Source of the DNA: Kaiparowitsia implicata GSE-PSE-MK54-09C
Lineage (GTDB): Bacteria > Cyanobacteriota > Cyanobacteriia > Elainellales > Elainellaceae
Direction of reading: 5' to 3'
Assembly: GCA_019359435.1 (NCBI GenBank)
Contig: JAHHHI010000076.1
Coordinates: forward strand, 1 to 64,000
Length of the DNA: 64,000 nucleotides
Both the position numbers and the translations under genes were made by a program. Positions within the stretch are counted from its first letter, which is position 1, and each line of letters opens with the position of its first letter. The notes below the pieces were generated by a model. The model made no database searches, had not been told where the DNA came from, and saw only the letters and a list, made by a program, of their open reading frames with translations. Positions 1 to 64,000 of this stretch are shown piece by piece.

Positions 1-108
1 CTCGTCAACCTGGTCTCGGGCCTGATTGCCTACGCCTACCACCCCGACAAGCCATCGTTGGGCATCCCAGATGATGAGCTTAAAGCCCTGCCACAAGCCG
101 CTTTTTAA
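1..108 (+). CDS. C-terminal tail of a transposase, IS982-like (partial)
   Basis: Only the last 35 codons are in the window, ending LPQAAF and a TAA at 106-108. The visible segment NLVSGLIAYAYHPDKPSLGI resembles the C-terminus of IS982-family DDE transposases, where a hydrophobic LIAY stretch is followed by a PxKPS motif. This family call rests on memory of the motif and is tentative. A short sequence 4 bp after the stop (112-123) matches the terminal repeat of small mobile elements elsewhere in the window, which fits a transposase gene running nearly to the end of its insertion sequence. The N-terminus and catalytic residues lie outside the window, so intactness cannot be judged. Confidence 0.5.
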   Translation, partial: LVNLVSGLIAYAYHPDKPSLGIPDDELKALPQAAF

Positions 109-123
109 CGGTCGAACTCAGGT
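1..123 (+). mobile_element. Right end of an insertion sequence
   Basis: The transposase tail is followed at once by CGAACTCAGGT, ending near 123. Its reverse complement, ACCTGAGTTCG, is the left terminal sequence of the MITE-like repeats at 15541, 31401 and 47907. The IS right boundary is therefore inferred at about 123. The left end is outside the window, so the target duplication cannot be confirmed. Confidence 0.45.
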
Positions 124-178
124 TCTTGAGAGTTCAACAGCGTTGGTTAGATCTGCCTTATAGGTCTGAGCAACGAAA

Positions 179-211
179 AATCGTGCTGTCCGCGACGCGG
201 ACAGCACGATT
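179..211. terminator. Perfect hairpin, 15-bp stem with GAC loop
   Basis: The arms 179-193 (AATCGTGCTGTCCGC) and 197-211 are exact reverse complements around the triplet GAC. It lies about 70 bp after the transposase tail and about 140 bp beyond the stop of the minus-strand lipoprotein gene. It could end transcription from either side. No long T tract follows, so the terminator role is inferred. The hairpins at 31425-31503 have the same design. Confidence 0.5.
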
Positions 212-351
212 GGCATGAATTTGCCGGAATGATGTAGATCAGCCAGCTATACAATAAATTGCGCTGACACTGCATTTGACAGCATCAGCGCAAACGCTGT
301 AGTTGGAAGCGATTCACAAATTTCTAACTAGCAAATTCGCCAACAAGTAGA

Positions 352-498
352 CTACGGAGCGGGAGGTGCTTCAGCAGGTGGCTCACCCGCGGGAGCATCA
401 GCCGGAGGAGCATCAGTCGGAGTGGTACCTGGGTCGCCACAGGCTCCTAAAAACGCCAGCACACCAAACGTAAGCACTAGACCAAAGATACGCTTCAT
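352..498 (-). CDS. Small lipoprotein, 48 aa
   Basis: This is a 48-codon gene read on the minus strand. It starts at an ATG at 498 preceded by a good ribosome site (GAGGA, about 6 nt upstream) and ends with TAG at 352-354. The product has a basic MKR start, a hydrophobic stretch (residues 4-17) and a lipobox LGAC with Cys20. The rest is a short Pro/Ala/Asp/Glu-rich tail containing two near-repeats of the form APPADAPAGEPPAEAPP. It should be exported, diacylglycerol-modified on Cys20 and membrane-anchored. The tail is unstructured-looking, so no enzymatic role is suggested. It resembles the tiny entericidin-like or proline-rich lipoproteins common in bacteria, but no family is recognised. The ribosome site and lipobox together make the gene credible. 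Confidence 0.7.
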   Translation of the reverse strand: MKRIFGLVLTFGVLAFLGACGDPGTTPTDAPPADAPAGEPPAEAPPAP

Positions 499-874
499 AT
501 TTTTCCTCGCTTGACCTTGTTAGAATTGATTACAACGAACGTGCTCATCTGCCACTTAATGAGCTTGAAGTGAGCTTGAGTAGAGGGGCCTCATAGAGCA
601 AAATTTGATTGCGCTTATCCCTCCCTTTCATACGATTGCATGAGCGGCATTAACATGCAGCAAGAATCGCATGAGTTGCTAATTCAGTTTACTCATCTAT
701 GCAGAAATACTACAGAGTTCCTACAAGGATTTCGTCTGACAAAAGAGAGGGATCTAAGGGAATTTTTTGTGATGAAAGGGGGCCCAAATTCATCCCTACG
801 AAGGATGCAGTTCTAGAAATAACCTTATTTTTTAGTCTTCAAAAATATTGAGAACCTAGGTCATTGAGTTTAGG
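499..874. other. Intergenic, nothing recognised
   Basis: This AT-richer spacer lies between the lipoprotein start and the gcvT stop. It must hold the lipoprotein promoter, but I see no convincing -35/-10 pair, repeat or open frame. Confidence 0.4.
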
Positions 875-1975
875 CTATATGCCGCTGCGATAAAAAGGCC
901 GTTTAACAACCGTCGCCGGAAAAGCTTTGCTCCGAATTTTGACCTCAAGGGATTGTCCCAGTTTGCCGAGGTTGGGCGGCACATAGGCGAGCGCGATAGG
1001 ATAGCCCAAAGTGGGCGACAGGGTGCCACTGGTGACAATGCCTACGGGTGTGCCATTGTGCAGCACGGGATAGTGATGGCGAGCAATGTTGCGTCCCTGG
1101 AGTTGCAGCCCCACTAACCGTCGAGGAACCCCATCGGTTTTTTGCCGTTGAAGCACATTGCGTCCGATGAAATCGCCAGGTTTGTCGAGGTGAACCAGCC
1201 AGTTGAGTCCAGCTTCGAGCGGACTGGTAGTGTCGTCAATATCTTGTCCGTATAGGGCCATGGCGGCCTCTAGGCGCAGCGTGTCGCGGCAGCCTAGGCC
1301 GCAGGGCGTCGCACCTGCCTGGTGGAGCGATCGCCACAACTCTACCCCAGTCTCTGCGTCTACCATCACCTCAAAGCCGTCTTCTCCGGTATACCCCGTG
1401 CGGGCGAAAAACCCCGGCTGCCCCAGCACTGCTGCGTCCACATGCCCAAACCGTGGCACTGCGGTCAGATCTGCGTCAACGAGCCGTTGAAGTGTGGCGA
1501 CGGCTTGAGGCCCCTGCACTGCGATCAGCACATGAGTGGGGGACTGGTCTTGTAACTCCACATCATTGGGGAGGTGGCTCAGCAGCCAGGTTTTGTCTTT
1601 ATCGGTTGTTGCGGCATTCACAATTAAACGCACCTGCTCTGCGCCATCTATCCTGCCTTGGTCATACACAATCAGGTCATCAATAAGGCCGCCCTGTTCA
1701 TTCAACAGCACCGTGTATTGGGCATTGCCTGGCGTGAGCCGGCTAAGGTCTGACGGAACTAGCCGTTGCAGTGCGGCCAGCACTCCGGTGCCCCGCAGCG
1801 TGAACTTGCCCATGTGGGAGATATCAAATATGCCCACACCCTGCCGCACTGCCTGATGCTCTTGCAGTAGGCTGCTGTATTGCACCGCCATGTGCCAGCC
1901 TGCGAAGGGAACCATGCGGCCATTGTGGGCGATCGCCCAATCATACAGCGGGGTACGGTGCAGCAAATCCGACAT
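875..1975 (-). CDS. gcvT: Aminomethyltransferase, glycine cleavage T protein
   Basis: The T protein of the glycine cleavage system takes the aminomethyl group from lipoylated H protein and transfers the methylene to tetrahydrofolate, releasing ammonia. In cyanobacteria this serves photorespiratory glycine breakdown. Family motifs appear in order: PFAGWHMAVQYSS near the N-terminus, GIFDISHMGKF, GGLIDDLIVY, RTGYTGEDGFEV, GCRDTLRLEAAMALYG, and SPLEAGLNWLVHL followed by TSGTLSPTLGYPIALAYV. I chose the ATG at 1975 (366 aa, usual family length) because AGAGAG lies just upstream. An in-frame GTG at 2002 would add nine residues that the family lacks. The gene stands alone and is divergent from gloA; gcvH and gcvP are not nearby. 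I checked the upstream region for a glycine riboswitch and saw none. Confidence 0.97.
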   Translation of the reverse strand: MSDLLHRTPLYDWAIAHNGRMVPFAGWHMAVQYSSLLQEHQAVRQGVGIFDISHMGKFTLRGTGVLAALQRLVPSDLSRLTPGNAQYTVLLNEQGGLIDDLIVYDQGRIDGAEQVRLIVNAATTDKDKTWLLSHLPNDVELQDQSPTHVLIAVQGPQAVATLQRLVDADLTAVPRFGHVDAAVLGQPGFFARTGYTGEDGFEVMVDAETGVELWRSLHQAGATPCGLGCRDTLRLEAAMALYGQDIDDTTSPLEAGLNWLVHLDKPGDFIGRNVLQRQKTDGVPRRLVGLQLQGRNIARHHYPVLHNGTPVGIVTSGTLSPTLGYPIALAYVPPNLGKLGQSLEVKIRSKAFPATVVKRPFYRSGI

Positions 1976-2281
1976 GGGTCTCTCTAGACAACTACTGGAC
2001 ACTAAAGAAATAAAAGAGCTGGGGAAAGAGCTGAGGATAGAAAGCCAATGCCCTTTGTAACGCTACCATTCCCCGATGGATTGCGGCATCGCTGCAGGCA
2101 CTACGGGAATGCTTCAGAATAGAAGGCGTAATGTTGTCGTAAATCTGCGATCGCCCTTACCCAGCATGGGCTTTGATCATAATTGCATCAGGACGGGTAG
2201 AAGTGGCGGGCCAACATCCCATGCAGAGATATGACGGAAGTCGCGACTAGATTTCGGCAACGCTCAACAGGAGAAAACCCC

Positions 2282-2707
2282 ATGCGAATGCTGCACACGA
2301 TGCTGCGAGTCGGCAACCTGGACGAATCCCTTACGTTTTACTGCGATGTGTTGGGCATGACCCTGCTTCGCAAGAAAGACTATCCTGGTGGCGAGTTTAC
2401 GCTGGCGTTTGTGGGCTATGGCGACGAAGCCGACCACACGGTGATCGAGCTAACCCACAACTGGGGAACGGATGCCTATGACTTGGGCAACGGGTATGGC
2501 CACATTGCCCTCGGCGTGGATGATATCTATGGCACCTGCGAGGCAATTAAAACCCGAGGCGGCAAGGTAACGCGCGAACCCGGCCCCATGAAGCATGGCT
2601 CTACGGTGATTGCCTTTGTAGAAGACCCCGACGGCTATAAAGTTGAACTCATTCAGCTCAGCACCCAGGGACGCAGCCAAAAAGAAGAAGCTGCCGCTAC
2701 TGCTTAA
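2282..2707 (+). CDS. gloA: Lactoylglutathione lyase (glyoxalase I)
   Basis: Glyoxalase I isomerises the hemithioacetal of methylglyoxal and glutathione to S-lactoylglutathione, the first step of methylglyoxal detoxification in the cytosol. The 141-residue product starts [13 protein letters not shown], nearly the same as E. coli GloA. The four metal ligands are visible: His5, Glu in VIELTHNWG, His in GYGHIALGV and Glu in GYKVELIQL. An upstream GTG-type extension exists in frame, but the ATG at 2282 has AGGAGA about 8 nt upstream and matches the family N-terminus. The tail after the last ligand ([10 protein letters not shown]) is short and polar. The gene stands alone between divergent gcvT and a convergent hypothetical gene. 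Confidence 0.96.
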
Positions 2708-2799
2708 GTCCACTCTTTGAGTTCACCGCCTGAGTCTACAGTCGAGTTGATCAGACGGATGGCTGAGGCGAAGCGGGCAGGCCGAGGCGGTATCAAGCA

Positions 2800-2833
2800 G
2801 CCTCAAGCGGTATCGAGCCTCAAGCGGTATCGA
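2800..2833. repeat. 17-bp exact tandem duplication
   Basis: GCCTCAAGCGGTATCGA occurs twice back to back (2800-2816 and 2817-2833), with a decayed third copy just upstream (GGCCGAGGCGGTATCAA). It lies in the gloA 3' spacer and has no coding potential. Confidence 0.85.
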
Positions 2834-2886
2834 CGGAAGGGCGATCGCCCTCGAAACCGTGTCGATAATCGCAGCACCAGAATCTT

Positions 2887-2915
2887 TGTGGGATAGGCGT
2901 CTTGCCCATCCCACA
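2887..2915. terminator. Bidirectional hairpin between gloA and a convergent gene
   Basis: TGTGGGATAGGC and GCCCATCCCACA form a 12-bp stem with one mismatch and a 5-nt loop. TTT lies on the left side. The position between two convergent genes suits a shared terminator. Confidence 0.6.
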
Positions 2916-2963
2916 GCACTCTGAACGCTCCCTGCCTGAAGTAAGGGGGCATGGCAACGGCTA

Positions 2964-3401
2964 TCACCGCAGCTTGCTGGCCATCCCAATCAGATTTGCC
3001 ATCTGACCCAAATCGACCTCGCCCGAGAGCACGCGCTGAAGCAGCCCGCCGCCTTGTGCGTTCGATCCTTTCACCAAAAACTGGGCAATCAGAGGCGTAA
3101 TGCTTTTCACCATCTCGGGAGTAGCCCCGGCACGCTGGGCGATCGCACTAATCTGTTCGGATGCCAGCAGCCGTTCCACTGCGCCCGTAGCCGCCACGGT
3201 TTGCAAGGTGCCCATCAAAGACCCTGCGTTGCCTTTGCTTTGAGTGCGCAGCAGACTCTGAATGTTGCTGGCGATCGCCCCGATTTTGTTATTCTCGACC
3301 GGAGCGCTGTTCAAACTGCCCAAAATTGAGCCCATCAGACCGCTGTTGGCTTCGGTGTCAGAACTGGCGATCGCCTGATTGACCATTTCCATCAAATCCA
3401 T
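2964..3401 (-). CDS. Hypothetical protein, DUF937/YidB-like
   Basis: This is a 145-residue soluble protein starting MDLMEMVNQAIASS at an ATG at 3401. The open frame extends upstream, but the added 25 residues look non-coding. The sequence is rich in Gly, Ser, Ala and Leu. Short helices are separated by GxLxGxL-like turns (GLMGSILGSL, GSLMGTLQTV, GGLLQRVLSGE), the style of the DUF937/YidB family. I am unsure of that assignment. There is no signal peptide or membrane span. It is divergent from the TPR gene at 3580 and convergent with gloA. Function unknown. Confidence 0.65.
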   Translation of the reverse strand: MDLMEMVNQAIASSDTEANSGLMGSILGSLNSAPVENNKIGAIASNIQSLLRTQSKGNAGSLMGTLQTVAATGAVERLLASEQISAIAQRAGATPEMVKSITPLIAQFLVKGSNAQGGGLLQRVLSGEVDLGQMANLIGMASKLR

Positions 3402-3579
3402 ACCGTTACCTATGTACACATCCTCAAATAGGCTAAGCCCTTTGCCACCGCACAGCAAGATCCCTAGGACACGCAATAGCCCCGCTCACTGCGGGCAGTA
3501 AGCCGGTGCCTCTGTGCTGCAATATTGCCACGACATGGCAACAACATTAGATGATGCGTAAATCGACAGGGTTAGAGTT

Positions 3580-4194
3580 GTGAGTTTAGACGAGCAGAGC
3601 GATCAGCAGGCGCGCCAAACCCCAGAGACTGAAGGGTTAGACGCTGCGCCACCCGATCATGACCCACCAGCAGATCCGCAAGACGTAGCCCGGACGCTTT
3701 ACACGGCAGGGCGTGACGCTTTTGACCGGGGGATGTATCGGCAGGCGGTGGAGTCGCTGGAGGCAGCACTAGAACCCGTGCAGCGGGGATCGCTGCTGGG
3801 GGGCGAGGTGCAGATGTGGCTGGTCTATGCTTACGAAGCCGCTGGCAAAACCCAGGAGGCGATCGCCCTCTGTGAAGTGGCGTCTCGCCATCCCCATATG
3901 GACACGCGCCGAGAGGCAAAGCGTGTGCTGTTTATTCTGAAAGCGCCTCGCCTTAAGCCCAAGGCGGAATGGCTGACGCAAATTCCCGACTTGGCAGAGC
4001 TAGAAGAGGGCGATCGCCCTAGTCGCTTTGCCGCTGCTGCCAAACCGCTCCCGCCGACTGCTCCCCCTGTGCTCTATCGCCTACCTGAAGACCCCACTGA
4101 CCCCAGTCAGGTGAATACGCAAGATAACGGCTTTGTGTGGCTGGCGTTGGGGGCGATCGCCCTGTTCATTGGGGCACTGCTCTGGCTGGGCTAG
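3580..4194 (+). CDS. TPR protein with C-terminal membrane anchor
   Basis: The 204-residue product has four visible parts. An acidic, Gln/Pro-rich N-terminus runs over residues 1-35. A helical tetratricopeptide region follows at about 36-115 (TLYTAGRDAFDRGMYRQAVESLEAAL, then LVYAYEAAGKTQEAIALCE). Next comes a proline-rich linker. The last 20 residues form one transmembrane helix ending in GALLWLG. It is probably a tail-anchored scaffold, with the TPRs in the cytosol. The start is a GTG at 3580 with only a weak ribosome site. The type is widespread in cyanobacteria but has no assigned role that I can name. Its neighbours give no clue. Confidence 0.82.
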   Translation: MSLDEQSDQQARQTPETEGLDAAPPDHDPPADPQDVARTLYTAGRDAFDRGMYRQAVESLEAALEPVQRGSLLGGEVQMWLVYAYEAAGKTQEAIALCEVASRHPHMDTRREAKRVLFILKAPRLKPKAEWLTQIPDLAELEEGDRPSRFAAAAKPLPPTAPPVLYRLPEDPTDPSQVNTQDNGFVWLALGAIALFIGALLWLG

Positions 4195-4240
4195 CCGCGC
4201 CAGGGGACTAGAGTCCCATCGGCTTCAAAACTCCTCCGGC

Positions 4241-4274
4241 GCGAGTGGGCTTTATACGCGAGTGGGCTTTATAT
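4241..4274. repeat. 17-bp tandem duplication
   Basis: GCGAGTGGGCTTTATAC at 4241-4257 is repeated at 4258-4274 with one change at the last base. The surrounding spacer 4195-4670 otherwise shows an AT-rich stretch near 4410-4470 and no convincing gene. Confidence 0.85.
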
Positions 4275-4670
4275 GTTGTTACAATGCAGTACAAAGGCTG
4301 AGGTCTGTTACGCCGAGTTGCGGATTCCACAACCCGGCTGGGCTGACAAAATAAAGAGATTAGGGTACGTATACACGTTGCCGCAACAAAAATTGCTGAA
4401 TAGAGCAAACAAAAGTCTTGGCTTTTAATCCCATTTTAATTATTCCTTAACTTTTTCTTGATTTTGGGCGATCGCACTCCTAATCAGCCGCTATCTAACG
4501 CGACTGGGTAAGGCTAGCGGGCACAGAGCCTCTTTCACACCCATGACTCTGCGATCAGTCTCTGGGTCTAACCTTACATCCCCAATCTTTGAGCAATGCT
4601 TCCATACGTGGTTTGCGAAACCCAAATTCGCCCCTTCCGGTTTTTCTTTAATGGTGCATTCCACACAGGG

Positions 4671-4877
4671 ATGACCTTTTCTCGCAAGCTCTATCAATTG
4701 CAAACTCAACATGGGGCGGCTGATCGACTGTCTGCAATGCAAGCGGCCCATGAGCTTGCTCATCAGGAGCGATTGGCTGTGGTCACAGTCTCCCAAGATC
4801 GGCAAAGCTATAGCGTATGGGCTGACATGCATAGCGGCTCGGTCGAGTCTGTAGGTGCTCTAATGTCGCCAATTTGA
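4671..4877 (+). CDS. Possible small protein, 68 aa, unknown
   Basis: An open frame from the ATG at 4671 gives 68 residues starting MTFSRKLYQLQTQ. It has a helical, Ala/His/Gln-rich middle and ends GALMSPI. A longer upstream extension is possible but looks less protein-like. The sequence AAHELAHQERLAVVTVSQDRQSY could form a helix followed by a beta strand, as in small cyanobacterial proteins of unknown function. There is no clear ribosome site at a good distance, no motif and no operon partner. It may be real, but the support is mainly the absence of another gene here. Confidence 0.4.
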   Translation: MTFSRKLYQLQTQHGAADRLSAMQAAHELAHQERLAVVTVSQDRQSYSVWADMHSGSVESVGALMSPI

Positions 4878-4941
4878 GCGTTGTGGCGGTTGGTTAGACC
4901 AAATGCGCCGCGCAACAATATTGCACAACGATTGCCCAATG

Positions 4942-4981
4942 TCTGACATAGCTTTATTACATAGCTTTATTTAATGTCAGA
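4942..4981. promoter_or_regulatory. 8-bp dyad enclosing a 13-bp tandem repeat
   Basis: TCTGACAT (4942-4949) and ATGTCAGA (4974-4981) are inverted. Overlapping and between them is a perfect tandem 13-mer, ACATAGCTTTATT (4946-4958 and 4959-4971). It lies about 130 bp upstream of the methyltransferase start. It could be an operator or a weak hairpin; the role is inferred. Confidence 0.5.
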
Positions 4982-5108
4982 TGAACCTACGCCTTCGACC
5001 TTACCTTTTTAATGGATGACGGTTGTACTTTGCTCTTGAGGGTGCCTGCCAGGCTAGACTCAGAAATGCGCGATCGCCCACTGAGTTACTGCCAGGTCAC
5101 TGCCCGCT

Positions 5109-6353
5109 ATGGCTTATTCCCCCTCTCAACCCAATTCTGAACCCATCCATGCCGCTGCGGTTAGCGCCGCAGTCGCTAAGCTCTATGACACCTACCCGTT
5201 TCCGCCAGAGCCACTGCTCGACGAGCCGCCTCCGGGTTACAACTGGCGCTGGAACTGGCTGGCTGCCTATAGCGCTTGTCTGGGAAGCAAACCCGAGCGC
5301 GAATCGGTGCGAATTTTGGATGCTGGGTGCGGCACCGGAGTTGGGACAGAATATTTAGTGCACCTTAATCCTCAGGCACAGGTGACGGGCATTGACCTGA
5401 GCGCTGGGGCGCTGGCGGTGGCGCGTGAGCGCTGCCAGCGGTCGGGGGCCAGTCGGGTGGCGTTTCATCAGCTCAGTTTGTTTGATGCAGACCAGCTTGC
5501 GGGCGAGTTTGATTTGATCAATTGCGTAGGGGTGCTGCACCATACGGCAGATCCCATTCGCGGCATTCAAGCACTGGCCCGCAAGCTTGCGCCCGGTGGG
5601 CTAATGCATTGTTTCGTCTATAGCGAGTTGGGGCGCTGGGAAGTGAAGCTGATGCAAGAGGCGATCGCCCTGCTCCAAGCCGATCAGCGCGGCGACTACC
5701 GCGACGGCGTCCAGGTCGGGCGGCAACTTTTTGCGGCGCTCCCCCCCACCAATCGCCTAGTGCAGCGCGAGCAGGAGCGCTGGTCGCTCGAAAACCAGCG
5801 GGATGAAAACTTCGCTGACATGTACGTTCATCCCCAAGAAATTGACTACAACATCTCCACCCTATTCGAGCTAATCGACGCCTCTGGGCTAGAGTTTTTG
5901 GGCTTCTCGAACCCCCGCAGTTGGGATCTCGCGGCCCTGCTCGGGCAAAATGCTGACCTGCTGGCGCGGGCTCAGGCGCTCCCCGAGCGAGAGCGCTATC
6001 GATTGATCGAACTGCTAAACCCTGAGGCGATCGCCCACTATGAATTTTTCTTGGGCCGTTCCCCATTGCCCAAATTCACCTGGGATGCCGATGCCGATCT
6101 GCTCGCGGCAATTCCCGAACGCCACCCCTGCATGGACGGCTGGGACAGCCGCTGCCTCTTCAATGACGACTACCAAATTGTGAATTTGACAGAACTAGAG
6201 TGGAAATTTTTGAAAGGCTGCGACGGAAACCTTACTCGCACTATTGAGCAACTCTGCTCAGAAGTCGCACTGCCTCTAGATCAGGTGCGATCGCTCTGGC
6301 AGCGGCACCTGATTCTGCTCACCCCAGGTCAAAAAAAAGACGGCCAAAAATGA
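5109..6353 (+). CDS. Class I SAM-dependent methyltransferase, two-domain
   Basis: The 414-residue protein carries a Rossmann methyltransferase fold at about residues 60-180. Motif I is ILDAGCGTGVGTEYL, the acidic ribose-binding end is GIDLSAGAL, and motif IV is FDLINCVGVLHH. The N-terminal AKLYDTYPFPPEP segment is typical of a cyanobacterial group of such enzymes. The second half (about 230-414) has no motif I recognise; its end, LTELEWKFLKGCDGNLT, suggests a small helical domain. Substrate unknown. It is co-directional with the atp operon, whose first gene starts 93 bp after its stop, but a short dyad lies between them, so I do not assume co-transcription. Confidence 0.85.
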   Translation: MAYSPSQPNSEPIHAAAVSAAVAKLYDTYPFPPEPLLDEPPPGYNWRWNWLAAYSACLGSKPERESVRILDAGCGTGVGTEYLVHLNPQAQVTGIDLSAGALAVARERCQRSGASRVAFHQLSLFDADQLAGEFDLINCVGVLHHTADPIRGIQALARKLAPGGLMHCFVYSELGRWEVKLMQEAIALLQADQRGDYRDGVQVGRQLFAALPPTNRLVQREQERWSLENQRDENFADMYVHPQEIDYNISTLFELIDASGLEFLGFSNPRSWDLAALLGQNADLLARAQALPERERYRLIELLNPEAIAHYEFFLGRSPLPKFTWDADADLLAAIPERHPCMDGWDSRCLFNDDYQIVNLTELEWKFLKGCDGNLTRTIEQLCSEVALPLDQVRSLWQRHLILLTPGQKKDGQK

Positions 6354-6384
6354 CAGGTCAGCCCATTAAGTATTGTTACCTGTC
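6352..6384. terminator. Short dyad at the methyltransferase stop, upstream of atp1
   Basis: GACAGGT (6352-6358, overlapping the stop codon) and ACCTGTC (6378-6384) can pair around a 19-nt loop. This may be a weak terminator or part of the atp operon control region, which must lie between 6354 and 6446. Confidence 0.35.
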
Positions 6385-6446
6385 GGTGATATGATCTGTC
6401 TTGGTCAATCTTGACTAAGTCATTCGTCTGGACAGGTTCTAAATCA

Positions 6447-6896
6447 ATGAGCTTACCAGATACATCATCTGAAACCGCATTGCAGACATCAGAGCAGCCA
6501 CCAGAATCATCTGGTGCAGAGTCATCCACACCAAATTCATCCATGCAGGAGTTCTATCAACTTCAGCAGAATTTGTTGCGCATGACGCTCCTGTTTACGG
6601 GTGTTGTCTTTGTGACTGTGTGGATTTTTTATTCCATCAACCTTGCCTTAAATTATCTAATCGGGGCATCCGTTGGTGTGGTTTACTTGAGGATGTTGGC
6701 TAGAAACGTTGAACAGCTTGGCAGAGAGCGTCAATCCATCAGCAAGACACGGCTGGCGCTATTGGTTGGGGTTATTTTAGTGGCATCCCGTTGGGATCAG
6801 CTTGAAATCCTGCCGATATTTTTAGGTTTTCTCACCTATAAGGCTGCCCTGCTGTTTTATATGTTGCAAACGACACTCTTGCCGGACTCCAACTAA
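6447..6896 (+). CDS. atp1: ATP synthase protein I (Atp1)
   Basis: This is the small membrane protein that leads bacterial and cyanobacterial ATP synthase operons. In other bacteria it assists assembly of the c-ring or magnesium supply and is not part of the final complex. The 149-residue product has a polar Ser/Glu/Thr-rich N-terminus (1-35) and then about four hydrophobic spans, including [20 protein letters not shown] and [13 protein letters not shown] chose the ATG at 6447; an in-frame TTG at 6411 would add residues without support. The next gene, the a subunit, starts 45 bp downstream. Confidence 0.9.
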
Positions 6897-6941
6897 TGTC
6901 CGAGTTTTCACCCCTACCTTGACCGGGGAGACGCTACTCGC

Positions 6942-7688
6942 ATGACGATAGGGACTATGTTCAACTTGTTGACTTACGCTTCTCCTTTAGCAGAACTAGA
7001 GGTCGGGAAGCAATTCTACTGGCATCTTGGCAACTTTAATATCCACGGTCAGGTGTTGCTCACCTCGTGGTTTGTCATTGGCTTACTGGTTATCGTATCG
7101 GTGCTGGCAACCCGCAAGGTTCAGATGGTTCCGTCAGGCGTACAAAACCTGATGGAGTATGCGCTGGAATTTATTCGCGACCTAACAAAAGCGCAGATTG
7201 GTGAAAAAGAATATCGTCCTTGGGTGCCATTCATTGGTACGCTCTTCTTGTTCATCTTTGTGTGTAACTGGTCAGGCGCGCTGATTCCCTGGAAGCTGAT
7301 TCATCTGCCTGAGGGAGAGCTCGCTGCTCCCACCAGCGATATCAATACCACCATTGCGTTGGCGCTGCTCACCTCTCTGGCCTACTTTTATGCGGGCTTC
7401 CGCAAGAAGGGGTTGGGTTACTTCGGTAACTATGTTCAGCCAGTCGCCTTCATGATCCCGTTCAAAATTATTGAGGATTTCACCAAGCCGCTCTCCCTCA
7501 GTTTCCGACTATTTGGAAACATCCTGGCGGATGAGTTGGTGGTGGCGGTGCTGGTGTTTTTGGTGCCTTTGTTTGTGCCATTGCCCGTAATGGCGCTGGG
7601 GCTATTTACCAGTGCTATTCAGGCGTTGATTTTTGCCACCCTAGCGGCAGCCTACATCGGGGAAGCGATGGAGGAGCATCACGACTAG
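6942..7688 (+). CDS. atpB: ATP synthase F0 subunit a
   Basis: This is the thylakoid-membrane proton half-channel subunit that hands protons to the rotating c-ring (called atpI in cyanobacterial papers). The 248-residue sequence has about five to six membrane helices. It contains the conserved [18 protein letters not shown] segment with the essential Arg, and the C-terminal [22 protein letters not shown]. The ATG at 6942 has GGGGAG about 12 nt upstream. An internal Met five codons later is a possible alternative start. It lies between atp1 and the c-subunit gene, the standard cyanobacterial order. Confidence 0.97.
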
Positions 7689-7851
7689 GGTTCTAAGGTG
7701 GCGCCTTGGTGCGCTTGGGTGGGTGACGCGCTCGATCGTCTTTCTGTTGACAATCGACGCCCCCGCCATGCAAAGTGTTTCGGGCTCAGGTCAGTTCCTT
7801 CGACTCCTGCGGAAGGTGAGAAGAGGGTTGACGCTCCGAGACTGAGTGTAG

Positions 7852-8169
<318 letters not shown>

Positions 8170-8264
8170 GGGTTAACGGCCTGGATGGGGGGCGCTACTG
8201 CGTCCCTCATGTTTTGTTCATCTATTTTGTTTAGCCCCACGGGTTTACACGGGGTTTTGAAATC

Positions 8265-8756
8265 ATGATTCATTCTGTTCTTCTTCTGGTTGCTGAGGCT
8301 GCTGCTGAGGAGGCGAAGGGCGGGCTGTTTGATATTGATGCAACGCTGCCATTCATGGCAGTTCAGTTTTTGATCCTGGTTGCTTTGCTCAACGCCCTCT
8401 TTTATAAGCCGCTTGGCAAGGTTCTGGATGATCGGGACAATCTTATTCGTACGAGTCAGGCTGAAGCGAAAGAGCGCTTGATGAAGGCGGAAGCCCTAGC
8501 AAAGCAGTATGAGCAAGAACTAGCGGAAACGCGGCGTCAGGCTCAGGCAGTTATTGCGTCGGCGCAAGCAGAAGCTCAAAAGATTGCGTCATCTAAGGTT
8601 GCTGAGGCACAGCGTGAAGCGCAGGTGCAGCGGGAGCAAGCGCAACAAGAGCTCGATCAGCAAAAAGCAGATGCAATGCAGTCTTTAGAGCAGCAAGTAG
8701 ACGCCTTAAGTCAGCAAATTCTGCAAAAGATTTTGAGTGGTGTATCGCTGGGTTAG
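8265..8756 (+). CDS. atpG: ATP synthase F0 subunit b'
   Basis: Subunit b' is the second form of the peripheral stalk b subunit, found only in photosynthetic lineages (the duplicated, diverged b gene; atpF2 in some databases). The 163-residue product has an N-terminal membrane helix ([21 protein letters not shown]) followed by a long charged coiled coil of Ala/Glu/Gln/Lys to the end. It pairs with b to form the stator that holds alpha3beta3. It lies 37 bp upstream of the b gene. Confidence 0.95.
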
Positions 8757-8793
8757 CTTCTAGGTTAGCTGTGGTGTTGCAGGGCTGCCGTCA

Positions 8794-9369
8794 ATGGATA
8801 GTTTAGGGATTGAATTGATGTGGATAGGTAGCGCAATCGGGGCGGCGATCGCCCCTCTTCTGGCGGAGGCTAAAGAGTCCGGTGGATTCGGGCTTAACGC
8901 CGACATTCTTGAGACTAATTTGATCAATTTGATCATTATCATTGGGGTCTTAATTTATTTTGGCCGTGGCTTTTTGGGAAAGACCTTGTCAGAGCGGCGA
9001 TCGCAAATCGAAGTAGCGCTGACAGAAGCCGAAACCCGCAAAAAACAAGCGGCATCCGCGTTAGCGGAAGAGCAGCAAAAGCTAGCTCAGGCTAAAGCAG
9101 AAGCAAACCGCATTCGAGCAGCGGCTGAAGAAACAGCTGAAAAAGCCCGAAATACTATTTTGGCTGAAAACGAAGTTGAACTGGTGCGAATGCAGGCTTC
9201 GGCAGCTCAAGACATCAATTCTCAGCAAGAGCGAATTATGCGAGAGCTGAGGCAACGAATTGCCGATCTGGCGGTTGCTCGGGCTGAAGAACAGCTGAAA
9301 TCGCAGATGCACGAGGGTGCACAGCAACAATTGATTGATCGCAGTATTTCGACTCTGGGAGGACGCTAA
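8794..9369 (+). CDS. atpF: ATP synthase F0 subunit b
   Basis: This is the peripheral stalk b subunit, 191 residues. A short N-terminal segment precedes the family signature GGFGLNADILETNLINL and the membrane helix IIIIGVLIYFGRGFLGK. A long Ala/Glu/Lys/Gln-rich coiled coil follows to the C-terminus (LSTLGGR-like end). I kept the ATG at 8794; an internal ATG at 8818 would shorten only the variable leader. Its stop TAA overlaps the delta start by one base (TAATG), which implies coupled translation. Confidence 0.95.
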   Translation: MDSLGIELMWIGSAIGAAIAPLLAEAKESGGFGLNADILETNLINLIIIIGVLIYFGRGFLGKTLSERRSQIEVALTEAETRKKQAASALAEEQQKLAQAKAEANRIRAAAEETAEKARNTILAENEVELVRMQASAAQDINSQQERIMRELRQRIADLAVARAEEQLKSQMHEGAQQQLIDRSISTLGGR

Positions 9370-9926
9370 TGAAAGGAGGTGCTGTAGCAAAAGAAGTGGT
9401 TGAGCCCTATGCTCAGGCGCTGATGGCGATCGCCCAGTCCCAAGATTTAGTCGACAAGTTTAACGAAGACGCGGCCTACCTGCTGGATCTCTTTAACTCT
9501 TCCAGCGAACTGCAGCAGTTTTTAGCCAATCCATTCACGCCTGTAGACGCCAAGAAAAGTGTCCTGCAGCAGATTGGCAGCGACCAAATACATCCCACCA
9601 TGCAGAACTTCATGGGGCTGTTGGTAGACCGTGGGCGCGTGCTGTTCTTGGGTGGCATGTGCAAGCAATATCAGTCGCTCGTGCGTGAACTCAGGCAGGT
9701 GGTTTTGGCAGAGGTGACCTCAGCGATAGAGCTAAATGATGAGCAGAAAGAGGCAGTGCGCCAAAAAGTGCTGCAGCTTCTGGATGTGCAGCAGGTTGAA
9801 CTAGAAACTTCGGTCAATCCAGACCTCATCGGCGGCGTCATCATTCAAGTGGGTTCCCAGGTGTTTGACGCGAGCTTGCGGGGGCAACTGCGTCGGTTAG
9901 GGGTTAGCTTGTCTTCTAGCATTTAG
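9369..9926 (+). CDS. atpH: ATP synthase F1 subunit delta
   Basis: Subunit delta (atpD in cyanobacterial nomenclature) joins the top of alpha3beta3 to the b/b' stalk. It has 185 residues, with a helical N-terminal domain (VVEPYAQALMAIAQSQDLVDKF) and the C-terminal signature VNPDLIGGVIIQVGSQVFDASLRGQL. The ATG overlaps the b stop by one base. A 131-bp spacer follows before alpha. Confidence 0.96.
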   Translation: MKGGAVAKEVVEPYAQALMAIAQSQDLVDKFNEDAAYLLDLFNSSSELQQFLANPFTPVDAKKSVLQQIGSDQIHPTMQNFMGLLVDRGRVLFLGGMCKQYQSLVRELRQVVLAEVTSAIELNDEQKEAVRQKVLQLLDVQQVELETSVNPDLIGGVIIQVGSQVFDASLRGQLRRLGVSLSSSI

Positions 9927-10057
9927 CGCTCATCGGGATCATTCCTCTTGATATCTTGGTTCCGTTACTTGGCGTTATTGGATTGGTTTGCTCTGGCCTT
10001 CAGCAGTTGCATGTCCTGCAGTATTTAGTCCTTCATTGTTAGCGAGAGATAGCAGTT

Positions 10058-11575
10058 ATGGTAGCAATTAGACCCGACGAAATTAGCAGCATTATTCGGC
10101 AGCAGATTGAGCAGTACGACCAAGATGTAAAGGTGTCTAATGTTGGCACTGTTTTGCAGGTGGGAGATGGTATTTCCCGCGTCTATGGTCTAGACAACGT
10201 CATGGCCTCCGAATTGCTGGAATTTGAAGATGGCACCGTTGGGATTGCCCAGAACCTAGAAGAAGACAACGTTGGTGTGGTGTTGTTTGGTCAGGGTCTA
10301 GGCATCCAAGAAGGCAGTGCGGTGCGCTCCACTGGCAAGATTGCGGCGGTTCCCGTGGGGGATGCCATGATTGGGCGGGTGGTGGATTCGCTCGGTCGCC
10401 CGGTAGATGGTAAGGGTGAAATTCAAACCAGTGAAACCCGCCTCATTGAATCGCCTGCACCCGGAATCATTGCCCGGAAGTCAGTGTATGAGCCGATGGC
10501 AACCGGGATTACGGCCATTGACGCGATGATCCCCGTGGGTCGAGGCCAGCGGGAGCTAATCATTGGCGATCGCCAAACCGGCAAAACCACTATCGCCGTT
10601 GACACGATCCTGAACCAAAAAGGGCAGGACGTGATTTGCGTATACGTGGCCATCGGTCAGAAAGCATCGACTGTGGCTCAAGTGGTGCAGGTGCTCGAAG
10701 ATCGGGGCGCATTGGATTACACCATTGTGGTGGATGCTAATGCCAACGATGCGGCCGCGCTTCAATACCTCGCGCCCTACACTGGGGCATCCCTTGCAGA
10801 ATATTTTATGTATAAGGGCAAGGCAACGCTGGTGGTCTACGATGACCTTTCTAAGCATGCTCAGGCCTACCGCCAAATGTCGCTGCTGTTGCGTCGTCCT
10901 CCTGGTCGTGAAGCCTATCCGGGTGATGTGTTCTATCTCCACTCGCGCTTGCTAGAGCGAGCCGCTAAGCTTAGCCCTGCGCTTGGAGAAGGCAGCATGA
11001 CGGCGTTGCCGATTATTGAAACCTTGGCGGGGGACGTGTCGGCTTACATTCCTACCAATGTGATTTCAATTACCGACGGTCAGATCTTCCTGTCGTCTGA
11101 CTTGTTCAACTCTGGCATTCGCCCTGCCATTAACGCGGGTATTTCGGTGTCACGAGTTGGCTCGGCTGCCCAGACGAAGGCGATGAAGAAGGTGGCTGGC
11201 AAGCTGAAGCTGGAACTGGCTCAGTATGACGAACTAAAGGCGTTTGCTCAGTTTGCGTCTGATTTGGACAAAGCCACCCAGAACCAATTGGCGCGGGGTG
11301 CGCGACTGCAGGAACTGCTGAAGCAGCCTGCCTCTGCCCCGTTGCCGTTAGAAGAGCAGGTTGCCATTATCTATGCCGGCATCAACGGCTATATGGATGA
11401 GGTGCCGGTTGCAAAGGTGACGGCCTTTACCAAAGGTCTGCGGGAGTACCTCAAAACCAGTGCTCCTAAGTTTGGTGAGATTATCCGCGCTGAGAAGCAG
11501 TTGACGGATGATGCAGTAGAAGCGCTGAAGAGTGCGATCGCCGATTTCACGAAGACCTTCATGGCTTCTGTCTAA
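10058..11575 (+). CDS. atpA: ATP synthase F1 subunit alpha
   Basis: This is the non-catalytic nucleotide-binding subunit of F1, 505 residues, standard length. The beta-barrel domain occupies about residues 25-95. The P-loop GDRQTGKT sits near 170. The alpha signature [17 protein letters not shown] sits near 365-380, and the helical C-terminal domain ends TKTFMASV. The start [18 protein letters not shown] is typical of cyanobacteria and chloroplasts. The catalytic beta and epsilon genes are not in the window, as expected, since cyanobacteria place them in a separate operon. Confidence 0.98.
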
Positions 11576-11661
11576 ATGTTGCAGCAGCGGTTGAGTCGGT
11601 TGGGGTAACTTACTGGCTCGACTGCTGTTTGCTAGTTCTCAGCGATTTAAGGTAAGACCCT

Positions 11662-12612
11662 ATGCCAAATCTCAAAGCCATTCGCGATCGCATCAAATCC
11701 GTTAAAAATACGCGCAAGATCACCGAAGCGATGCGCCTCGTGGCCGCGGCTAAAGTTCGTCGTGCCCAAGAACAGGTGCTGGCAACCCGTCCCTTTGCCG
11801 ATCGGCTGGCTCAGGTGCTATTCAACCTGCAAACTCGGCTGAAGTTTGAGGATGCGGATCTGCCCTTGCTGCGTCAGCGAGAGGTGAAAACGGTCGGACT
11901 GTTGGTTATTTCGGGCGATCGCGGCCTCTGCGGTGGCTATAACAGCAGCATTATCAAACGGGCTGAAACGCGGGCCAAAGAGCTCTCTAAAGATGGAATC
12001 AACTACAAGCTGGTGCTGGTCGGGCGGAAGGTAGTGCAGTACTTCCAGCGTCGCGATCAGCCAATTGCGGCTTCTTTTACGGGCTTGGAACAGGTGCCCA
12101 CGGCAGAAGAAGCGTCTAAGATTGCTGATGAGTTGCTCTCTCTCTTTTTGTCAGAAGAGGTGGATCGGGTTGAGTTGATCTATACCAAGTTTGTCTCGCT
12201 GGTGAGTTCTCGCCCAGTAGTGCAGACCTTGTTGCCGCTTGATCCCCAAGGATTAGAGCCAAAAGACGATGAGATCTTTCGCCTGACCAGTCGCGCTGGC
12301 ACGTTCCAGGTGGAACGCGAAAAGGTGGCGTCTTCTACGCTGACGGCCTTGCCACAAGATATGCTGTTTGAGCAAGACCCAGTGCAGATTCTGGATGCCC
12401 TGTTGCCGCTCTACCTGAATAACCAACTGCTGCGGGCTTTGCAAGAGTCTTCAGCAAGTGAGTTAGCCGCCCGGATGACGGCGATGAACAATGCTAGCGA
12501 CAACGCCTCCCAGTTAATCTCTAGCCTTACGATTTCCTACAATAAGGCGCGTCAGGCGTCGATTACCCAAGAGATTTTAGAAGTGGTGGGTGGTGCAGAG
12601 GCGCTGCAATAG
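11662..12612 (+). CDS. atpC: ATP synthase F1 subunit gamma
   Basis: This is the central rotating shaft (atpG in E. coli naming). The 316-residue product has the N-terminal coiled coil ([20 protein letters not shown]), the [10 protein letters not shown] signature near 90 and the C-terminal [18 protein letters not shown] helix. Around residues 195-225 it carries the photosynthetic-lineage insertion ([20 protein letters not shown]). That insertion lacks the two-Cys redox switch of plant gamma, as is usual in cyanobacteria. It is the last gene of the operon; a strong hairpin follows 31 bp after the stop. Confidence 0.97.
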
Positions 12613-12642
12613 AGAACGCTTGACGCATTTGATTGATTATGT

Positions 12643-12683
12643 ATAACAGAGGCACCCCGACTTCGTCGGGGTGCCTCTGTTAT
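12643..12683. terminator. atp operon terminator hairpin, 19-bp perfect stem
   Basis: The arms 12643-12661 and 12665-12683 are exact reverse complements (ATAACAGAGGCACCCCGAC) with loop TTC. It follows the gamma stop by 31 bp and precedes a convergent gene, so it probably terminates both. It abuts a MITE-like repeat at 12684. Confidence 0.8.
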
Positions 12684-12732
12684 GACGTCAAATTCGGGTT
12701 AAGAGGGTTTGAGCTTATCCCGAACTCAAGTT
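12684..12732 (-). mobile_element. MITE-like repeat, copy 4 (reverse orientation)
   Basis: Read on the minus strand, this 49-bp copy starts AACTTGAGTTCGGGATAAG, continues GCTCAAACCCTCTTAACC and ends TTTGACGTC. It matches the copies at 15541, 31401 and 47907 with several substitutions. I see no matching flanking duplication, so it is probably an old insertion. One end touches the atp terminator hairpin. Confidence 0.65.
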
Positions 12733-12792
12733 GTAATAAATAATCAGCAGCAATCTATTAATCTTCTGAACTAGGTCATGTTGCCGTGGGGG

Positions 12793-15015
12793 CTAGCGGC
12801 CTAAGCCCAGCGCAAACTCAATCTGATCGGCCCAGTCTGGGAAGTCGATTAGTGGGTTTCGTGTGCCTTGGCGAGATGGACGGGCGATCGCCCCATTGCG
12901 ATGCCGTTCATACTCTGTGACCGGAAAGCGGCGATGCCAGTTCAGCAGAACTTCCAGACTTTCTGCCTTGTATTCTTGACTTGTGTTGTTGATATCGCCG
13001 GGATACCGCAGCAAAAAATAGAGTGTGGCCCGTGCCGCCTCACCCTTGCCTGATTCTGGCTCAAACAGGCGACCCACTGCTTTGCCACAGTCGGTGCGAA
13101 TCGTCTCGCCATAATCGGGGAAATCGAAATAGGGCTGGTTGCCACGAAACGAATTGCATCGGCTCTCGCAGGTGAACAGGTGGTGTAGATCTCCCCGCAT
13201 AGGTTGGCCCCGGTTATACCACGACTGAGGCACCACATGTTCGCAGTTGTAGGGCAGCAGCGATTCTAACAGCTCGATTTCGGTTGCAATCTGCTCGTCC
13301 GTCAGACCTTCCTTTACGATCTTTTCGCGCAGCCGTTCTGCCCGCAGACGCTCCATCCGCAGCGATTCTTGAATGATTTGCTCTGGGCTAAATTCTAGCT
13401 GTGAATAAATGCTGCGCAGCTTCAGATTTGGCTGCAAGTCTACCCAAGGATAAAGATGGGCGCTGGGGCGATAGCCCAGTACGCGCGCGTGGGTTTGTTC
13501 GAGCAGTTGATTGAGCTGGTGGAACCGCTCAGCAGGACTGAGGCAGGCAAACTGGGGCGCAATGTCGCGATAGTAGTCGTCGCGATCGCTCAAATCTGCT
13601 GCCTCATCGTAATAGACAATCTCGCCGCGTCGAAGTTGTTCGAGTAGCTCAAAATCCTGCCGCAGGTCGGCATCGCTATCGTCATCCCCCAACCAATCAT
13701 CTAGGTTTAGCCCATCTGAACTATCGGGCTCAGAGGGGGCATCGTCAAATGCAGGCGGGCTGGGCGGTAGCGCTGGGGGAAGAGGAACCTCTGCTGTGGG
13801 CGTGGTATTGGGTGCGGGTGGGGCGATGGACTGGGGCACATTGCCTAACGACACCCCCACGTGGAGAGGAATCGTCCAGGTAGCGACGCCATGGGGATCG
13901 AGGTTTGGTAGAGCCACAGCCGGAGCGGTGGACAGGGTATCCAAGGCTGAGGAGCGATAGGGGCTAACGCGCGGCGGTGGCGTGCCATCAAATAGCTGCG
14001 ATCGCAGTTGCCGTTGAACCTGATTCAGGGATTGCTGCTGCTTAATGTGTTGAACAATGCGACTAATGCGAACCCCTTCATTGGCGATCCAATCGATCCG
14101 ATCATCTCCCATGGATGGAGTCCACAGTTGTCCATCCACCGTTAACGGATTGCCATTGTCATCGAGCCGAGGCACGCCGGAATGGTGCAACCCCAAAACT
14201 TCCCATTGGTCGTTGAACACGGGCGACCCAGATGAACCGGGGGCGGTGTCTGTTTGGTAGTGCAAAAAATCATCGAGCAAATCTACCAGACGGTTTTCGC
14301 GCAGCGCTAACTGCTTGGGTTCACCGCCAGGATGTTGAATGATATTGACGTACTCTCCCAAGATCACCTTGCCTTGATCTTCGATTAACCGATTCCAGCC
14401 AAACTGCTCGATTGTGCTGTGGCCTGATCCTGCAGACGGGCTAGGGTTGACGGTAACCAGCGTGTAATCTAGCGATGCACTGGTGAGGAAGAAATCCTCG
14501 GGGTTAAGGGAATAGGTAACAGAGGGCACTGTGGCGCCGCCCATACCCATTTGATAGTTGAATTCTGCTAAAGATAGGGCGGCTGTTTGGGGCTTTTCTA
14601 TCACATGGTTGTTCGTCATCATCAACCGGGGCGACACCATAAATCCGGTACCGTAGCCAATGATATTCTGACGGCGATCGCGCAACAGAATTCGACAGAC
14701 TGAATGGGATGCAGCCAATCCATATTCCAGATAGGCAATGCCCATCAGATCGTTTTGCCCCAGAATGCGCTCTTGCACTAGCTGGCGAAACTCATCATTG
14801 GGAATGATGGCCGTGGGCAGATTGGTCGCTTCGGTCAGAACATTAGCGGCAATGGGGTTGCGCGCCAGTCGCTCTAGGCGCCTGCCCACGCGTTCTGCGG
14901 TGTCCACCTCTAGCAGCTTGCCCTTGTCGAGCTTGCGCAGGTTGCTACTGCGGATCTTGGCGCGCTGCTGATAGCGCTCAACAGTGTCTTGGATGACGTG
15001 CTGGGGAATTGCCAT
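12793..15015 (-). CDS. Trypsin-like protease fused to an Endonuclease I-type nuclease
   Basis: This 740-residue protein has two enzymatic halves. Residues about 100-320 form a V8/trypsin-like serine protease. The triad is visible as His137 (MMTNNHVIE), Asp183 (SLDYTLV) and Ser262 (DTAPGSSGSPVF), followed by the family segment LGLHHSGVP. Residues about 340-480 are a Pro-rich then strongly acidic, probably flexible linker. Residues about 490-735 match Endonuclease I (EndA/Vvn-like, beta-beta-alpha metal nuclease): NCEHVVPQSW (His593), RGDLHHL, NSFRGN, and the closing QGTRNPLIDFPDWAD. There is no signal peptide or membrane span, so the nuclease appears to be intracellular or released by an unknown route. 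The ATG at 15015 starts a 90-residue charged helical N-terminus of unknown role. It is a single gene with no obvious partner. Related trypsin-like proteins carry other nuclease domains (recalled); this pairing is unusual to me. Confidence 0.88.
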   Translation of the reverse strand: MAIPQHVIQDTVERYQQRAKIRSSNLRKLDKGKLLEVDTAERVGRRLERLARNPIAANVLTEATNLPTAIIPNDEFRQLVQERILGQNDLMGIAYLEYGLAASHSVCRILLRDRRQNIIGYGTGFMVSPRLMMTNNHVIEKPQTAALSLAEFNYQMGMGGATVPSVTYSLNPEDFFLTSASLDYTLVTVNPSPSAGSGHSTIEQFGWNRLIEDQGKVILGEYVNIIQHPGGEPKQLALRENRLVDLLDDFLHYQTDTAPGSSGSPVFNDQWEVLGLHHSGVPRLDDNGNPLTVDGQLWTPSMGDDRIDWIANEGVRISRIVQHIKQQQSLNQVQRQLRSQLFDGTPPPRVSPYRSSALDTLSTAPAVALPNLDPHGVATWTIPLHVGVSLGNVPQSIAPPAPNTTPTAEVPLPPALPPSPPAFDDAPSEPDSSDGLNLDDWLGDDDSDADLRQDFELLEQLRRGEIVYYDEAADLSDRDDYYRDIAPQFACLSPAERFHQLNQLLEQTHARVLGYRPSAHLYPWVDLQPNLKLRSIYSQLEFSPEQIIQESLRMERLRAERLREKIVKEGLTDEQIATEIELLESLLPYNCEHVVPQSWYNRGQPMRGDLHHLFTCESRCNSFRGNQPYFDFPDYGETIRTDCGKAVGRLFEPESGKGEAARATLYFLLRYPGDINNTSQEYKAESLEVLLNWHRRFPVTEYERHRNGAIARPSRQGTRNPLIDFPDWADQIEFALGLGR

Positions 15016-15666
15016 CGACCTATCCTCGTGCTGTCTTTGTGGGGGATACTTCTTTCAGGGCCTACGCACGTCGGGCGACGTTCTGAGAGTGTTGGATGAT
15101 TTCGGGGAGACCTCCCCAAAACTATCCAACTGCGTCAGTCCCATCCTTTATTAAACTCAAGCTTGGTTAAGATACGTGGGTGGGGGGCACCCATCACGGC
15201 TGGTGTAATTGATAGAGCCATAAATCTAGCTATGACGCCTGAGACCTGGGATGAACCCGTTCCAGTGCAAGGGTATTCATCCCAGAAATAGCCCGATGCA
15301 ACACAGCGATGGTGTAGCAACAGGGCTACTCGTTAATAACAGCCTGGATGCTCTCTTTTTCGCAAGTATCGCGAATCATGACAGTTGGGTTAGCTGTTGC
15401 GGCTAAGGGGGCGATCGCCCACTAGCATGAATTTGGCATAGCCAGCACATACCGCCACTCGCCGTTGAAATACCGTTTCGGCGTCTTGAGGCGGATATCG
15501 CCAACAGCGATCAAATCTCAGCATGTCCCTCCCCTAAGCAACCTGAGCTCGGGATAAGCTCAAACCCTTAACCCGAACTGGCGTTGAGCAGTAGAACAAA
15601 CTGACGAAGGTTACGTGATGCAGCCAGTCCAACAGGGCACGAGCTTTTGCATCTGTCGGACTAACG
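15016..15666. other. 650-bp spacer with two hairpins and a MITE
   Basis: No gene is seen. At 15091-15130 a compound dyad (GTTGGAT/ATCCAAC enclosing GGGGAG/CTCCCC) lies 76-115 nt upstream of the protease-nuclease start, in its likely leader. At 15246-15285 a 10-bp stem (CTGGGATGAA/TTCATCCCAG) forms a second hairpin. A MITE-like repeat occupies 15541-15584. Either hairpin could be a terminator for the upstream GGDEF-EAL gene or a leader element. Confidence 0.5.
15541..15584 (+). mobile_element. MITE-like repeat, copy 1 (44 bp)
   Basis: It starts ACCTGAGCTCGGGATAAG and ends CTTAACCCGAACTGGCGT. The ends are imperfect inverted repeats. The flanks are TAAGCA (15535-15540) and TGAGCA (15585-15590), a 6-bp target duplication with one change. 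It has no internal coding capacity. Confidence 0.75.
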
Positions 15667-18576
15667 TTAATCGGGCCGCGTTGAGCCAGAGCCTAGCATT
15701 GCCGCATCGGCCTGTTGCTGTAGCAGAACCGCAACGGCTGTGGCGCTCAGGGGCTTGCCGAACAGGAACCCCTGCCCATATTCGCAGCCCATTGCCGCCA
15801 GAGATTCTGCCTGCTCTGCGGTTTCAACCCCTTCTGCCACCACGTCCATTTTGAGGTTGTGAGCCAAGGTGACGATTGTGCGAACCACCTCGGTGCTGTC
15901 TGTATCAATGCTCATATTTGAGACAAAGGAGCGGTCGATTTTGAGCGTGTTGATGGGGAAACGGCAAAGGTAGCTGAGGGATGAATACCCTGTGCCAAAA
16001 TCATCAATCACCAACCGCACCCCGAGCGATCGCACCTGATGCAGCACGTCAATCACCAGGTTGCCGCTGTCCATGATGGTGCTTTCGGTCAGCTCTAGCT
16101 TGAGGTTTGTGGGCAATAGTCCGGTGTCGGCCAGGATTGTTTGAACTTGCTGGCTTAGATCGGGGCGCACAAACTGACGGCTAGACAGGTTCACGTTCAT
16201 GGTGAGGGATTGGGCGATCGCCCACTGATCTTGCCATTGCCGCAGTTGGCGGCAGGCCTGACGCAAAATCCACCAGCCGAGGGGGATAATCAGCCCCGTT
16301 TCTTCTGCCATTTTGATAAACGTGCCGGGAGAAAGAAAGCCATTGCGCGGATGCTGCCACCGCGCCAGCGCTTCGAACCCGACGAGCGTTTGGGTCTCAA
16401 ACTGCACGATGGGTTGGTAATACAGCAATAGCTCTGAGTTTGAGTCTGAATTTGAGTCGGAGTCTGATTCTGCATCAGGGTCAAACTCGCTGCGGGTGAG
16501 CGCGGGCTGTTGCTCGTGGCTAATGGCACGACGCAGGTCGTTCTCTAGCTTGAGCCGGGCCAGCATGCGGTTGTGCATAGCGGGGTCAAACACCTCGTAG
16601 CGCGCCTTGCCTTGCGCTTTGGCGCGATGAACGGCTGTATCGGCATCTTGCAGCAGGCGCTCTGGTTGGTCGTATCGGCCAGAACTGAGGGCGATGCCCA
16701 AGCTAACGGAAATAAATACCTCGTGGTCGTGGATGGTGTAGGGCAGCGCCAGCATTTGCTGAATTTGCTCTGCTAGGCGCGTGGCATCGCGCGCGTGCTC
16801 TAACTGGTCTAGAAAAATGACAAATTCATCCCCCGATAGCCGTGCCAGTTCTGCATTGCTGGGGAGAAAGCCTTTAAGTCGATGGGCGATCGCAATTAAC
16901 AGCTGGTCACCAATGGCATTCCCCAAGCTGTTGTTGACGACCTGAAACCGATCCACATCCACCAGCACCACCCCAAACACATAGAGCGGGGTGCTTTGGG
17001 CATGGGCGATCGCCTCTCGTAACCGCTCAATCAAAAAGACGCGATTGGGTAAATCGGTCAGATCATCGTAGTAGGCATTGCGCCACAGCTTTGCTTCGAT
17101 CCGCTTGCGATCGGTGATATCCAACTGCGAGCCCGCCATGCGATAGGGGCGATTGCGGCGATCGCGCGCACTCACACCGCGACACAGCATCCAGCGATAG
17201 CATCCATCGTGATGCAGCATCCGATATTCCTGCTCAAGCTGCTCGCTCTGGCCCATCAGGTGTCGATCGATCGCCTCTTTGAGGGTGGCCAAATCATCGG
17301 GATGCACTCGGCTGTACCAATCTTCGAGGCGATCGCCCACGGTTCCAGCCTCATAGCCCAGCATCTCCTGCCAGCGGGCCGAATAGTAGATCCGCTGCGT
17401 CCGCACGTTCCAGTCCCATAGGCCCCCATTGGAAGACCGCACCGCTAAGGCATAGCGCTCCTCGCTTTGCCGCAGCAGCCAATTCACCCGCATCTGCTCC
17501 TTCAGCTCTACCATGGCGCTGGTGAGGCTCACCAGCATGAGTGGAATGGCCACCGGCACCCAGTAGGCCTCCTGAAACAGCAGCAGGCTTACCAGCCCCC
17601 AGCCCAGCAGTAACAGCAGCCATAGCGATAGGCGATGCTCTAGCTTCCATTGGTTTGACAGCCAACTCAGCCCTGGCCCCCCCAGCAGCAACAGCAACAG
17701 CAACCAGTGCACCCCCAGCCGCTGGAGAGAATTTTTATCTAATAAATTATTGATGGCCGTGAAGTCAAGATAGGCTTCTCCGGCAGGTTGGTCGCGGTTG
17801 AACGGCGTTTGTAGCGTATTGAGGCCGCCGTTGGCTAGACCAATCAGCACCAGCTTGCCCTGCAGGGCCTCGGGCGGCACCTCTCCCTGTATCACCTGTT
17901 GAAAACTGTAGTGGGGGGAATGACTCAGGTCGCCAATCCAGTTCACCCAAAGCCACTGATCTGCGTTGGGCAGCAGGTCGGTTGCGTCTGGCTCGTCTAG
18001 AAACTGCTGGGCTGCGACGAGGGCTAAGGCGGGCACCTCGCGCCGTCTTAGGTCAATGTGCCGCACGACGCCATCTGACTCTTTGCGATGGTTGATGTGC
18101 CCAAGGTCGGTGGCGACCGCGCGCAGCACCGCATTGGGCAACACCGCTTGCCTCTCTTCCGTCCATGACTGGGCCAGCACCACCGCGTTGAACTGGGCCA
18201 GCACCGCTGCCAGCGCTGCATCGTTGGGGTCAGACTCGGGCAGTAAGAGCTGGATGGCGACGACTTTGGGCTGGGCAGGGGCCAGGGTTGTCAGCACAGC
18301 AGTGAGGCGATCGCGCAATCGGGGAAACTGGCTGTCGGCGGTTTGGGATTCTTCTAGCTCGATCAGCACAATGCGATCGCTCCAGGGCAGATCCCCCCGC
18401 ACCTGAAACAATGCATCATAGGCGAGATATTCGAGCGATCGCCCGACGCCCAGCAGCACCAGCAGCCACAGCAGCGCCAGCGCCAGCAGCCCAGGCAGCA
18501 GCCTGCCCCCCAGCCGCGCGATGCCCCCTCCCTCATGCCGCCTCTGCGCAATAGTATCCAGCCAACGATTGATCAT
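15667..18576 (-). CDS. CHASE2-PAS-GGDEF-EAL cyclic-di-GMP protein
   Basis: This is a membrane sensor predicted to make and/or degrade cyclic di-GMP. From the ATG at 18576 it has 969 residues. A first membrane helix (about 26-45) precedes an extracytoplasmic CHASE2 sensor (about 50-285) and a group of three membrane helices (about 289-355). A PAS domain follows (about 370-495, ending QLDITDRKRIE). Then come a GGDEF domain with the variant SGDEF (581-585) and an EAL domain (GFEALARWQHP near 735, DDFGTGYSS, KIDRSFV). The cyclase I-site RxxD is absent. Between GGDEF and EAL, at residues about 688-715, is a low-complexity Ser/Asp/Asn insertion. The open frame extends 56 codons further upstream, but those residues look non-coding. 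No ribosome site is obvious. It is transcribed alone. Confidence 0.9.
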   Translation of the reverse strand: MINRWLDTIAQRRHEGGGIARLGGRLLPGLLALALLWLLVLLGVGRSLEYLAYDALFQVRGDLPWSDRIVLIELEESQTADSQFPRLRDRLTAVLTTLAPAQPKVVAIQLLLPESDPNDAALAAVLAQFNAVVLAQSWTEERQAVLPNAVLRAVATDLGHINHRKESDGVVRHIDLRRREVPALALVAAQQFLDEPDATDLLPNADQWLWVNWIGDLSHSPHYSFQQVIQGEVPPEALQGKLVLIGLANGGLNTLQTPFNRDQPAGEAYLDFTAINNLLDKNSLQRLGVHWLLLLLLLGGPGLSWLSNQWKLEHRLSLWLLLLLGWGLVSLLLFQEAYWVPVAIPLMLVSLTSAMVELKEQMRVNWLLRQSEERYALAVRSSNGGLWDWNVRTQRIYYSARWQEMLGYEAGTVGDRLEDWYSRVHPDDLATLKEAIDRHLMGQSEQLEQEYRMLHHDGCYRWMLCRGVSARDRRNRPYRMAGSQLDITDRKRIEAKLWRNAYYDDLTDLPNRVFLIERLREAIAHAQSTPLYVFGVVLVDVDRFQVVNNSLGNAIGDQLLIAIAHRLKGFLPSNAELARLSGDEFVIFLDQLEHARDATRLAEQIQQMLALPYTIHDHEVFISVSLGIALSSGRYDQPERLLQDADTAVHRAKAQGKARYEVFDPAMHNRMLARLKLENDLRRAISHEQQPALTRSEFDPDAESDSDSNSDSNSELLLYYQPIVQFETQTLVGFEALARWQHPRNGFLSPGTFIKMAEETGLIIPLGWWILRQACRQLRQWQDQWAIAQSLTMNVNLSSRQFVRPDLSQQVQTILADTGLLPTNLKLELTESTIMDSGNLVIDVLHQVRSLGVRLVIDDFGTGYSSLSYLCRFPINTLKIDRSFVSNMSIDTDSTEVVRTIVTLAHNLKMDVVAEGVETAEQAESLAAMGCEYGQGFLFGKPLSATAVAVLLQQQADAAMLGSGSTRPD
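16432..16515. repeat. Degenerate short tandem repeat coding a Ser/Asp linker
   Basis: Within the CHASE2-GGDEF-EAL gene, 16432-16515 contains repeated GAGTCTGA/GAGTTTGA-like units. They encode an acidic Ser/Asp/Asn run where related proteins have almost no linker. It looks like repeat expansion within the coding frame. Confidence 0.6.
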
Positions 18577-19033
18577 GTCAGGTGAGTGGTTCAGCCAAGT
18601 TAGGCAATCATTGTGCCGTGCTTTTGGACGGTTCCCCTGTGAGGGCACGCCCCTCGTGTCTTGGCGAGGCTCAATCGTTGGGGCTAACGCCTCCGCAAAA
18701 ACACTTACATTATGAGGGGAGAGTGAACCCGTGCGGCATTCCACTCTACATCTTTGTCGAATCTTTCAACTTGGGTGGCGCTGGCTTGGGTTGGACTTTA
18801 TGTCCAGCAACTACCGGGCTTTGTGAGCCACCAGTATGAAAACCCCACCGCCACCCACGCTCTCCTTCAGCAGTCCATAGAGATCGTATCTTTATGGACT
18901 GCCACTCTTAAGAAAGCCCTAAAGGGTCAGAACCCCGGTTTCTTCTGAGGTGATTTCTGGCTCTCGCCACTCTTTCAAAGAAACCGGGGTTCTCTCGTCC
19001 GCCCATCATTCAGACACCACCCCAGCGGCCCCG
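18577..19033. terminator. Spacer with two inverted repeats
   Basis: No gene is seen. AGAACCCCGGTTTCTT (18929-18944) and its exact reverse complement (18978-18993) form a 16-bp stem with a 33-nt loop just after the helicase stop. It probably terminates the helicase gene. CAGTCCATA (18871-18879) pairs with TATGGACTG (18893-18901). The rest must hold the promoter of the CHASE2 gene. Confidence 0.55.
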
Positions 19034-21733
19034 TTAGACCGTCTCGTTGACCGGAAAACGGTCAATGAGCTGGATGGCGCGACTGGCGTTTTTGGTGAGG
19101 GAGTCGGGCAGATGCGGCACATGGGGCAGCTGAGTCAGAAAATCGAGCGTGCGGCGCAGAATTCGCACAATGTCGCCTTCGTCTAGGCTGGTGCTGGCGC
19201 AGAGATCCACCCACTCCACCCCCAGCGCCCACTGCTCTACCAGCGGAATAAAGTCAAACTCTAGCCACACCGGCAGCGATACATAGTGGCGGTGCTGCTG
19301 CCGAATCAGCCGACGGCGCGTGTTTCGCAGTTCTTCTAGGGCGTCTTCTACCTCAGAGGAGAGGTCATAGCGCGTCCAGATATCCGGACGGGAGACTTCC
19401 GTGACGAGGGCGGCGCAGACGGCGGCGAGGTGATGGGGATCGAGGTTGTCGAGTTCGCCAGAGGCCAGCGCCAGCCCCAGCCATAGCTCATTGTCGCCCC
19501 GCAGGGCGGCAGCAATTTGCCCCAGCACGGTGGGGTTCACGCGACCCTCCTGATCTTCCCGCTCCAGCGCCCCAAAGCTGCCCAAAATTTCCATCAGGCT
19601 GACAAATTCTTGCCAGTAGCGCTGCACATGGTTGCCCAGTTTGGTTTGGCGATCGCCCAACTGCGCCTGCAGCCGCTCCATCCGATGCAGCCGCTTTAGC
19701 AATTGACCGGGCTGCCCCCACTCATGGGCCGGATGCTGAGCCAGCTGGGTTTCGAGGAGGTTGACCTGCTGCTGCTGCTCCAGCACCTCGGGTGCCGCGT
19801 CGATATCGGGCGCAAGGGGGGGAATCTGCTGGGCGATCGCCCCGGTTTGCTCATCGCCTGAGCGCGTTTGCCCCAGCTTGAGCGGCAGCTCGGGCGGCAG
19901 TTCTAGCCCATCCACTTGACCCAAGCGGGGAGTATCGGCATGGAGGCTGACCACATCCTGCACGGCCACCACCAGCCAGCGGTTTTCTTGGGTGAGGCAA
20001 ACGAGGTAGGGCGCTTGCCCAGACCCCGGCACCTTCGTCACCAGCACCGCAGGCAGGGGCACGGCCACGGGCACATGTTTACCCTTAAGCGTGAGCAGGG
20101 TGCCACCGATGGCATAGGGGAGGGCTGTTTGCAGTTCGTGCGATCGCACCTCCATAGCCTGCTGGGCGAGGGTTTTGAGCAGCCGTTTGGCCTCGCGCAG
20201 CCGATCGTTGAGCTTTTCGTATTGGCGGAGCTGATCTAAGTCGGCATGGGCTAGCTGCGCCGTCTGCTGCTCTAGCTCTGCGGTGAGATCGGCGATCGCC
20301 TGCTCTTGGGGCTGCAGGTGCAGCGTGGCCAGGTATTGCCCAAAACTACGCTCAATCAGCTCTCGCACGTCCAGCACGGTATGCGTTTGCAGCAGATTGA
20401 GCACCATGCCATAGCTGGGGGTGAACTGGCTCACCAGGGGGTCGGCACCCTCTGTCGCCAGATAGGCCGCTTCTTTTGCCCCTTCAAAGGGCGTCTGCAC
20501 CGTCACCACATAGCCGCGCTCATCCATGCCCCGGCGTCCGGCGCGCCCCGCCATTTGCAAAAACTCAGATGCCGTGAGCAGCCGATGCCCCCGGTCGGTG
20601 CGTTTCGACAAGCTCGAGATGATGGTGGTGCGGGCGGGCATGTTGATCCCGGCGGCCAGGGTTTCTGTCGCAAAGACGGCCTTGATTAGCCCCTGCTGAA
20701 ACAGCTCCTCTACTAGGGACTTCCAGGCTGGCAAAATGCCCGCGTGGTGGGCGGCAATGCCCCGGTATAGCGGCTCTAGCTGCTCAGCGCGGATGGCTTC
20801 TGGGGTGCGGGCGGCAAAGGCGTCAATCTGCTCCTTGAGCGATCGCGCTTCCTCATCGGTCAGCAGGGAGAGTCCTGCCACCTCTTGCACCGCCTTATCG
20901 CAGCCGCGCCGACTAAAGATAAAGTAGATGGCCGGCAGCATATCGCGCTCGACCAAGCGGTTGATCACCGTGGCAATGCTGGGGGCTTCTTGGCGGACGC
21001 GCTGGCGATTTTGCTTGTTGGGCGATCGCCGCCGTTTAAGGCTGGGGTTGATGCTCGTCTGCTGGGCGTTGAGCAGCGGCACCATGCCATTGAGGTGGCA
21101 ATAATAAAAATCCAGCGGCACCGGACGAAAATCGGAATAGATCAGATCGGTGGGGCCATGCACTTGGCCGATCCAGTCGGTGAGCTGGTCGCTATTGGCG
21201 ACAGTGGCAGACAGCGCCACTAACTGAATATTTCCTGGGCAGTAGATGATCGATTCTTCCCAGACGGTGCCCCGCTGGCGATCGTTCATATAGTGGCATT
21301 CGTCGAGCACCACCACTTCAACGCCTTCCATCGTGGCGCCGATCTGCCCGATGGGGGTGCCATAGAGCATGTTGCGAAAGATTTCGGTCGTCATCACGAG
21401 GATGGGCGCATCCCGGTTAACCGACACATCCCCAGTGAGCAGCCCCACCGTGTCGTCGCCAAAGCGATCGCGAAAATCTCGCAACTTCTGATTCGACAGC
21501 GCCTTGAGCGGCGTGGTGTAAAACACCCGCTTATTTTGGCTGAGGGCGCGATGAATGGCATATTCGCCAATGAGGGTTTTGCCCGACCCGGTGGGCGCAC
21601 AAACGACCACGGACTTGTGTGCATCTAGCGCGGCGATCGCCTCCAGTTGAAATTGATCCAACGGAAACGGAAACAGTTCACTTAGGTTTAAACCCGCCGA
21701 CGCAGAGGAGACGTTCACAAGTGTGGATGACAT
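19034..21733 (-). CDS. Ski2-like DExH-box RNA helicase
   Basis: This is an 899-residue superfamily 2 helicase of the Ski2/Mtr4 group. Cyanobacterial and plastid members (ISE2 in plants) act in RNA processing. The Q-like motif FPLDQFQLEAI precedes Walker A APTGSGKT (about 45-52). Then come TTPLKALSNQK, the DECH box (DECHYMND), SATVAN, AAHHAGILPAWK, TETLAAGINMPAR and QMAGRAGRRG. The C-terminal third contains the winged-helix and DSHCT-type helical region (LGLALASGELDNLDPHHLAA...LPVWLEFDF). The full length and all motifs are intact. The ATG is at 21733. It is probably monocistronic. Confidence 0.94.
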   Translation of the reverse strand: MSSTLVNVSSASAGLNLSELFPFPLDQFQLEAIAALDAHKSVVVCAPTGSGKTLIGEYAIHRALSQNKRVFYTTPLKALSNQKLRDFRDRFGDDTVGLLTGDVSVNRDAPILVMTTEIFRNMLYGTPIGQIGATMEGVEVVVLDECHYMNDRQRGTVWEESIIYCPGNIQLVALSATVANSDQLTDWIGQVHGPTDLIYSDFRPVPLDFYYCHLNGMVPLLNAQQTSINPSLKRRRSPNKQNRQRVRQEAPSIATVINRLVERDMLPAIYFIFSRRGCDKAVQEVAGLSLLTDEEARSLKEQIDAFAARTPEAIRAEQLEPLYRGIAAHHAGILPAWKSLVEELFQQGLIKAVFATETLAAGINMPARTTIISSLSKRTDRGHRLLTASEFLQMAGRAGRRGMDERGYVVTVQTPFEGAKEAAYLATEGADPLVSQFTPSYGMVLNLLQTHTVLDVRELIERSFGQYLATLHLQPQEQAIADLTAELEQQTAQLAHADLDQLRQYEKLNDRLREAKRLLKTLAQQAMEVRSHELQTALPYAIGGTLLTLKGKHVPVAVPLPAVLVTKVPGSGQAPYLVCLTQENRWLVVAVQDVVSLHADTPRLGQVDGLELPPELPLKLGQTRSGDEQTGAIAQQIPPLAPDIDAAPEVLEQQQQVNLLETQLAQHPAHEWGQPGQLLKRLHRMERLQAQLGDRQTKLGNHVQRYWQEFVSLMEILGSFGALEREDQEGRVNPTVLGQIAAALRGDNELWLGLALASGELDNLDPHHLAAVCAALVTEVSRPDIWTRYDLSSEVEDALEELRNTRRRLIRQQHRHYVSLPVWLEFDFIPLVEQWALGVEWVDLCASTSLDEGDIVRILRRTLDFLTQLPHVPHLPDSLTKNASRAIQLIDRFPVNETV

Positions 21734-21984
21734 AGTTCAGTGTCATGATAAACCGTCTGCACAATTCTCAACCGCGATCTCGAATGTCAGACCCGTTGAC
21801 CCTAAGCGTTGCACTGGGCATTGCACTGGTTTGCTTGGGGCCAAATGCAGTCCTCTTTGACTCTTTCTCGAACCGATACATCTCTTTATTCTCTTTATTA
21901 AGGAGAAGAAATCTGGAGATCAGGTTCCCTTGCTCCTTGGGCTACCCAGTACACACATCTTGGAATAGACCCCAAAAGTCTGCA

Positions 21985-22062
21985 TTGCCCCCCTTCGTCC
22001 CCCCCCAAATTTTGGGAGGAGACCGGAGTTCAAAGTCCCCCATTTTTGGGGAATTTAGGGGG
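21985..22062. repeat. C/G-run intergenic repeat of cyanobacterial type
   Basis: The spacer 21734-22202 holds no gene. Its middle contains runs of C and G arranged as inverted units: a C8 run then AAATTTTGGGAGG, and later CCCCCATTTTTGGGG then AATTTAGGGGG. Dispersed repeats of this kind (CCCCCTAAATTCCCC-like) are common between genes in cyanobacteria (recalled). It is close to the stop of the MscS gene and could act as a terminator. Confidence 0.5.
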
Positions 22063-22202
22063 TGATCAGCACTGTTATCACATCTATCACGTCTCAAGTG
22101 ATTTATGTGGACTTAGTGATGCCCCTTAGAAAAGGGCTAGGGTGAGGCCGGAGGTTGGTTCCTACCAAGATTCAGCAACGTCTATATTCCAAGGCTTGGC
22201 GC

Positions 22203-24023
22203 TTAGGGACGCGTTACCAGAGGCGGGGAAGAAACAGGAGCGTCTTGGGGGCGCAGTTCGAGGGTATTGCGGAATCCCAAGGTTTGATGCGGAACCCCCA
22301 CCCAAATGCCTTCCTGCTCAAAGGCCTGCTTCAGGCGATACCGAAATTCGCGGGCTACCGTCCACTGTTCTAGTGGCTTTGTCTTCAGCCAGACTCGAAT
22401 CAAAATTCCGGCATGATCAATCTCGTCGATGCCCAGAACCTCGGGCTCTTCTAGGATTAAGGTTTGCCAGCGCTCTTCGGCATAGAGTTGGGTGGCAACG
22501 CTGCGGATGACCCGAAAGGCTTCTTCGATGGGCACTTCAAACGCCACATCAATGGTGAAATCTACCCGCGACCATTCCTTTGACAGGTTTTCGACCACGA
22601 TAATCGCGCCGTGGGGAATGGAAATGAGCCGTCCTTCGTCGTTTCGCAACTGGGTCAGCCGCAGGCTCATCGATTCAACAAAGCCGCCCACGTTGCCCAC
22701 CACAATCACATCCCCAACGGCATATTGGTCTTCGATCAAAATCAGCAGTCCGTTAAGAAAGTCGCGAACGACATGCTGTGCGGCCAGAGAAATGGCCAGG
22801 GCAAAGGCACCCAAGCCTGCCACAACGGGCAGCAGGTTAACTCCCAGCAGCAGCAGGCTGGCGAAAACGCCCACAATGATGCCCAAGCTGGCCGCCATGC
22901 TTTTGAGCACCCACGATAGGGTGGAAATTCGCTGGGCAAGGCGCTGGGACGCTTGGCGATCGCGCATTCGATTGGCCTTGAGCAAGGTCAAAAATTTATC
23001 AACCCCTACCCACAAAAACTTCACGCTGACGTAGCTCCCTAAGCCAATGCCCACCAGTTTAAGCGGGGTTGACAGCAGAAATAGCTGAAAGCTGCGGGTA
23101 TAGGGAAAGAAGCCCAACCCCATCCACAGGAACACCCCGATCAGCAAAAACAGACCGAGCTGCAGCACGCTGTATTTGAACAGAACAATGTCGAGTTGGT
23201 GAGTTAAGTTGACGGGCTGCTGAAAGGCCAGGCGGAGCCGACGCAGGGGGCGATCGCCCCTGCCCTGTCGCAGCGCATGGGTCGTTGAGCCATTCGACAT
23301 CTCGCTAGCGGGAGATGGTGAGCCTCCATCCACAGCATTGGCCGCTCGGGCATAGTTGAGTTGGTGTTGAAGGTCGCGCGATTGCTGTTTCAGTCGTCGT
23401 TGCCAGCGCCACATCACGCTGCCTGCCAGCACTATCGCGACTCCCAGCGCGGCTGTTTTTTGCGCCTGCCGAACCAGATGAACGGGCTGGCGCTCTTGTT
23501 GGGCACGAATGAGGGATTGCCGAATAATAGGAATGAGTTCCGCAGCTCTGGCTCTTGGGCTACTGGCAATCAGTTGGGCATCTAGGCCCGTCACGGTCAT
23601 CACAATCTGCTCATTGGCAAGGGTATCTGCCGACGCCCGAATCACAGTTTGATCACCATCCGTATCTCGCCGAATCGAAAGCGTTTGCGGATCAAACCCG
23701 GTGTTGACAATGCCATAGAGCCGCTGCCGAATTTCGTGGGCTCGCTGGCGCCCGGCTAATAGATTGGTGTTCAACCCATCATTGGTCGTGGGGCGGGGAA
23801 CAGCAATGTGAAAGAGCCGATACCCATCTAGCCGAACTGGCGCAATTTCTAACGTTCTGTTGACGGGGGCGCTCCAGTTAGAAAGCAGGCCCACCTGAGC
23901 CTGCACTGGAACGCCTAGCCCCAGAATTAGCCCTAGGCTGCATAGACCGACGATCCAGAGATGATGCCACCGGGGCGATCGCCACTGAGTAATCGCGCTG
24001 AGTCGCGTCTTGTTTGCGAACAT
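22203..24023 (-). CDS. MscS-family mechanosensitive channel with N-terminal domain
   Basis: This is a small-conductance mechanosensitive channel of the inner membrane, 606 residues. A cleavable signal ending VPVQAQ comes first. A periplasmic region of about 140 residues is followed by several membrane helices. The MscS core has the pore helix region GLGAFALAISLAAQHVVRDFLNG and the beta domain starting DQYAVGDVIVVGNVGGFVESM. The C-terminal alpha/beta domain is complete. I chose the ATG at 24023 because GAGGAG lies 7 nt upstream; the frame extends 8 codons further to a TTG. It resembles cyanobacterial YnaI/YbdG-like channels more than minimal MscS (inference). Confidence 0.92.
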   Translation of the reverse strand: MFANKTRLSAITQWRSPRWHHLWIVGLCSLGLILGLGVPVQAQVGLLSNWSAPVNRTLEIAPVRLDGYRLFHIAVPRPTTNDGLNTNLLAGRQRAHEIRQRLYGIVNTGFDPQTLSIRRDTDGDQTVIRASADTLANEQIVMTVTGLDAQLIASSPRARAAELIPIIRQSLIRAQQERQPVHLVRQAQKTAALGVAIVLAGSVMWRWQRRLKQQSRDLQHQLNYARAANAVDGGSPSPASEMSNGSTTHALRQGRGDRPLRRLRLAFQQPVNLTHQLDIVLFKYSVLQLGLFLLIGVFLWMGLGFFPYTRSFQLFLLSTPLKLVGIGLGSYVSVKFLWVGVDKFLTLLKANRMRDRQASQRLAQRISTLSWVLKSMAASLGIIVGVFASLLLLGVNLLPVVAGLGAFALAISLAAQHVVRDFLNGLLILIEDQYAVGDVIVVGNVGGFVESMSLRLTQLRNDEGRLISIPHGAIIVVENLSKEWSRVDFTIDVAFEVPIEEAFRVIRSVATQLYAEERWQTLILEEPEVLGIDEIDHAGILIRVWLKTKPLEQWTVAREFRYRLKQAFEQEGIWVGVPHQTLGFRNTLELRPQDAPVSSPPLVTRP

Positions 24024-24567
24024 CTTTGACTCCTCAATCATCGACAAATAGCCTTCTTACGGCTAAACCTTAACAAAGGTTAATGATTTTGTGAGGGTAT
24101 CGATGTGGCTAATTGATCAATTTGATTGATATGACCTCTATGTTCCCTCAATGTTCACAGAGATTGCTCAGATAGGTGCTCAGAACTACGCCCTCAGAAA
24201 TACGTCCTGAGAAATACGTAGCTGGGTGGAATTAGTCGTCCGGCGTTGCCTGTTGACTCTTACCCCCAAACCCCTTGCCCATGAGAGTCCATAAAGGCCC
24301 ATGAGAGCCCGGTCTGGCTTAGCAAACTTTCGGCGTCAGCCAGGGGATGCCACTCTCTGGCGGTTATAGCCAGAGTCCTTGGCCTATGGGCATTTCGGAA
24401 ATAATTTGGACAGCTTGACAAGGCTGAGTGAAACCCGACCAACTCGCCTCTTCGGCCTAGAATATCGAGCGTGTTACCGATGTGGGCGACGCGCTTGACG
24501 ACACTTGACGACATGGTTCACGTGTACTATCATCGGGCTATTCTTTTTTGATAAAAGGCAGGTGTAT
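24024..24567. repeat. Spacer with three-unit 14-bp tandem repeat
   Basis: At 24179-24220 three imperfect 14-bp units follow each other (CTCAGAACTACGCC, CTCAGAAATACGTC, CTGAGAAATACGTA). At about 24269-24310 CCCATGAGAG occurs twice. The spacer holds the promoters of two divergent genes (MscS, VOC). No gene is seen. Confidence 0.7.
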
Positions 24568-25023
24568 ATGAGCCATGCTATCCCCGATGGATACCCAACC
24601 CCAATGCCTTATTTGACGGTTGACGAGGCGGCTAAAGCAATTGAGTTCTATAAGGCTGTGTTTAATGCCACAGAATCCATGCGGCTGACGGATGCAGGCG
24701 GCAAAGTCGCCCATGCAGAACTAACCATTGGCAGATCACCGTTGATGCTGGCAGATGAGTACGCAGAGATGGGCTGTACTACTCCGCAAAAGTTGGGCGG
24801 CTCACCGGTCACACTGATGCTGTATGTAGAGGATGTGGATGCGTGCTTTGAGCGGGCGATCGCCGCGGGCGCAACGGCGATTCGGCCTATAGAAGACCAG
24901 TTCTATGGCGATCGCACAGGCACCTTATCCGACCCCTTTGGCCATGTTTGGATGGTGGCAAGCCATGTCGAAGACGTTGCACCCGATGAGGTAGAACGAC
25001 GGTTTAAAACCTATATGGGTTAA
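24568..25023 (+). CDS. VOC-superfamily protein, PhnB-like
   Basis: The 151-residue protein belongs to the vicinal oxygen chelate (glyoxalase/bleomycin resistance) superfamily, closest in style to PhnB. It starts MSHAIPDGYPTPMPYLTVDEAA. It has the AIEFYKAVFNA helix, an AELTIGRSPLMLADE strand, VEDVDACFERAIAAGA and the final DPFGHVWMVASHVEDV, which carries the usual His. Some PhnB-like metal positions are not obvious, so the activity is unknown. The ATG at 24568 has AGGCAGG upstream; an in-frame extension of 21 codons is unlikely. It is convergent with the DUF2062 gene, 51 bp away. Confidence 0.88.
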   Translation: MSHAIPDGYPTPMPYLTVDEAAKAIEFYKAVFNATESMRLTDAGGKVAHAELTIGRSPLMLADEYAEMGCTTPQKLGGSPVTLMLYVEDVDACFERAIAAGATAIRPIEDQFYGDRTGTLSDPFGHVWMVASHVEDVAPDEVERRFKTYMG

Positions 25024-25074
25024 GAGGTTCGGCATCGCAAAGACCTTCCCCAGTAGCAGAATAAAGTCATAGAC

Positions 25075-25632
25075 TCATTCTCTAGGGCGAATCAGCTTGT
25101 TGCGGCGCACTAAGCGGCGCAGTTGGCGGCGGTAGCGCGCCTTGTTAATCAGCCGCAGGCTGCAAATATAGGTTAGAAGCGACATCCCCGTACCCACGAC
25201 TACGCAGCCCAGCAGCAGCGGCAGCATGAGATCGGCCCCTAAATCGGCTACGGCTTCCCAGGTGGTAATGTTTGAAATGCGAACTTCGGGGAAGCGGTTG
25301 CCCAATAGCCAACTCCCAACGCGAAAGTTAAACGCAAAGATGGGCACATAGGTAAAGGGGTTGCTGACCCAAGTGGCTGCTGCTGCCGCCAGACGATTGC
25401 CGCGAAGCAGCGTGGCGATCGCCACGGCCACAATAATTTGAAAGCCAAACCAGGGAAACCAGCCCGACAGCACCCCTGCTGCTAGCCCTCGGGCGATCGC
25501 CTCTGAGGAGCCCTGCATCCGCGTCAGGCGGTGATACGCATAGCGACATGTGCGATTCCAGGCAGGCTGCTGGTAACGACGAGGCAATCCCATAGGCTTG
25601 GTGGGAGAAGTAGGCAGCGGTGCTGGGCTCAT
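25075..25632 (-). CDS. DUF2062 membrane protein
   Basis: This is a 185-residue membrane protein. An N-terminal basic region (1-40) precedes the DUF2062 signature (ARGLAAGVLSGWFPWFGFQ). Hydrophobic spans follow, with the motif TWVSNPFTYVPIFAFNFRVG in the middle. A last span (LLLGCVVVGTGMSLLTYI) is followed by a strongly basic tail (YRRQLRRLVRRNKLIRP). The DUF2062 family has no agreed function. The gene is convergent with the VOC gene and probably transcribed alone. Confidence 0.88.
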   Translation of the reverse strand: MSPAPLPTSPTKPMGLPRRYQQPAWNRTCRYAYHRLTRMQGSSEAIARGLAAGVLSGWFPWFGFQIIVAVAIATLLRGNRLAAAAATWVSNPFTYVPIFAFNFRVGSWLLGNRFPEVRISNITTWEAVADLGADLMLPLLLGCVVVGTGMSLLTYICSLRLINKARYRRQLRRLVRRNKLIRPRE

Positions 25633-26480
25633 AAATCGCGGTGATTATTGAAAAGCATCAGAAGACACTATCCGTATTATTGCGAAGTTCTTAGACAGAC
25701 GGCGTACTCGTCTTGTTTTCTACACAAACTTCATCTCCAGTTCCAGAATCACGCGTGGCTGAAGTCAGTTGTCAAATTCCCTCAACCTAGGTCTGGATGG
25801 CGTAAGCTCAGTCACGTTAGCAAGGGGCTGATGAACCTTGCGTCTTTAAATTTAGTAAAACAATTTAGCGAAGCCTCTGAATTCCTGCCGGGGAGGGATT
25901 CTGGATTCTAGGAACAATCACCGATATCTCTCCCCTGAGAGGAGTTGGAAGGGATTGGGGATGTAACGCCATGCTCTTCCCATAGGGAGGACTATCTTGC
26001 AAGCCTGAGGTGTGCTCGGTTAAAAATGAGGTTAACCCAAACTTTAAGACCTATCTCGCTCGCTCAGCATCCCTCTCAGGAGAGGCCAGAATAGCTGAGG
26101 TTATTCTGGCAATGTTCGTGACCTCAGCCTCTAATTTCAGGGGCAGAAGGTGCAAGGAACCAAAGGGCAAGAGATTTCTAGGGGCTGTCATCAATTAGCC
26201 ACTAATGGCCCAAAAAACCAACGGTCACAGCCCCTAGCCTGTTTTTTGGATCGGGCGTGGCAATGCTCATAGCATCAGACTTTTGGTCGGAATTGGTGAC
26301 ACGCCCTAGGGGTTTAAGCCTTACCCCGTTCTCTCCTAAGTTGCCGCTTGCTCCTCGAATTCGCCACACTAAACTGGGAATGGAACCCGCTCTGAAGGAG
26401 GGATTCACGTCCCTCTCACCCTATCCCTATTTTTCTGCCCCTACTATCCCGTCTCTCATTTATGGAAGCAACCGCGCCGC
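25633..26480. other. 850-bp spacer with inverted repeats
   Basis: No convincing gene. Two dyads are visible: GCCAGAATA/TATTCTGGC (26085-26093 and 26102-26110, 8-nt loop), and CTAGGGGCTGT/ACAGCCCCTAG (26178-26188 and 26227-26237, about 38-nt loop). The large size and the dyads suggest decayed insertion debris or a small RNA locus. I cannot tell which. Confidence 0.45.
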
Positions 26481-27902
26481 ATGGTAAACCCGACTTCGTC
26501 TAGGGATGCATCAACACCGGCAGGTGTCATTCAGCGTGACACCATTGTGGCGATCGCCACGGCGATTGTGCCAGAGCAAGGCAGCGTGGGGATTGTGCGC
26601 CTGTCGGGTGCAGAAGCTGTGGCGATCGCCCGCCAACTGTTCCACCCGCCAAAGCCGCAACCGTGGGAGAGCCACCGGATTCTCTATGGGCAGGTGCGCC
26701 ATCCCAAAACTGGGCAGGTGGTGGATGAGGCGCTGCTGATGCTGATGCGATCGCCCCGATCTTTTACCCGCGAAGATGTGGTGGAATTTCACTGCCATGG
26801 CGGCATGATGGCGGTGCAGCAGGTCTTGCAGCGCTGCCTAGACGCCGGGGCACGGCTGGCGCAGCCGGGGGAGTTTTCTCTGCGCGCCTTTCTGAATGGA
26901 CGTATTGATCTAACCCAGGCCGAGAGCATTGCCGATTTAGTCGGAGCGCGATCGCCCCAAGCGGCGCAGTCGGCCCTAGCCGGACTGCAGGGCAAGCTGG
27001 CACAGCCCATCCGCCAGCTTCGCGCCACCTGTGTGGAAATTCTGGCAGAAATTGAAGCCCGGATTGATTTTGAAGATGACCTGCCGCCGCTGGATGAACC
27101 GACGGTCAAGGCCCAAATTGCTGAGGTGGCTGCGGCAGTGGAGCGGTTTTTGGCGACGGCAGATCAAGGAGAACTGTTGCGCTCTGGGCTGAAGGTGGCG
27201 ATTGTGGGGCGTCCCAATGTGGGCAAGTCGAGTTTGCTGAATGCCTGGAGCCGCAGCGATCGCGCCATTGTGACCGATCTGCCGGGCACCACCCGCGATG
27301 TTGTGGAGTCGCAACTGGTGGTGGGGGGCATTCCGGTGCAGGTGCTCGACACGGCGGGTATTCGTGATGCGCGTGACCAAGTGGAGCAGTTGGGGGTGGC
27401 GCGATCGCGCCAAGCGGCACAGTCAGCAGATGTGGTGCTCTTCACCATAGACGCCGCAGCCGGGTGGACGGCGGACGATGAGGCCATTTATCGCCCGGTG
27501 TGCGATCGCCCCCACATTCTTATTCTGAATAAAGTGGATTTGGCATCGGCAGACGCAGTTGCCTTACCCACCCTGCCGCCTCACATCCCGATTGTGCGCA
27601 CAGCGGCAGCGCACCAGCAGGGGATCGAAGCGCTGGAACACGCGATCTTGACGGTGGTTCAGACCCGCCGATTGCAGGCCAGCAATCTGGAGATCGCCAT
27701 TAACCAGCGCCAAGCCGCAGCGCTCACCCGCGCCAACCTGGCGCTGCAGCAGGTGCAGGCCACGATTGCCGATCGGCTCCCGCTAGACTTCTGGACGATT
27801 GACCTGCGCAGCGCTATTCAGGCGCTGGGCGAAATCACTGGAGAAGAGGTGACTGAATCAATGCTGGAGCTAATTTTTAGCCGCTTTTGCATTGGCAAAT
27901 AG
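26481..27902 (+). CDS. mnmE: tRNA uridine-5-carboxymethylaminomethyl modification GTPase
   Basis: MnmE works with MnmG to install the (carboxymethyl)aminomethyl group on the wobble uridine of several tRNAs. The 473-residue product has three parts. The N-terminal tetrahydrofolate-binding domain begins [21 protein letters not shown] helical domain is interrupted by the G domain: [30 protein letters not shown] and NKVDLASA. The C-terminus ends with the conserved FCIGK, whose Cys is part of the family signature. The ATG at 26481 is plausible; the first ~17 residues are variable. It is convergent with the cbiG-cobJ gene, 2 bp between stops. Confidence 0.97.
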
Positions 27903-27904
27903 CG

Positions 27905-29842
27905 CTAACCGCTGGGGTATTGACGAGGGGTGTAGATCCAGGCTTGCCCATGCGGGCGCGGCACCACGCGGGTCTGGCTAGACCCGACGATAATCAGGGT
28001 TTGCATATTGGCCTCGCTGGGGTCAAAGGCGGCCAGTGTGGTGGGGTGAATGTGCTGCTGCGGTCTGCCTACGCTGCGCGCCAGAATGACTGGGGTGTGG
28101 GGCGATCGCCCCTCTAGCAGCAGGCGTTTTGCTTCGATGAGCTGCCACGTGCGCTGGCTAGAAATGGGGTTATAGAATGCGATTACCAGGTCGGCCTCGA
28201 CGGCGGCAGTAATACGCTGGGCGATCGCTGCCCAAGGTTTGAGAATGTCAGACAGAGAAATGGCGCAGAAATCGTGCCCCAGCGGCGCGCCCACTAAGGC
28301 TGCTGCCGCCTGCATGGCTGAAATGCCCGGTGCGACTTGAATTTCAATCTGCTGCCAGGCCGGGTTGCTGCTTTGCTCTAGCGCTTCAAATACCGCCGCC
28401 GCCATCGCATAAATCCCCGGATCGCCAGACGACACCACCGCGACCGACCGCCCCTGTGCCGCCAAGTCGAGCGCCAGTCGGGCTCGGTCTAGCTCTTGGC
28501 GATTGTCGGAATCATGGCGCTGTTGCCCCTGCCACAGCGGCTCTACTAGGTTCAGGTAAGTGCGGTAGCCGACCCAGTCTGTGGCATGGCGCAGCAGGTG
28601 CGTCACCTGGGGCGACATCCATGCTGCGCCCCCTGGCCCGGTTCCTACAATCGCCAGTTTGCCCCGCGCCTGTCCAATAGTTTCTACTGTCTCAGGGGTT
28701 AGGACTTGGGTAGCAGTGGCGATCGCCCACCCCACCCCCACGCTACTCAGCGTGCCGTCAGGGCCAACGGCCTGGGTTGCCAAGGCGGCAACGGCCCCTC
28801 CAGCAAGCTCAGACCCTCTAGTATCCTCAGATCCTCCGGCAGCCTCAGTCTCTCCGGCAGGCTCAGACTTGATGGGGGACGGCAACAGCCGTAGCGGCAC
28901 CCCCAACTGTTGGGCGATCGCCCCAATGCCGGGATGCGCCACATGCTCGGGAAGAGTCACCACAAGGGCGATCGCCGCAGTAGCCAAACCCGTGTGCTGA
29001 ATGGACGAGAGCACATGGGCGATCGCCCGTTCTGGGTCAGTGCTGAGGCGATCATCCAGCGCCAGCACCAGCCTATAGGGATGGTAAAGCAGGCAGGTTT
29101 CTTCTGCCCCGCCCAGTTTTTCAGAAATGCGAATTGTCAGTGATCCAATGTCCTGCGTGGGGAGTTGACTGGCGCTCAGCCACGCTGCCTCACCCGCAAT
29201 CTGCACCGTTGCGCCTGCGAGCAGATTGGCGATAAACGTCTTGGCATTTTCAGGATTCGCCAGGGTATAACCAGCAGGCGGCGACAGCAGAGCCGTGCGA
29301 AACCGCAAATCGCCTGCCGTTGTGATCGCTGCCGCTGTTCCCAATGCCATCGCCACTTGGCGTGCCAGGTCATTTACCCCCCGCAGCCCCCCCAACAGGG
29401 GCACGACAGCGCTACCATCCTCTGCCACCGCAATTAGGGGTGGCTCGTGCTGTTTATTGCTCAGTAGGGGTGCCACCGTGCGAATTAAAATACCGGCTGC
29501 ACACAGGCCAATGATTGGCGTGCCCTCGGCAAAGAGCTGTCGCACCGTGTCACCAAACTGTTCCATCGTGTGGTCTACGGCGATCGCCTGCACTCGCGTC
29601 GCTAACCCATAAATTTGGGCTGCTGGCATCGCCGACTGAATGCGCTGCGCCGTAGGCAAGCTAGCAGCCCCTAATACAACAATTGCCGGAGCGGGGTCTG
29701 CCATTGGCACGGAACTAACCGAGCCACTAGGGGGGGAATCTTCTGTGGAATGCATGGTTGGATGTAGGGCTAGATGCGCAGTTGAAGTAGCTTCATCCAT
29801 CAAGTGCAACGTGATAAAACCCTTGCCTAGGGATGGTTCCAT
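27905..29842 (-). CDS. cobJ: CbiG-CobJ fusion: cobalt-precorrin-5A hydrolase / precorrin-3B C17-methyltransferase
   Basis: The product is a fused corrin-ring enzyme of cobalamin synthesis. Residues about 55-390 are CbiG-like (GTPIIGLCAAGILIRTVAPLL, PLLGGLRGVNDLAR, then a C-terminal CbiG domain VVTLPEHVAHPGIGAIAQQL). Residues about 395-640 are the SAM-dependent tetrapyrrole methylase CobJ/CbiH (GKLAIVGTGPGG, VVSSGDPGIYAMAAAVFE, FYNPISSQRTWQL). Such fusions are usual in cyanobacteria. The start is uncertain: ATG at 29842 follows a GTG, and an ATG at 29704 begins nearer the conserved region. No start has a strong ribosome site. A Ser/Glu/Gly-rich insertion (SEPAGETEAAGG) lies between domains. 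No cobalamin riboswitch was seen. Confidence 0.93.
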   Translation of the reverse strand: MEPSLGKGFITLHLMDEATSTAHLALHPTMHSTEDSPPSGSVSSVPMADPAPAIVVLGAASLPTAQRIQSAMPAAQIYGLATRVQAIAVDHTMEQFGDTVRQLFAEGTPIIGLCAAGILIRTVAPLLSNKQHEPPLIAVAEDGSAVVPLLGGLRGVNDLARQVAMALGTAAAITTAGDLRFRTALLSPPAGYTLANPENAKTFIANLLAGATVQIAGEAAWLSASQLPTQDIGSLTIRISEKLGGAEETCLLYHPYRLVLALDDRLSTDPERAIAHVLSSIQHTGLATAAIALVVTLPEHVAHPGIGAIAQQLGVPLRLLPSPIKSEPAGETEAAGGSEDTRGSELAGGAVAALATQAVGPDGTLSSVGVGWAIATATQVLTPETVETIGQARGKLAIVGTGPGGAAWMSPQVTHLLRHATDWVGYRTYLNLVEPLWQGQQRHDSDNRQELDRARLALDLAAQGRSVAVVSSGDPGIYAMAAAVFEALEQSSNPAWQQIEIQVAPGISAMQAAAALVGAPLGHDFCAISLSDILKPWAAIAQRITAAVEADLVIAFYNPISSQRTWQLIEAKRLLLEGRSPHTPVILARSVGRPQQHIHPTTLAAFDPSEANMQTLIIVGSSQTRVVPRPHGQAWIYTPRQYPSG

Positions 29843-30126
29843 CACCTTGGATGCGGGCTTATTCAGGCCAGCCTAAGCTATCGAAGAAGGCTTCTATCGA
29901 GAAACAAGACAGGCTGTGAAGCCTATCAATCGTAAGCCTGAACAAACTAACGGACAAGTATGGCAAATCAACAGAACGAACCCAGCCCCGCCTAGAACCG
30001 ATGTGGGGACATTCTTTTGTAAGAGTAAGACTCTAACTATGGGGCGCTTGATGGTGTGTTTTCAGGCGCTGCTTGATTGACACTCACCGTTTGGGGCGGA
30101 ACCCTACAAAGGAACATAACGACCGT

Positions 30127-30981
30127 TCAACGCAACGGCGGTGGATTGCGACGCAGCTGCTGAGCATCCAGCGTGGTCATATTAAATGCTTGCCACTCTG
30201 ATGTCACATACTTAAACCGACCAATGGCAATATCCCCGTTCGTTTGAAATCCATCCCATTCGGCATCGGCATCGAGCCAGTAGTCACCCCCCATGCCCAA
30301 TAGATAACGCGCCGTAGCGCGATCATCCGGTAGGGTGGGATCGTCAACCACCAGCCGCGCTTGAACGGTAGTGAATACCCCTGCAATATCGGATGGATCA
30401 AAAGTAGCGCGCTCTGCCCGGGGCCAAAAATGAAAGTTATAACCCTGCCCGGCTTTGACCGAAATGGTGTCGCCCTCGTCGTCGCGAATGTCTGCTGGCT
30501 GGTTCACATTCCCCTGATAGTCATTGGCATACGCGGCTCCTTCAGCCGGAGCATCTTGCACCAAGATCCATTCTCCGGTGGCTTGCGAAAGGAGGTACGA
30601 CCGCACCATTCCCAATTGAACGCGGGTGTTTTGGGCAGGATTGCCCTGGGCATCTTCGTACACTTGACCCCAGGCCGTCATCGCAGTAAAAGACGAGGGC
30701 TCATTGCCATATCCCATTCGGGGGGACGTTGCCCAGTCATAGTGATCGGGCACGCCTGCGGGTCTCCCTTGGTGGGGCAGCGTCATATCGTCAATGAGAG
30801 TTTGAACAGAATTTGGGGGAGTGGCAGAAGATGCCGCGCTCGAACCGCTATCTATCGAGGAATAGGGAGTGCGGAGTGCGGTGAGGTCTAGCTTTCCGGC
30901 CATTTGTGTGAGGGCGATCGCACTCACAATTGCACTTAGGGTTCCCCATTTCAAAAGGGTCTTGAGGTTGCTGGTAGGCAT
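30127..30981 (-). CDS. Exported protein of unknown function
   Basis: The 284-residue product begins MPTSNLKTLLKW followed by a hydrophobic signal or anchor (GTLSAIVSAIALTQMAG). The mature part has no cysteines that I can see. It is rich in Asp, Tyr, Trp and Gly, with motifs such as YDWATSPRMGYGNEPSSFTA, WGQVYEDAQG and ARYLLGMGGDYWLDADAEWDG. It looks like a secreted beta-rich domain, possibly carbohydrate-related, but I do not recognise the family. I chose the ATG at 30981 because GGAAA lies upstream and the signal begins there; the open frame runs 28 codons further. It is on the same strand as the cobJ gene, 285 bp upstream of it. Confidence 0.7.
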   Translation of the reverse strand: MPTSNLKTLLKWGTLSAIVSAIALTQMAGKLDLTALRTPYSSIDSGSSAASSATPPNSVQTLIDDMTLPHQGRPAGVPDHYDWATSPRMGYGNEPSSFTAMTAWGQVYEDAQGNPAQNTRVQLGMVRSYLLSQATGEWILVQDAPAEGAAYANDYQGNVNQPADIRDDEGDTISVKAGQGYNFHFWPRAERATFDPSDIAGVFTTVQARLVVDDPTLPDDRATARYLLGMGGDYWLDADAEWDGFQTNGDIAIGRFKYVTSEWQAFNMTTLDAQQLRRNPPPLR

Positions 30982-31296
30982 TGAGTTTCCAGGTGTCTCG
31001 TTTACAAAATGACAAACGCCAAGTATCGGTTGACATCCTGTGTCGGTTGTGTCAAAGCTACACACCGATCTACTATTCGAGCCTAATGCTCAAGATCCGG
31101 GTATTTTATCGGGCGTATGTCATCATTCAATGAAAAATTAATGAGAAAACGGCAGTAACTAACGTCAATCCTAGGAATGTTAGAGGTAATAGTTAATTCA
31201 GCGTTTCGAATCTAGTTCTACAATTATAAGTTTGAGAATTCGTGTTTCTGTCCTTAATGGCATCCAATGCTGTGTCATGTCGAAGAGACTAATTTA

Positions 31297-31317
31297 AGCT
31301 TATCCTCAACTCAGGTT
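31297..31317 (-). repeat. Isolated MITE-like end
   Basis: On the minus strand this reads AACCTGAGTTGAGGATAAGC, a mutated copy of the left end of the MITE-like repeats. It faces the full element at 31401 and forms a 20-bp inverted pair with its left end. The spacer around it (30982-31396) otherwise shows no gene. Confidence 0.5.
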
Positions 31318-31400
31318 TTCAGAGGATAGAATCTTTCAACAGTTTTAGGAATTTCCCGACCTGAAATTCTGTAACTAAAAAAATGAAAATAGCCTAAGTA

Positions 31401-31522
31401 ACCTGAGTTTGGGATAAGCTCAAACCCTTAATTCGCCGTGCGCGACGCGCACGGCGAATTAAGGGTTTTGGGGCATCGCGCGTCGCGCGATGCCCCAAAA
31501 CCCTCTTAACCCGAACTGACGT
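31401..31522 (+). mobile_element. MITE-like repeat, copy 2, with two internal 19-bp hairpins
   Basis: Left end ACCTGAGTTTGGGATAAG, right end CTTAACCCGAACTGACGT. It is flanked by an exact 6-bp duplication TAAGTA (31395-31400 and 31523-31528). Compared with the 44-bp copy, about 78 bp is inserted after AAACCC. The insert consists of two perfect hairpins sharing a GGG: 31425-31465 (19-bp stem, loop GAC) and 31463-31503 (19-bp stem, loop GTC). Each stem includes a GCGCxxGCGC-type core. It lies just beyond the stop of the minus-strand ABC permease. Confidence 0.8.
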
Positions 31523-31565
31523 TAAGTAGAACATTTGGCGCAGTGTTTTAACCCACTGCTTAGAG

Positions 31566-32381
31566 TTAGCGAACCCAGTGGACGAGTCGACTCTCTAACA
31601 CTGCAAAAAACCCGTATAGTGCAATACCCATTACCGCCAGCGCCAGCAGCGCCAAGAACGCTAGCGGCACTCGAAAGTTAGAGCTAGCGTTGAGAATAAC
31701 GTAGCCAATGCCGCCATTTGATGCTACTGTTTCCGCAATCACTGAACCAATAAATGCTTGAGAGACGGCCACTTTGAGTGACGCAAATAGATAGGGCATT
31801 GTATGTGGGAAACCCACCTTTTGAAACACTTCTATCTTGCTGGCTCCGAGCGACACTAGAACATCTCGCATTTCTGGCTCAACCGTTGCTAGCCCAATTG
31901 CAACGTTGACCGCGATAGGAAAGAATGCAAGCAAAAACGCAGTAATTACTGCAGGCACGGTGCCAATCCCAAACCAGATAGCCATGAGCGGCACCAGTGC
32001 CACTTTGGGAACGGTATTAAAACCAATCAACAAGGGATTGAGCGTTAGGTAAGCCATGCGCGAAAAACCAATCATAAAGCCCAGAAATACTCCCGCCAGC
32101 AGTGCTAGAAAAAAGCCAAGCATGGTGGTGTTGAGGGTGATCAGCGCGTTTCGAGTCACGACACCTCCCCAGGGGCCAATCTCTGCAAAGATGGCTGAGG
32201 GTGCAGGCAGAATAAAGGCAGGGATAGAAAAAAGGCGCACCACCGATTCCCACAGCACCAGCAGCACTACTGTTGTGATGATGGGCAGCATATAGGACGA
32301 GTGTTTGGAGTCGATCAGAGTTTTGAGCATGAGATGAAAGGGATGAATAAATCGGTGGAGTGATGTGGGTGAGCCATTCAA
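31566..32381 (-). CDS. ABC transporter permease, SsuC/ThiX-like
   Basis: This is the inner-membrane permease of an NMT1/nitrate/taurine-type ABC importer, 271 residues. About six membrane helices are visible. The cytoplasmic coupling loop for the ATPase reads MRDVLVSLGASKIEVFQKVGFPHTMPYLFASLKV (family EAA-like loop). The C-terminus is VLESRLVHWVR. The ATG at 32381 has no clear ribosome site; an alternative ATG at 32330 would drop 17 variable residues. It is the last of three genes read toward 31566: binding protein, ATPase, permease. The gap to the ATPase stop is 29 bp, so they are an operon. Substrate is not determined by sequence. Confidence 0.92.
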   Translation of the reverse strand: MNGSPTSLHRFIHPFHLMLKTLIDSKHSSYMLPIITTVVLLVLWESVVRLFSIPAFILPAPSAIFAEIGPWGGVVTRNALITLNTTMLGFFLALLAGVFLGFMIGFSRMAYLTLNPLLIGFNTVPKVALVPLMAIWFGIGTVPAVITAFLLAFFPIAVNVAIGLATVEPEMRDVLVSLGASKIEVFQKVGFPHTMPYLFASLKVAVSQAFIGSVIAETVASNGGIGYVILNASSNFRVPLAFLALLALAVMGIALYGFFAVLESRLVHWVR

Positions 32382-32410
32382 GAATTGATTTGAGAATCAG
32401 TACACGCAGG

Positions 32411-33232
32411 TTAGCTGTGCTGAATATGCTGTCGCAGGGTGGAATACATTTGATGGAACTCTTCGGTAAAGCACATGTCTAGGGTGCGGGGACGGGGCAG
32501 ATCTACCCGCAGTTTATGCACGATGGAGCTGGGGCGCTGCCCCATAACGTATACCGTATCTGACAGAAAAATGGCTTCGCGCAAGTCGTGTGTCACCAAG
32601 AAGGTTGTGCATTGGGTGCGGGCCCAGAGCCGTTGCAGCATGTCCCACATCTCTTCGCGGGTAAAGGCGTCGAGGGCGGCAAATGGCTCGTCGAGTAGCA
32701 GGATTTCGGGCTGGTGGATGAGCGCACGGCAGAGGGAGGCGCGCTGCCGCATTCCTCCTGAGAGCTGCCAGGGGTAGTGCTGCTGGAAGTCTTGCAGGCC
32801 AACGGTGGACAGAAGATCGGTCGCTTGTGCCATGTAGTGCGATCGCAGCGATCGCAACTGTCTCTTATGGGGCTGCACAATCTCAAGCGGCAGCAGCACA
32901 TTTTTCAGCGTGTTGCGCCAGGGCAGCAGCACAGGGTTCTGGAAGGCAATGCCCACATTCTTCAGCGGCTTTTTGATGGGCGTTCCTAAAAAGCACACCT
33001 GCCCAATTTCTGCGACATGCAGGCCCGAGATCATGCGTAGCAGCGAGGTTTTGCCGCAGCCGCTTGGCCCCACGACCGACACAAACTCTGTATGGCCAAT
33101 CGTGAAGCTGACTTTATCAATCACCCGGAGGGGCTGCCCTGACATGGTGTATTCCAGCCCTACGTTCTGGAAATCCAGAACTGGAAGGTTGGTGGTGGAG
33201 TCGGTTGTCGTCACAGGTTGAGCGTCCAACAT
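32411..33232 (-). CDS. ABC transporter ATPase, nitrate/taurine/thiamine-precursor type
   Basis: This is the ATP-hydrolysing subunit of the importer, 273 residues. Walker A is GPSGCGKTSLLRM, the Q-loop is AFQNPVLLPWRN, the signature is LSGGMRQRASLCRAL, and Walker B is LLLDEPFAALD. The His switch is in LVTHDLREAIFLSD. It belongs to the SsuB/NrtD/ThiZ group. All motifs are intact. It lies 81 bp after the binding-protein gene and 29 bp before the permease gene. Confidence 0.95.
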   Translation of the reverse strand: MLDAQPVTTTDSTTNLPVLDFQNVGLEYTMSGQPLRVIDKVSFTIGHTEFVSVVGPSGCGKTSLLRMISGLHVAEIGQVCFLGTPIKKPLKNVGIAFQNPVLLPWRNTLKNVLLPLEIVQPHKRQLRSLRSHYMAQATDLLSTVGLQDFQQHYPWQLSGGMRQRASLCRALIHQPEILLLDEPFAALDAFTREEMWDMLQRLWARTQCTTFLVTHDLREAIFLSDTVYVMGQRPSSIVHKLRVDLPRPRTLDMCFTEEFHQMYSTLRQHIQHS

Positions 33233-33313
33233 GGGTGGAGTCCTTAATAAGGTCGGGGGAGCAAAGCACGCTATTGGGAGCCTGGATGAATTTAGCAGGG
33301 CAACGCAGTGGGG

Positions 33314-34411
33314 CTAGTTTAGCTGGCGATCGCTCAAGTCTGGCAAGAAGCGATCGTCAAAGATATCGTCTGCTGCGGGGGGCTCAGATAAGTCAAACCC
33401 TTTTACCACTAGATCAATGCTGCGCTGAAAGCGTTCAGGATCGACCGCACCAAATCCATTCTCTTCAACCTCTGGTGAGAGAAAGAGCGTATCAATGGCA
33501 ATTTGCAGACGTTCGCGCTCGAGCGGAATTTCAAACAAATCATCAAATTGGGACATGATCTCAATTGCCTCATCGGGATCGTTGAGGGTATCGCGCAGCC
33601 CTCGCGTGAGCGCTCGGATAAATCCACGCACGACTTCGGGGTTGCTTTCTAAATATGAAGCAGGGACGAGGACGGAATTTCCGTATAAATCGAGACCATA
33701 GTCCTTAAATCGGAAAATATTCAGCCGTTCTTCGGGATATCCGGCTTCTGCCAAGTTGGGGAGGGCAGAAATGGTAAAAGGGGCGATCGCATCAATTTCT
33801 TTGGTCAGCAGCAACGTCTGCTGGAGCCGCGACTCGATCGCGGGCACATCCACGGCCTCAAGGTTCAACCCAGAGGCTTCGGCAAACAGCGGCAACAAGC
33901 GGCGGGTTGCACTACCTGCAGGAATGCCCAGCGTCTTGTTCTCTAAATCGCTAGGTTCGGTAATGTCCGATTCGTCCAACGCCATAATCGCCATGGGCGA
34001 CTGATTATAGTAGATTGCCACAGCTCGTACGGGCGTGTCGGGATTGTTGACATTAAACTCCATCAGGCTGTTGATATCGCCAAGCCCCATATCAAAGGCA
34101 CCAGACGCAACTTTGGTGATGGCATCGGCAGAGCCAGAACCTGGCTCAAACTGAATATCTAACCCCTCTTCAGCAAAGTAGCCCTTCTCAATTGCCACGC
34201 CGATGGGGGCGTGGACTCCCTGCACCGCCCAATCTAAGGTAAAACGCACGGTGGTCAGCTCCGCAGGGCTGGTATTGGCGGCAGACCCTGTTGGCGCTGC
34301 ACTATCGGCCTGGGGTTCTACTGGGCTGGTGGCGCAGGCGTTCACCATTAAAACTGTGGCAAGGGCAGCGATCGCCCCGCTCATAAATCCACGACGGCGT
34401 AATGTGAGCAT
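33314..34411 (-). CDS. ABC substrate-binding lipoprotein, NMT1/THI5-like
   Basis: This is the solute-binding protein of the importer, 365 residues. It starts MLTLRRRGFMSGAIAALATV and has a lipobox VNAC. Two Arg plus one more before the hydrophobic region give a Tat-like start, but the lipobox supports lipoprotein export. The NMT1/THI5-like signature appears as TVRFTLDWAVQGVHAPIGVAIEKGYFAEEGLDI and FDMGLGDINSLMEF. Relatives bind nitrate, alkanesulfonates, thiamine precursors such as formylaminopyrimidine, or other small nitrogen compounds. The ATG at 34411 has AAGGA about 8 nt upstream. It is the first gene of the three-gene operon, divergent from the amidase gene at 35033, which suggests an amide substrate (inference). 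Confidence 0.92.
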   Translation of the reverse strand: MLTLRRRGFMSGAIAALATVLMVNACATSPVEPQADSAAPTGSAANTSPAELTTVRFTLDWAVQGVHAPIGVAIEKGYFAEEGLDIQFEPGSGSADAITKVASGAFDMGLGDINSLMEFNVNNPDTPVRAVAIYYNQSPMAIMALDESDITEPSDLENKTLGIPAGSATRRLLPLFAEASGLNLEAVDVPAIESRLQQTLLLTKEIDAIAPFTISALPNLAEAGYPEERLNIFRFKDYGLDLYGNSVLVPASYLESNPEVVRGFIRALTRGLRDTLNDPDEAIEIMSQFDDLFEIPLERERLQIAIDTLFLSPEVEENGFGAVDPERFQRSIDLVVKGFDLSEPPAADDIFDDRFLPDLSDRQLN

Positions 34412-34747
34412 AGGTCTATCCTTCAATTCTTAGAGTGTGTCAATCAGTGTGGTTTAGATGTGGGGTTGGATTGATGTAAAGCCGATGAATTGGCTTTATG
34501 CGAGCACCACAAGGCAATGAGCAAACTTGTCTGCCATATAGCAGTCGGGGAATGAATCACTGGAGCCATGCCATTTTTGATGTGTTGTGCGAGTCAGCGA
34601 TCATAAGGCGTACAAATTTGCTCAAAACAGATATCAAGAGCGGTTGAGTTGGCGTGTACTCACGCGTCAACAGAGTCGTTAACAGGATTCGTTTTTTTGA
34701 GCAGGTTTTGCTTCAATCACACCCGCCTGCTGAACTCAATTGACGCC

Positions 34748-34815
34748 TCAATGCAGCGTATACTGCATGACCTGCCTTAACATCTCAAAATCATATATGA
34801 TATATGATGTTAAGG
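34748..34815. promoter_or_regulatory. Three overlapping dyads between ABC operon and amidase
   Basis: In the 621-bp divergent spacer (34412-35032) three inverted repeats lie close together. They are ATGCAG/CTGCAT (near 34751-34768), CCTTAACAT/ATGTTAAGG (about 34775-34815), and inside it ATCATATAT-G-ATATATGAT (34790-34808, perfect around a central G). No gene is present. The placement suggests a shared operator for both divergent units. Confidence 0.55.
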
Positions 34816-35032
34816 GCGGTGAGGGCGCTGCACTGTAATGAAAGATACAAAAAGCTGCGGCTAGTCGAATTCTGATAACGATTTTGCGACGTTAGGGCGC
34901 TGCTCTAGCTCCACAAAATCATGACGTATTTAGAGTGTTCAAACTGCGTTGTGGGTGACGGGATGGGCTGAATTTGGGTCGGTTATGCGATATCTAGCTA
35001 ACGATAGTCTGAAAGAGTAGGACAAAGAAACG

Positions 35033-36016
35033 ATGGTGACATATCACAGTCTGAAAGCCACGCGAGACACGGTGCATTTAGGTGGGTTTTCTTCGGCATT
35101 GCCTCCTGCTCTTACGATTCAGTCGGGAGACTATGTCGACGTTGAAACCTATACGGGTTTTGCCGTGCATGATAACGCCCCGGAGCATTTTCTCACGCCA
35201 GAGTTTGTAGATATCTGCCAAAATCTGCCGCCAGAGCGCCACATTGCGGGTGGCCCCCACCTGCTGACCGGGCCAATCTATGTGGATGGAGCACAGCCGG
35301 GTGATGTGTTGGAGGTGCAGTTAGAGGCGATCGCCCCTGGTGCGCCTGTTGGCTATAATCTCATTCGCCCCGGTGCTGGTGCGCTGCCCGACCAATTCTC
35401 TCAACCCGCGTTGCGGTTTATTGACTTAGATTTAGACCAAAAAACGCTAGAGTTTCCTGACGGCAGCGGTATTCACGTCCCTATTCACCCCTTCTTTGGC
35501 ATTATCGGCGTTGCAACAGACGACACCCAGCGCAACTCCATCCCCCCTGGTAAGTATGGCGGCAACCTTGACAACCGCCATCTTCAAGCAGGTTCGCGGC
35601 TGTGGCTGCCTGTCTTTTTGCCAGGGGCGCTGCTGTCAATTGGGGATGGGCATAGTGCTCAGGGGGATGGCGAAGTCAACGTCACGGCTGTGGAAACCGC
35701 GATGAACGGCACAGTGCAGGTTTCGATTCGGCAAGATATTCCCCACGGTCTGCTGCCCCTAGCTGAAACCGCAGATCACTGGATCACTATGGGGTTTGCC
35801 CCCACGTTGGATGCGGCGTGCGAGCAAGCGTTGACCAAAATGATTGCGCTGCTCGAAACCTATGTGGGCCTCTCTGCGGAAGATGCCTACGTGTTGTGCA
35901 GCATTGCCGTGAACCTCAATATTACCCAGGTCGTTAACCGCCCCAATCGAGGCGTTCACGCGCTGCTGCCCAAAGCCATTTTGCCGCGTTCCATTGTCGT
36001 GTCGCGAGCCGCCTAG
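35033..36016 (+). CDS. Acetamidase/formamidase family amidohydrolase
   Basis: This is a cytosolic amidohydrolase of the FmdA/AmdA family that releases ammonia from short amides. The 327-residue product carries the family landmarks: HLLTGPIYVDGAQPGDVLEVQ, HPFFGIIGVA, PPGKYGGNLDNRHLQAG, the metal-site region LLSIGDGHSAQGDGEV and the C-terminal VNRPNRGVHALLPKAI. The substrate cannot be told from sequence. It is divergent from the ABC importer and convergent with the ureB gene (34 bp between stops). The surroundings point to amide or urea nitrogen scavenging (inference). Confidence 0.93.
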   Translation: MVTYHSLKATRDTVHLGGFSSALPPALTIQSGDYVDVETYTGFAVHDNAPEHFLTPEFVDICQNLPPERHIAGGPHLLTGPIYVDGAQPGDVLEVQLEAIAPGAPVGYNLIRPGAGALPDQFSQPALRFIDLDLDQKTLEFPDGSGIHVPIHPFFGIIGVATDDTQRNSIPPGKYGGNLDNRHLQAGSRLWLPVFLPGALLSIGDGHSAQGDGEVNVTAVETAMNGTVQVSIRQDIPHGLLPLAETADHWITMGFAPTLDAACEQALTKMIALLETYVGLSAEDAYVLCSIAVNLNITQVVNRPNRGVHALLPKAILPRSIVVSRAA

Positions 36017-36050
36017 GGCTGTGCCGTCAGCTTTACGGGTGCCAGCGCCC

Positions 36051-36422
36051 TTACTTTTTCTTCTTTTTGCTACTGCCCTTCTTTTTGGCGCTGGTGTCGG
36101 CGGATGGCTCGGCTGCATCTAAGGCCCCATTGATTTGAGCATTTAGCCCATAGACTTCGCGGCTGCCTGCTAGCATCACCAGCGTCACCTCTTTCTCGTC
36201 GCCGGGTTCAAACCGCACCGCCGTGCCCGCAGGGATATCCAGCCGCATTCCCCGGGCTTGGTCGCGGTCAAACGCTAGCGCTGCGTTGACCTCAAAAAAG
36301 TGAAAGTGCGAACCCACTTGAATGGGGCGATCGCCCGTATTAGCAACCGTCAGCGTTTGAGTGGGGCGTCCAGCATTCAGCTCGATTTCGCCCGCGTCAA
36401 CTATCAACTCTCCTGGGATCAT
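36051..36422 (-). CDS. ureB: Urease subunit beta
   Basis: This is the beta structural subunit of nickel urease, which hydrolyses urea to ammonia and carbamate. The core has the usual signature [32 protein letters not shown] and [13 protein letters not shown], ending [11 protein letters not shown]. About 22 residues follow that most UreB proteins lack, first acidic and then a Lys/Ser tail ([13 protein letters not shown]). ureC does not follow; the next gene is on the other strand. It is third in the run antiporter-ureA-methyltransferase-ureB. Confidence 0.95.
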
Positions 36423-36479
36423 GTCATTGCCTCTGGTTTTACAGTCAGAAAAATAGGAGTCAAAAAAATAAGAACAGAT

Positions 36480-37115
36480 TCAACGCTCAGAGGCGATCGC
36501 TCCCTTCATGGCTTGGGCCGTCATCATGCCCCAGAGCCAGTCGATCTTGTATCGTTCAATTACCACAGAGCGCAGCCCTTCTTTGAGCAGCAAAGCCTGA
36601 CAATCCTGGGTTCCATAGGTGCGAAAGTGAGCCCGATCAAACCAGCGCAGCAGCCAGTCATAGACCCGGCAGGTCCAGTAGTCGTGGCACCAATCCGTAA
36701 TCACCAAACGACCCGATGGTTTGAGCACACGATTCATTTCTTGCAAGGCTTGAGCAGGCTCACGAAAGTAATGGAATGCATTGGTAGAGAGGACTACATC
36801 GAAGCATTCACCTGGGAACGGCAACTGCTCAGCCGTGCCTTGATAGAGCCTGACGGCTTCCGGCAACTTCTGCCGAGCCACCCGGAGCATCTCTGGTGAT
36901 GAATCTAGCCCCACGTAGGATGCCTCAGGGACTTGTGCCAGCAGATGGTGAATCAAGGTCCCGGTGCCGCATCCCAAGTCTAAAACCTGTTCAGAGGGCT
37001 GGATGGTAAGCCTCTGAGCAGTTTCTTGAACCGTAGCTTGAACGTAAAACGACCAGCGACGATCATAGAACGACGCAAGCCGTGAATACTCCAATTGAAC
37101 CGGATCGAAAGGCAT
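36480..37115 (-). CDS. Class I SAM-dependent methyltransferase (UbiE-like)
   Basis: This is a 211-residue Rossmann methyltransferase with motif I VLDLGCGTGTLIHHLL, the acidic end GLDSSPEML, the LPFPGECFDVVLSTNAFHYF region and RVLKPSGRLVITDW. Substrate unknown; UbiE/menaquinone-type methyltransferases are the nearest style. Its position between ureA (41 bp upstream) and ureB (57 bp downstream), all on one strand, is unusual. It may simply be an insertion into the urease run, but the small gaps suggest co-transcription. Confidence 0.88.
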   Translation of the reverse strand: MPFDPVQLEYSRLASFYDRRWSFYVQATVQETAQRLTIQPSEQVLDLGCGTGTLIHHLLAQVPEASYVGLDSSPEMLRVARQKLPEAVRLYQGTAEQLPFPGECFDVVLSTNAFHYFREPAQALQEMNRVLKPSGRLVITDWCHDYWTCRVYDWLLRWFDRAHFRTYGTQDCQALLLKEGLRSVVIERYKIDWLWGMMTAQAMKGAIASER

Positions 37116-37156
37116 CAGTAATCCGTAGGCTTTTGCAGCACTATTAGCGAATGGGG

Positions 37157-37459
37157 TTAGCGAATGGGGTCATGCACGGTCACTAGCTTCGTGCCATCGG
37201 GGAAGGTGGCTTCGACCTGCACTTCATGCACCATTTCGGGAATGCCGTCCATCACATCATTGCGAGTTAGCAAGGTGGTGCCGTGGCTCATGAGGTCGGC
37301 CACGGTGCGCCCCTCACGGGCTCCTTCGAGAATCGCCGCCGAAATATAGGCAACGGCTTCGGGATAGTTGAGTTTAATGCCGCGAGCCATGCGGCGCTCT
37401 GCCACTAGCGCCGCGGTAAAAATTAGTAATTTATCTTTTTCTTGGGGGGAAAGTTGCAT
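37157..37459 (-). CDS. ureA: Urease subunit gamma
   Basis: This is the gamma structural subunit of urease, 100 residues, full length. It matches the family throughout: [64 protein letters not shown] and the C-terminal TVHDPIR. The start is well defined by homology. It lies 37 bp inside the 3' end of the antiporter gene in another frame, with no ribosome site, which suggests translational coupling. Confidence 0.96.
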
Positions 37460-38790
37460 GGGGTTTCTGAAGAAGGCTTGCGCACTCTAAGCCAGACGAG
37501 AGTGACCAGGGGAACAAAGTAAAGATAGCAGGCAAACGGGATAAAGCCTGCATCTACCCCAATAATTGTTGCCAGAGCTAGCCCAGCGATGTTCCAGGGA
37601 ATTAGGGGCGAGATTACAACGACTGTATTTTCTAGGTCAAGTGCAAGCGTGGTGGGCGTGGCCTGGGTGCGGTGATAGGTGGGTGCCAATAACTGCTGCG
37701 TTAGCAAAATGGCGATGGTTTGGGTGCAGCCAAAGGCGGCAGAAAGGGTGCCAATGAGGGTTGTTGCAAGAAAGCGATCGCCCGGTGTTTTGACCCGTTC
37801 TAGTGATTGCTCAAGCCGATGCAGCACCCGTGTTCCTGCAAAAATGCCTGCAAACGCGGTGGAAATGACGACTACTAGCGAGACCCGTAGCATGGCCAGT
37901 ACGCCGCCGCCCAGCACAATTGCGTTAAGGGGTGACATGGGCGCAAGGTGAAACCCTTTAAGCAAAAACTGCAGCACGGACAGCAGCCCGGTGTGTTGAT
38001 ACGACAAGGCCAGAGCGATCGCCGTGCCGATGCTGGCTAGCATGGCCTGCTGCACTGGCACTCGCCGCAGCGACAGCAGCACCATCACTCCCGCAGGCAA
38101 CAGGGCTACGGGGCCTAGGCGAAACTCAACGGCTAAGTCTGCAACCAGGCTTGACTCTGCCAAAGGCACCGGGGTAAACCACGCAAAGCCTGCATAGACG
38201 GCGATCGCCAACCCCAGCGGCAGCAGGGACGTGCGCCACATGCGGCGAATGTTGTCGTAGAGGTCGGTGCGGGTGATGGCAGCAACCAGCAGCGCACTCG
38301 ACGACATGGGTGAGGCGCGATCGCCCACATAGGCCCCGGCAATAATGGCTCCGGCAATCAAGTTGCGATGAAACGTGCCGTCTGCGCCCCCTGCCACCAT
38401 CATCATCAGCGCTACACCCACGGTGCCCACGGTGCCAAAGGAGGTGCCCAGCAGCAACGACACGGCACTGGCCAGCCCAAACGCCACCAGCACCAAGCTG
38501 TGGGGCGTCACCACCTGCAACCCGTAATAGACCAGGGTGGGAACCGTGCCTGCCGCCATCCAACTGGCGGTGACGGCACCAATAATGAGCAGCACCCCAA
38601 TCACCGGCAGACTTTTTTGACTGCCCCTCAGCGCCATTGCTGCGAGCGCTCGCAGCGAAAAGCCTTGCCGCCGCAGCACTGCCACAAACAGCGCCATTGC
38701 CAGCAAGAGCGGATAGGCGATAAACACGCCTTGCACCGCGCCTACCACCAGAATTCCAAACGACAGCCCAAAGGCCAGCACAATATCCAT
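37423..38790 (-). CDS. NhaC-family Na+/H+ antiporter
   Basis: This is a 455-residue inner-membrane antiporter with about eleven helices. NhaC-type landmarks include [44 protein letters not shown] and the C-terminal [17 protein letters not shown]. Relatives exchange Na+ for H+ or carry malate/lactate with Na+. The tail [18 protein letters not shown] is coded in the overlap with ureA. It heads the run antiporter-ureA-methyltransferase-ureB and is divergent from a LysR gene, so it may be regulated by it. A link between ion or ammonium balance and urea use is an inference. Confidence 0.9.
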
Positions 38791-39028
38791 CGGCGATTTA
38801 GGCGATTATCGGTACGCAATTATTTAGGATGAGGTGTGCGATCGCAGATCTGGGCGATCGCCCGCTGATTTAGCCCGCAAAACCGCACCGTGAGCCACAC
38901 CTGCCCGCTGACGAAGCGATAAAAGGCTGGAGCCGACTCATTATTATCGACATTATCGACGACTACTGTTTAACTGCCCTCCTAGTTGCTCTTACAGTAT
39001 CGAAGGGCGATCGCCCAAACAAAAGCTT

Positions 39029-39067
39029 CCATCTATCCTTTCTATCGACGTTATAGATGGATATAAT
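39029..39067. promoter_or_regulatory. Candidate LysR operator and promoter
   Basis: In the divergent spacer (38791-39264), CCATCTAT (39029-39036) and ATAGATGG (39053-39060) form an 8-bp dyad. A -10-like TATAAT sits just to its right at 39062-39067, pointing toward the LysR gene. Upstream, ATTATCGAC recurs near 38942-38958. LysR proteins usually bind an imperfect dyad beside their own promoter and the divergent target, so this is a good candidate. The spacer holds no gene. Confidence 0.5.
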
Positions 39068-39264
39068 TTGAGCACTCTGGCAGAGTAAAGTCACTTGAGT
39101 CCTCTGCATTCATGGCAGTCGTTGCAGCCGTTGCAACCTTGACGCTCTTCTATCGTTCATCGGCTAGAGTCTCTAGTTTGCGCAGGGTTCACGCCCCCTT
39201 TGTCAGGGCAATAACAGCGAAATAACATGGCAACCATAACCGTGGAGAACCGGGCAAGTGCGCG

Positions 39265-40221
39265 ATGAGTAAGCCGAGCGCTCTCAAAATCTCGCAATTA
39301 CGTGCCTTTGTGGTGACGGCACACTGCGGCAACTTTACGCTGGCGTCGCTAGAGTTGGGGCTGTCGCAATCGACCGTGAGCCATGCGATCGCCACCCTCG
39401 AAGCCGATTTGGGCGTGGTGCTGATGAACCGAGGTCGCTACGGTGCGGCCCTCACCGCCATCGGGCAAGAAATTCTCGCCGATGCCGAACAGGTGCTGCG
39501 CCTGCTCGATGCCATCACCACCAAGGCCAACGCCGACCGGGGGCTGCAAAGCGGGCAAGTGCGCCTCGCCTCAGTCCGCAGCGTCGCGACGCATTTGCTG
39601 CCCAAGGTCATTGCCCAGTTTCGCCACGATTATCCTCAGGTGCAGGTTCGCATTACGGAATACAGCATCTATGCAGACGTTGAGCAGGCCGTGCGAGACG
39701 GGCAGGCCGATATCGGGTTCACACTGCTGCCCACGGGGCCCGCGCTCGACATATGGGACACCTTCCGCGATGAGTTTGTAGTGCTGCTGCCACCCAACAG
39801 CCTCATGGATGACGAGCCGCTCACCTGGGAGGCGCTCTCGACCCTGCCGATCATCACCACACCGGCGCTGCCGCCCCATCGCCACATGCGAACCGTGATG
39901 GAGCACTTAGAGCAGTTCGGTCAATCGCTCAACGTGGTTTACGAAGTGTCTCAAGATTCAACCGTGACGGGGATGGTGCAGCAGGGGTTGGGCGCATCCA
40001 TCTTAGCGCGGCTGGCGGCAGAACCCATTCCCCCAGAGATTCAGGTGCGATCGCTCCCTGTCCCACTCGAACGGGTCATGGCGATCGCCCTTCCCGCCGA
40101 CACCCTGCTCTCCCGTGCCCCCTTCGCCTTCCTCTCCACGCTCAAGCCCGTCTTCCAGCACATGGGCCTCATGCCCGCATCTAACTCCGACTCAGCCACA
40201 CCAGAACCCATCTCCCCCTAG
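39265..40221 (+). CDS. LysR-family transcriptional regulator
   Basis: The 318-residue protein has an N-terminal winged helix-turn-helix (LRAFVVTAHCGNFTLASLELGLSQSTVSHAIATLEADLGVVL, about 10-65). A type 2 periplasmic-binding-like effector domain (about 95-300) follows. It begins VRLASVRSVATHLLPKVIAQF and includes VRDGQADIGFTLLP and MVQQGLGASIL. The ATG at 39265 is close to conserved sequence. It is divergent from the NhaC-urease run, the classic LysR arrangement, so it probably controls it. The effector is unknown. Confidence 0.93.
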   Translation: MSKPSALKISQLRAFVVTAHCGNFTLASLELGLSQSTVSHAIATLEADLGVVLMNRGRYGAALTAIGQEILADAEQVLRLLDAITTKANADRGLQSGQVRLASVRSVATHLLPKVIAQFRHDYPQVQVRITEYSIYADVEQAVRDGQADIGFTLLPTGPALDIWDTFRDEFVVLLPPNSLMDDEPLTWEALSTLPIITTPALPPHRHMRTVMEHLEQFGQSLNVVYEVSQDSTVTGMVQQGLGASILARLAAEPIPPEIQVRSLPVPLERVMAIALPADTLLSRAPFAFLSTLKPVFQHMGLMPASNSDSATPEPISP

Positions 40222-40278
40222 AAGCTTCAGCCCCAAGCCGAGCCGTCTTGCTACCGCCCAGCCCAACGCCATCCCCAT

Positions 40279-40352
40279 CCCAAACCCCTTGCGGAGGGGT
40301 TCTAGGGGACGTGCTTCGTCCCCTAGCGGGGGTTTGGGGGGACGCCCCCCCA
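40279..40352. repeat. Triple-hairpin array with closing stem
   Basis: Three hairpins follow one another: AACCCCT/AGGGGTT (40283-40301), CTAGGGGACG/CGTCCCCTAG with loop TGCTT (40302-40326, perfect), and TTGGGGGG/CCCCCCAA (40334-40352). In addition CCCAAACCCC (40279-40288) pairs with GGGGTTTGGG (40329-40338), so a cloverleaf-like fold with the first two hairpins inside is possible. It lies 57 bp after the LysR stop. The spacer 40222-40892 has no convincing gene. Confidence 0.65.
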
Positions 40353-40430
40353 AGGCTTGGTTCTGACGCCCAGTTTTCTAGCTAGCACGCGACTTTGGCA
40401 GATCCCTAAGCCGTTCTGTCCGCAAGGCCA

Positions 40431-40456
40431 GCAAAACGGTTTAGCGTTAGTTCAGC
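40431..40456. repeat. 26-bp dispersed repeat, copy A
   Basis: The core ACGGTTTAGCGTT within a 26-bp stretch starting GCAAAACGG and ending GTTCAGC matches 47836-47861 with two differences. The function is not known. It may be the end of another mobile element. Confidence 0.55.
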
Positions 40457-40892
40457 AAAGGTTCTGACCCCACAAGAGTGGCTATACAAGCTAACCAAAC
40501 GAGGGTGGCAAACCAGTGGTTTGCACGCACCGATGCGGTTTGCGGTAGGTCACAATTTATCAACATTTTCAACAATCTACAGCCAGCGCCAGAGGTTGTT
40601 TGAAACACTTGAAAGGTGGAGCATTCAGCGTAGGCTGGCGCATTTGGCTTTGCCATTTTGGAGAGGGCGATCGCCCGATCGGTCTCACAAGGTGGCTTCA
40701 ATGAATTCGCTCATAGATTTACACGGGGTTGGTGGTCTCACGTTCACCGAACAGCGGCCCAAATTGCTGAAACATTCTTGAGTAGACCGGCGCTACAAAT
40801 AACTCAAGGACTGCAATGGAACAGGGGGGCTGGATCTCAGCGGCGACCCTCGGCTAGCCCACCCCCTCGGCTGATAGTAAGGAGGATTGTCT

Positions 40893-42290
40893 ATGGCTAT
40901 TGCGACCATCAACCCGGCAACGGGGGAAACACTGCGGCAATTTGAGCCCTTGTCGGCAGCAGAAATAGAACAACGGCTGGCGATCGCCCAGCGCACCTAT
41001 ACGGAATACCGACATACGTCTCTAGCTCAGCGGGCGAGCTGGATGCAGGCTGCATCGGCGGTGCTGCTGGCACACAAAGACGCCTATGGGCGGCTGATGA
41101 CCGTGGAAATGGGCAAACCGATTCAAGCGGCGATCGCCGAGGTCGAAAAATCAGCTCTGGTCTGTCGGTACTATGCAGACCACGCCGAGTCGTTTCTGGC
41201 TCCGGTCGAGGTTGCCACCGACGCTTGGCGCAGCTATGTCTGCTATCAGCCCATCGGCGCAGTGCTGGCAGTGATGCCGTGGAACTTCCCCTTTTGGCAG
41301 GTGTTTCGGTTTGCCGCGCCAGCGCTCATGGTAGGCAATGTGGGCTTGCTCAAACATGCCTCCAACGTGCCCCAATGCGCCCTCGCCATTGAAGAAGTGT
41401 TTCAGAAAGCAGGCTTCCCCGACGGGGCATTTCAAACCCTGCTGGTGGGGGCAGATCAGGTCAAACCCATCGTGCAAGATGACCGGGTAAAGGCCGCCAC
41501 GCTGACAGGCAGCGAGCCCGCCGGAGCCAGCCTTGCCGCCGCGGCGGGCAGCGTCATCAAAAAAACCGTCCTAGAGCTGGGCGGCAGCGATCCGTTTATC
41601 GTAATGGCAAGCGCTGATTTAGACAAAGCGGTCTCTACGGCTGTCACCGCGCGGATGATCAACAATGGGCAGTCGTGCATTGCGGCAAAGCGCTTCATTG
41701 TGCAAGATGCCATTTTTGACGCGTTTGCTGAGCAGTTGGTGGAGCACTACGCCGCACTGAAGGTGGGCGACCCGCTTGACCCCTCGGTGACTATTGGCCC
41801 TCTCGCCACGCCTGCCATTCTGGAGGATCTAGAGCAGCAGGTGCAGGCCTGTGTGGCAGCAGGCGGAACGGTGCTATATGGGGGCGATCGCCCCACTCTG
41901 CTCAACACCCTCGACCCGGCGCTTCGGGCTGGCTGCTTCTTTCCGCCCACCATCATCACTGACATTCCTGTGGATGCTCCCATCGCCAGCGAGGAGCTGT
42001 TTGGCCCAGTGGCGACGCTGTTTCGGGTGGCCGATGTGGAAGAGGCGATCGCCCTGGCAAATGCCACCCCCTTTGGCCTAGGTGCCAGCGCGTGGACACG
42101 GGATCAAGCAGAGGGCGATCGCCTGGTTCACGCCATCGAAGCCGGGTCTGTCTTTCTCAACAGCATGGTCAAATCCGACCCACGCCTGCCATTTGGTGGC
42201 ATCAAACGCTCTGGCTATGGCCGCGAATTGGGCAGAGACGGCATCCATGAATTTGTCAACATTAAAACCGTGTGGGTTGGGGATAGCTGA
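40893..42290 (+). CDS. gabD: NAD(P)-dependent succinate-semialdehyde dehydrogenase
   Basis: It oxidises succinic semialdehyde to succinate. Next to 2-oxoglutarate decarboxylase it completes the cyanobacterial TCA bypass shown in Synechococcus PCC 7002 (Zhang and Bryant 2011, recalled). The 465-residue product has the aldehyde dehydrogenase core: [17 protein letters not shown], the Rossmann [15 protein letters not shown], catalytic Glu in [11 protein letters not shown] and catalytic Cys in [14 protein letters not shown]. The end is [21 protein letters not shown]. The ATG at 40893 has a perfect AAGGAGG 7 nt upstream; a TTG two codons earlier is less likely. It is co-directional with the decarboxylase gene 313 bp downstream. 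Confidence 0.95.
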
Positions 42291-42603
42291 ACGAGGCGCA
42301 CCCTGGCCGCTGAACCGGCTAGGGTTGAGTGCTCCCAACGTCCCCCACCGTCTCTTCCTGTCCCCACATGTCCCGCTCTGTCCCCAACGGCCCCCAAACG
42401 TCCGCTGCTGACCCATCCGTCTTCGTGGCACTCGCCCTCAGGCATTCCTACCGCGACACACTCCAAAAGGCCACGCTTCGGCACGCACTCCTCAAATGCA
42501 CTCGTCCGCCATCTGTCACAAGATTGGCCTCACCGCTCCCCCGCTTTCTCACCCCCCGCCTCTTCACGTCCCACTCCTCACTCCCATCACCAAAGGAACC
42601 ACT
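42291..42603. other. Pyrimidine-rich spacer
   Basis: This 313-bp gap has long C/T-rich stretches with repeated TCCCC and GTCCC words. No gene, clear hairpin or tandem repeat is seen. It separates SSADH from its metabolic partner, so the partner may have its own promoter. Confidence 0.4.
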
Positions 42604-44250
42604 ATGACCGATGTGACCACTGCAGAACTGCTTGTAAAGTGCTTGGAAAATGAAGGCGTGGAATATGTCTTTGGCTTGCCAGGTGAAGAGAACCTGCATG
42701 TATTGCAGGCCTTGCGCCACTCGCCGATTCAGTTCATCACCACGCGTCATGAGCAGGGTGCCGCCTTTATGGCAGATGTGTATGGACGGCTAACGGGCAA
42801 GGCCGGGGTCTGTCTTTCTACGTTGGGGCCAGGGGCAACCAACCTGATGACGGGCGTGGCCGACGCCAACCTAGATCGGGCACCGCTAGTCGCCATTACC
42901 GGCCAGGTGGGCACCGATCGCATGCACATTGAATCGCATCAATATTTGGATTTGGTGGCGATGTTTGCGCCTGTGACCAAGTGGAATGCCCAGATCGTGC
43001 GCCCCAGCAACACGGCTGAAATTGTCCGCAAAGCCTTTAAGCTGTCTCAAACTGAGAAGCCGGGGGCCGTCCATATCGACCTGCCGGAAAATATTGCCGC
43101 TATGCGGGTAGAGGGCAAACCCCTCTCTACCGATCATCGGGAAAAGGTGTATGCCTCGTTTCAGAGCATTGAGCGGGCAGCGACGGCGATCGCCCAGGCC
43201 ACCAATCCCATCATTCTGGTGGGCAACGGGGCCATCCGCGCCCACGCCAGCGAAGCGCTCACCGGCTTTGCCACCCAGCTCAATATCCCTGTAGCCAACA
43301 CCTTTATGGGCAAGGGGGCCATTCCCTACACGCATCCGCTGGCGCTGTGGACGGTGGGCTTGCAGCAGCGTGACTACATTAGCTGTGGCTTCGACCGCAC
43401 CGATCTGGTGATTGCTATCGGCTATGACCTGATCGAATATTCACCCAAGCGCTGGAATCCCTTGGGTGATATCCCCATTGTCCACATCAATGCCGCACCT
43501 GCCGAAGTCGATAGTAGCTATGTGCCGATGGCAGAAGTGGTGGGCGACATTGCCGACTCGCTCTACGAAATTTTGCAGCGGTGCGATCGCCACGGCAAGC
43601 CTGACCCCTATGCCGTTCACCTGCGGACCGACATCCAGGCTGATTATGAGGAATATGCTAAAGACGATGCGTTTCCGATCAAGCCCCAGAAGCTAATCTA
43701 TGATCTGCGCCAGGTGCTGGGGCCAGAGGATATCGTCATTTCGGACGTGGGGGCGCACAAGATGTGGATGGCGCGCCATTTCCACTGCGATCGCCCCAGT
43801 ACCTGCATCATCTCTAACGGCTTTGCGGCCATGGGCATTGCCCTGCCGGGGGCGATCGCCGCCAAACTCGTCTCTCCCAACCGCAAGGTTGTCGCGGTCA
43901 CCGGCGACGGCGGCTTTATGATGAACAGCCAAGAACTTGAAACCGCCCTGCGCATTGGCACCCCCTTTGTCACCATCATTTTTAACGACGGCGGCTATGG
44001 GCTGATTGAGTGGAAGCAGATGAACCAGTTTGGCGAGTCGGCCTTCATTAAATTCAGCAACCCTGACTTTGTGAAGCTGGCAGAAGCCATGGGTCTCAAG
44101 GGGTACCGAGTAGAATCGGGCAGTGACTTTGTGCCCATCCTCAAGCAGGCGCTGATGGATGATGTTCCGGCGATCATCGACTGTCCAGTTGACTATCGCG
44201 AAAACCTACGCTTTAGTCAGCGAGCCGGGGATTTATCCTGCGATATCTAA
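42604..44250 (+). CDS. ogdA: 2-Oxoglutarate decarboxylase (acetolactate synthase-like)
   Basis: This is a thiamine diphosphate enzyme that converts 2-oxoglutarate to succinic semialdehyde and CO2. It is often annotated as acetolactate synthase large subunit. The assignment rests on adjacency to SSADH, the arrangement proven in Synechococcus PCC 7002, and not on residue identity alone. The 548-residue product has the ThDP-activating Glu region TTRHEQGAAFMADVYGR, a middle domain, and the cofactor-binding motif GDGGFMMNSQELETA...FND. The ATG at 42604 has AAAGGA 6 nt upstream; the frame extends 36 codons further without support. If it is instead a true acetolactate synthase, the small subunit is missing here. 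Confidence 0.85.
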   Translation: MTDVTTAELLVKCLENEGVEYVFGLPGEENLHVLQALRHSPIQFITTRHEQGAAFMADVYGRLTGKAGVCLSTLGPGATNLMTGVADANLDRAPLVAITGQVGTDRMHIESHQYLDLVAMFAPVTKWNAQIVRPSNTAEIVRKAFKLSQTEKPGAVHIDLPENIAAMRVEGKPLSTDHREKVYASFQSIERAATAIAQATNPIILVGNGAIRAHASEALTGFATQLNIPVANTFMGKGAIPYTHPLALWTVGLQQRDYISCGFDRTDLVIAIGYDLIEYSPKRWNPLGDIPIVHINAAPAEVDSSYVPMAEVVGDIADSLYEILQRCDRHGKPDPYAVHLRTDIQADYEEYAKDDAFPIKPQKLIYDLRQVLGPEDIVISDVGAHKMWMARHFHCDRPSTCIISNGFAAMGIALPGAIAAKLVSPNRKVVAVTGDGGFMMNSQELETALRIGTPFVTIIFNDGGYGLIEWKQMNQFGESAFIKFSNPDFVKLAEAMGLKGYRVESGSDFVPILKQALMDDVPAIIDCPVDYRENLRFSQRAGDLSCDI

Positions 44251-44542
44251 ACCTTGGGAGGCCGCTAAGGGGGAAGTACTTGCCTAGAGGCGATCGCCCT
44301 GCCCTGCGTTTGCGCTCGTGTTAAGACTCGGTGGCGATCGCCCCCCAAATATGTCAGGATCAGATCTTGCTTACCTGCCGTCAGTGCTGAGGCCATTTCT
44401 TGACAAGACCGTTCCTGCATTAAGCGAACAGCCGTAGGCTGCCCCAGCGCCCCTACGCTATCCCTGCTGATTGAAGTAAGGTTTTCTTTGGCAGAAATCG
44501 CCTGACCTGTCCCAACCTCCTAATCCCCAATTCTCATCTACC

Positions 44543-45454
44543 ATGCTCACCCAACCCTCCATCACCGAACTGCCCTTTTTGGGCGACGACGTGACCGCAC
44601 CCTACAGCGATGCCCGAGTGGTGATTTTGCCCATCCCCTACGAGGCCACCACCACCTATCGCAAAGGCTGCGAGCATGGCCCCGCTGCCCTGCTCAACGC
44701 CTCCCATCAAGTGGAATATTATGACGAAGAGGCTGACCGCGAGTTTTGGCCGGTGGGCATCTATACCCACGGGGCGATCGCCGATACCCGTGCTGGCGCT
44801 GTTTCCTCAGAATCTATGCTGCAACAGGTGCGCGACACCACTGCCAAGCTCATTGCCGATGGCAAGTTCGTCATCGGCTTGGGGGGTGAGCACAGCATCT
44901 CAACCGGATTAGTCGAGGCCTATCGCAACGCCAACGCTGATCCCTTCACCGTGGTGCAAATTGACGCCCATGCCGATCTGCGCCATGAGTATGAAGGCTC
45001 TATTCACAACCACGCCTGCATCATGCGCCGCGTGGTGGATATGGGGCTGCCCACGGTGCAAATTGGCATCCGCAGCATCTGCAAAGAAGAAGCAGATTTA
45101 ATCAAAGAGCACAATCTCACCGTATTCCGCGCCCGCGAAATGGCGATGAATCCCAACTGGATTGAGCAAGCCGTGGCCGCCATCCCCACGCGCACTGTGT
45201 TTTTTACAATCGACTTGGACGGCATAGATCCCACTCTCATGCCCGGTGTGGGCACCCCAGAACCCGGTGGGCTGCACTGGTATGCCATGATGTCGTTCAT
45301 TCGCCAAGTGTTTGAGACCCACACGGTGCTCGGCGCAGATGTGATGGAACTCGCCCCTATCTCGGATTCGGTTGTGTCGGAATTTACGGCGGCCAAGCTA
45401 GTCTACAAGCTGGTGGCCTATCAGGCGATGGCCCAGGGCTGGATCGCGGATTAA
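44543..45454 (+). CDS. speB: Agmatinase / ureohydrolase
   Basis: This is a dimanganese ureohydrolase, 303 residues. Metal ligands are visible in GGEHSIS, DAHADLRHEY and TIDLDGIDPTLMPGVGTPEPGG. Agmatinase releases urea and putrescine; putrescine can lead to GABA and succinic semialdehyde, the substrate of SSADH two genes upstream. It lacks the long N-terminal extension that I recall for the cyanobacterial guanidine hydrolase, so agmatinase is favoured, though arginase-like specificities cannot be excluded. It is co-directional with the decarboxylase (292-bp gap) and with the redoxin gene. Confidence 0.9.
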   Translation: MLTQPSITELPFLGDDVTAPYSDARVVILPIPYEATTTYRKGCEHGPAALLNASHQVEYYDEEADREFWPVGIYTHGAIADTRAGAVSSESMLQQVRDTTAKLIADGKFVIGLGGEHSISTGLVEAYRNANADPFTVVQIDAHADLRHEYEGSIHNHACIMRRVVDMGLPTVQIGIRSICKEEADLIKEHNLTVFRAREMAMNPNWIEQAVAAIPTRTVFFTIDLDGIDPTLMPGVGTPEPGGLHWYAMMSFIRQVFETHTVLGADVMELAPISDSVVSEFTAAKLVYKLVAYQAMAQGWIAD

Positions 45455-45509
45455 CGCTCTGAGTGTGGAGCTTAGGGGTTGGAGATCAAGCGTTAGGACA
45501 GGAATGAGC

Positions 45510-46061
45510 ATGACTCAGGTAGGACAGGTAGGAACCGCAATCGGGAGCTATGCGCCAGATTTTGAGCTGCCCGGGGTGAATGGGACGGTGCATCATTTGC
45601 GGCGCTATCTTGGCTCCCATCGGGCGATCGCCGTCGTGTTTATCAGCAACCGTTGTCCCCTTGTGGCGCAATATCTGGAACGCCTGAGGCAGATTCAGGC
45701 GGAAATCGAAGTCCAAGAGGCTACGCTGATTGGCATCAACGCCAATGACGAAACGCAGCATCCTGAAGAAGGCTTTGAGCCCATGCAGGCGTTTGCGGCG
45801 CAGCACCAGCTTAATTTCCCTTACCTGCGAGATGTGACGCAGGATGTGGCGGAGGCCTTTGGGGCAGTCTGCACGCCCCACGCGTTCTTGTTGGATGGGG
45901 AGGGCGTGTTGCGCTATAGCGGCGCCATTGACGACAACCCCCAACCAGCGGCGGTGACTCAGGCATACTTGAAGGGGGCGATCGCCCAACTGCTTCGGGG
46001 CAACCCGCCTCAGCCTGCCACTACAAAAGCCATCGGCAGCGCTCTGGTCTGGAAGCCATAG
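45510..46061 (+). CDS. Redoxin/AhpC-TSA-type thioredoxin-fold protein
   Basis: The 183-residue thioredoxin-fold protein starts MTQVGQVGTAIGSYAPDFELPGVNG, typical of AhpC/TSA and ResA-like proteins. It has a single conserved Cys in FISNRCPLVAQYLERL. The resolving Cys may be Cys in AVCTPHAFLLDGEG, and cis-Pro is in CTPHAF. A cyanobacterial group of redoxin proteins has this CPxxxxY layout. The ATG at 45510 has AGGA 6 nt upstream; an ATG two codons earlier is possible. It follows agmatinase by 55 bp. No signal peptide is seen, so it is probably cytosolic. Confidence 0.85.
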   Translation: MTQVGQVGTAIGSYAPDFELPGVNGTVHHLRRYLGSHRAIAVVFISNRCPLVAQYLERLRQIQAEIEVQEATLIGINANDETQHPEEGFEPMQAFAAQHQLNFPYLRDVTQDVAEAFGAVCTPHAFLLDGEGVLRYSGAIDDNPQPAAVTQAYLKGAIAQLLRGNPPQPATTKAIGSALVWKP

Positions 46062-46311
46062 AACAGGGTGGCGTTGCTGAATCCTGGCAGGAATCAATCT
46101 GCCCTCACCTATCCCTAGCCCAAGGGGCAACCGACTGCTCACCCAGTGCCGAGAGATGCTTTGTGGATGCTCTAAAGGGCGGTCTGGGAGTCTCACTAGC
46201 CTTTAGCTTTAGCGTATAGCCCCTATGAAGTGTCCCTCATAGAGCGCTCAAATCGCTCATCCTGCTGTTATCTTAGGTGGGAAAACAGTCGCGTTGAGAG
46301 GCACCTCACTC

Positions 46312-47040
46312 ATGGGCACAACATACCAGCGGGTTTTGCTGAAATTAAGCGGCGAAGCGCTGATGGGCGATCTAACCTACGGAATTGATGCCGGTGTAGT
46401 GGATAGCATTGCCGAAGAAATTGCAGATGTCGTGCAATCTGGGGTGCAAATTGCAGTCGTTGTGGGTGGCGGCAACATTTTTCGAGGCATTAAGGGCGCA
46501 GCGTCGGGGATGGATCGCGCTACGGCGGACTACATTGGCATGATTGCTACTGTGATGAACGCCATGACGTTGCAAGATGCCTTAGAGCGTAGGGAGGTCG
46601 CAACGCGGGTGCAAACCGCCATTGAAATGCAAGAAGTGGCCGAGCCCTATATTCGGCGTCGAGCGATTCGGCATTTAGAAAAGGGCCGCGTGGTGATTTT
46701 TGGGGCGGGGTCGGGCAATCCCTTTTTTACGACCGATACCACTGCTGCGCTGAGAGCTGCTGAAATTAACGCTGAGGTGGTGTTTAAGGCTACCAAGGTT
46801 GATGGCATTTATGACTCTGACCCTAAAGTTAATCCCGATGCTCGCCGCTACCAAAGCCTTACCTATAGCCACGTGTTGGAAAAAGACTTGCGGGTGATGG
46901 ATGGCACGGCGATCGCCCTATGCAAAGATAACAACATCCCCATCATGGTGTTTAGCCTGGCAGAACCGGGCAACATTCGTAGCGCCCTGACAGGGGACCC
47001 CATTGGAACATTTGTTGGAGGCTCTTGTGAAGTTAGCTGA
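46312..47040 (+). CDS. pyrH: UMP kinase
   Basis: UMP kinase phosphorylates UMP to UDP, feeding all pyrimidine nucleotides. The 242-residue product has the amino-acid-kinase fold: [24 protein letters not shown], the [16 protein letters not shown] region, [19 protein letters not shown] and [11 protein letters not shown]. The C-terminal [12 protein letters not shown] is complete. ATG at 46312. It overlaps the recycling factor gene by 14 bp, the common pyrH-frr pair. Confidence 0.97.
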
Positions 47041-47575
47041 AGTTGAAGAGAACATGAAAAAGACCATCGAGGCAACTCAGCGGTCATTCAATACCATTCG
47101 CACCGGACGCGCCAACCCATCCCTGCTGGATCGAGTCATGGTGGACTACTACGGTTCAGAGACGCCGCTTAAGTCTCTTGCCAACATTAGTACCCCCGAT
47201 GCCAGCACCATCTCCATTCAGCCTTTTGATCCCAGCAGTGTCGCCGCCATCGAGCGAGCCATTCAGCTTTCGGATGTGGGTTTGACGCCCAACAACGACG
47301 GCTCTATTATTCGGCTTAACATTCCGCCGTTGACGAACGATCGCCGTAAGGAACTGGTGAAAATTGCCGCGAAATATGCCGAAGAGGGCAAAGTGGCCGT
47401 TCGCAACATTCGGCGCGATGCAGTCGATGCCATTCGTAAGCAAGAAAAGGCCAGCGACATCTCGGAAGATGAATCTCGCGATTTGCAAGATGAGGTGCAA
47501 AAGGTGACTGACAAATTTGTTAGCCGCATTGACGACCTGTTAAAAGATAAAGAAACCGACATTATGAAGGTATAG
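47027..47575 (+). CDS. frr: Ribosome-recycling factor
   Basis: RRF splits the post-termination ribosome together with EF-G. The 182-residue product matches the family: [55 protein letters not shown] and [29 protein letters not shown]. The GTG at 47027 has GGAGG 5 nt upstream and matches the cyanobacterial N-terminus; the frame opens 8 codons earlier. The 14-bp overlap with pyrH indicates coupled translation. Confidence 0.97.
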
Positions 47576-47835
47576 CGTAACGGCGGTATCTCGCGACCGC
47601 ACCGTAGAGACGGGGCGCACAATGCAGCGTGAGTCATGGCATTTAGCTAGCTCAAGACATTCCCAGCCCTACGCAGCCCCTAATCGTAAGGCCCTATTCC
47701 TGACTGCTATCCCCGACTGCAGGATAATTGAGGGCTGGGCGATCGCTCTCACCACCGCAAATCCAAAATTGCCTAGCAAGCTTGTACGTAACCTCAGTTT
47801 GGCACATACCTAAAGCCATGCTGCCTGCGACGCGA

Positions 47836-47861
47836 GCAACACGGTTTAGCGTTGGTTCAGC
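47836..47861. repeat. 26-bp dispersed repeat, copy B
   Basis: It begins GCAACACGGTTTAGCGTT and ends GTTCAGC. It matches 40431-40456 except at two positions. About 45 bp to the right begins a MITE-like element. Confidence 0.55.
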
Positions 47862-47906
47862 CTTGGACGATGGAACCGAAACAACGCTATCGAACCCCGT
47901 TAAATA

Positions 47907-47954
47907 ACCTGAGTTCGGGATAAGCTCGAACCCTTAATGTGCCCGAACTGACGT
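47907..47954 (+). mobile_element. MITE-like repeat, copy 3 (48 bp)
   Basis: Left end ACCTGAGTTCGGGATAAG, right end GCCCGAACTGACGT. It is flanked by an exact 6-bp duplication TAAATA (47901-47906 and 47955-47960). There is no coding content. A perfect hairpin begins 3 bp beyond its right flank. Confidence 0.78.
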
Positions 47955-47962
47955 TAAATAGA

Positions 47963-48011
47963 TAAAACGATTGGGTCGTGTCGACATTGCCGACACGACC
48001 CAATCGTTTTA
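47963..48011. terminator. Perfect 21-bp hairpin
   Basis: The arms 47963-47983 and 47991-48011 are exact reverse complements (inner part GATTGGGTCGTGTCG) with a 7-nt loop. T residues end the right arm (CGTTTTA). It lies about 390 bp after frr, so it may be the distal terminator of pyrH-frr, or a structure linked to the adjacent MITE. Confidence 0.55.
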
Positions 48012-48267
48012 GTCTAAGATGCTCATCAACTCGCGCCGCTTAACGGTATGATGCTCAACTCCATGCTCAATGGTCGAGTTGTGGGATACATTCCCCTATC
48101 CAGCAGGGAACATTAGAGTTAGATTGCTAACGCTGCGGAGTCGCTAAACCAGCGCCTGTCACCCAGACAGTATCAGTTGATTAGATGGTTACCCCAAAAC
48201 CTGGTGCAGCTTTCGCCGCAGTTAGGTTTCAAGCCTCCTCTTGTTGCCCTGCGGCTCACCCTAGACT

Positions 48268-51200
48268 GTGTCTCAATCGATTGACAGATCGTTTGTATCC
48301 CACTCCTCGTTACCCCAGCCCAGCTTAGGGAGTGACGTGCTTTTAGAATCCCAAAGTCTGAACCTCTTCAACATGGCGCTAGATGCCATGCTGATTGCTG
48401 ACGATCACGGCCACTATGTCGAGGCCAATCCGGCTGCCTGCAAATTATTAGGCGTTGCTCGGGAGCACGTGCTGGGTTGCACCATTGCCGATTTCTGCGT
48501 TCTTCCGCCTGGCGTAGATCTAGGTTCACACTGGCAGCATTTTCTAGAACAAGGCCACATGCAGGGAGAAATTTCCTTGAGAGTGGGCAATGGGGAAGAA
48601 CGGATTGTGGAATTTTCTGCAACGGCTCACTTTTGCCCCCATTTTCATTTATCGATTTTGCGGGATGTGACTGAGCGAAAACAGTCAGAAGCCCTTAACG
48701 ATCAACTCAACCAGTTGCTCACTCAGCAGGTTAAAGAACGGACTCAAGAACTCCAAACCATTCAGGCTCAGCTAAAGGACGAACATGCCCTGCTTAACGG
48801 CATTCTCAGCAATATCAATGGCGTGGTGTGGTCGGTTGATCTGCCCAGCCGAGTCACTCGGTATGTCAACTCGGCGGTAGAAACCCTCTACGGCTACTCT
48901 ACCGACGCGTTTCTAAAGAACCCTAGCCTGTGGCAAAGCCTGATCCACCCCGATGATCAGCCCAAGATCAATCAATGTTTGAGTCAGCTAGCCTCTCAGT
49001 CGAGCTTTGATTTGGAGTATCGCATTACCCGATCAGATGGGGTCGTGCGCTGGGTGCGCGATCGCTCCAAAGTCACCTATGACATCGAGGGCACGCCCAT
49101 TCGGCTAGATGGAATCGCCACTGACATTACCGAACAAAAGCAGCTAGAAGAAGCACTGCGGCTGAGTGAAAGTCAGATGGAGGCGATTTTTCAGCAGGCG
49201 GCCATTGGCATCAACCAAGCTGGCCCAGATGGGCGATTTCTACAGGCAAACCAAGCTTACTGCGACCTCTTGGGCTACGACAAAGCAGAGCTATTGCAAC
49301 TGCGCTTTCAGGATGTGTCCCACTCTGATGAATATAAAGAGACTGAAGCGGCTCTAGCCAAGCTCTATGCTGGTGAAGCCGCTTCAGTCACCTTAGAAAA
49401 ACGCCACTTGCATAAAGATGGCAGCGAGCGGTGGACAAATATTGTGCTGTCGATCTTGCGAGATGCGGATGGGCAAGCTATTTCAGACTTGGCGGTGGTG
49501 CAAGACATTAGCGATCGCAAGCGAATAGAGCAGGCCATCGAAGAAGAGCGCAGCTTGTTTATCGGCGGCCCCACAGTCGTCATTCGTTGGAGCCCGAGAG
49601 ACGGCTGGCCGATCGGGTATGTCTCTCCCAACGTGCAAGCCCAGTTCGGTTATGAACCGAATGCACTCGTGCAAGCTGGTGTAAATCTTGCCTCGTTGAT
49701 CCACCCAGATGATATTGATCAGATCCAAGCAGAGGTCACAGCCGCCACAGCCGCGCAAGACCCATGCCGTGCTACAGAATATCGGCTACGTCACGCCAAT
49801 GGCGAATATCGATGGATCAATGAATTCGCTCGGTTCATCTATACCCCAAATGGCAGAGTCGCCAAGGTTTTAGGCTATATCCAAGACATTACTGAACGCA
49901 AGCAGATTGAACTGGACTTGCAGCAAAGTGAAGCCACGAAACAGGCCATGCTGGAAGCCATTCCAGATTTACTACTGCGGATCAATCGCCACGGTTTGCG
50001 CTTCGACTTCATTTCGGGAGGGGAGGTGACTGTTCATGGGAACGTTGATACTCAGATTGCCCAATCTATTTATGACACTCTGCCCAAAGCTTTGGCCGAT
50101 CAACGGCTGCACTTTCTCCATCAAGCCCTTGACACGGGAAAGCGGCAAATATATGAACACACCATCGACATCGACGGGAACCGGTATTACGAAGAGACTC
50201 GAATTGTGCCCTTAGGGGATGAGGAAGCCCTCGTGATGGTGCGGGATGTGACGAACCGGGTAACCGCAGAGCTCGCGCTACGGGAAAGCCAACAGCGCTT
50301 CCAGGCGATCTTTGACCAGATGTATCAGTTTATTGGCCTGCTCACCCCAGATGGCACCCTGCTAGAGATCAATCAGACTGCACTAGCCTTTGGCGGGTTT
50401 GAGCGGGAAGACGTGGTGGGTCGCCCGATCTGGGACATGGGCTGGTGGGATGTGGTGTCTCTGGAAGCCCAAGCCCAACTCAAGGGGGCGATCGCCCAAG
50501 CGGCTCAGGGCGAGTTTGTGCGCTACGAAGTGACGATCCAAGGGGCAAACCAGCAGGTGATGACCCTCGACTTTTCCCTGCGGCCTGTTTTAGACGATCA
50601 AGGTCAAGTCGTGTTGCTGATTCCAGAGGGACGAGACCTAACCCAGCGCAAGCACATGGAGGAGGAACTCCGCCGCACCAAGGTCTTTTTAGAGCAAACC
50701 AGCACCGTGGCTCAGGTGGGCGGCTGGGAAGTCAACTTACAGCAAGGACTCGTTTACTGGACGCCCATTACGCGGGAAATCCATGAAGTCGAGGCGGACT
50801 TTGAACCGACACTGATGACGATGTTTGACTTTTATCCTGACGGGGTCAACCGCCAGCGCATCACCGCAGTAGTGGCGCACGCTTGCCAAACCGGGCAACC
50901 CTGGGATGAGAAGCTCCAAATCGTTACAGCCAAGGGGAATCTTCGCTGGGTGCGCTCCTTGGGGCAAGCAGAGCGTATCGCGGGGGAATGCGTGCGCATC
51001 TATGGAGCACTTCAGAACATCGACGCCCAGATGCAAGCAGAAATTAGGCTGCACGAACTGACTCAGCAGCTTCAACAGGCGCAGCGAATGGCGCAGCTAG
51101 GGAACTGGTGGTTTGACTCGCGAACCGAAACGTTACATTGGTCGGCAGAAATTTTTCGCCTGTTGGGGGTGAGTCCTGACAAACAACCTTTTCAGTTAGA

Positions 51201-52035
51201 AGATCGACCTGACCTACTGCATCCTGACGACTTTCCCCGATGGAAAGCCCATATTCAGGCCGCGTATCAGAACAAGGGAACCCAAGAGTTGGATATGCGA
51301 ATTTTGCGCCCGGATGGTGAAATGCGCTACGTCCATGCCCGCACCTATACGGATCGCCACCAGGATCAATCACTGAATCTACAGGAGGCGTCTGTACAGT
51401 TGTTTGGCACCTTAGTGGATGTGACCGATCGCAAGCAGGCAGAAATTTGCCAAGAGGAGCTGTTTCAACAGCTTCAGCAAGCGAATGCCGAACTGCATCG
51501 CATTGCCACCACTGATGCCCTCACTCAAGTTGCAAATCGTCGCTATTTTGACCAAGTGTTAGCCCAAGAGTGGGGGCGCGCCAAGCACGACAGAGCTTCG
51601 CTGGCGCTGATTATGTGCGATGTGGATTACTTCAAGCCTTACAACGACAACTATGGGCATCCGGCGGGAGATCAGTGCTTGCAGCAGGTGGCTGAACTGC
51701 TGACCGCAGCGGTTGAACGTCCTAGGGGTTTAATGGCTCGCTATGGCGGAGAAGAATTTGTAGTGCTATTGCCCGCTACCGCCATCTCAGAAGCCATAGA
51801 GGTGGTCACTAGAATTCAGCACGATCTTACCCAAGCCCGGCTACCACATGAATTTTCCTTAATTGCTGACCAAATCACCTTGAGCTTTGGGCTCGTCTGC
51901 TGTGTGCCGAGTGCTCAGAATGGATCGGATGCGCTATTAGCGGCTGCGGATGTGGCTCTATATCAAGCCAAGTTAAGAGGCCGAAACCAATACTGCATTG
52001 GTTCGGTCTCTTATGCAGAGGGTTTAGAACGGTAG
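48268..52035 (+). CDS. Multi-PAS diguanylate cyclase (about 8 PAS domains + GGDEF)
   Basis: This is a 1255-residue soluble sensor predicted to make cyclic di-GMP. About eight PAS domains run in series, with boundaries marked by the linker motif DVTERKQ/DITEQKQ/DISDRKR. A short coiled coil (LLTQQVKERTQELQTIQAQLKDE, about 150-175) lies after the first. The C-terminal GGDEF domain (about 1090-1245) has GGEEF near 1158-1162 and intact TTDALTQVANRRYFD. The product-inhibition I-site RxxD is replaced by RPRG, so feedback control may be lost. There is no membrane span. GTG start at 48268, with no clear ribosome site. The middle third is paralogous to the next gene. Confidence 0.9.
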   Translation: MSQSIDRSFVSHSSLPQPSLGSDVLLESQSLNLFNMALDAMLIADDHGHYVEANPAACKLLGVAREHVLGCTIADFCVLPPGVDLGSHWQHFLEQGHMQGEISLRVGNGEERIVEFSATAHFCPHFHLSILRDVTERKQSEALNDQLNQLLTQQVKERTQELQTIQAQLKDEHALLNGILSNINGVVWSVDLPSRVTRYVNSAVETLYGYSTDAFLKNPSLWQSLIHPDDQPKINQCLSQLASQSSFDLEYRITRSDGVVRWVRDRSKVTYDIEGTPIRLDGIATDITEQKQLEEALRLSESQMEAIFQQAAIGINQAGPDGRFLQANQAYCDLLGYDKAELLQLRFQDVSHSDEYKETEAALAKLYAGEAASVTLEKRHLHKDGSERWTNIVLSILRDADGQAISDLAVVQDISDRKRIEQAIEEERSLFIGGPTVVIRWSPRDGWPIGYVSPNVQAQFGYEPNALVQAGVNLASLIHPDDIDQIQAEVTAATAAQDPCRATEYRLRHANGEYRWINEFARFIYTPNGRVAKVLGYIQDITERKQIELDLQQSEATKQAMLEAIPDLLLRINRHGLRFDFISGGEVTVHGNVDTQIAQSIYDTLPKALADQRLHFLHQALDTGKRQIYEHTIDIDGNRYYEETRIVPLGDEEALVMVRDVTNRVTAELALRESQQRFQAIFDQMYQFIGLLTPDGTLLEINQTALAFGGFEREDVVGRPIWDMGWWDVVSLEAQAQLKGAIAQAAQGEFVRYEVTIQGANQQVMTLDFSLRPVLDDQGQVVLLIPEGRDLTQRKHMEEELRRTKVFLEQTSTVAQVGGWEVNLQQGLVYWTPITREIHEVEADFEPTLMTMFDFYPDGVNRQRITAVVAHACQTGQPWDEKLQIVTAKGNLRWVRSLGQAERIAGECVRIYGALQNIDAQMQAEIRLHELTQQLQQAQRMAQLGNWWFDSRTETLHWSAEIFRLLGVSPDKQPFQLEDRPDLLHPDDFPRWKAHIQAAYQNKGTQELDMRILRPDGEMRYVHARTYTDRHQDQSLNLQEASVQLFGTLVDVTDRKQAEICQEELFQQLQQANAELHRIATTDALTQVANRRYFDQVLAQEWGRAKHDRASLALIMCDVDYFKPYNDNYGHPAGDQCLQQVAELLTAAVERPRGLMARYGGEEFVVLLPATAISEAIEVVTRIQHDLTQARLPHEFSLIADQITLSFGLVCCVPSAQNGSDALLAAADVALYQAKLRGRNQYCIGSVSYAEGLER

Positions 52036-52133
52036 AGCGACAAACCAGCCAAGAGACGCAGTTATGGAGTATCTTGTGAGGCATGTCAGACCGTGGGGTG
52101 ATATAAATCACGCCTGAAGATCTGGGAACTATA

Positions 52134-52169
52134 CAATAAAGGAATAGTTAGCAATAAAGGAATAGTTGG
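52134..52169. repeat. 18-bp tandem duplication
   Basis: CAATAAAGGAATAGTTAG (52134-52151) is repeated at 52152-52169 with one change. It lies in the 430-bp spacer between the two PAS-GGDEF genes, where I see no other feature. Confidence 0.85.
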
Positions 52170-52465
52170 GTGCTAGTTCTCCATTTGATGCAGCTTGATG
52201 CGGCAACTCCATCCAGATAGCTGTGTCTGCTAAAGGGGTTGTCCAAATTGAGTGCATGCCTGAAATTAAGTCAAGCTGCTAAACCTCTTGTAGATATCCT
52301 CTGACCTCACATATCACGATTTATCCCATGAGTTATTCAGGCCAGTTATAGAAGATTTCAGCTCGCTCGTACTTGGTTGCCTGGGGTTCATATTGTTGTA
52401 CCTTGCAAGCGGTGTTCAAATGCTAATTCCAGAGCAGCTTAAGGTCTTTGATTTAACTCTTTTCT

Positions 52466-55396
52466 ATGTCTTCGATCGATCGATGTGCGGGCTCTCTATT
52501 CTCTGCGTTTGATGCGCTCCGAACGCCCATCTGGATCTATGCTGCGCCTGAACTAAAGCTGGAGTGGGTAAACCAGTCAGGGCTTCGGTTCTGGGATAAG
52601 TCTGCGCAGGGATTAGTAGAGGATGAGGGAGTAGTAGGGGATGGTATGGCGGCGCGATCGCCCGCTTTGGTGCAGCAGCAGTTGCTAGATCTCGTGACGC
52701 AGTTTCAGCAGGGGCAGGCTGAAATGGGATGGGTAGAGGGCGATCGCCAGGGTACACCCCTACGAATGTCATGCCAATGCAGCCATTACGATACGGAAGC
52801 AGAGCGGTGGGTGCTTGTGGAAGGCACTCTGCCGAGCCCAGCAGAACAGGTGCTGCGGGAGGAACGACAGCTGTTTACGGCAGGGCCTGTCATCATCTTT
52901 AAGTGGCAACCGAAGCCGGGGTGGCCGATGGAGTATGTATCTCAAAATGTACAGGAGCAGCTTGGCTATTCTCCTGAGCAGTTGACCTCGGGGCAGATCA
53001 ACTTTGCCGATCTCATCCACCCCGATGATTTGCCTAAAGTTGAACAAGAAGTCTGGCAATATATTAATGCTGGCGCTGATCGATTTATCCAGCACTATCG
53101 CTTGCGCCACGGCAATGGTGATTATCGCTGGTTGGATGATTACACTGTTGTCGTGCGCGATGATCGCTCTGGCGATGTCCAATGCTTGCTGGGCTATGTG
53201 TTAGACAAGAGCGATCGCCAACTGGCTGACGCCACGCTAGCCCAGAGCGAAGCCACCAAGCGGGCAATTCTGGCTGCGATTCCCGACCTGCTAGTCTGCA
53301 TTAACCGGGATGGGGTCTATCACGACCTCACGGTGGGCGAGGGCATCAAGTACTGGAAGCCGGACGCTGAAGTAACCCCAAAAACAGTGTTCACGGCCAT
53401 GCCCTATGAGATGGCATTGGAGCGGATGCAATGCATCCACCAAGCGCTCGATACAGGGCAGCCTCAGGTGTATGACCAAACCATTGAGGTTGACGGTGAG
53501 TTGCGCTATGAAGAGGCGCGTGTTGTGCCATTTAGCGCTGATGAGGTGCTGGTGATGGTGCGCGACATCACTGACCGGGTGCTGCTAAAGAAAGCGCTGA
53601 TTGAGAGCGAACGGCGCTTTCATGCCATCTTTGACCAGATGTATCAGTTTATTGGCTTGTTGTCGCCTGAGGGCATTTTGCTTGAAGTGAATCAAGCCGT
53701 GCTTAATTTTATGGGGGCGGCAAGGGCTGATGTGGTGGGCCGTCCCATGTGGGATGTGTCTACCTGGCGAGCGTCTGCCGCCACGCAAGATCAGCTTAAA
53801 CGGGCGATCGCCCAAGCCGCCCAGGGTGAGTTTGTGCGCTACGAAGTGAATTTGCAAAATATGACAGGTCAACTCATCACCCTCGATTTTTCTCTGCGGC
53901 CTATTTTTGATGAGTCGGGCAATGTGGTGCTGCTGATCCCCGAAGGTCGAGATATGAGCGATCGCAAACAGACTGAAGTGAACTTGCGTCAGCAAAAAGA
54001 ACTGCTTCAGGTGATGTTTGACCACTTTCCCATCATGGTGGAGCTATATAACCAAGATTGCACGGTTCAACTTGCCAACCGCGAGATTGAACGGGTGCTA
54101 GGCTGGCCGTTAGATCAGGTGCTGCAGCAAGATTTTTTGTGCAAGCGCTACCCCGATCCCATCCAACGTCAACAGGTGCAGGCATTCATTATTGCAGCCC
54201 GGCAAACATGGCAAGACTTTACAACCTATACCGCTGATGGCACCCCCATCAACACCTCCTGGATGAATATTCCGCTCTCGACAGGGCAAATCCTCAGCAT
54301 TGGTCAAGACATCACCCAGCGCAAAGAAATTGAAGCCCAGCTGCGGATGACGGCAGAGCGCGATCGCCTGTTGGCCTTGATCGTGCAGCGAATTCGTCAG
54401 TCGTTAGAGTTGCAGGAGATTTTGCATACGACGGTAACAGAAATTCGTTTAGCGCTGCAGAGCGATCGCGCTATGATCTATCAGCTGAATGCTGACTATA
54501 GCGGTCATGTCCTTGCCGAAGCAGTCGGAGAATCCTGCCCGTCGTTTCTGGGTCAGACCTTTAAGATGCCCAGCACAACCACGCCTGATCGAGTTCAGGC
54601 CTATCAGCAGGGCCATATCCAAGTATCAGCGGATATTTACAATTCAGGTTTGCCGGATGATTTGATCGCCTTTTTTTCTAGGGTTCATGTGCGTGCCACG
54701 CTGATCGTGCCCATCCTTCACAGTGACACCATCTGGGGATTTATCGCGGCCTTTCAGCAGTCGCAACCTCGCGAGTGGCAGACGGGTGAAGTAGACCTGG
54801 TGAGGCAGGTGGCGAATCAGGTGGCGATCGCCATTCAGCAGGCGGAACTCTATCAGCAGCTTCAGCACGCCAACCGAGAGCTGCAATACCTCGCCACCCA
54901 CGATAAGCTCACAGGGCTAGCCAACCGCCGACACTTTGATGACTATCTGCAAAAAGAGTGGCTGCGGCTGAGTCGAGAGCGATCGCCCATTGCCCTGCTT
55001 CTCTGCGATATCGATCATTTCAAACTCTATAACGACACCTACGGCCACATCGCCGGAGACGACTGCCTCGCCCAAGTGGCAGATGCCATCTGTCGCTCTA
55101 TCTCCCGCCCTGCCGACATGGTAGCTCGCTATGGCGGAGAGGAGTTTGCCATCGTGTTGCCCAATACCGACTGCGAAGGGGCCGTTCAAGTCGCCCAAAA
55201 AGTGCAACAGCACATTCATGCTGTGCAAATTCCCCATGCATCCTCACTGACTCAACCTTGGATCACGCTGAGCATCGGCATCGTTACGATCATTCCCAAC
55301 CCAACCACGACACCCCAAGCCTTAATTGACCGGGCTGATGACGCCCTCTACAGTGCTAAATCTGCCGGACGTAACGGCTATGCGATCGCAGACTAA
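52466..55396 (+). CDS. PAS-GAF diguanylate cyclase
   Basis: This is a 976-residue soluble sensor predicted to make cyclic di-GMP. It has a diverged N-terminal PAS (1-120), then about four PAS domains (135-640) separated by ITDR/DMSDRKQ/DITQRKE linkers. A GAF domain (about 650-805, RIRQSLELQEILHTTVTEIR) and a GGDEF domain (about 815-975) follow. The active site GGEEF is near 889, with the I-site RPAD five residues before it, so product inhibition is intact. Residues about 130-520 align with the middle of the preceding protein (for example FDQMYQFIGLL). The ATG at 52466 has no obvious ribosome site. Confidence 0.9.
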   Translation: MSSIDRCAGSLFSAFDALRTPIWIYAAPELKLEWVNQSGLRFWDKSAQGLVEDEGVVGDGMAARSPALVQQQLLDLVTQFQQGQAEMGWVEGDRQGTPLRMSCQCSHYDTEAERWVLVEGTLPSPAEQVLREERQLFTAGPVIIFKWQPKPGWPMEYVSQNVQEQLGYSPEQLTSGQINFADLIHPDDLPKVEQEVWQYINAGADRFIQHYRLRHGNGDYRWLDDYTVVVRDDRSGDVQCLLGYVLDKSDRQLADATLAQSEATKRAILAAIPDLLVCINRDGVYHDLTVGEGIKYWKPDAEVTPKTVFTAMPYEMALERMQCIHQALDTGQPQVYDQTIEVDGELRYEEARVVPFSADEVLVMVRDITDRVLLKKALIESERRFHAIFDQMYQFIGLLSPEGILLEVNQAVLNFMGAARADVVGRPMWDVSTWRASAATQDQLKRAIAQAAQGEFVRYEVNLQNMTGQLITLDFSLRPIFDESGNVVLLIPEGRDMSDRKQTEVNLRQQKELLQVMFDHFPIMVELYNQDCTVQLANREIERVLGWPLDQVLQQDFLCKRYPDPIQRQQVQAFIIAARQTWQDFTTYTADGTPINTSWMNIPLSTGQILSIGQDITQRKEIEAQLRMTAERDRLLALIVQRIRQSLELQEILHTTVTEIRLALQSDRAMIYQLNADYSGHVLAEAVGESCPSFLGQTFKMPSTTTPDRVQAYQQGHIQVSADIYNSGLPDDLIAFFSRVHVRATLIVPILHSDTIWGFIAAFQQSQPREWQTGEVDLVRQVANQVAIAIQQAELYQQLQHANRELQYLATHDKLTGLANRRHFDDYLQKEWLRLSRERSPIALLLCDIDHFKLYNDTYGHIAGDDCLAQVADAICRSISRPADMVARYGGEEFAIVLPNTDCEGAVQVAQKVQQHIHAVQIPHASSLTQPWITLSIGIVTIIPNPTTTPQALIDRADDALYSAKSAGRNGYAIAD

Positions 55397-55448
55397 CAAA
55401 GAACCGCGCCGCTATTTCACTGTGCTTCAATACCGGTTATGTAAAAGG

Positions 55449-56402
55449 CTATGCCTTCACCAATTCCCGCGCTGAGCGCTTCGGAATCTCGTGAGTATAA
55501 AAGTCGTGCGCCATTAACGTATTGGGGAAAATGGCTTTTGCTTCTTGCTTTAAATCGTCTAGGGCGATCGCATTTCCTGGCGCATAGCGTGGGCTAAAGT
55601 GCGTCATGATCAACTGCTGCACCCCTGCATTCAGCGCCACCTGCGCCGCCATTGTAGACGTTGAGTGCAGCCGCTGATAGGCCAATTCTGCATCCTGATG
55701 AGCAAATGTAGCCTCATGCACGAGCACATCCGCATCTCGAGCTAGCTCCACTGCATTATCGCAATAGATTGTGTCTGTGCAATACACGAACCGCCGTCCC
55801 ATTTGCGGTTCACCACACAAGTCCGTTCCATTCACAATCCGACCATCCGGCAGCGTTACCGCTTCACCCCGCTTGAGCTGTCCATAAATTGGCCCTGAGG
55901 GAATTCCCAGCTTTGCCGCTCGCTCTACGTCAAACCGTCCGGGTCGATCAGCCTCTGTCACCCGATAGCCAAAAGCCGGAACACGGTGGGTTAGCTCTGC
56001 ACAAGTCACCGAAAATTCCCCATCATTCAGCACCATGCCTGGTGTCACCGTATGCACCTTCACCGGGTAAGAAAATCGCAGCTGCGAATAGCGACCAGAC
56101 GCCCGCAGATACTCATCCAGCTTGGGCGGCCCATAAATATCAATGCGAGAGGGATTGCCCGCCAACCCGCAACTGGCTAGCAGCCCCATCAACCCATAAA
56201 TATGGTCGCCATGCATGTGCGTGATAAAAATACGCGTAATCTGGCTAACCTTTAAGTCACTGCGCAAGAGTTGATGCTGCGTCCCCTCGCCGCAGTCAAA
56301 CAGCCACACCTCGGCTCGCTGCGGCAGCCGCAGGGCAATGCTCGACACATTGCGCGATCGCGTCGGCACACCGGAGCTGGTTCCCAAAAAGGTGATCTGC
56401 AA
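55449..56402 (-). CDS. rnz: Ribonuclease Z
   Basis: This is a zinc metallo-beta-lactamase-fold endonuclease that cuts the 3' trailer of tRNA precursors. The 317-residue product matches the short bacterial form: [20 protein letters not shown], the metal motif [41 protein letters not shown] and IMTHFSPRY. Homology requires the start at the TTG at 56402, a rare start codon with no ribosome site. A strong hairpin with a T-rich tail lies only 8 nt upstream. It is on the same strand as the GST gene. Confidence 0.95.
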
Positions 56403-56410
56403 AATAAGGT

Positions 56411-56437
56411 ATAGGGGAGAATGATCTTCTCCCCTAT
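56411..56437 (-). terminator. Hairpin immediately upstream of rnz
   Basis: ATAGGGGAGAA and TTCTCCCCTAT form a perfect 11-bp stem with a 5-nt loop. Read on the minus strand it is followed by ACCTTATTTTG, which looks like an intrinsic terminator for the GST gene. The rnz TTG start lies inside that T-rich tail. Confidence 0.6.
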
Positions 56438-56475
56438 CCTGCCATAGAACCCCAGCGATCGCCCCGCTCGTTTCT

Positions 56476-56523
56476 GCGACTGGCCGTGGGAGCGACTGGC
56501 CGTAGGAGCATCTGACCGTGGGG
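56476..56523. repeat. Three 16-bp tandem units
   Basis: GCGACTGGCCGTGGGA, GCGACTGGCCGTAGGA and GCATCTGACCGTGGGG follow each other between the GST stop and the rnz leader. The first two differ at one base. There is no coding content. Confidence 0.8.
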
Positions 56524-56537
56524 CCAACCCAGACTCC

Positions 56538-57170
56538 CTAACTGCACACTAGTTTCACCGTGGCTAAGGCTTGAGCCGTCGACCACCAACTTTGGAGCTT
56601 GGGTGATTGGGCGATCGCCGTCTCAAACTCTGGCGTCTTCGATAGATAGACAAAGATAGGAATCAAATGAAAATCAGCAAGGCTAATCTCGCCCCCCAGC
56701 AGATAGGGGTTGCTCACCGCTAACGCCTCAATCGCCTCTAGTGCCGTTTTCAGTGGTGCAACCGCCGCTTCTACTGCTGCCTCGTCCGTTTCACCCCCTT
56801 GACTTGGCACAATCAACCGCTGAATCACCACCGTTTGAATCGCGGGCGCATACAGATAGCTATCTACAATCGCCATAATCTGTTGCATGCGAGCCCGCAC
56901 AAGCGGATCAACTGGGCTAAAGCGTCCATTCATCACCGCAGCATCTAGATAGCTGACGATCGCAGCGGTTTCATAAATCATGTTTCCACCGACATCGACC
57001 GTCGGCACCTTGCCAAACGGGTGCTTAGCTAAATAATCAGCAGACTTTGTTTCGCCATTAAAAATATCCACACTGTTGAGTGTGTACTCTACCCCCGCCT
57101 CTTCTAGCAGTAGTCGCACCGTGCGAACGTAGGTGCTGATCGGCGTTCCATAAACAGTGATTGTCGGCAT
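56538..57170 (-). CDS. Glutathione S-transferase family protein
   Basis: The 210-residue soluble protein starts MPTITVYGTPISTYVRTVRLLLEEAGV, a thioredoxin-like GST N-domain. The cis-Pro/glutathione region is FGKVPTVDVGGNMIYETAAIVSYLDA. An all-helical C-domain follows (NPYLLGGEISLADFHLIPIFVYLS). Ser or Tyr near the N-terminus could activate glutathione. The class is not certain; it resembles bacterial theta/phi-like proteins. It is upstream of rnz with a hairpin between, and has no other partner. Confidence 0.92.
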   Translation of the reverse strand: MPTITVYGTPISTYVRTVRLLLEEAGVEYTLNSVDIFNGETKSADYLAKHPFGKVPTVDVGGNMIYETAAIVSYLDAAVMNGRFSPVDPLVRARMQQIMAIVDSYLYAPAIQTVVIQRLIVPSQGGETDEAAVEAAVAPLKTALEAIEALAVSNPYLLGGEISLADFHLIPIFVYLSKTPEFETAIAQSPKLQSWWSTAQALATVKLVCS

Positions 57171-57655
57171 GGGTGAAGTCGTAAAGTCCAGCTAAATAAA
57201 TAAGGTATTGATGCAAAGGCAAACGCATGAGCCATCAGCCCTTCGTATTCTGCCATCAGCCCAGGGAGGTTTCATACCCCAGCAGAGAGACCGTACATGT
57301 CATCCCCCCGGCAGAATGCGCAAAAACCCCATAGAAGTATCCCTAAAGACTGATTTTTCTCTGACTTCGAGAATATGTGAGCATCCAAACCAGAAATTGA
57401 AGCTCCACACCGTAGTATTGTTGCATTAGCAAATTAAAGATTCTGCCCAATTCTGCTGAAGTTATGGTGCTATCCCCAATTTCAGCGGATTGTTCAGAAT
57501 TTCCCAGCAACACGAAATGACGTGATTCCAGATTGCAGTTGGGATGTGCATCGCATGTGTAAGTTACGCAAAATCTGTGGTGTAAACACCTGACCTGTGA
57601 ACTTGAACGAGTCTCCATTGCTGAATCTCAGACCTGTTTCAATTTCTACAGAAGG
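57171..57655. other. Intergenic, nothing recognised
   Basis: This is a 485-bp divergent spacer between the GST and MscS-like genes. I see no gene, strong dyad or repeat; both promoters must be here. Confidence 0.4.
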
Positions 57656-59332
57656 ATGACGAACCTAATCACCATACCTCAAGCGCTAATGCAGACTGGG
57701 CTCCTCTGGCCTAGTCTGGCTCAAACCCCTCAAACTCAACCCAACCAATCGCCCGACTTTATGCAAGCCCTGCCGGTTTGGTTGCCCAGTTTGGTGGGGG
57801 CGATCGCCATTTTGATCATCGGCTGGATTCTTGCCGTTGTTGTCTCTGCTGCCGTCCGCAGCCTGCTTAAACGCACTGATCTTGATAACCGCATCGCGGC
57901 GGCTGTCACGGGGCAAGATACCACAAACATCAACACAGAGAAACTCGCATCCACGATCGTCTTCTGGGTGATTCTAATCATTGCCATTGTGGCGTTCCTG
58001 GATGCCCTCAACCTAAATACCGTATCGGAGCCCCTCAATAACTTTCTTAATCAGATCTTTGCGTATCTGCCTAGGTTAGGCAGTGCTGCTGTTCTCATTG
58101 GGGTTGCCTGGCTGCTAGCCACCATCGCTCGGGCGCTGGTGATTCGCATCGCGAACTCGTTTAACCTCGATCAGCGGCTGAATCCTGATGATGCTCCAGG
58201 CGAAAGCCAATTTTTACTCAGCGAAACTCTGGGAAATGCCCTCTACTGGTTTATTTTCCTATTCTTTTTGCCCCTCGTGCTGGGCGTGCTAGATTTGCAA
58301 GGGCCGCTTCAGCCAGTGCAAAATCTACTCAACAGCTTCTTGGAAGCGTTGCCTCGTTTAGTCGAAGCGGTGGTGATTGCTGCGGTTGGCTGGTTCATTG
58401 CTCGCATTGTGCGGGGCATTGTCACCAATTTGCTATCGGCGGCTGGTGCAGACCGCTTGGGTGCAAAAGTAGGGCTGACTCGAACCACTGGGATGATGTC
58501 TCTCTCAGGGCTAGTGGGTACGGTGGTCTATGTGCTGATTCTGATTCCTACGGCGATCGCAGCCCTAGATGCGCTGCGGATTGAGGCCATTTCTGGGCCG
58601 GCCAGCGCCATGCTCAATCAGTTCCTCAGTGCCATTCCGCAAATCTTTACAGCAGCGTTGATTCTCGTTCTGGCCTTTTTAATTGGTCAGTTTGTCGCAG
58701 AATTAGTCACCAATCTGCTCACAGGCTTGGGCTTCAATAACGTATTCCGCTGGCTTGGGTTTTCCAACGTGCCAACCGCACCCACCCCGCCCCCGGTTGT
58801 TCCACCCACATCCACACAGTTCCCCACCGATCCAACTGTTCCGGTCGATCCCACCGCGCCGCCTACAACATCAACGTCACAACTCAGTCGCACGCCGTCT
58901 GAAGTGATGGGGCTCATTGCAGAAGTAGGCATCATGTTGTTTGCGGTCGTTGCCGCCACCAACATTCTGAATATTCCTGCCCTCACATCAATTGTGTCTG
59001 GCTTGATGGTGGTCTCTGGGCAAGTGCTAGTCGGCGTCGTGATCTTTGCCGTGGGCCTCTTTTTAGCAAACCTAGCCTTTAACCTAATCGCCAGCTCGGG
59101 CAATCGCCAATCTCGCATTCTGGCGCAAACTGCCCGCATTGCGGTGATTGCCCTCGTGTCTGCCATGGCGCTTCAGCAAATGGGCATTGCTAACGATATT
59201 GTTAACTTGGCCTTTGGGCTATTGCTAGGGGCGATCGCCGTTGCCATTGCGTTAGCCTTTGGCCTAGGCGGTCGCGACATCGCTGCAGAGCAAATTCGGG
59301 AGTGGTTGTCATCCTTTAAATCACCCCAATAA
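57656..59332 (+). CDS. MscS-like membrane protein with TM-helix repeats
   Basis: This is a 558-residue membrane protein. Several similar hydrophobic blocks are of the TM_helix/CmpX type: LPSLVGAIAILIIGWILAVVV, LPRLGSAAVLIGVAWLLATIARAL, LPRLVEAVVIAAVGWFIARIV and IPQIFTAALILVLAFLIGQFVAEL. A Pro/Thr-rich hydrophilic insert (about 370-420) separates the last part, which contains the conserved IAFGLGGRDIA-like segment (IALAFGLGGRDIAAEQIREW). Related proteins are annotated as conserved membrane or mechanosensitive channel proteins. There is no classical MscS beta domain, so channel activity is uncertain. ATG at 57656. It ends 20 bp before a 26-bp perfect hairpin. Confidence 0.88.
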   Translation: MTNLITIPQALMQTGLLWPSLAQTPQTQPNQSPDFMQALPVWLPSLVGAIAILIIGWILAVVVSAAVRSLLKRTDLDNRIAAAVTGQDTTNINTEKLASTIVFWVILIIAIVAFLDALNLNTVSEPLNNFLNQIFAYLPRLGSAAVLIGVAWLLATIARALVIRIANSFNLDQRLNPDDAPGESQFLLSETLGNALYWFIFLFFLPLVLGVLDLQGPLQPVQNLLNSFLEALPRLVEAVVIAAVGWFIARIVRGIVTNLLSAAGADRLGAKVGLTRTTGMMSLSGLVGTVVYVLILIPTAIAALDALRIEAISGPASAMLNQFLSAIPQIFTAALILVLAFLIGQFVAELVTNLLTGLGFNNVFRWLGFSNVPTAPTPPPVVPPTSTQFPTDPTVPVDPTAPPTTSTSQLSRTPSEVMGLIAEVGIMLFAVVAATNILNIPALTSIVSGLMVVSGQVLVGVVIFAVGLFLANLAFNLIASSGNRQSRILAQTARIAVIALVSAMALQQMGIANDIVNLAFGLLLGAIAVAIALAFGLGGRDIAAEQIREWLSSFKSPQ

Positions 59333-59351
59333 CCCTCCTGCATTACGCTCA

Positions 59352-59413
59352 GCCCAGCCCCTTGTGGGATCGGTGACGACTATGATTGTCACCGATCCCA
59401 CAAGGGGCTGGGC
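59352..59413. terminator. 26-bp perfect hairpin after the MscS-like gene
   Basis: The arms 59352-59377 and 59388-59413 are exact reverse complements, with a 10-nt loop. It begins GCCCAGCCCC and ends GGGGCTGGGC. There is no T tract. It probably ends the upstream gene, but its length and perfection are notable. The rest of the spacer to 59724 shows no gene. Confidence 0.65.
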
Positions 59414-59724
59414 ATTCTAATCCCGACTGGAACCAATGCTTATCGCAATCAGTCCCGATAGTTAGACTCCAAGGTGAGCCTTCAATTCTAAAAAAATTCT
59501 CTGGAACTCACCGGAAAACCCTTAACAATCCATGTAAAAACAGGGTGGCCAACATTTTGTTTCGATGAATTGCTCCAATGGTTTGCTAGTTTTTACGGCT
59601 AAGCAGGGTATTTTGTTACAGGAGCGATCGCCCTATCCGATCGATGGGGTTGCCACAAGACACAGCCGGTTTTCACCAGCGTCGCTGTCTACCAAAGTTC
59701 TACTAAGCATGATGTGAGGGTTTT

Positions 59725-60927
59725 GTGAGCAGTACAGCAGTCGCCACGCAGGCATCTCAAACCAATCTATTTCGGACTAAGTGCCCCAGCAAAAACGCCT
59801 GGTGGCTCACATTCTTTATCTGGCTCGTGGCAATTATGCCCGCCCGCGCTACCGATCAATTAATGTTGCGCGTTGCCATTAAGCAAGACGTCAACCAAAT
59901 TCAGGTAGGTGGCTCCACCACAGCCGTACTCAAAAATGCAGACGGCCAAGTTCTCACCGAACTGCAAGCGGGTTCAGCCCTTAATGCCACCGCAGCCGAC
60001 GGCTCAGTCTCAATCGGTCGCTGGCAAGAAAACGCGGTATGGGTAGAGCCCCAAGATGACGGCTTCGTCTGGATTGGAGATAAATGGTATCGGGGGCGCA
60101 CCAAAGTAGTGTCCACAAGTGGCGGCATCACCGCTGTCAACTACGTCGAGCTAGACGAATACCTCTATAGCGTCGTCGGTAGCGAAATGCCGACCAGTTG
60201 GCCCTTAGAAGCGCTTAAAGCCCAAGCCGTGACGGCCCGTTCCTACGCCCTCTATCAGCGACAAGGAAGCGCCAACACCGTGTTTGATGTAGGCAACACC
60301 ACCCGTTGGCAGGTCTACCACGGCATCGAGAAAGAAGCCGCCAGCACCCAAGCCGCCGTCCAAGAAACTCGCGGCCAAGTGCTGACTCATAATGGTCAAA
60401 TCATCAATGCCGTGTTCCACTCGTCCTCCGGTGGACACACTGCCAATGTGGAAGATGTCTGGGTGACTCCCCTGCCCTACCTGCGTGGCGTCCCCGATTA
60501 TGACCAAGATGGTAACAACCGCTTCCGTTGGACAGAAACCTTTAATTCTGACCAGATGCGGGCACGGATCACTGACATCGGCAATATTCTTTCCTTCGTA
60601 CCAGAACGCATGACAGACCACGGCCGCGTCATTACGATGCGCGTTGTGGGCGATGCGGGCGAAAAGCGCCTCTCTGGCGATGAAATTCGCCGCGCCTTGG
60701 GGCTGAATAGCACCCTATTCAATGTCCAAATTCAGGGTGGGCAAATTGCCAGCACCGACGGTGCGGTTCCCCCCAACCAGTTTGTGTTCAATGGGGGGGG
60801 CTATGGACATGGCGTTGGCATGAGCCAGTATGGTGCCAGAGGGCTTGCCGTGCAGGGCTCTGATTACCGCCAAATTTTGTCACACTACTACCAGGGCACT
60901 ACCCTTGCTCGCATTCGTGTAGAGTAA
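59725..60927 (+). CDS. SpoIID/LytB-domain exported protein
   Basis: This is a 400-residue exported protein of the SpoIID family. Bacillus SpoIID is a peptidoglycan lytic transglycosylase; cyanobacterial members are linked to septal cell-wall work (recalled). A signal region ends near residue 43 (LTFFIWLVAIMPARA). A domain with an SH3-like strand pattern follows. The SpoIID core then appears as VNYVELDEYLYSVVGSEMPTSWPLEALKAQAVTARSYAL, with FHSSSGGHTAN and GGGYGHGVGMSQYGA near the end. The start is a GTG at 59725 with GAGG nearby. It is convergent with ycf46. Confidence 0.92.
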   Translation: MSSTAVATQASQTNLFRTKCPSKNAWWLTFFIWLVAIMPARATDQLMLRVAIKQDVNQIQVGGSTTAVLKNADGQVLTELQAGSALNATAADGSVSIGRWQENAVWVEPQDDGFVWIGDKWYRGRTKVVSTSGGITAVNYVELDEYLYSVVGSEMPTSWPLEALKAQAVTARSYALYQRQGSANTVFDVGNTTRWQVYHGIEKEAASTQAAVQETRGQVLTHNGQIINAVFHSSSGGHTANVEDVWVTPLPYLRGVPDYDQDGNNRFRWTETFNSDQMRARITDIGNILSFVPERMTDHGRVITMRVVGDAGEKRLSGDEIRRALGLNSTLFNVQIQGGQIASTDGAVPPNQFVFNGGGYGHGVGMSQYGARGLAVQGSDYRQILSHYYQGTTLARIRVE

Positions 60928-60957
60928 CGCAACGCAGGATGCTGCATTCACTGTCGG

Positions 60958-61006
60958 TAAACAGATGAGGGGCAACATGTGATACATGTTGCCCCTCATC
61001 TGTTTA
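60958..61006. terminator. Bidirectional terminator overlapping the ycf46 stop
   Basis: The arms 60958-60980 and 60984-61006 are exact reverse complements (23 bp, loop GAT). The right arm includes the TAA stop of the minus-strand ycf46 gene (61004-61006). It lies 30 bp after the SpoIID stop, between convergent genes. Confidence 0.75.
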
Positions 61007-62515
61007 AGTAAACGGTGCACCATCAATCAGCGGGCTACCCTTCTGTCGAGAGGCAAGTCGGGCCTTACCCGCGGCTGCCCATTCTTGCAATAGCTGAATT
61101 TGGTCTTGGGCCGTGCGTGCCAAGGGCACAATTTGGCTAGCGGCTTCTAGTACATCGTCTGTCGTAAAGTCACGATTTTGGCTGTAGCCAATATGCATCG
61201 CTTCCACCAAGATCTGCTCAATTTCTGCCCCAGAAAACTCAGGGGTTTCATAGGCTAGCCGCTCTAGGTCATAGCTGCGGAGATTATGCGGGCGCAGACG
61301 CCCCAAGTGAACCGCAAAGATATCCTGTCGCTCGTCTTGACTGGGCAACCCGACAAAAAAGATTTCATCAAAGCGTCCACGCCGCAATAATTCAGGCGGA
61401 AGTGCCTGAATATTGTTGGCTGTTGCCACAATAAACACTGGTGAGGCTTTCTCCGCCATCCACGTCACAAATGTGCCAAATACGCGACTGGTTGTGCCCG
61501 AATCGCCACGTCCATCCAATCCGGCAAAGGCTTTGTCAATTTCGTCGATCCATAAAATGCAAGGGGCCAGCGCCTCTGCCACTTGCACCATTTGACGCGT
61601 GCGTGATTCTGATTCACCGACTAACCCCGCAAACAGTCGCCCTACGTCTAGCCGCAGCAGCGGTAAATGCCAATGATGAGCGATCGCCTTTGCCGTCAAC
61701 GACTTGCCCGTTCCCTGAATACCCACGAGCAGCAGCCCCCGAGGGTAGGGAAGCCCATACTGTCTCGCCCGTTCTGAAAATGAACCGCCACGCCGCAACA
61801 GCCAGTCCTTCAAATTATCTAAACCGCCAATATCCGAAATCCGCTCTGTTGCTGGGTAAAAGTCTAGAATTTGGGTTTGACGAATAGTCTGGCGCTTTTC
61901 CTCCAACACCAGCTCCACATCGTCAAGCTGAAGCACACCGCGCGTGGCGATCGCCCGTGCCAGCACCCGCCGAATTCGCTCCATTGAAAGCCCTTTGCAG
62001 GCGCGCACCAGTTCGTCTACCGCACTTTGTTCAAGGGTCGTCCCCGTCGCCTCCATCAGGCGCTGTAGCTCAGCCCCAATTTCAGCAAAGTCCGGCAGCG
62101 GAAAATCCAGCACTGTGACGACATCGCTCAAGTCATCGGGAATTGTCACCTGCGTGGAAAGAATCACAATATTCTTGGGCTGAGCCTTGAGCACCCGTGC
62201 TAAATTTTTGAGCTTGCGGGCGATCGCCACATCCTCCAAAAACCGATGAAAATCTCGCATCACAAACACTGCCGCCGCCGACACAGGCAGCTTTTCCACC
62301 AGTTCCAGCGCCTGTAGGGGGTTCCGTTTGCCCACTCCCTGATCCGTTGGGTTTCCCTGGTAGCCCTCTACAAAATCCCACACATAGACGGTTCGATTAC
62401 TCTGAGATGCAGAGTGGGCGATCGCCGCTTCCACCCGCTCCTCTTCTCGCGTTGGCACATAAATCAAGGGATATCTTGCCCGCAGCAGCAGTTCAAATTC
62501 CGCTTGAAAACCCAT
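61004..62515 (-). CDS. ycf46: AAA+ ATPase, Ycf46 family
   Basis: This is a 503-residue soluble AAA+ ATPase of the Ycf46 family, conserved in cyanobacteria and some algal plastids; function not settled. The N-terminal domain (about 1-215) starts GFQAEFELLLRARYPLIYVPTREEERV. The AAA core has Walker A GIQGTGKSLTAK, Walker B CILWIDEIDK, sensor 1 VIVATANN and the arginine finger region LRRGRFDEIFFVGLP. The C-terminal lid has EFSGAEIEQILVEAMHIG. The start is intact. It lies downstream of yceD by 127 bp on the same strand. Confidence 0.95.
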   Translation of the reverse strand: MGFQAEFELLLRARYPLIYVPTREEERVEAAIAHSASQSNRTVYVWDFVEGYQGNPTDQGVGKRNPLQALELVEKLPVSAAAVFVMRDFHRFLEDVAIARKLKNLARVLKAQPKNIVILSTQVTIPDDLSDVVTVLDFPLPDFAEIGAELQRLMEATGTTLEQSAVDELVRACKGLSMERIRRVLARAIATRGVLQLDDVELVLEEKRQTIRQTQILDFYPATERISDIGGLDNLKDWLLRRGGSFSERARQYGLPYPRGLLLVGIQGTGKSLTAKAIAHHWHLPLLRLDVGRLFAGLVGESESRTRQMVQVAEALAPCILWIDEIDKAFAGLDGRGDSGTTSRVFGTFVTWMAEKASPVFIVATANNIQALPPELLRRGRFDEIFFVGLPSQDERQDIFAVHLGRLRPHNLRSYDLERLAYETPEFSGAEIEQILVEAMHIGYSQNRDFTTDDVLEAASQIVPLARTAQDQIQLLQEWAAAGKARLASRQKGSPLIDGAPFT

Positions 62516-62642
62516 AACTATTCCCTACATTGCGACCCGTGGCATCACTCTGACCTAATTTAGGAGCAATAGCGATGGCTTTTGATCAGAGGGGGCCCAA
62601 CCTGTTCTATCCTCAATCGGTTCCAAGAGAAATGCCCCCACA

Positions 62643-63158
62643 CTACTCCCGCAGTTGCCGCTTCAAATCTGCCAGAGACGCCCAGCGATCATCCACCGTC
62701 TCTTTCACAGGCCATTGAGATGTTGCTTCGTCTACTACCGTAATCCCATCACAGTCTGCATCACAGAGCTTCCGAGCCGGAATCTCCAGGCATAGCTGTT
62801 CATATAGCCACAGTTCTGGATGAAACATACCCTGAGGCGGCAATACTTCTACCAGCTCATCGTATGCCACCTCACGGTCTGTCACGCCATCATCCAAAAA
62901 GTCTGGTTCCTCTAGCCAGATCATCTCAGAGACCTGCACCACTAGCTTGTGGTTGTAGTGCCGCAGGCAGCGATCGCACGTTAGGGTCGTAATCGTTTCC
63001 GCTGTACCTTGCACTTCAAGATAGTTGCCACAGTGCATGACCTTCACCATACCTTGAACCGGAGTAAGCGTTTCTAAACCCGGAAGGTGCGCCTCAATCT
63101 CAACCGTCTCAGACCGTTCATGCGCCCGCAGCAAACGAGGAATATGAATTGCACTCAT
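62643..63158 (-). CDS. YceD/DUF177 family protein
   Basis: This is a 171-residue protein of the YceD family, linked in E. coli and plants to accumulation of 23S rRNA and to ribosome/fatty-acid-locus expression. Family marks are the TLTCDRCLRHYNHKL Cys pair and the later LCDADCDGI, which may hold a zinc ion, and ELWLYEQLCLEIP. It lies 32 bp after the jag gene and forms a run yidC-jag-yceD. Confidence 0.9.
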   Translation of the reverse strand: MSAIHIPRLLRAHERSETVEIEAHLPGLETLTPVQGMVKVMHCGNYLEVQGTAETITTLTCDRCLRHYNHKLVVQVSEMIWLEEPDFLDDGVTDREVAYDELVEVLPPQGMFHPELWLYEQLCLEIPARKLCDADCDGITVVDEATSQWPVKETVDDRWASLADLKRQLRE

Positions 63159-63190
63159 GCCGCACTCGCCTCCTCAAACAACCGACAGAC

Positions 63191-63694
63191 CTAATCAGCA
63201 GATACCAAACGACAGACCACCAAGCGGCGATCGGGCTCTTGTCCCCGGCTCTCCGTTTTCAGCTCATCATACTCTTTTAAAAAATTATGAACCTGTCGCC
63301 GCTCTGCCGATGACAGCGACAAGATCTCATATTCTTCTCCAGTCTCTAGCACCTGCCGTGCCGCTGCCGCTGCCATCTCTTGCAGTTCTGCCCGTCGCTG
63401 CATTCGATAGCCATTGAGCTCGACCGTATAGGGCTGCTGCTCTGCCGACGACTTACCCAAATTCAGCGTCGTGTTGAGCAAATATTGAATCGAATCCAGC
63501 ACTTGCCCGCGTTCGCCCACCAGAGCCTGCTCCTGCTCCGGCGCAAGCTCTTCCGCGTTCACCTCTAGCCAGCAGCTATCATCACCTTCAACAGTCGAAG
63601 CCCCACCACTCACCGGCGCACTCAGCCCCGATAGACTCAGCAACTGCTCCAGCCAAGCTTCTCCCTGCTGAACGTGACGTTCTTGCTCGCTCAT
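63191..63694 (-). CDS. Jag/SpoIIIJ-associated RNA-binding protein (KH-R3H)
   Basis: This is a 167-residue protein with a KH-type domain (VGERGQVLDSIQYLLNTTLNL) and an R3H domain (MAAAAARQVLETGEEYEILSLSSAERRQVHNFL). The N-terminal third is acidic and Gln/Glu-rich. The typical Jag N-domain is shorter here, as in cyanobacteria. It binds RNA in relatives and regularly follows yidC. The gene lies 34 bp after yidC and 32 bp before yceD. Confidence 0.93.
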   Translation of the reverse strand: MSEQERHVQQGEAWLEQLLSLSGLSAPVSGGASTVEGDDSCWLEVNAEELAPEQEQALVGERGQVLDSIQYLLNTTLNLGKSSAEQQPYTVELNGYRMQRRAELQEMAAAAARQVLETGEEYEILSLSSAERRQVHNFLKEYDELKTESRGQEPDRRLVVCRLVSAD

Positions 63695-63728
63695 ATCCCT
63701 GGTGACTCAATCAATTTCATCAATCACT

Positions 63729-64000
63729 TCAATCGCTACTCGACGATGCCTTTTTCTTGCGGCCTGGCTCAAAGGGCAGCGCATTCCGCCCATCTTCCCC
63801 AACCGGTTTAGCCTTGCCTTCTTCCTCAGCTACGATTTTTTGCAGGTTTTCTGGCAAAGGCTCTCGAGACAAAATGAAGGTTTGTAGCGTTTGGAAGACG
63901 TTCGCCACCACCATATACATCAGCACCCCGGCAGGGAGTGGAAAGAAGAGAAACATTCCGGAGAATAAGATTGGCGTGAACTTATTGATGGCCGACTGTT
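63729..64000 (-). CDS. yidC: Membrane insertase YidC/Oxa1, C-terminal part (partial)
   Basis: Only the last 89 codons are in the window; the gene continues beyond the right edge. The visible part, [19 protein letters not shown] and then [20 protein letters not shown], covers the final membrane helices of the YidC/Alb3/Oxa1 fold. A basic C-terminal tail ([11 protein letters not shown]) follows, such as binds ribosomes in relatives. It is first of the run yidC-jag-yceD. In cyanobacteria rnpA and rpmH usually lie just upstream, beyond this window. Confidence 0.93.

Follow-up and report, generated by a model that had tools for sequence, protein, structure and literature searches.

A single gene in the window, the 64,000-nucleotide stretch of Kaiparowitsia implicata GSE-PSE-MK54-09C DNA analysed as a whole, encodes a protein of 740 residues in which a V8-type trypsin-like protease and an Endonuclease I nuclease are joined in one ATG-initiated frame (Table 1). 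We propose that this protein acts as a cytosolic, protease-gated DNase, a one-gene device for defence or programmed cell death, a reading towards which we lean, if only gently. Both halves are intact, as a sequence-only reading of this DNA had held: Trypsin_2 at residues 122–276 (E 4e-22, 79.9 bits; Pfam cut-off 27.6) and Endonuclease_1 (PF04231) at residues 589–726 (E 4e-25, 89.4 bits; cut-off 25) score far above their thresholds. Fusion through an assembly artefact or sequencing error is ruled out, because the identical fused frame recurs in many independent genomes, among them cyanobacteria, Streptomyces, Proteobacteria, Planctomycetota and Chloroflexota.

Table 1. Features of the protease–nuclease gene in window coordinates
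Feature	Residues	Position	Strand	Basis
Whole gene: helical N-domain, V8-type trypsin-like protease, linker and Endonuclease I nuclease	1–740	12793..15015	minus	ORF, Pfam, homologue conservation, AlphaFold
N-terminal helical domain	1–63	14827..15015	minus	Conservation, AlphaFold helices; no Pfam family
Serine protease and leading helix; H137/D183/S262, V8-like S1 residues T257 and H277	82–345	13981..14772	minus	Pfam, V8 alignment, conservation, Foldseek
Disordered Pro/Asp-rich linker	346–445	13681..13980	minus	Low pLDDT at most residues; composition
Conserved linker strand motif GVATWTIPLHVGVSLG	376–391	13843..13890	minus	Pattern matches in relatives versus shuffled linkers
Nuclease region: helical N-terminal part (YYDxxxDxxxRxxYY) and Endonuclease I core	446–740	12796..13680	minus	Conservation, AlphaFold
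Endonuclease I core: E592-H593 and N621 at nuclease motif positions; C591, C616, C620, C643		12838..13251	minus	Pfam, alignments

The gene is present once in the 6.7-Mb cyanobacterial host genome, in which genome searches found neither a second Endonuclease I gene nor a partner with the same N-terminal domain and protease; beyond the gene itself, they gave an EAD1-like trypsin and a weak fragment. The earlier suggestion of a phage or defence context finds no backing at this locus. The window copy stands alone between genes for ATP synthase gamma (11662–12612, plus strand) and a CHASE2-PAS-GGDEF-EAL protein (also called CHASE2-GGDEF-EAL; 15667–18744, minus strand), neither of which suggests a joint role with the protease–nuclease, and it adjoins neither a defence gene nor a sensor nor an S8 gene. 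Elsewhere in the host genome (L083; G000:C6, about 18.8–19.4 kb) another trypsin-like gene has an N-terminus that is EAD1-like by eye, with an EAD1-like gene two genes off; judged from sequence, this locus is probably a separate conflict system.

The first ~90 residues had been described as charged and of unknown nature. They indeed match no Pfam family at E 0.001, known adapter domains included, but about the first 63 form a conserved helical domain rather than mere charged filler: AlphaFold confidently places helices at residues 5–17, 19–30, 40–52 and 54–63, and R14, R22 and R46 are invariant in 24 diverse relatives. This domain is common to relatives with differing C-terminal enzymes. The same Pfam approach that detected EAD1 and EAD5 in trypsins encoded beside relatives (at loci L027 and L017, respectively) gave no EAD match (EAD1, EAD5) at the N-terminus of the window protein.

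The protease domain carries the catalytic triad previously assigned to it, His137/Asp183/Ser262, identical in 85/85 relatives, and aligns to the V8 and Spl proteases. Residues T257 (84/85 relatives) and H277 (85/85), placed by alignment to V8 protease, match by offset the positions in V8 of the residues known to set acidic P1 preference. With triad, S1 Thr and His all present, the domain is of V8 type, and a specificity for Glu/Asp is predicted. The protease is a confident region of the AlphaFold model (37 homologues as input), and its top Foldseek match is the protease domain of human FAM111A (E about 1e-11 to 1e-12, ~18% identity). FAM111A cuts substrates only when dimeric, the dimer forming via a helix at the start of the protease domain. 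Because helix 93–103 of the modelled window protein precedes the protease at what appears to be the corresponding position, switch-on through oligomerisation is a reasonable inference; FAM111A self-cleavage is independent of the dimer, however, and the analogy is therefore limited. Overall, the domain resembles the V8/glutamyl endopeptidase family and FAM111A in its triad, V8-type T257/H277, fold and preceding helix, and differs in the low identity of the structural match and in its lack of secretion.

The nuclease region has about the same extent as stand-alone nucleases of Bacilli and begins with a helical part specific to this family. It is largely confident in the AlphaFold model; a low-confidence stretch falls within residues 633–652, a loop whose counterparts in other cyanobacterial Endonuclease I proteins are longer. 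The motifs read from the sequence, C591-EHVVPQS-W599, D609-LHH-L613 and R719-NPLIDF-P726, are all in place and hardly vary among 37 full-length homologues, and the residues of the Vvn catalytic motif are present. Four cysteines (C591, C616, C620 and C643) occur without exception in the 37 fused proteins; among four further cyanobacterial Endonuclease I proteins, the three alignable ones lack them. In one Priestia stand-alone nuclease, Ile replaces the first. These cysteines may bind zinc in the cytosol. Pfam score and catalytic motif together place the domain in the Endonuclease I/Vvn–EndA family (PF04231; 1ouo, 2ivk), with which it shares the core motif residues and C-terminal NP motif, whereas the absence of a signal peptide, the four family-specific cysteines, the N-terminal helical part and the protease fusion set it apart.

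Canonical Endonuclease I is secreted. The window protein, as had been noted, has no export signal: it shows neither signal peptide nor membrane segment, its hydropathy in a 19-residue window peaking at 1.08. Judged by hydropathy only, its N-terminus reaches a 12-residue maximum of 0.42, against 2.7–2.8 in two leader-bearing Endonuclease I proteins of related cyanobacteria, the two of four other such proteins in which a hydrophobic leader is obvious. The hydropathy screen likewise found no hydrophobic N-terminus in the relatives or S8 partners examined. We infer that the protein acts in the cytosol, and nothing in its sequence points to one-step or injection-system export.

Between the two enzymes lies the linker that had been described as Pro/acid-rich and about 140 residues long; we count ~135 residues to the conserved N-terminal part of the nuclease, with 14% Pro and 19% Asp+Glu, and AlphaFold confidence is low through most of about 350–445. 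The linker is poorly conserved apart from a strand-like motif, GxxxWTIPLxVxVxLG. A loose pattern for this motif occurs in 54/61 relatives bearing Endonuclease I, 5/5 bearing a lipase, 1/1 bearing NucA and 1/1 bearing a papain-like domain, compared with 44/1700 shuffled linkers serving as control. It is missing from Actinomycete members whose C-terminal part has LVFLHGRSQQG, a segment suggestive of an alpha/beta hydrolase. In a second AlphaFold run with 45 sequences the strand was still of low confidence, with no confident docking on the protease, and the AlphaFold output, coordinates aside, does not show the strand or the N-terminal domain blocking either active site. Candidate roles for the strand are pseudosubstrate, edge strand and oligomerisation element.

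A search across genomes for the same two-domain order, proposed with the sequence-only reading, recovered full-length fusions in many genera and five phyla. Among the best 80 of 262 relatives retained from the genome scan, such fusions occur in Nostocales, Leptolyngbyaceae, Cyanobium, Methylobacter, Azotobacter, Methylobacterium, Planctomycetota, Chloroflexota and many Streptomyces. Other relatives have the first ~345 residues in common with these but bear Lipase_3, Endonuclease_NS (NucA-type), NlpC/C92-like (papain-like) or subtilase domains, and some have no C-terminal enzyme. The N-terminal domain and protease are a common chassis with interchangeable destructive cargo. Mapped onto a tree of the shared part, the cargo labels require nine changes, two more than the minimum, so swaps are few but real; support for the deep branches of this tree is weak. 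Distribution among related genomes is patchy: of 98 related cyanobacterial genomes, 18 gave any match, two had full-length fusions and two more had parts on short contigs. Relatives also occur on plasmids; no viral contig carried a confirmed relative, phage genomes giving weak partial matches only. Distances between the proteases track those between the nucleases (r 0.86, against at most 0.25 in 2000 permutations), which is compatible with a long-lived fusion and is also explained by vertical descent of the fused gene.

No neighbour recurs across most relatives, and no sensor recurs among them. Matches from padloc among 107 neighbours were scattered single ones, subtilase being commonest, a descriptive count for which no enrichment is claimed; they do not point to a defence island. 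Several individual loci have features of their own. A Mesorhizobium plasmid protein of 924 residues (L118:7779–10550) combines a trypsin-like protease, a domain of DNase I/EEP-type appearance by eye and a four-cysteine Endonuclease I, possibly a second nuclease on one chassis. In Cyanobium (L024:10054–11070, L064:10063–11079, L067:10063–11088), a gene for ~340 residues begins 10 bp after the trypsin–Endonuclease I gene and is a candidate partner or inhibitor; its L024 copy has no Pfam match. Streptomyces loci L023:5187–7247, L025:4654–6699 and L063:527–2794 (minus) have a chassis paralogue nearby on the opposite strand, for which Pfam shows the protease alone in the two copies scanned, LVFLHGRSQQG being visible in L025. 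In another Streptomyces (L034:5283–7898), an M36 fungalysin gene lies ~30 bp upstream of the trypsin–Endonuclease I gene, with similar-sized upstream genes in L029 and L037; the M36, M43 and M10-type metallopeptidase families are often secreted. A Planctomycetota contig (L015:5058–7124) encodes, two genes upstream, a 688-residue protein with a C-terminal PemK/MazF-like domain. Large calcineurin-like phosphoesterase proteins (L053:1225–4377, L054:5637–9143) adjoin cargo-less chassis proteins in two different phyla.

Turning to the coupling of this nuclease to a second protease fold, Bacilli plasmids encode the same nuclease as a separate gene, without a trypsin domain, just downstream of an S8 subtilase in 4/4 records. 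The two genes overlap by 8 bp in Priestia filamentosa and 1 bp in Lysinibacillus fusiformis and are 13 bp apart in Priestia megaterium; a second Lysinibacillus copy beside an S8 gene is unannotated, its nuclease frame broken. The L. fusiformis subtilase is of intracellular type, its best PDB match being 7xr8, 'Major intracellular serine protease' (E 7e-128); by eye, those of P. megaterium and of the second Lysinibacillus copy look similar, and that of P. filamentosa is more divergent. S8 genes recur beside fused forms as well: they flank the trypsin–Endonuclease I gene in Cyanobium at 113–304 bp (with 1–2 S8 genes in the two genomes searched), lie 246–407 bp from it, on opposite sides, in two Streptomyces clades, and lie 2 kb away in Azotobacter. 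In another Cyanobium an S8 gene is 1.5 kb from a trypsin–lipase gene, and in a Pirellulales protein an S8 subtilase is fused to the chassis. Since related genomes are not independent, these adjacencies are counted as some five lineages, to which the Pirellulales fusion is added. The chance probability per tested adjacency is 0.0009–0.007, each below 0.01, under a simple, conservative uniform model; the loci were chosen for the gene itself and not for S8, but S8 was picked out post hoc, so the values are descriptive. Some phyla thus keep this nuclease fused to a trypsin-like protease, and another keeps it beside a non-secreted subtilisin. Control by proteolysis is the simplest account of this pattern, and the partnership with two protease folds that are unrelated strongly suggests that a protease gates the nuclease.

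Three described systems come close, and the window protein is not assigned to any of them because it lacks defining features of each. The computationally defined 'System 3' NucA–trypsin of Kaur et al. 2020 has a trypsin-like peptidase fused to or beside an HNH-superfamily endonuclease, in some cases associated with an S8 peptidase and EAD1-trypsin, and proteolytic deployment of the nuclease was proposed (PMC7159879). Its trypsin-like core component is also present here with its triad intact, but its nuclease is Endonuclease_NS, for which the window protein has no match at E 0.001, and none of its extras (a further trypsin or S8 peptidase, EAD1, STAND) stands beside the single window gene. Some relatives do have S8 neighbours, and the one at L027 has an EAD1-trypsin neighbour. 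A Rhizobium plasmid protein annotated as a DNA/RNA non-specific endonuclease has a protease region 43% identical to that of the window protein, and the relative at L080 shares its N-terminal domain, protease and linker motif.

LypC, from the CARD–NLR-like LypABC system of Caulobacter crescentus, matches the window protein in layout (N-terminal trypsin-like peptidase, flexible linker, C-terminal endonuclease), a likeness drawn from architecture; its peptidase serine is needed for lysis and its nuclease is dispensable (PMC13236601). Its operon includes the CARD-peptidase LypA and the NLR-like ATPase LypB, whereas the genes adjacent to the window copy form no such operon. Tuck et al. 2025 described nuclease–protease pairs in Hachiman, AVAST, Lamassu, DRT and canu, in which one nuclease family occurs with unrelated protease families, and showed by experiment that the pro-nuclease is unmasked by a trypsin-like or caspase partner and the protease switched on by oligomerisation (PMC12799240). 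There, as here, a nuclease is coupled to a serine or caspase protease, and the nuclease–protease coevolution has its counterpart in the distance correlation given above, which vertical descent of the fused gene also accounts for. Their nuclease, however, is a separately encoded metallo-beta-lactamase fold and their trypsin-like protease forms one protein with a sensor or partner, whereas here Endonuclease I is fused to its protease or paired with an S8 subtilase; the main text mentions neither Endonuclease I nor subtilisin (PMC12799240). Disordered insertions block the nuclease active site in those pairs; the place to compare in the window protein is the low-confidence stretch within residues 633–652, in its comparatively short loop. 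The earlier suggestion that the combination may be undescribed therefore stands in part. The kind is already known, from trypsin with NucA (Kaur et al. 2020), trypsin with endonuclease (LypC, 2026) and proteolytically activated nucleases (Tuck et al. 2025), but Endonuclease I on a V8-type chassis, and the S8-paired form, were not found in the open-access literature, most subscription journals lying outside this scope.

In the mechanism we propose, the nuclease would at rest be inactive or harmless within the fused protein. A stimulus such as phage infection, DNA damage or other stress would turn on the V8-type protease, the likeliest means being oligomerisation via the N-terminal helices and the helix that precedes the protease. 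Cleavage would follow, within the same chain or in a partner copy, at a site in the linker or in the N-terminal part of the nuclease that probably comes just after an acidic residue; Endonuclease I, once released, would degrade DNA and stop the cell. A latent nuclease freed by its protease, the core of the sequence-only reading, remains the best account, strengthened by the in-trans S8 pairing in Bacilli and the recurrent S8 neighbours; linker cleavage in particular is a guess at how the nuclease is freed. More tentatively, and with less assurance than for the window protein itself, we suggest a family of cytosolic protease-armed effectors with one chassis and swappable cargo, chiefly a four-cysteine Endonuclease I pro-nuclease that has also been recruited by intracellular-type subtilisins of Bacilli. 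It would be a second nuclease fold, besides the metallo-beta-lactamase, to be gated independently by unrelated proteases, with the linker strand as a regulatory element across cargo types.

In an unlikely alternative, the protease does the main work: lysis or death would come from its cleavage of host or partner proteins, with the nuclease accessory or stabilising. This was reported for LypC, in which S296A abolished lysis and H471A/N505A did not (PMC13236601), and it agrees with the existence of chassis proteins without a C-terminal enzyme and with a protease conserved to the same degree as the nuclease. A dispensable nuclease is nevertheless hard to square with catalytic and cysteine residues that are invariant in 37 diverse fusions, or with Bacilli in which a stand-alone nuclease gene is kept together with an unrelated protease. 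Weighing this counter-example against the logic of Tuck et al. 2025 and Kaur et al. 2020, we prefer the gated nuclease. Just as improbable is the same mechanism with another trigger, development or nutrient turnover, in which DNA would be cleared from dying cells of filaments or mycelia. Many of the hosts grow as filaments or mycelia (Nostocales, Streptomyces) and phage-defence neighbours are not consistently found, yet patchy distribution, plasmid carriage and unicellular hosts such as Cyanobium, Methylobacter and Azotobacter better fit a mobile, optional function.

Less probable again is activation of the nuclease by a partner subtilase, with the fused trypsin-like domain acting otherwise, for example on a downstream target or on the subtilase prodomain in a cascade. 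The Bacilli nuclease is accompanied by an S8 protease alone, S8 recurs beside fused forms, and a proteolytic cascade was proposed for S8 with trypsin and NucA by Kaur et al. 2020 (PMC7159879). Most fused forms, the window copy included, nevertheless have no adjacent S8 gene, and in the host genome S8 genes were found on other contigs only. A secreted or released enzyme scavenging extracellular protein and DNA, as secreted Endonuclease I, extracellular V8 relatives and the M36, M43 or M10-type metallopeptidases neighbouring some relatives might suggest, is very improbable given N-termini free of the hydrophobic leader that is clear in two cyanobacterial Endonuclease I proteins, and a Bacilli partner of intracellular subtilisin type.

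If the gated-nuclease reading is correct, proteolytic gating of DNases in bacterial death and defence would extend beyond one nuclease fold and beyond multi-gene sensor systems, and a single self-contained gene would carry both trigger enzyme and weapon. Two signatures, one nuclease occurring with non-homologous proteases and cargo enzymes exchanged on a common protease chassis, offer a search route to more such modules.
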